Positions 1 through 7,055 of a stretch of DNA of 7,055 nt are shown here, one piece after another; position 1 is the stretch's first letter, and each line of letters opens with the position of its first letter. The notes below the pieces were generated by a model. It was not told the origin of the DNA and ran no database searches. It was given only the letters and a program-made list of their open reading frames with translations. Made by a program: the position numbers and the translations under genes. Source of the stretch: JAUWCW01 sp030609125 [NCBI: Candidatus Rokuibacteriota bacterium] (GTDB taxonomy: Bacteria > JAUVQV01); assembly GCA_030609125.1 (NCBI GenBank), contig JAUWCW010000099.1, positions 1-7,055 on the forward strand, written 5' to 3'.

Positions 1-528
1 CCCCTCGCCGGGCTTGTCATGGGCACCCGGTCGGGCGACGTCGATCCGGCGCTCCCCTTCTTCCTCGCCGACCACCTCGGCATGTCCCTCCGGCAGATCG
101 ACGACCTCCTCAACAGGGAGAGCGGCCTGAAGGGGCTCTGCGGTCTGATCGACATGCGGGAGATCCTGGCGAGGCGGGCCGCCGGCGACGAGGGGGCCGC
201 GACGGCCGTGGAGGTCTACGCCTATCGGGTGAAGAAGTACATCGGCGCCTTCCTTGCCGTCCTGGGGAGGCTCGAGGCCCTCGTCTTCACCGCCGGCGTC
301 GGTGAGAACTCCCCGGAGATCCGCGCCCTCTGCTGCCGCGGCCTGGAGGGGCTCGGCATCTCCGTCGACGCCGGAAGGAACGGCCGGTCCTCCGGGGAGA
401 TCAGGGACGTGGCCTCAAAGGCGAGCCCGGTACGGATCCTGGTGGTACCGACGAACGAGGAGCTGAGGATCGCCCAGGAGACGAAGAGGGTGGTGGATGG
501 AATCGGGGGAGGTAAAGGGAAGCCATGA
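1..528 (+). CDS. ackA: Acetate kinase, C-terminal part (5' end outside window)
   Basis: Acetate kinase interconverts acetate plus ATP and acetyl phosphate plus ADP in the cytosol; in fermenting or acetate-excreting cells it yields ATP by substrate-level phosphorylation. The reading frame is open from base 1 and gives about 175 residues, against about 400 in the full family protein, so the N-terminal half lies to the left. Conserved family stretches are visible: GLVMGTRSGDVDP at residues 4-16 of the visible part, FTAGVGENSPEIR around residues 96-108, and a C-terminal PTNEELRIA (about 150-158) that in this family carries the Mg-binding glutamate. The ATG at 19 lies inside the MGTRSGD motif, so it is not the true start. 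The stop TGA at 526-528 overlaps the next gene's ATG by four bases (ATGA), which suggests translational coupling. The gene looks intact as far as it is visible, and the identification is firm. Confidence 0.95.
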   Translation, partial: PLAGLVMGTRSGDVDPALPFFLADHLGMSLRQIDDLLNRESGLKGLCGLIDMREILARRAAGDEGAATAVEVYAYRVKKYIGAFLAVLGRLEALVFTAGVGENSPEIRALCCRGLEGLGISVDAGRNGRSSGEIRDVASKASPVRILVVPTNEELRIAQETKRVVDGIGGGKGKP

Positions 529-1304
529 GTGCCGAGCGTAAGGCTTTTCCCTTGTCCCGGGAACGGTTCGACGCCGTTCTCTTCGACATGGACGGCGTGC
601 TGACGGCGACGGCGAAGGTTCACGCCGCCTCCTGGAAGGAGATGTTCGACGAATATCTGCGGACACGGTCCGAAAAGACCGGCGAGCCCTTCGCCCCCTT
701 CGACATCGGCGCCGATTACGTCCACTACGTCGACGGGAAGCTCCGCAACGACGGCGTGCAGAGCTTTCTCCTCTCCCGGGGCATCGACCTCCCCTGGGGC
801 GATCCCTCCGACCCCCCGGAGCGGGAAACGGTCTGCGGGCTCGGAAGCCGCAAGAACGAGCTCGTCGGTGCGGCGATCGAGTCCGGGGGGGTCGAGGTCT
901 TCGAGGGGGCGGTGGCACTGGTGAAGCGGCTCCGGCGGATACCCGTGAAGACCGCCGTCGTCTCGGCGAGCAGGAACTGCCGTACCATCCTTCGGGCAGC
1001 CGGCATCGAGGAGCTCTTCGACGCGCGCGTCGACGGCGTGGTGGCGGGGGAAATGGACCTCGCCGGCAAGCCCGCTCCCGACACCTTCCTCAAGGCGGCG
1101 GAGCTTCTCGGCGTCGAGCCGGCCCGGGCCGTCGTCGTCGAGGATGCCGTCTCGGGGGTGCAGGCGGGACGGGACGGAGGGTTCGGTCTCGTCATCGGCG
1201 TGGACCACAAGGGGGATCCCGGTGTCCTTACCGAACACGGCGCCGACATCGTGGTGGAGGACCTGGGAGAACTGATAGGCAAGGGCGAGGAAGAGGAATC
1301 ATGA
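525..1304 (+). CDS. pgmB: Beta-phosphoglucomutase-family HAD hydrolase
   Basis: This is a 259-residue cytosolic HAD enzyme predicted to convert beta-glucose-1-phosphate to glucose-6-phosphate through a phospho-aspartate intermediate. Visible motifs are FDMDGVLT with nucleophile D21 and acid/base D23; T29 and H33 at the start of the cap domain, at the spacing of the cap histidine in Lactococcus beta-phosphoglucomutase; VVSASR with S147 and S149; the motif III lysine K182 in AGKPAPD; and the Mg-binding pair E206-D207 in VVVEDAVSG. The cap stretch with YVHYVDGK and NDGVQSFL resembles the longer (about 250 aa) type often encoded beside GH65 phosphorylases. The start at 525 is supported by GGAGGT at 508-513 and by the ATGA overlap with ackA; the 3' end overlaps the GH65 gene by another ATGA. 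The adjoining GH65 gene supports the substrate assignment, but mutase rather than phosphatase activity is an inference. The C-terminal tail is acidic (EEEES). Confidence 0.88.
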   Translation: MSAERKAFPLSRERFDAVLFDMDGVLTATAKVHAASWKEMFDEYLRTRSEKTGEPFAPFDIGADYVHYVDGKLRNDGVQSFLLSRGIDLPWGDPSDPPERETVCGLGSRKNELVGAAIESGGVEVFEGAVALVKRLRRIPVKTAVVSASRNCRTILRAAGIEELFDARVDGVVAGEMDLAGKPAPDTFLKAAELLGVEPARAVVVEDAVSGVQAGRDGGFGLVIGVDHKGDPGVLTEHGADIVVEDLGELIGKGEEEES

Positions 1305-2354
1305 TCGAGAAGGAACTGCTCATTCCTCCGGAACACATCTACCCCAACGACGAGTGGCGCCTCGTCGAGAAGCGGTACGCGCCGGAGTTTCTCGCCCAGA
1401 ACGAGACGATCTTCGCCCTCGGCAACGGTTACCTCGGGATGCGGGGGGCCTTCGAGGAAGGACTGCCGGTCTTTCAGAGCGGCACCTTCAACAACACCTT
1501 CACCAACCTCATGGCCCGGGAGAACCTCTGGTACGCCGTGGCGACGGTGGAGAGGATGAAGGGGGCCGACCCGGAGCGCTACGCGGCCCTGGTGCACGAC
1601 ACGAAGCTCCGTGAGGAGGAGATCGGGGAGTGGAAGAGAGCCGCCGACTCCATGTACATTCCCTTCGACGAAGGGAAGGGTATCCATCCCCAGGACGACG
1701 ACTTCCTCAACAAGGAGATCTGGGACTTCGAAAACACGCCCGCCGACCGGTACCCGCTCCTCCTCCACTACCACCCCCTCGTCATCTACCGCTACCAGGT
1801 CATCAAGCAGGCCGACGTGGCCATGGCGATGTTTCTCCTCGGCCACGAGTTCACCGAGGAGCAGAAGAGAGCGAATTTCGACTTCTACGACCCCCTGACG
1901 ACGGGCGACTCCTCCCTCTCCGCCTGCATCGATAGCATCCTCGCCTGGGAGCTCGGCTACGAGGAGAAGGCGCTCCGCTACCTGCGCTACGCCATCCTCA
2001 TGGACCTGGCCGACATCGGCGGCAACGTCAAGGACGGTGTTCACATCGCCTCCATGGGCGGCACCTGGATGGCCGTCGTCTACGGCATCGCCGGTCTGCG
2101 GGACTGGGGCGGACGAATTTCCTTCCGTCCCCGGCTGCCGGAGAAGACCTGCCTGCTGAACTTTCACCTCACCGTCAGGGGCCGGCTCCTTGAAGTGGAC
2201 ATCAGGAAGGAAGGGGTCACCTACGCCCTCAAGGAGGGAGAGGACCTGGTGATCGAGCACTGCGGCGAGGAACTCACCCTCCGTCCCGGCGAAGCGGTCA
2301 GTCGGGACCTGCAGAAACCCATCGAAGGAGCGGCCGGGGAGGGCCCGAAGAACA

Positions 2355-2365
<11 letters not shown>
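1301..2365 (+). CDS. GH65 disaccharide phosphorylase with large in-frame internal deletion
   Basis: Intact GH65 enzymes (maltose, trehalose or kojibiose phosphorylases) are about 750-800 residues and release beta-glucose-1-phosphate. This ORF has only 354. Residues 1 to about 62 match the family N terminus (ETIFALGNGYLGMRGAFEEG, then FQSGTF). Residue 64 onward matches the late catalytic barrel: NNTFTNLMARENL, then KQADVAMAMFLLGHEF (169-184), SLSACI, VHIASMGGTW (247-256), RLP and the C-terminal beta domain. Everything between is missing: most of the N-terminal beta-sandwich domain, the linker and the first half of the barrel, including the GPDEY-type motif with the general-acid Glu that normally lies just upstream of the NNxFTN stretch. 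KQ and H248 of the phosphate/sugar pocket remain. Catalysis is therefore unlikely. The frame is open and the gene still overlaps its neighbours (4 bp with pgmB, 11 bp with edd). It could be a recent deletion, a repurposed remnant or an assembly error. Start ATG 1301 has GAGGAAGAGG upstream. Confidence 0.85.
1483..1506 (+). repeat. Imperfect 12-bp tandem repeat at the GH65 deletion junction
   Basis: CACCTTCAACAA (1483-1494) is followed directly by CACCTTCACCAA (1495-1506), 11 of 12 bases identical. It encodes the TFNNTFTN stretch, exactly where N-terminal GH65 sequence changes to late-barrel sequence. The repeat is seen directly. A role for short homology in forming the deletion is an inference. 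Confidence 0.6.
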
Positions 2366-4220
<1,855 letters not shown>

Positions 4221-4230
4221 ATACCCGGCG

Positions 4231-4239
4231 GGAGGGAGG
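4231..4239 (+). promoter_or_regulatory. Ribosome binding site fixing the eda start
   Basis: GGAGGGAGG lies 6 bases before ATG 4246. It is a strong Shine-Dalgarno match and favours that start over the in-frame ATG at 4174, which lies inside edd and has no comparable site. Confidence 0.7.
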
Positions 4240-4245
4240 CGCACC

Positions 4246-4893
4246 ATGAGGGCAGGGAAAGAGTGGAAGGTGGAACCGGCGGAGGTGCTCGGCGCCGGGC
4301 CGGTGGTGCCGGTGATCGTTATTCACGACCCCGATCACGCCGTGCCCCTCGCCGGGGCTCTTCTCGCCGGCGGCGTCAAGGTGCTGGAAGTCACCTTGCG
4401 CACACCGGTGGCCGTCGAATCCATCAGGCGAATAGCACAGGAGGTCCCCGCGGCGATGGTGGGCGCCGGCACGGTGGTGACGCCGGCCGATCTTGCGGCT
4501 GTCGAGGCTGCCGGCGCGCGCTTCGCCATCAGCCCAGGGCTCACCCCGGGGCTTCTCGAGGCCGCCGACGGTGGTGGCATAGCCCTCATCCCCGGCATCG
4601 CCACCGCCTCGGAGCTGATGACCGGGATGGAGCACGGATACGACCACTTGAAGTTCTTCCCCGCCGAAGCCGCCGGAGGAGTGAAGGCCCTCAAGGGGAT
4701 CAGCGGGCCCTTCCCGCAGGTCACTTTCTGCCCCACCGGCGGCATAAGCCCCGTCAACTATCGCGACTACCTTGCTCTCGCCAACGTCGCCTGCGTCGGC
4801 GGCTCCTGGCTCGTCCCCGCCGAGGCGATGGCGACGGGAAACTGGCGGCGCATCACCGACCTGGCGGCGGAAGCGGTGGCCGGCGCGAAATGA
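4246..4893 (+). CDS. eda: KDPG aldolase (2-keto-3-deoxy-6-phosphogluconate aldolase)
   Basis: Eda is a class I (Schiff-base) aldolase that cleaves KDPG to pyruvate and glyceraldehyde-3-phosphate, completing the Entner-Doudoroff pathway. From ATG 4246 the product is 215 residues, matching the usual 205-215. Catalytic residues are visible at family spacing: E48 and R52 in VLEVTLRT, the GAGTV loop, the Schiff-base lysine K136 in HLKFFPAE, and phosphate-binding glycines in CPTGGIS and CVGGSW. Each is three residues later than in E. coli Eda (E45, R49, K133). The frame extends upstream to ATG 4174, which would add 24 residues unlike the family and overlap edd by 47 bp, so I reject that start. The gap to edd is 25 bp, which suggests co-transcription. 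Some family members also cleave 4-hydroxy-2-oxoglutarate; the edd neighbour favours KDPG. Confidence 0.95.
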
Positions 4894-4950
4894 AGACCAC
4901 AAAACTGAAAAAAGGGTTGGACATACACGCGGGCAGGTCATGGGGGCACC
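4894..4950 (+). other. Short A-rich eda-zwf spacer
   Basis: This 57-bp gap has an A-rich first third (ACAAAACTGAAAAAAGGG, 4899-4916) that contrasts with the GC-rich genes on both sides. I see no hairpin strong enough for a terminator, so zwf is probably on the same transcript. The only Shine-Dalgarno-like element before zwf is a GGGGG run at 4942-4946, four bases from the ATG, which is weak and close. A four-codon ORF (ATG 4940, stop TGA 4952-4954) ends across the zwf start codon; its function, if any, is unknown. Confidence 0.4.
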
Positions 4951-6492
4951 ATGAAAAGAAATAGCGGCATCGAGAGCAGAAGGAAGAACAGGCCGTCAAA
5001 AGCGCCTCCGCCCCCCCCCTGCGTCATGGTCATCTTCGGCGGCGGGGGTGACCTCGTTAAGCGCAAGCTCGTGCCGGCCCTCTACTACCTCTCCCTCTCG
5101 GGGCTCCTGCCGGAGCGCTTCGCCGTAGTCGGCGTCGGCGGCGACGATCACACCAGCGAGAGCTACCGCGAGTATCTCGACTCCGAGATCGGGAACATGG
5201 TGAGCGGCGAACTGTCGCAGGAGGTCTGGAAGAATATCGAGAGGCGCATACACTTCCTCAGGGCGGACTTCAGGGATCAGGAGTCCTACGGCGACCTCAG
5301 GGCCCTGATCGAGAAGGTCGACGAACAGGAGGGGACGGGGGGCAACGTCCTCTTCTACCTGGCCACGCCGCCGGCCTTCTTCGCCGAGATCCCGGCGCGT
5401 CTCGCCGAAGAGGGGCTCACCGCAGAGGAGGGCGGGCGGTGGCGCCGCGTCATCGTCGAGAAGCCCTTCGGAAGGGACCTGCAGTCGGCGCGCGACCTCA
5501 ACGGCGCTCTCCTGAAGTCCCTCGGGGAGGAGCAGATCTACCGTATCGACCACTACCTCGGCAAGGAGACAGTCCAGAATATCGTCGCCTACCGCTTCGC
5601 CAACAGCACCACGGAGCCGCTCTGGAACCGCCAATATATCGACCACGTCCAGATCACCGTCGCTGAGTCCCTTGGCGTGGAGGGGCGCGCCGGCTACTAC
5701 GACCAGGCGGGCGCCCTGAGGGACATGATCTCAAACCACCTCCTCGTCCTCCTCGGTATTGTGGCCATGGAGCCGCCCACCTCTCTCGACGCCGACGCCG
5801 TCCGCCTCGAGGGCGTCCGGCTTATGAGGTCCATCAAGCCCATCGCCGATGAGGAGGTGCCGGCGGTGGCGGTGAGAGGGCAGTACGGGGAGGGGAAGGG
5901 GGCCGACGGAGCAATCCTCCCCGCCTACCGGGACGAGCCCGGTGTCGCTCCCGGGTCGGTGACGGAGACCTACGCTGCCGTCAGGCTCATGATAGACAAC
6001 TGGCGCTGGACAGGAGTCCCTTTCACCCTCCGCACCGGGAAGCGCCTGGCCCGGCGCCGCACCGAAATCGCCGTGGTGTACAAGCGGCCTCCCCTGGCTA
6101 TGTTCAGAGGATCGACGGTGGAGACGCTGCCGCCCAACGTGCTCGTCCTGCGCATCCAGCCCGACGAGGGGATCGAGTTCGGCTTCGGCGCCAAGGTTCC
6201 GGGGGCGCACATGGGGCTCGACAGTGTGGAGATGGATTTCTGCTACGAGGATTACTTCGGCGACGCCCCGAGCACCGGCTACGAGACGCTGATCTACGAA
6301 TGCATGTGCGGCGACGCCACCCTCTTTCGCCAGAGTGTCGGTGTCGAGGGCGGTTGGAAGGTGGTGCAGCCCATACTCGACGCCTGGAGTGCCGAACCGC
6401 CGAAGGACTTCCCGAACTACGCCGCTGGCTCCGACGGCCCCGCCGCCGCCGCGCTGCTCGCCGGAGATGGCCGGAGGTGGAGACCCATCTGA
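4951..6492 (+). CDS. zwf: Glucose-6-phosphate 1-dehydrogenase
   Basis: Zwf oxidises glucose-6-phosphate to 6-phosphogluconolactone with NAD(P)+ and feeds the Entner-Doudoroff and oxidative pentose phosphate routes. The 513 residues match the usual 480-515. The N-terminal Rossmann domain begins at VIFGGGGDLVKRKL (27-40). Also visible are YLATPP, EKPFG with K171, the signature RIDHYLGKE (198-206) with K205, and catalytic H263 in ISNHLL followed by VAMEPP. The C-terminal domain has FTLRTGKRL and ends in an AGSDGP and GRRW stretch typical of the family. The coenzyme loop reads GGGGDL where most relatives have GASGDL or GATGDL. The first 24 residues are basic, then five prolines partly encoded by a run of nine C (5011-5019). 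Start ATG 4951 is the first possible start after an in-frame stop at 4906; the internal ATG at 5026 would begin too close to the Rossmann strand. No 6-phosphogluconolactonase gene adjoins it. Confidence 0.96.
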   Translation: MKRNSGIESRRKNRPSKAPPPPPCVMVIFGGGGDLVKRKLVPALYYLSLSGLLPERFAVVGVGGDDHTSESYREYLDSEIGNMVSGELSQEVWKNIERRIHFLRADFRDQESYGDLRALIEKVDEQEGTGGNVLFYLATPPAFFAEIPARLAEEGLTAEEGGRWRRVIVEKPFGRDLQSARDLNGALLKSLGEEQIYRIDHYLGKETVQNIVAYRFANSTTEPLWNRQYIDHVQITVAESLGVEGRAGYYDQAGALRDMISNHLLVLLGIVAMEPPTSLDADAVRLEGVRLMRSIKPIADEEVPAVAVRGQYGEGKGADGAILPAYRDEPGVAPGSVTETYAAVRLMIDNWRWTGVPFTLRTGKRLARRRTEIAVVYKRPPLAMFRGSTVETLPPNVLVLRIQPDEGIEFGFGAKVPGAHMGLDSVEMDFCYEDYFGDAPSTGYETLIYECMCGDATLFRQSVGVEGGWKVVQPILDAWSAEPPKDFPNYAAGSDGPAAAALLAGDGRRWRPI

Positions 6493-6495
6493 TTG

Positions 6496-6517
6496 ACCGG
6501 CCCGGTTTTCGTCTTTT
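6496..6517 (+). terminator. Weak candidate intrinsic terminator after zwf
   Basis: Four bases after the zwf stop, ACCG (6496-6499), loop GCC and CGGT (6503-6506) form a four-pair stem with a three-base loop. It is followed by a T-rich stretch to 6517 (TTTTCGTCTTTT, interrupted by CG and C). The stem is short and the T tract broken, so termination may be weak or the match may be chance. Confidence 0.3.
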
Positions 6518-6533
6518 CCACCGTTCCTCCGGA

Positions 6534-6560
6534 TTGCCAGAGCCCGGTGCGTGTGATAAT
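6534..6560 (+). promoter_or_regulatory. Possible sigma70-type promoter, extended -10
   Basis: TTGCCA (6534-6539) and GATAAT (6555-6560) are separated by 15 bases, and TG at 6552-6553 sits at the extended -10 position. The spacer is shorter than the ideal 17, and the start point would leave a leader of about 245 nt before ATG 6813. A weaker alternative is TTGTCA at 6607-6612 with TATGGG at 6630-6635. Confidence 0.25.
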
Positions 6561-6812
6561 TACGTCATATAGGCACGGTTAGTAGGCGTTTTCGGGGAGG
6601 GTCGGGTTGTCATGCGAAAGGGAAATGTCTATGGGCTTCACATACCACTAAAGTGTAATAGCCTTCTTCCGCCTCGGGCACTACTTTACTGTTAAAGGCT
6701 CGTGTTGGATGTGCGTGCCTGGTGCGCATGACGGGTCCGTATTTCGCTGGTTTTGCGTATACCTCAGGTGGCGCGAATCAGGCAACTTTCACCGAATGAG
6801 AAGGTGGGGGCC

Positions 6813-7055
6813 ATGCTCAACGAACTCGTCGAATACACTCAGGTTCTCGACATCGTGGGCGACGTCTGCCGCGTGAGAGCCCGGGGCATCGGCCTCGGCG
6901 ACCTCGCCGTGGTGGAGAACATCGACGGCGAGACATCCACGGCCAGGGTGATCGCCCTGCGCGAGGACATCGTGAGCCTCCAGGTCTTCGCCGGCGCGAA
7001 GGGCCTCTCCACCGACGCCCGGGTGCGCTTTCTCCCCCACGGCCTCCAGGCCCTC
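6813..7055 (+). CDS. atpB: V/A-type ATP synthase subunit B, N-terminal part (3' end outside window)
   Basis: The 81 visible residues match the N-terminal beta-barrel and following stretch of the non-catalytic B subunit of the V/A-type ATPase, a membrane-associated rotary complex that couples ATP to H+ or Na+ movement. The pattern is EYTQVLDIVGDVCRVRA, then LGDLAVVEN, ARVIAL and VSLQVFAGAKGLSTDARVRFL, the last close to the B-subunit LQVFxGxxGLST signature. The full protein is normally about 430-470 residues, so the nucleotide-site region lies outside the window. ATG 6813 is chosen because AAGGTGGGGG (6801-6810) sits just upstream; GTG 6804 and GTG 6768 are in-frame alternatives and the frame is open back to 6732. 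No A-subunit gene lies directly upstream, which is unusual if the gene belongs to a standard A-B-D operon. The family call is good; ion specificity cannot be judged. Confidence 0.82.
   Translation, partial: MLNELVEYTQVLDIVGDVCRVRARGIGLGDLAVVENIDGETSTARVIALREDIVSLQVFAGAKGLSTDARVRFLPHGLQAL

Follow-up and report, generated by a model that had tools for sequence, protein, structure and literature searches.

GH65 phosphorylases use a conserved glutamate as the general acid and bind phosphate through two consecutive serines, a histidine and a lysine; in FjGH65A, the general acid is Glu472 and the equivalent of the phosphate-site lysine is Met330 (PMC8626586). The inverting members of the family produce β-Glc1P, according to a review (PMC8950772).

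Here, we describe a locus in which a GH65 phosphorylase gene, lying between pgmB and edd, appears in the contig with an internal in-frame deletion and encodes only 354 amino acids. A real, recent, in-frame deletion of ~1.35 kb has probably inactivated this GH65 α-glucoside phosphorylase. Below, we lay out the evidence for this reading and weigh it against its main rival, an artefact of assembly or library, and against the retention of the short product as a non-catalytic protein.

Results

The short GH65 gene is part of a predicted sugar-to-acetate gene cluster

The window, that is the whole stretch of 7055 bases analyzed here, is contig C350 of the draft genome G000 (2.32 Mb; completeness 92.4%, contamination 2.15%). 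On its forward strand follow one another the 3' part of ackA (acetate kinase; 1–528), pgmB (a β-phosphoglucomutase family HAD enzyme; 525–1304), the GH65 ORF (1301–2365, with an ATG start), edd (phosphogluconate dehydratase; 2355–4220), eda (KDPG aldolase; 4246–4893), zwf (glucose-6-phosphate dehydrogenase; 4951–6492) and the start of an ATP-synthase-type gene. PgmB passes the subfamily model TIGR02009 (166.4 bits, cut-off 153.35) and stays below the bPGM equivalog model TIGR01990 (98.5 against a cut-off of 189.4). Edd (TIGR01196, 871.1 bits, cut-off 708.25) and Zwf (TIGR00871, 584.2 bits, cut-off 400.6) score above their cut-offs, as does Eda (TIGR01182, 260.5 bits, cut-off 156.05), whose score is that of the longer ORF 4174–4893, the start at 4246 having been picked by inspection. 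Between zwf and the ATP-synthase-type ORF, which starts at 6813, lies a gap of ~320 bases (6493–6812), and the G+C content of 6493–7055 (0.599) is below that of the preceding genes.

The first 141 bases of the window are identical to the end of a second contig, C69, which carries the 5' part of ackA and pta (NCBIfam phosphate acetyltransferase, 909 bits, cut-off 418). Given this overlap and the genes on C69, the cluster reads pta-ackA-pgmB-GH65-edd-eda-zwf.

The genomes that we searched include only two from the phylum of G000. We saw no edd match in the flanks of 36 GH65 loci (34 distinct genes; L004–L019 at E 1e-5 and L110–L129 at E 1e-4). Among eight GH65-carrying genomes, six matched the edd query at 29–35% identity, and thus none of the eight has a close edd. 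In G001, which belongs to the same order as G000, pgmB had no match at E 0.001 and edd only a 35% match, which is probably dihydroxy-acid dehydratase.

We also considered, and rejected, the possibility that C350 is a contaminating contig. Its tetranucleotide correlation with the bin is 0.963, compared to a median of 0.972 and a minimum of 0.935 for 34 contigs of 5–9.5 kb, five of which score lower. Its G+C content (0.663) is somewhat high for the bin (mean 0.638, standard deviation 0.015). The composition of C350 fits the bin, a fit that falls short of proof.

Two ends of a GH65 gene are joined in frame

Pfam profiles and BLAST comparison with relatives divide the ORF into two parts. The 5' part (1301–1489, residues 1–63) encodes the start of the N-terminal β-sandwich: it covers positions 2–47 of the 233 in the GH65N profile (PF03636) and is 62.7% identical to L136 over 67 amino acids. 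The 3' part (1490–2362) covers positions 179–371 of the 371 in GH65m (PF03632), that is an incomplete (α/α)6-barrel, followed by the C-terminal β-sheet domain GH65C (PF03633), complete from 1 to 62. The junction lies at 1489|1490, give or take 1–2 bases, where GGC ACC TTC meets AAC AAC ACC, with 63 codons before and 291 after it. The initial annotation, made from the letters alone, had joined the first ~62 residues to the last ~290, and these counts bear it out. It was likewise correct in the sequence that the reading frame, the 4-bp overlap with the end of pgmB (1304) and the 11-bp overlap with the start of edd (2355) are all kept. The neighbors of the ORF have complete open frames.

Two full-length relatives match all three Pfam profiles nearly end to end. 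Aligned with such relatives, as the initial annotation had proposed, the ORF falls into two blocks: query residues ~1–67 (1–116 in L005 and L006) match the N-terminal region of the relative, and the query from residue 58–71 onward matches the relative from residue 485 at the earliest, the exception being L004, where a contig end cuts the gene. Between the blocks, 455, 455, 449 and 451 amino acids are absent relative to L005, L006, L007 and L008, which are near and complete, and 433–455 across ten relatives. A large central loss had thus been recognized rightly, and its size is at or slightly above the ~400–450 residues first estimated. The missing segment of the relatives contains GPDEY just ahead of the 3' breakpoint; the ORF restarts a few residues past this motif, whose loss, together with the general-acid glutamate, had also been called correctly.

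Scanning genome contigs, we found 16 GH65 loci, 15 of which lie in stop-to-stop ORFs of 757–1055 amino acids. The remaining locus, L004, runs off a contig end; its 5' half (L136) is found on a second contig of its genome, G041 (L004 at 1–60, L136 at 3836–5108), and jointly the two halves cover the core. One of these G041 contigs has a C-rich start, and its first residues look garbled. Identity of the query to the two G041 fragments is alike for the N-part (62.7%, the N-part being judged by BLAST identities) and the C-part (60.9%), and the nearest relatives overall are ~61–64% identical over the C-part. Two Verrucomicrobia MAGs have a single ORF that contains both pgmB-like and GH65 sequence (L018, 2724–5891, 1055 amino acids; L019, 2886–5837, 983 amino acids), an apparent PgmB-GH65 fusion.

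The short form was seen in this genome only

We sampled genomes from two phyla: the GH65 query matched 32 of 377 in one and 20 of 392 in the other, 52 of 769 together. Among the matches listed, none begins ahead of query residue 42 and continues past residue 116, as would be expected of a gene with this short form; the two parts are hit at separate places, or only the C-part is. Some weak matches fall in short open frames, for example of 245 amino acids in G379 and 228 in G522, but these begin at query residues 111 and 162, past the junction, and are thus no instance of it. The short form is likewise absent from the 16 named loci. A conserved short form in relatives, which would have pointed to an old separate family, was therefore seen neither in these loci nor among the listed matches from the 769 genomes. 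Forty other genomes searched as relatives gave no GH65 match, and the open PMC literature, as judged by titles and the starts of abstracts, yielded no description of a GH65 gene deleted in this way.

Within the readable part of G000, we found no second GH65 gene, a single GH65m match being present. A query made from the missing core, which found matches in six of six genomes known to carry GH65, found none in G000; six of the 81 contigs examined, all below 3 kb, read as N, so that a short contig carrying the core would have gone unseen. A 44-base similarity between contig C137 and the window was put down to chance, since it did not come up when G000 was searched by protein and by family.

Catalytic residues and predicted product

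The general-acid glutamate lies in PDEY, which we take to be the motif that holds it, in agreement with the placement of E487 of 1H54 in our alignment; the ORF does not contain it. Two elements of the phosphate site are retained. S204 and S205 are invariant, as is H248, which we presume to be the phosphate-binding histidine, equating it with His671 of the maltose phosphorylase 1H54 by an alignment through L006. The phosphate-site lysine can be placed by position only. In FjGH65A, its equivalent Met330 is ~140 residues ahead of Glu472 (PMC8626586), which puts it within the missing segment. As read from its sequence, the product is without most of the N-domain, the linker, the first half of the barrel, the general acid and, by position, the phosphate-site lysine. 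With these core parts and residues gone, the 354-amino-acid product would be expected to have no phosphorylase activity.

An AlphaFold2 model built from 15 sequences (mean pLDDT 70.5, pTM 0.67) shows helices and the C-terminal β domain, preceded by residues 1–63, which are mostly below pLDDT 50. Much of the C-part has 10-residue means of 77–95, with dips near residues 131–170 and 241–250. The best PDB matches of the model are GH65 phosphorylases (1h54, E 5e-18), at an rmsd of 6–8 Å; thus, the half barrel is poorly fixed in the model.

Could the fragment have been kept for another purpose? A maintained, catalytically dead protein, for example one that binds phosphate or sugar and works together with PgmB, would account for the phosphate-site serines and H248 still being there, for the well-predicted stretches of the C-part with their resemblance to GH65 structures, and for the conserved columns and unaccelerated rate described below. 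Set against this, both breakpoints fall inside domains, residues 1–63 and the two dips are of low predicted confidence, a half barrel would presumably leave a large core exposed, and the same short form does not recur among the matches listed in the two phylum samples. We therefore regard such a protein as very improbable, and the binding role that the initial annotation had entertained for the remnant finds little support. To the more specific proposal, that a maintained, non-catalytic GH65 derivative with a partial phosphate site has a partner or sensor function in relation to PgmB and the ED cluster, we would give scarcely any credence.

No sign of decay was seen in the remnant

Over residues 68–330, compared with 14 relatives, the ORF departs from none of the 33 invariant columns and none of the 50 that are conserved at ≥85%. 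A count over the N-part (10 of 14) was set aside because the alignment had misplaced residues 54–62 at the junction. The same test on other, intact genes gave values from 39 of 46 to 43 of 43 columns kept, so its power is limited. No change in 50 conserved sites sets a 95% upper bound of 5.8% neutral change per site. We also built a midpoint-rooted tree from 30 C-parts, of which 28 are distinct (two pairs are duplicates); seven of the 20 loci L110–L129 were dropped as weaker matches. The query has a root-to-tip distance of 0.837, which ties for the second-lowest value, and an ordinary terminal branch (0.356); it neighbors L004 with weak support (0.318). The GC3 of the ORF (0.879) lies within the 0.83–0.91 of the neighboring genes.

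Three readings agree with this: a young deletion, a fragment under constraint, or an artefactual junction. Because the nearest relatives are only ~61–64% identical over the C-part, recency is bounded rather than dated.

Assembly artefact or real deletion

The main rival to the deletion is an artefact of assembly or library, under which the gene is full-length in the cells and the contig follows a chimeric or minority path over two breakpoints. Its simplest form, a collapse between repeats, was among the suggestions of the initial annotation. Overlaps of exactly 141 bp join two pairs of contigs of G000, and no other end overlap of 25–300 bases occurs in 75 of 81 contigs and the window. This suggests a de Bruijn graph with k=141; MEGAHIT runs up to this value. 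Within 150 nucleotides of the breakpoints, the longest exact word common to both regions is 7–10 bp in ten relatives, and we rejected k-mer collapse between repeats on this ground. By eye, the G041 gene fragments have a common 8-bp word, and breakpoint microhomology, judged on the relatives' sequences, would amount to 1–2 bp (C or CA). An assembler of this type ends contigs where the graph branches, as apparently happened at bases 1–141; at 1490 the contig is unbroken. Taken together, the overlaps suggesting k=141, the short common words and the unbroken contig make repeat collapse unlikely.

Other routes to an artefact are less constrained by these data. De Bruijn assemblers bring contigs up from smaller k and prune low-coverage branches, which leaves room for a chimeric read or for a minority status of the full-length allele. 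The G000 draft is split into 376 contigs, and a lone core contig of 1.4–1.6 kb would be smaller than the smallest contig that we examined (2571 bases) and might be absent from the bin, or be hidden as were the six contigs that read as N. The splitting of the same gene over two contig ends in G041, the tree neighbor of the query, shows that it can be hard to assemble; the junction is carried by one genome only, and an artefact, too, would yield a fragment free of decay. On the other side, common words of at most 10 bp (8 bp in G041) are far below the usual k-mer sizes, the junction is passed unbroken while contigs elsewhere in the assembly stop at 141-bp shared nodes, and an artefact would have produced an exact in-frame join with a chance of only one in three. 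On balance, we consider an artefact possible but rather unlikely.

Discussion

The evidence is best accounted for by a deletion that is real and recent: relatives are full-length, the short form does not appear in the samples, and no sign of decay was seen in the remnant. The initial annotation had proposed a recent loss of function, which we retain as the best fit. The presence of the deletion in the cells, its recency and the loss of activity are what we infer from these observations.

Before the deletion, the GH65 phosphorylase would have been the entry enzyme of the cluster, converting an α-glucobiose (such as maltose, trehalose or kojibiose) to β-glucose-1-phosphate. PgmB would then have formed G6P, from which the Entner-Doudoroff route would have led on, with Zwf forming 6-phosphogluconate, Edd KDPG, Eda pyruvate and GAP, and Pta and AckA finally acetate. 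The proposed deletion broke the gene 63 codons into its N-terminal region and joined it again a few residues past the general-acid glutamate. As no other GH65 was found in the readable bin, PgmB may have been left without its usual substrate source. The deletion being in frame, translation would still run into edd, whose expression would presumably be preserved.

This raises the question of whether selection chose the allele. As the initial annotation suggested, an out-of-frame loss could be polar on the overlapping edd, and an in-frame deletion might on that account have been favored over other null alleles, an idea that refines the deletion reading rather than excluding it. The 11-bp overlap speaks for it, as do the other two frames, which stop 22 or 40 codons past the junction, 795 or 740 bases before edd. 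These stops make the idea reasonable, yet a single event with a prior of one in three, that being the share of random deletions that stay in frame, cannot test it. In addition, a GGGAGGG seen by eye a few bases 5' of the edd ATG suggests that dependence on coupling may be partial. We therefore rate selection against polarity as improbable.

If the deletion is real, the locus gives a clear view of a pathway that is losing its first enzyme with the remainder of the operon untouched, in a lineage whose phylum is represented by only two of the genomes searched. It also calls for caution in annotation: the ORF passes the Pfam GH65 cut-offs and could be miscalled an active phosphorylase, although it reaches only 249.4 bits against a cut-off of 838 with the full-length NCBIfam model. 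Most likely, we are looking at an ordinary kind of gene loss, with neither a new mechanism nor a novel type of protein.

Among known systems, the locus is closest to the inverting α-glucoside phosphorylases of GH65, such as the maltose phosphorylase 1H54 and the kojibiose phosphorylase 3WIQ. It resembles them in its N-terminal 67 residues and in residues 64–331, in the C-terminal β domain, and in the phosphate-site serine pair and H248; pgmB adjoins it, as it does in L005–L007 and L136. Unlike 1H54 and 3WIQ, it is without ~450 central residues, the first barrel half, the general acid and, by position, the phosphate-site lysine. We found no difference, in turn, from pseudogenes known in general to arise by internal in-frame deletion. 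Like them, the ORF has intact flanks, an open frame and an expected lack of activity, it stands beside full-length homologues (15 of 16 loci, with L004 cut by a contig end), and its short form was seen neither in those 16 loci nor among the matches listed from the searched samples of 769 genomes from two phyla.
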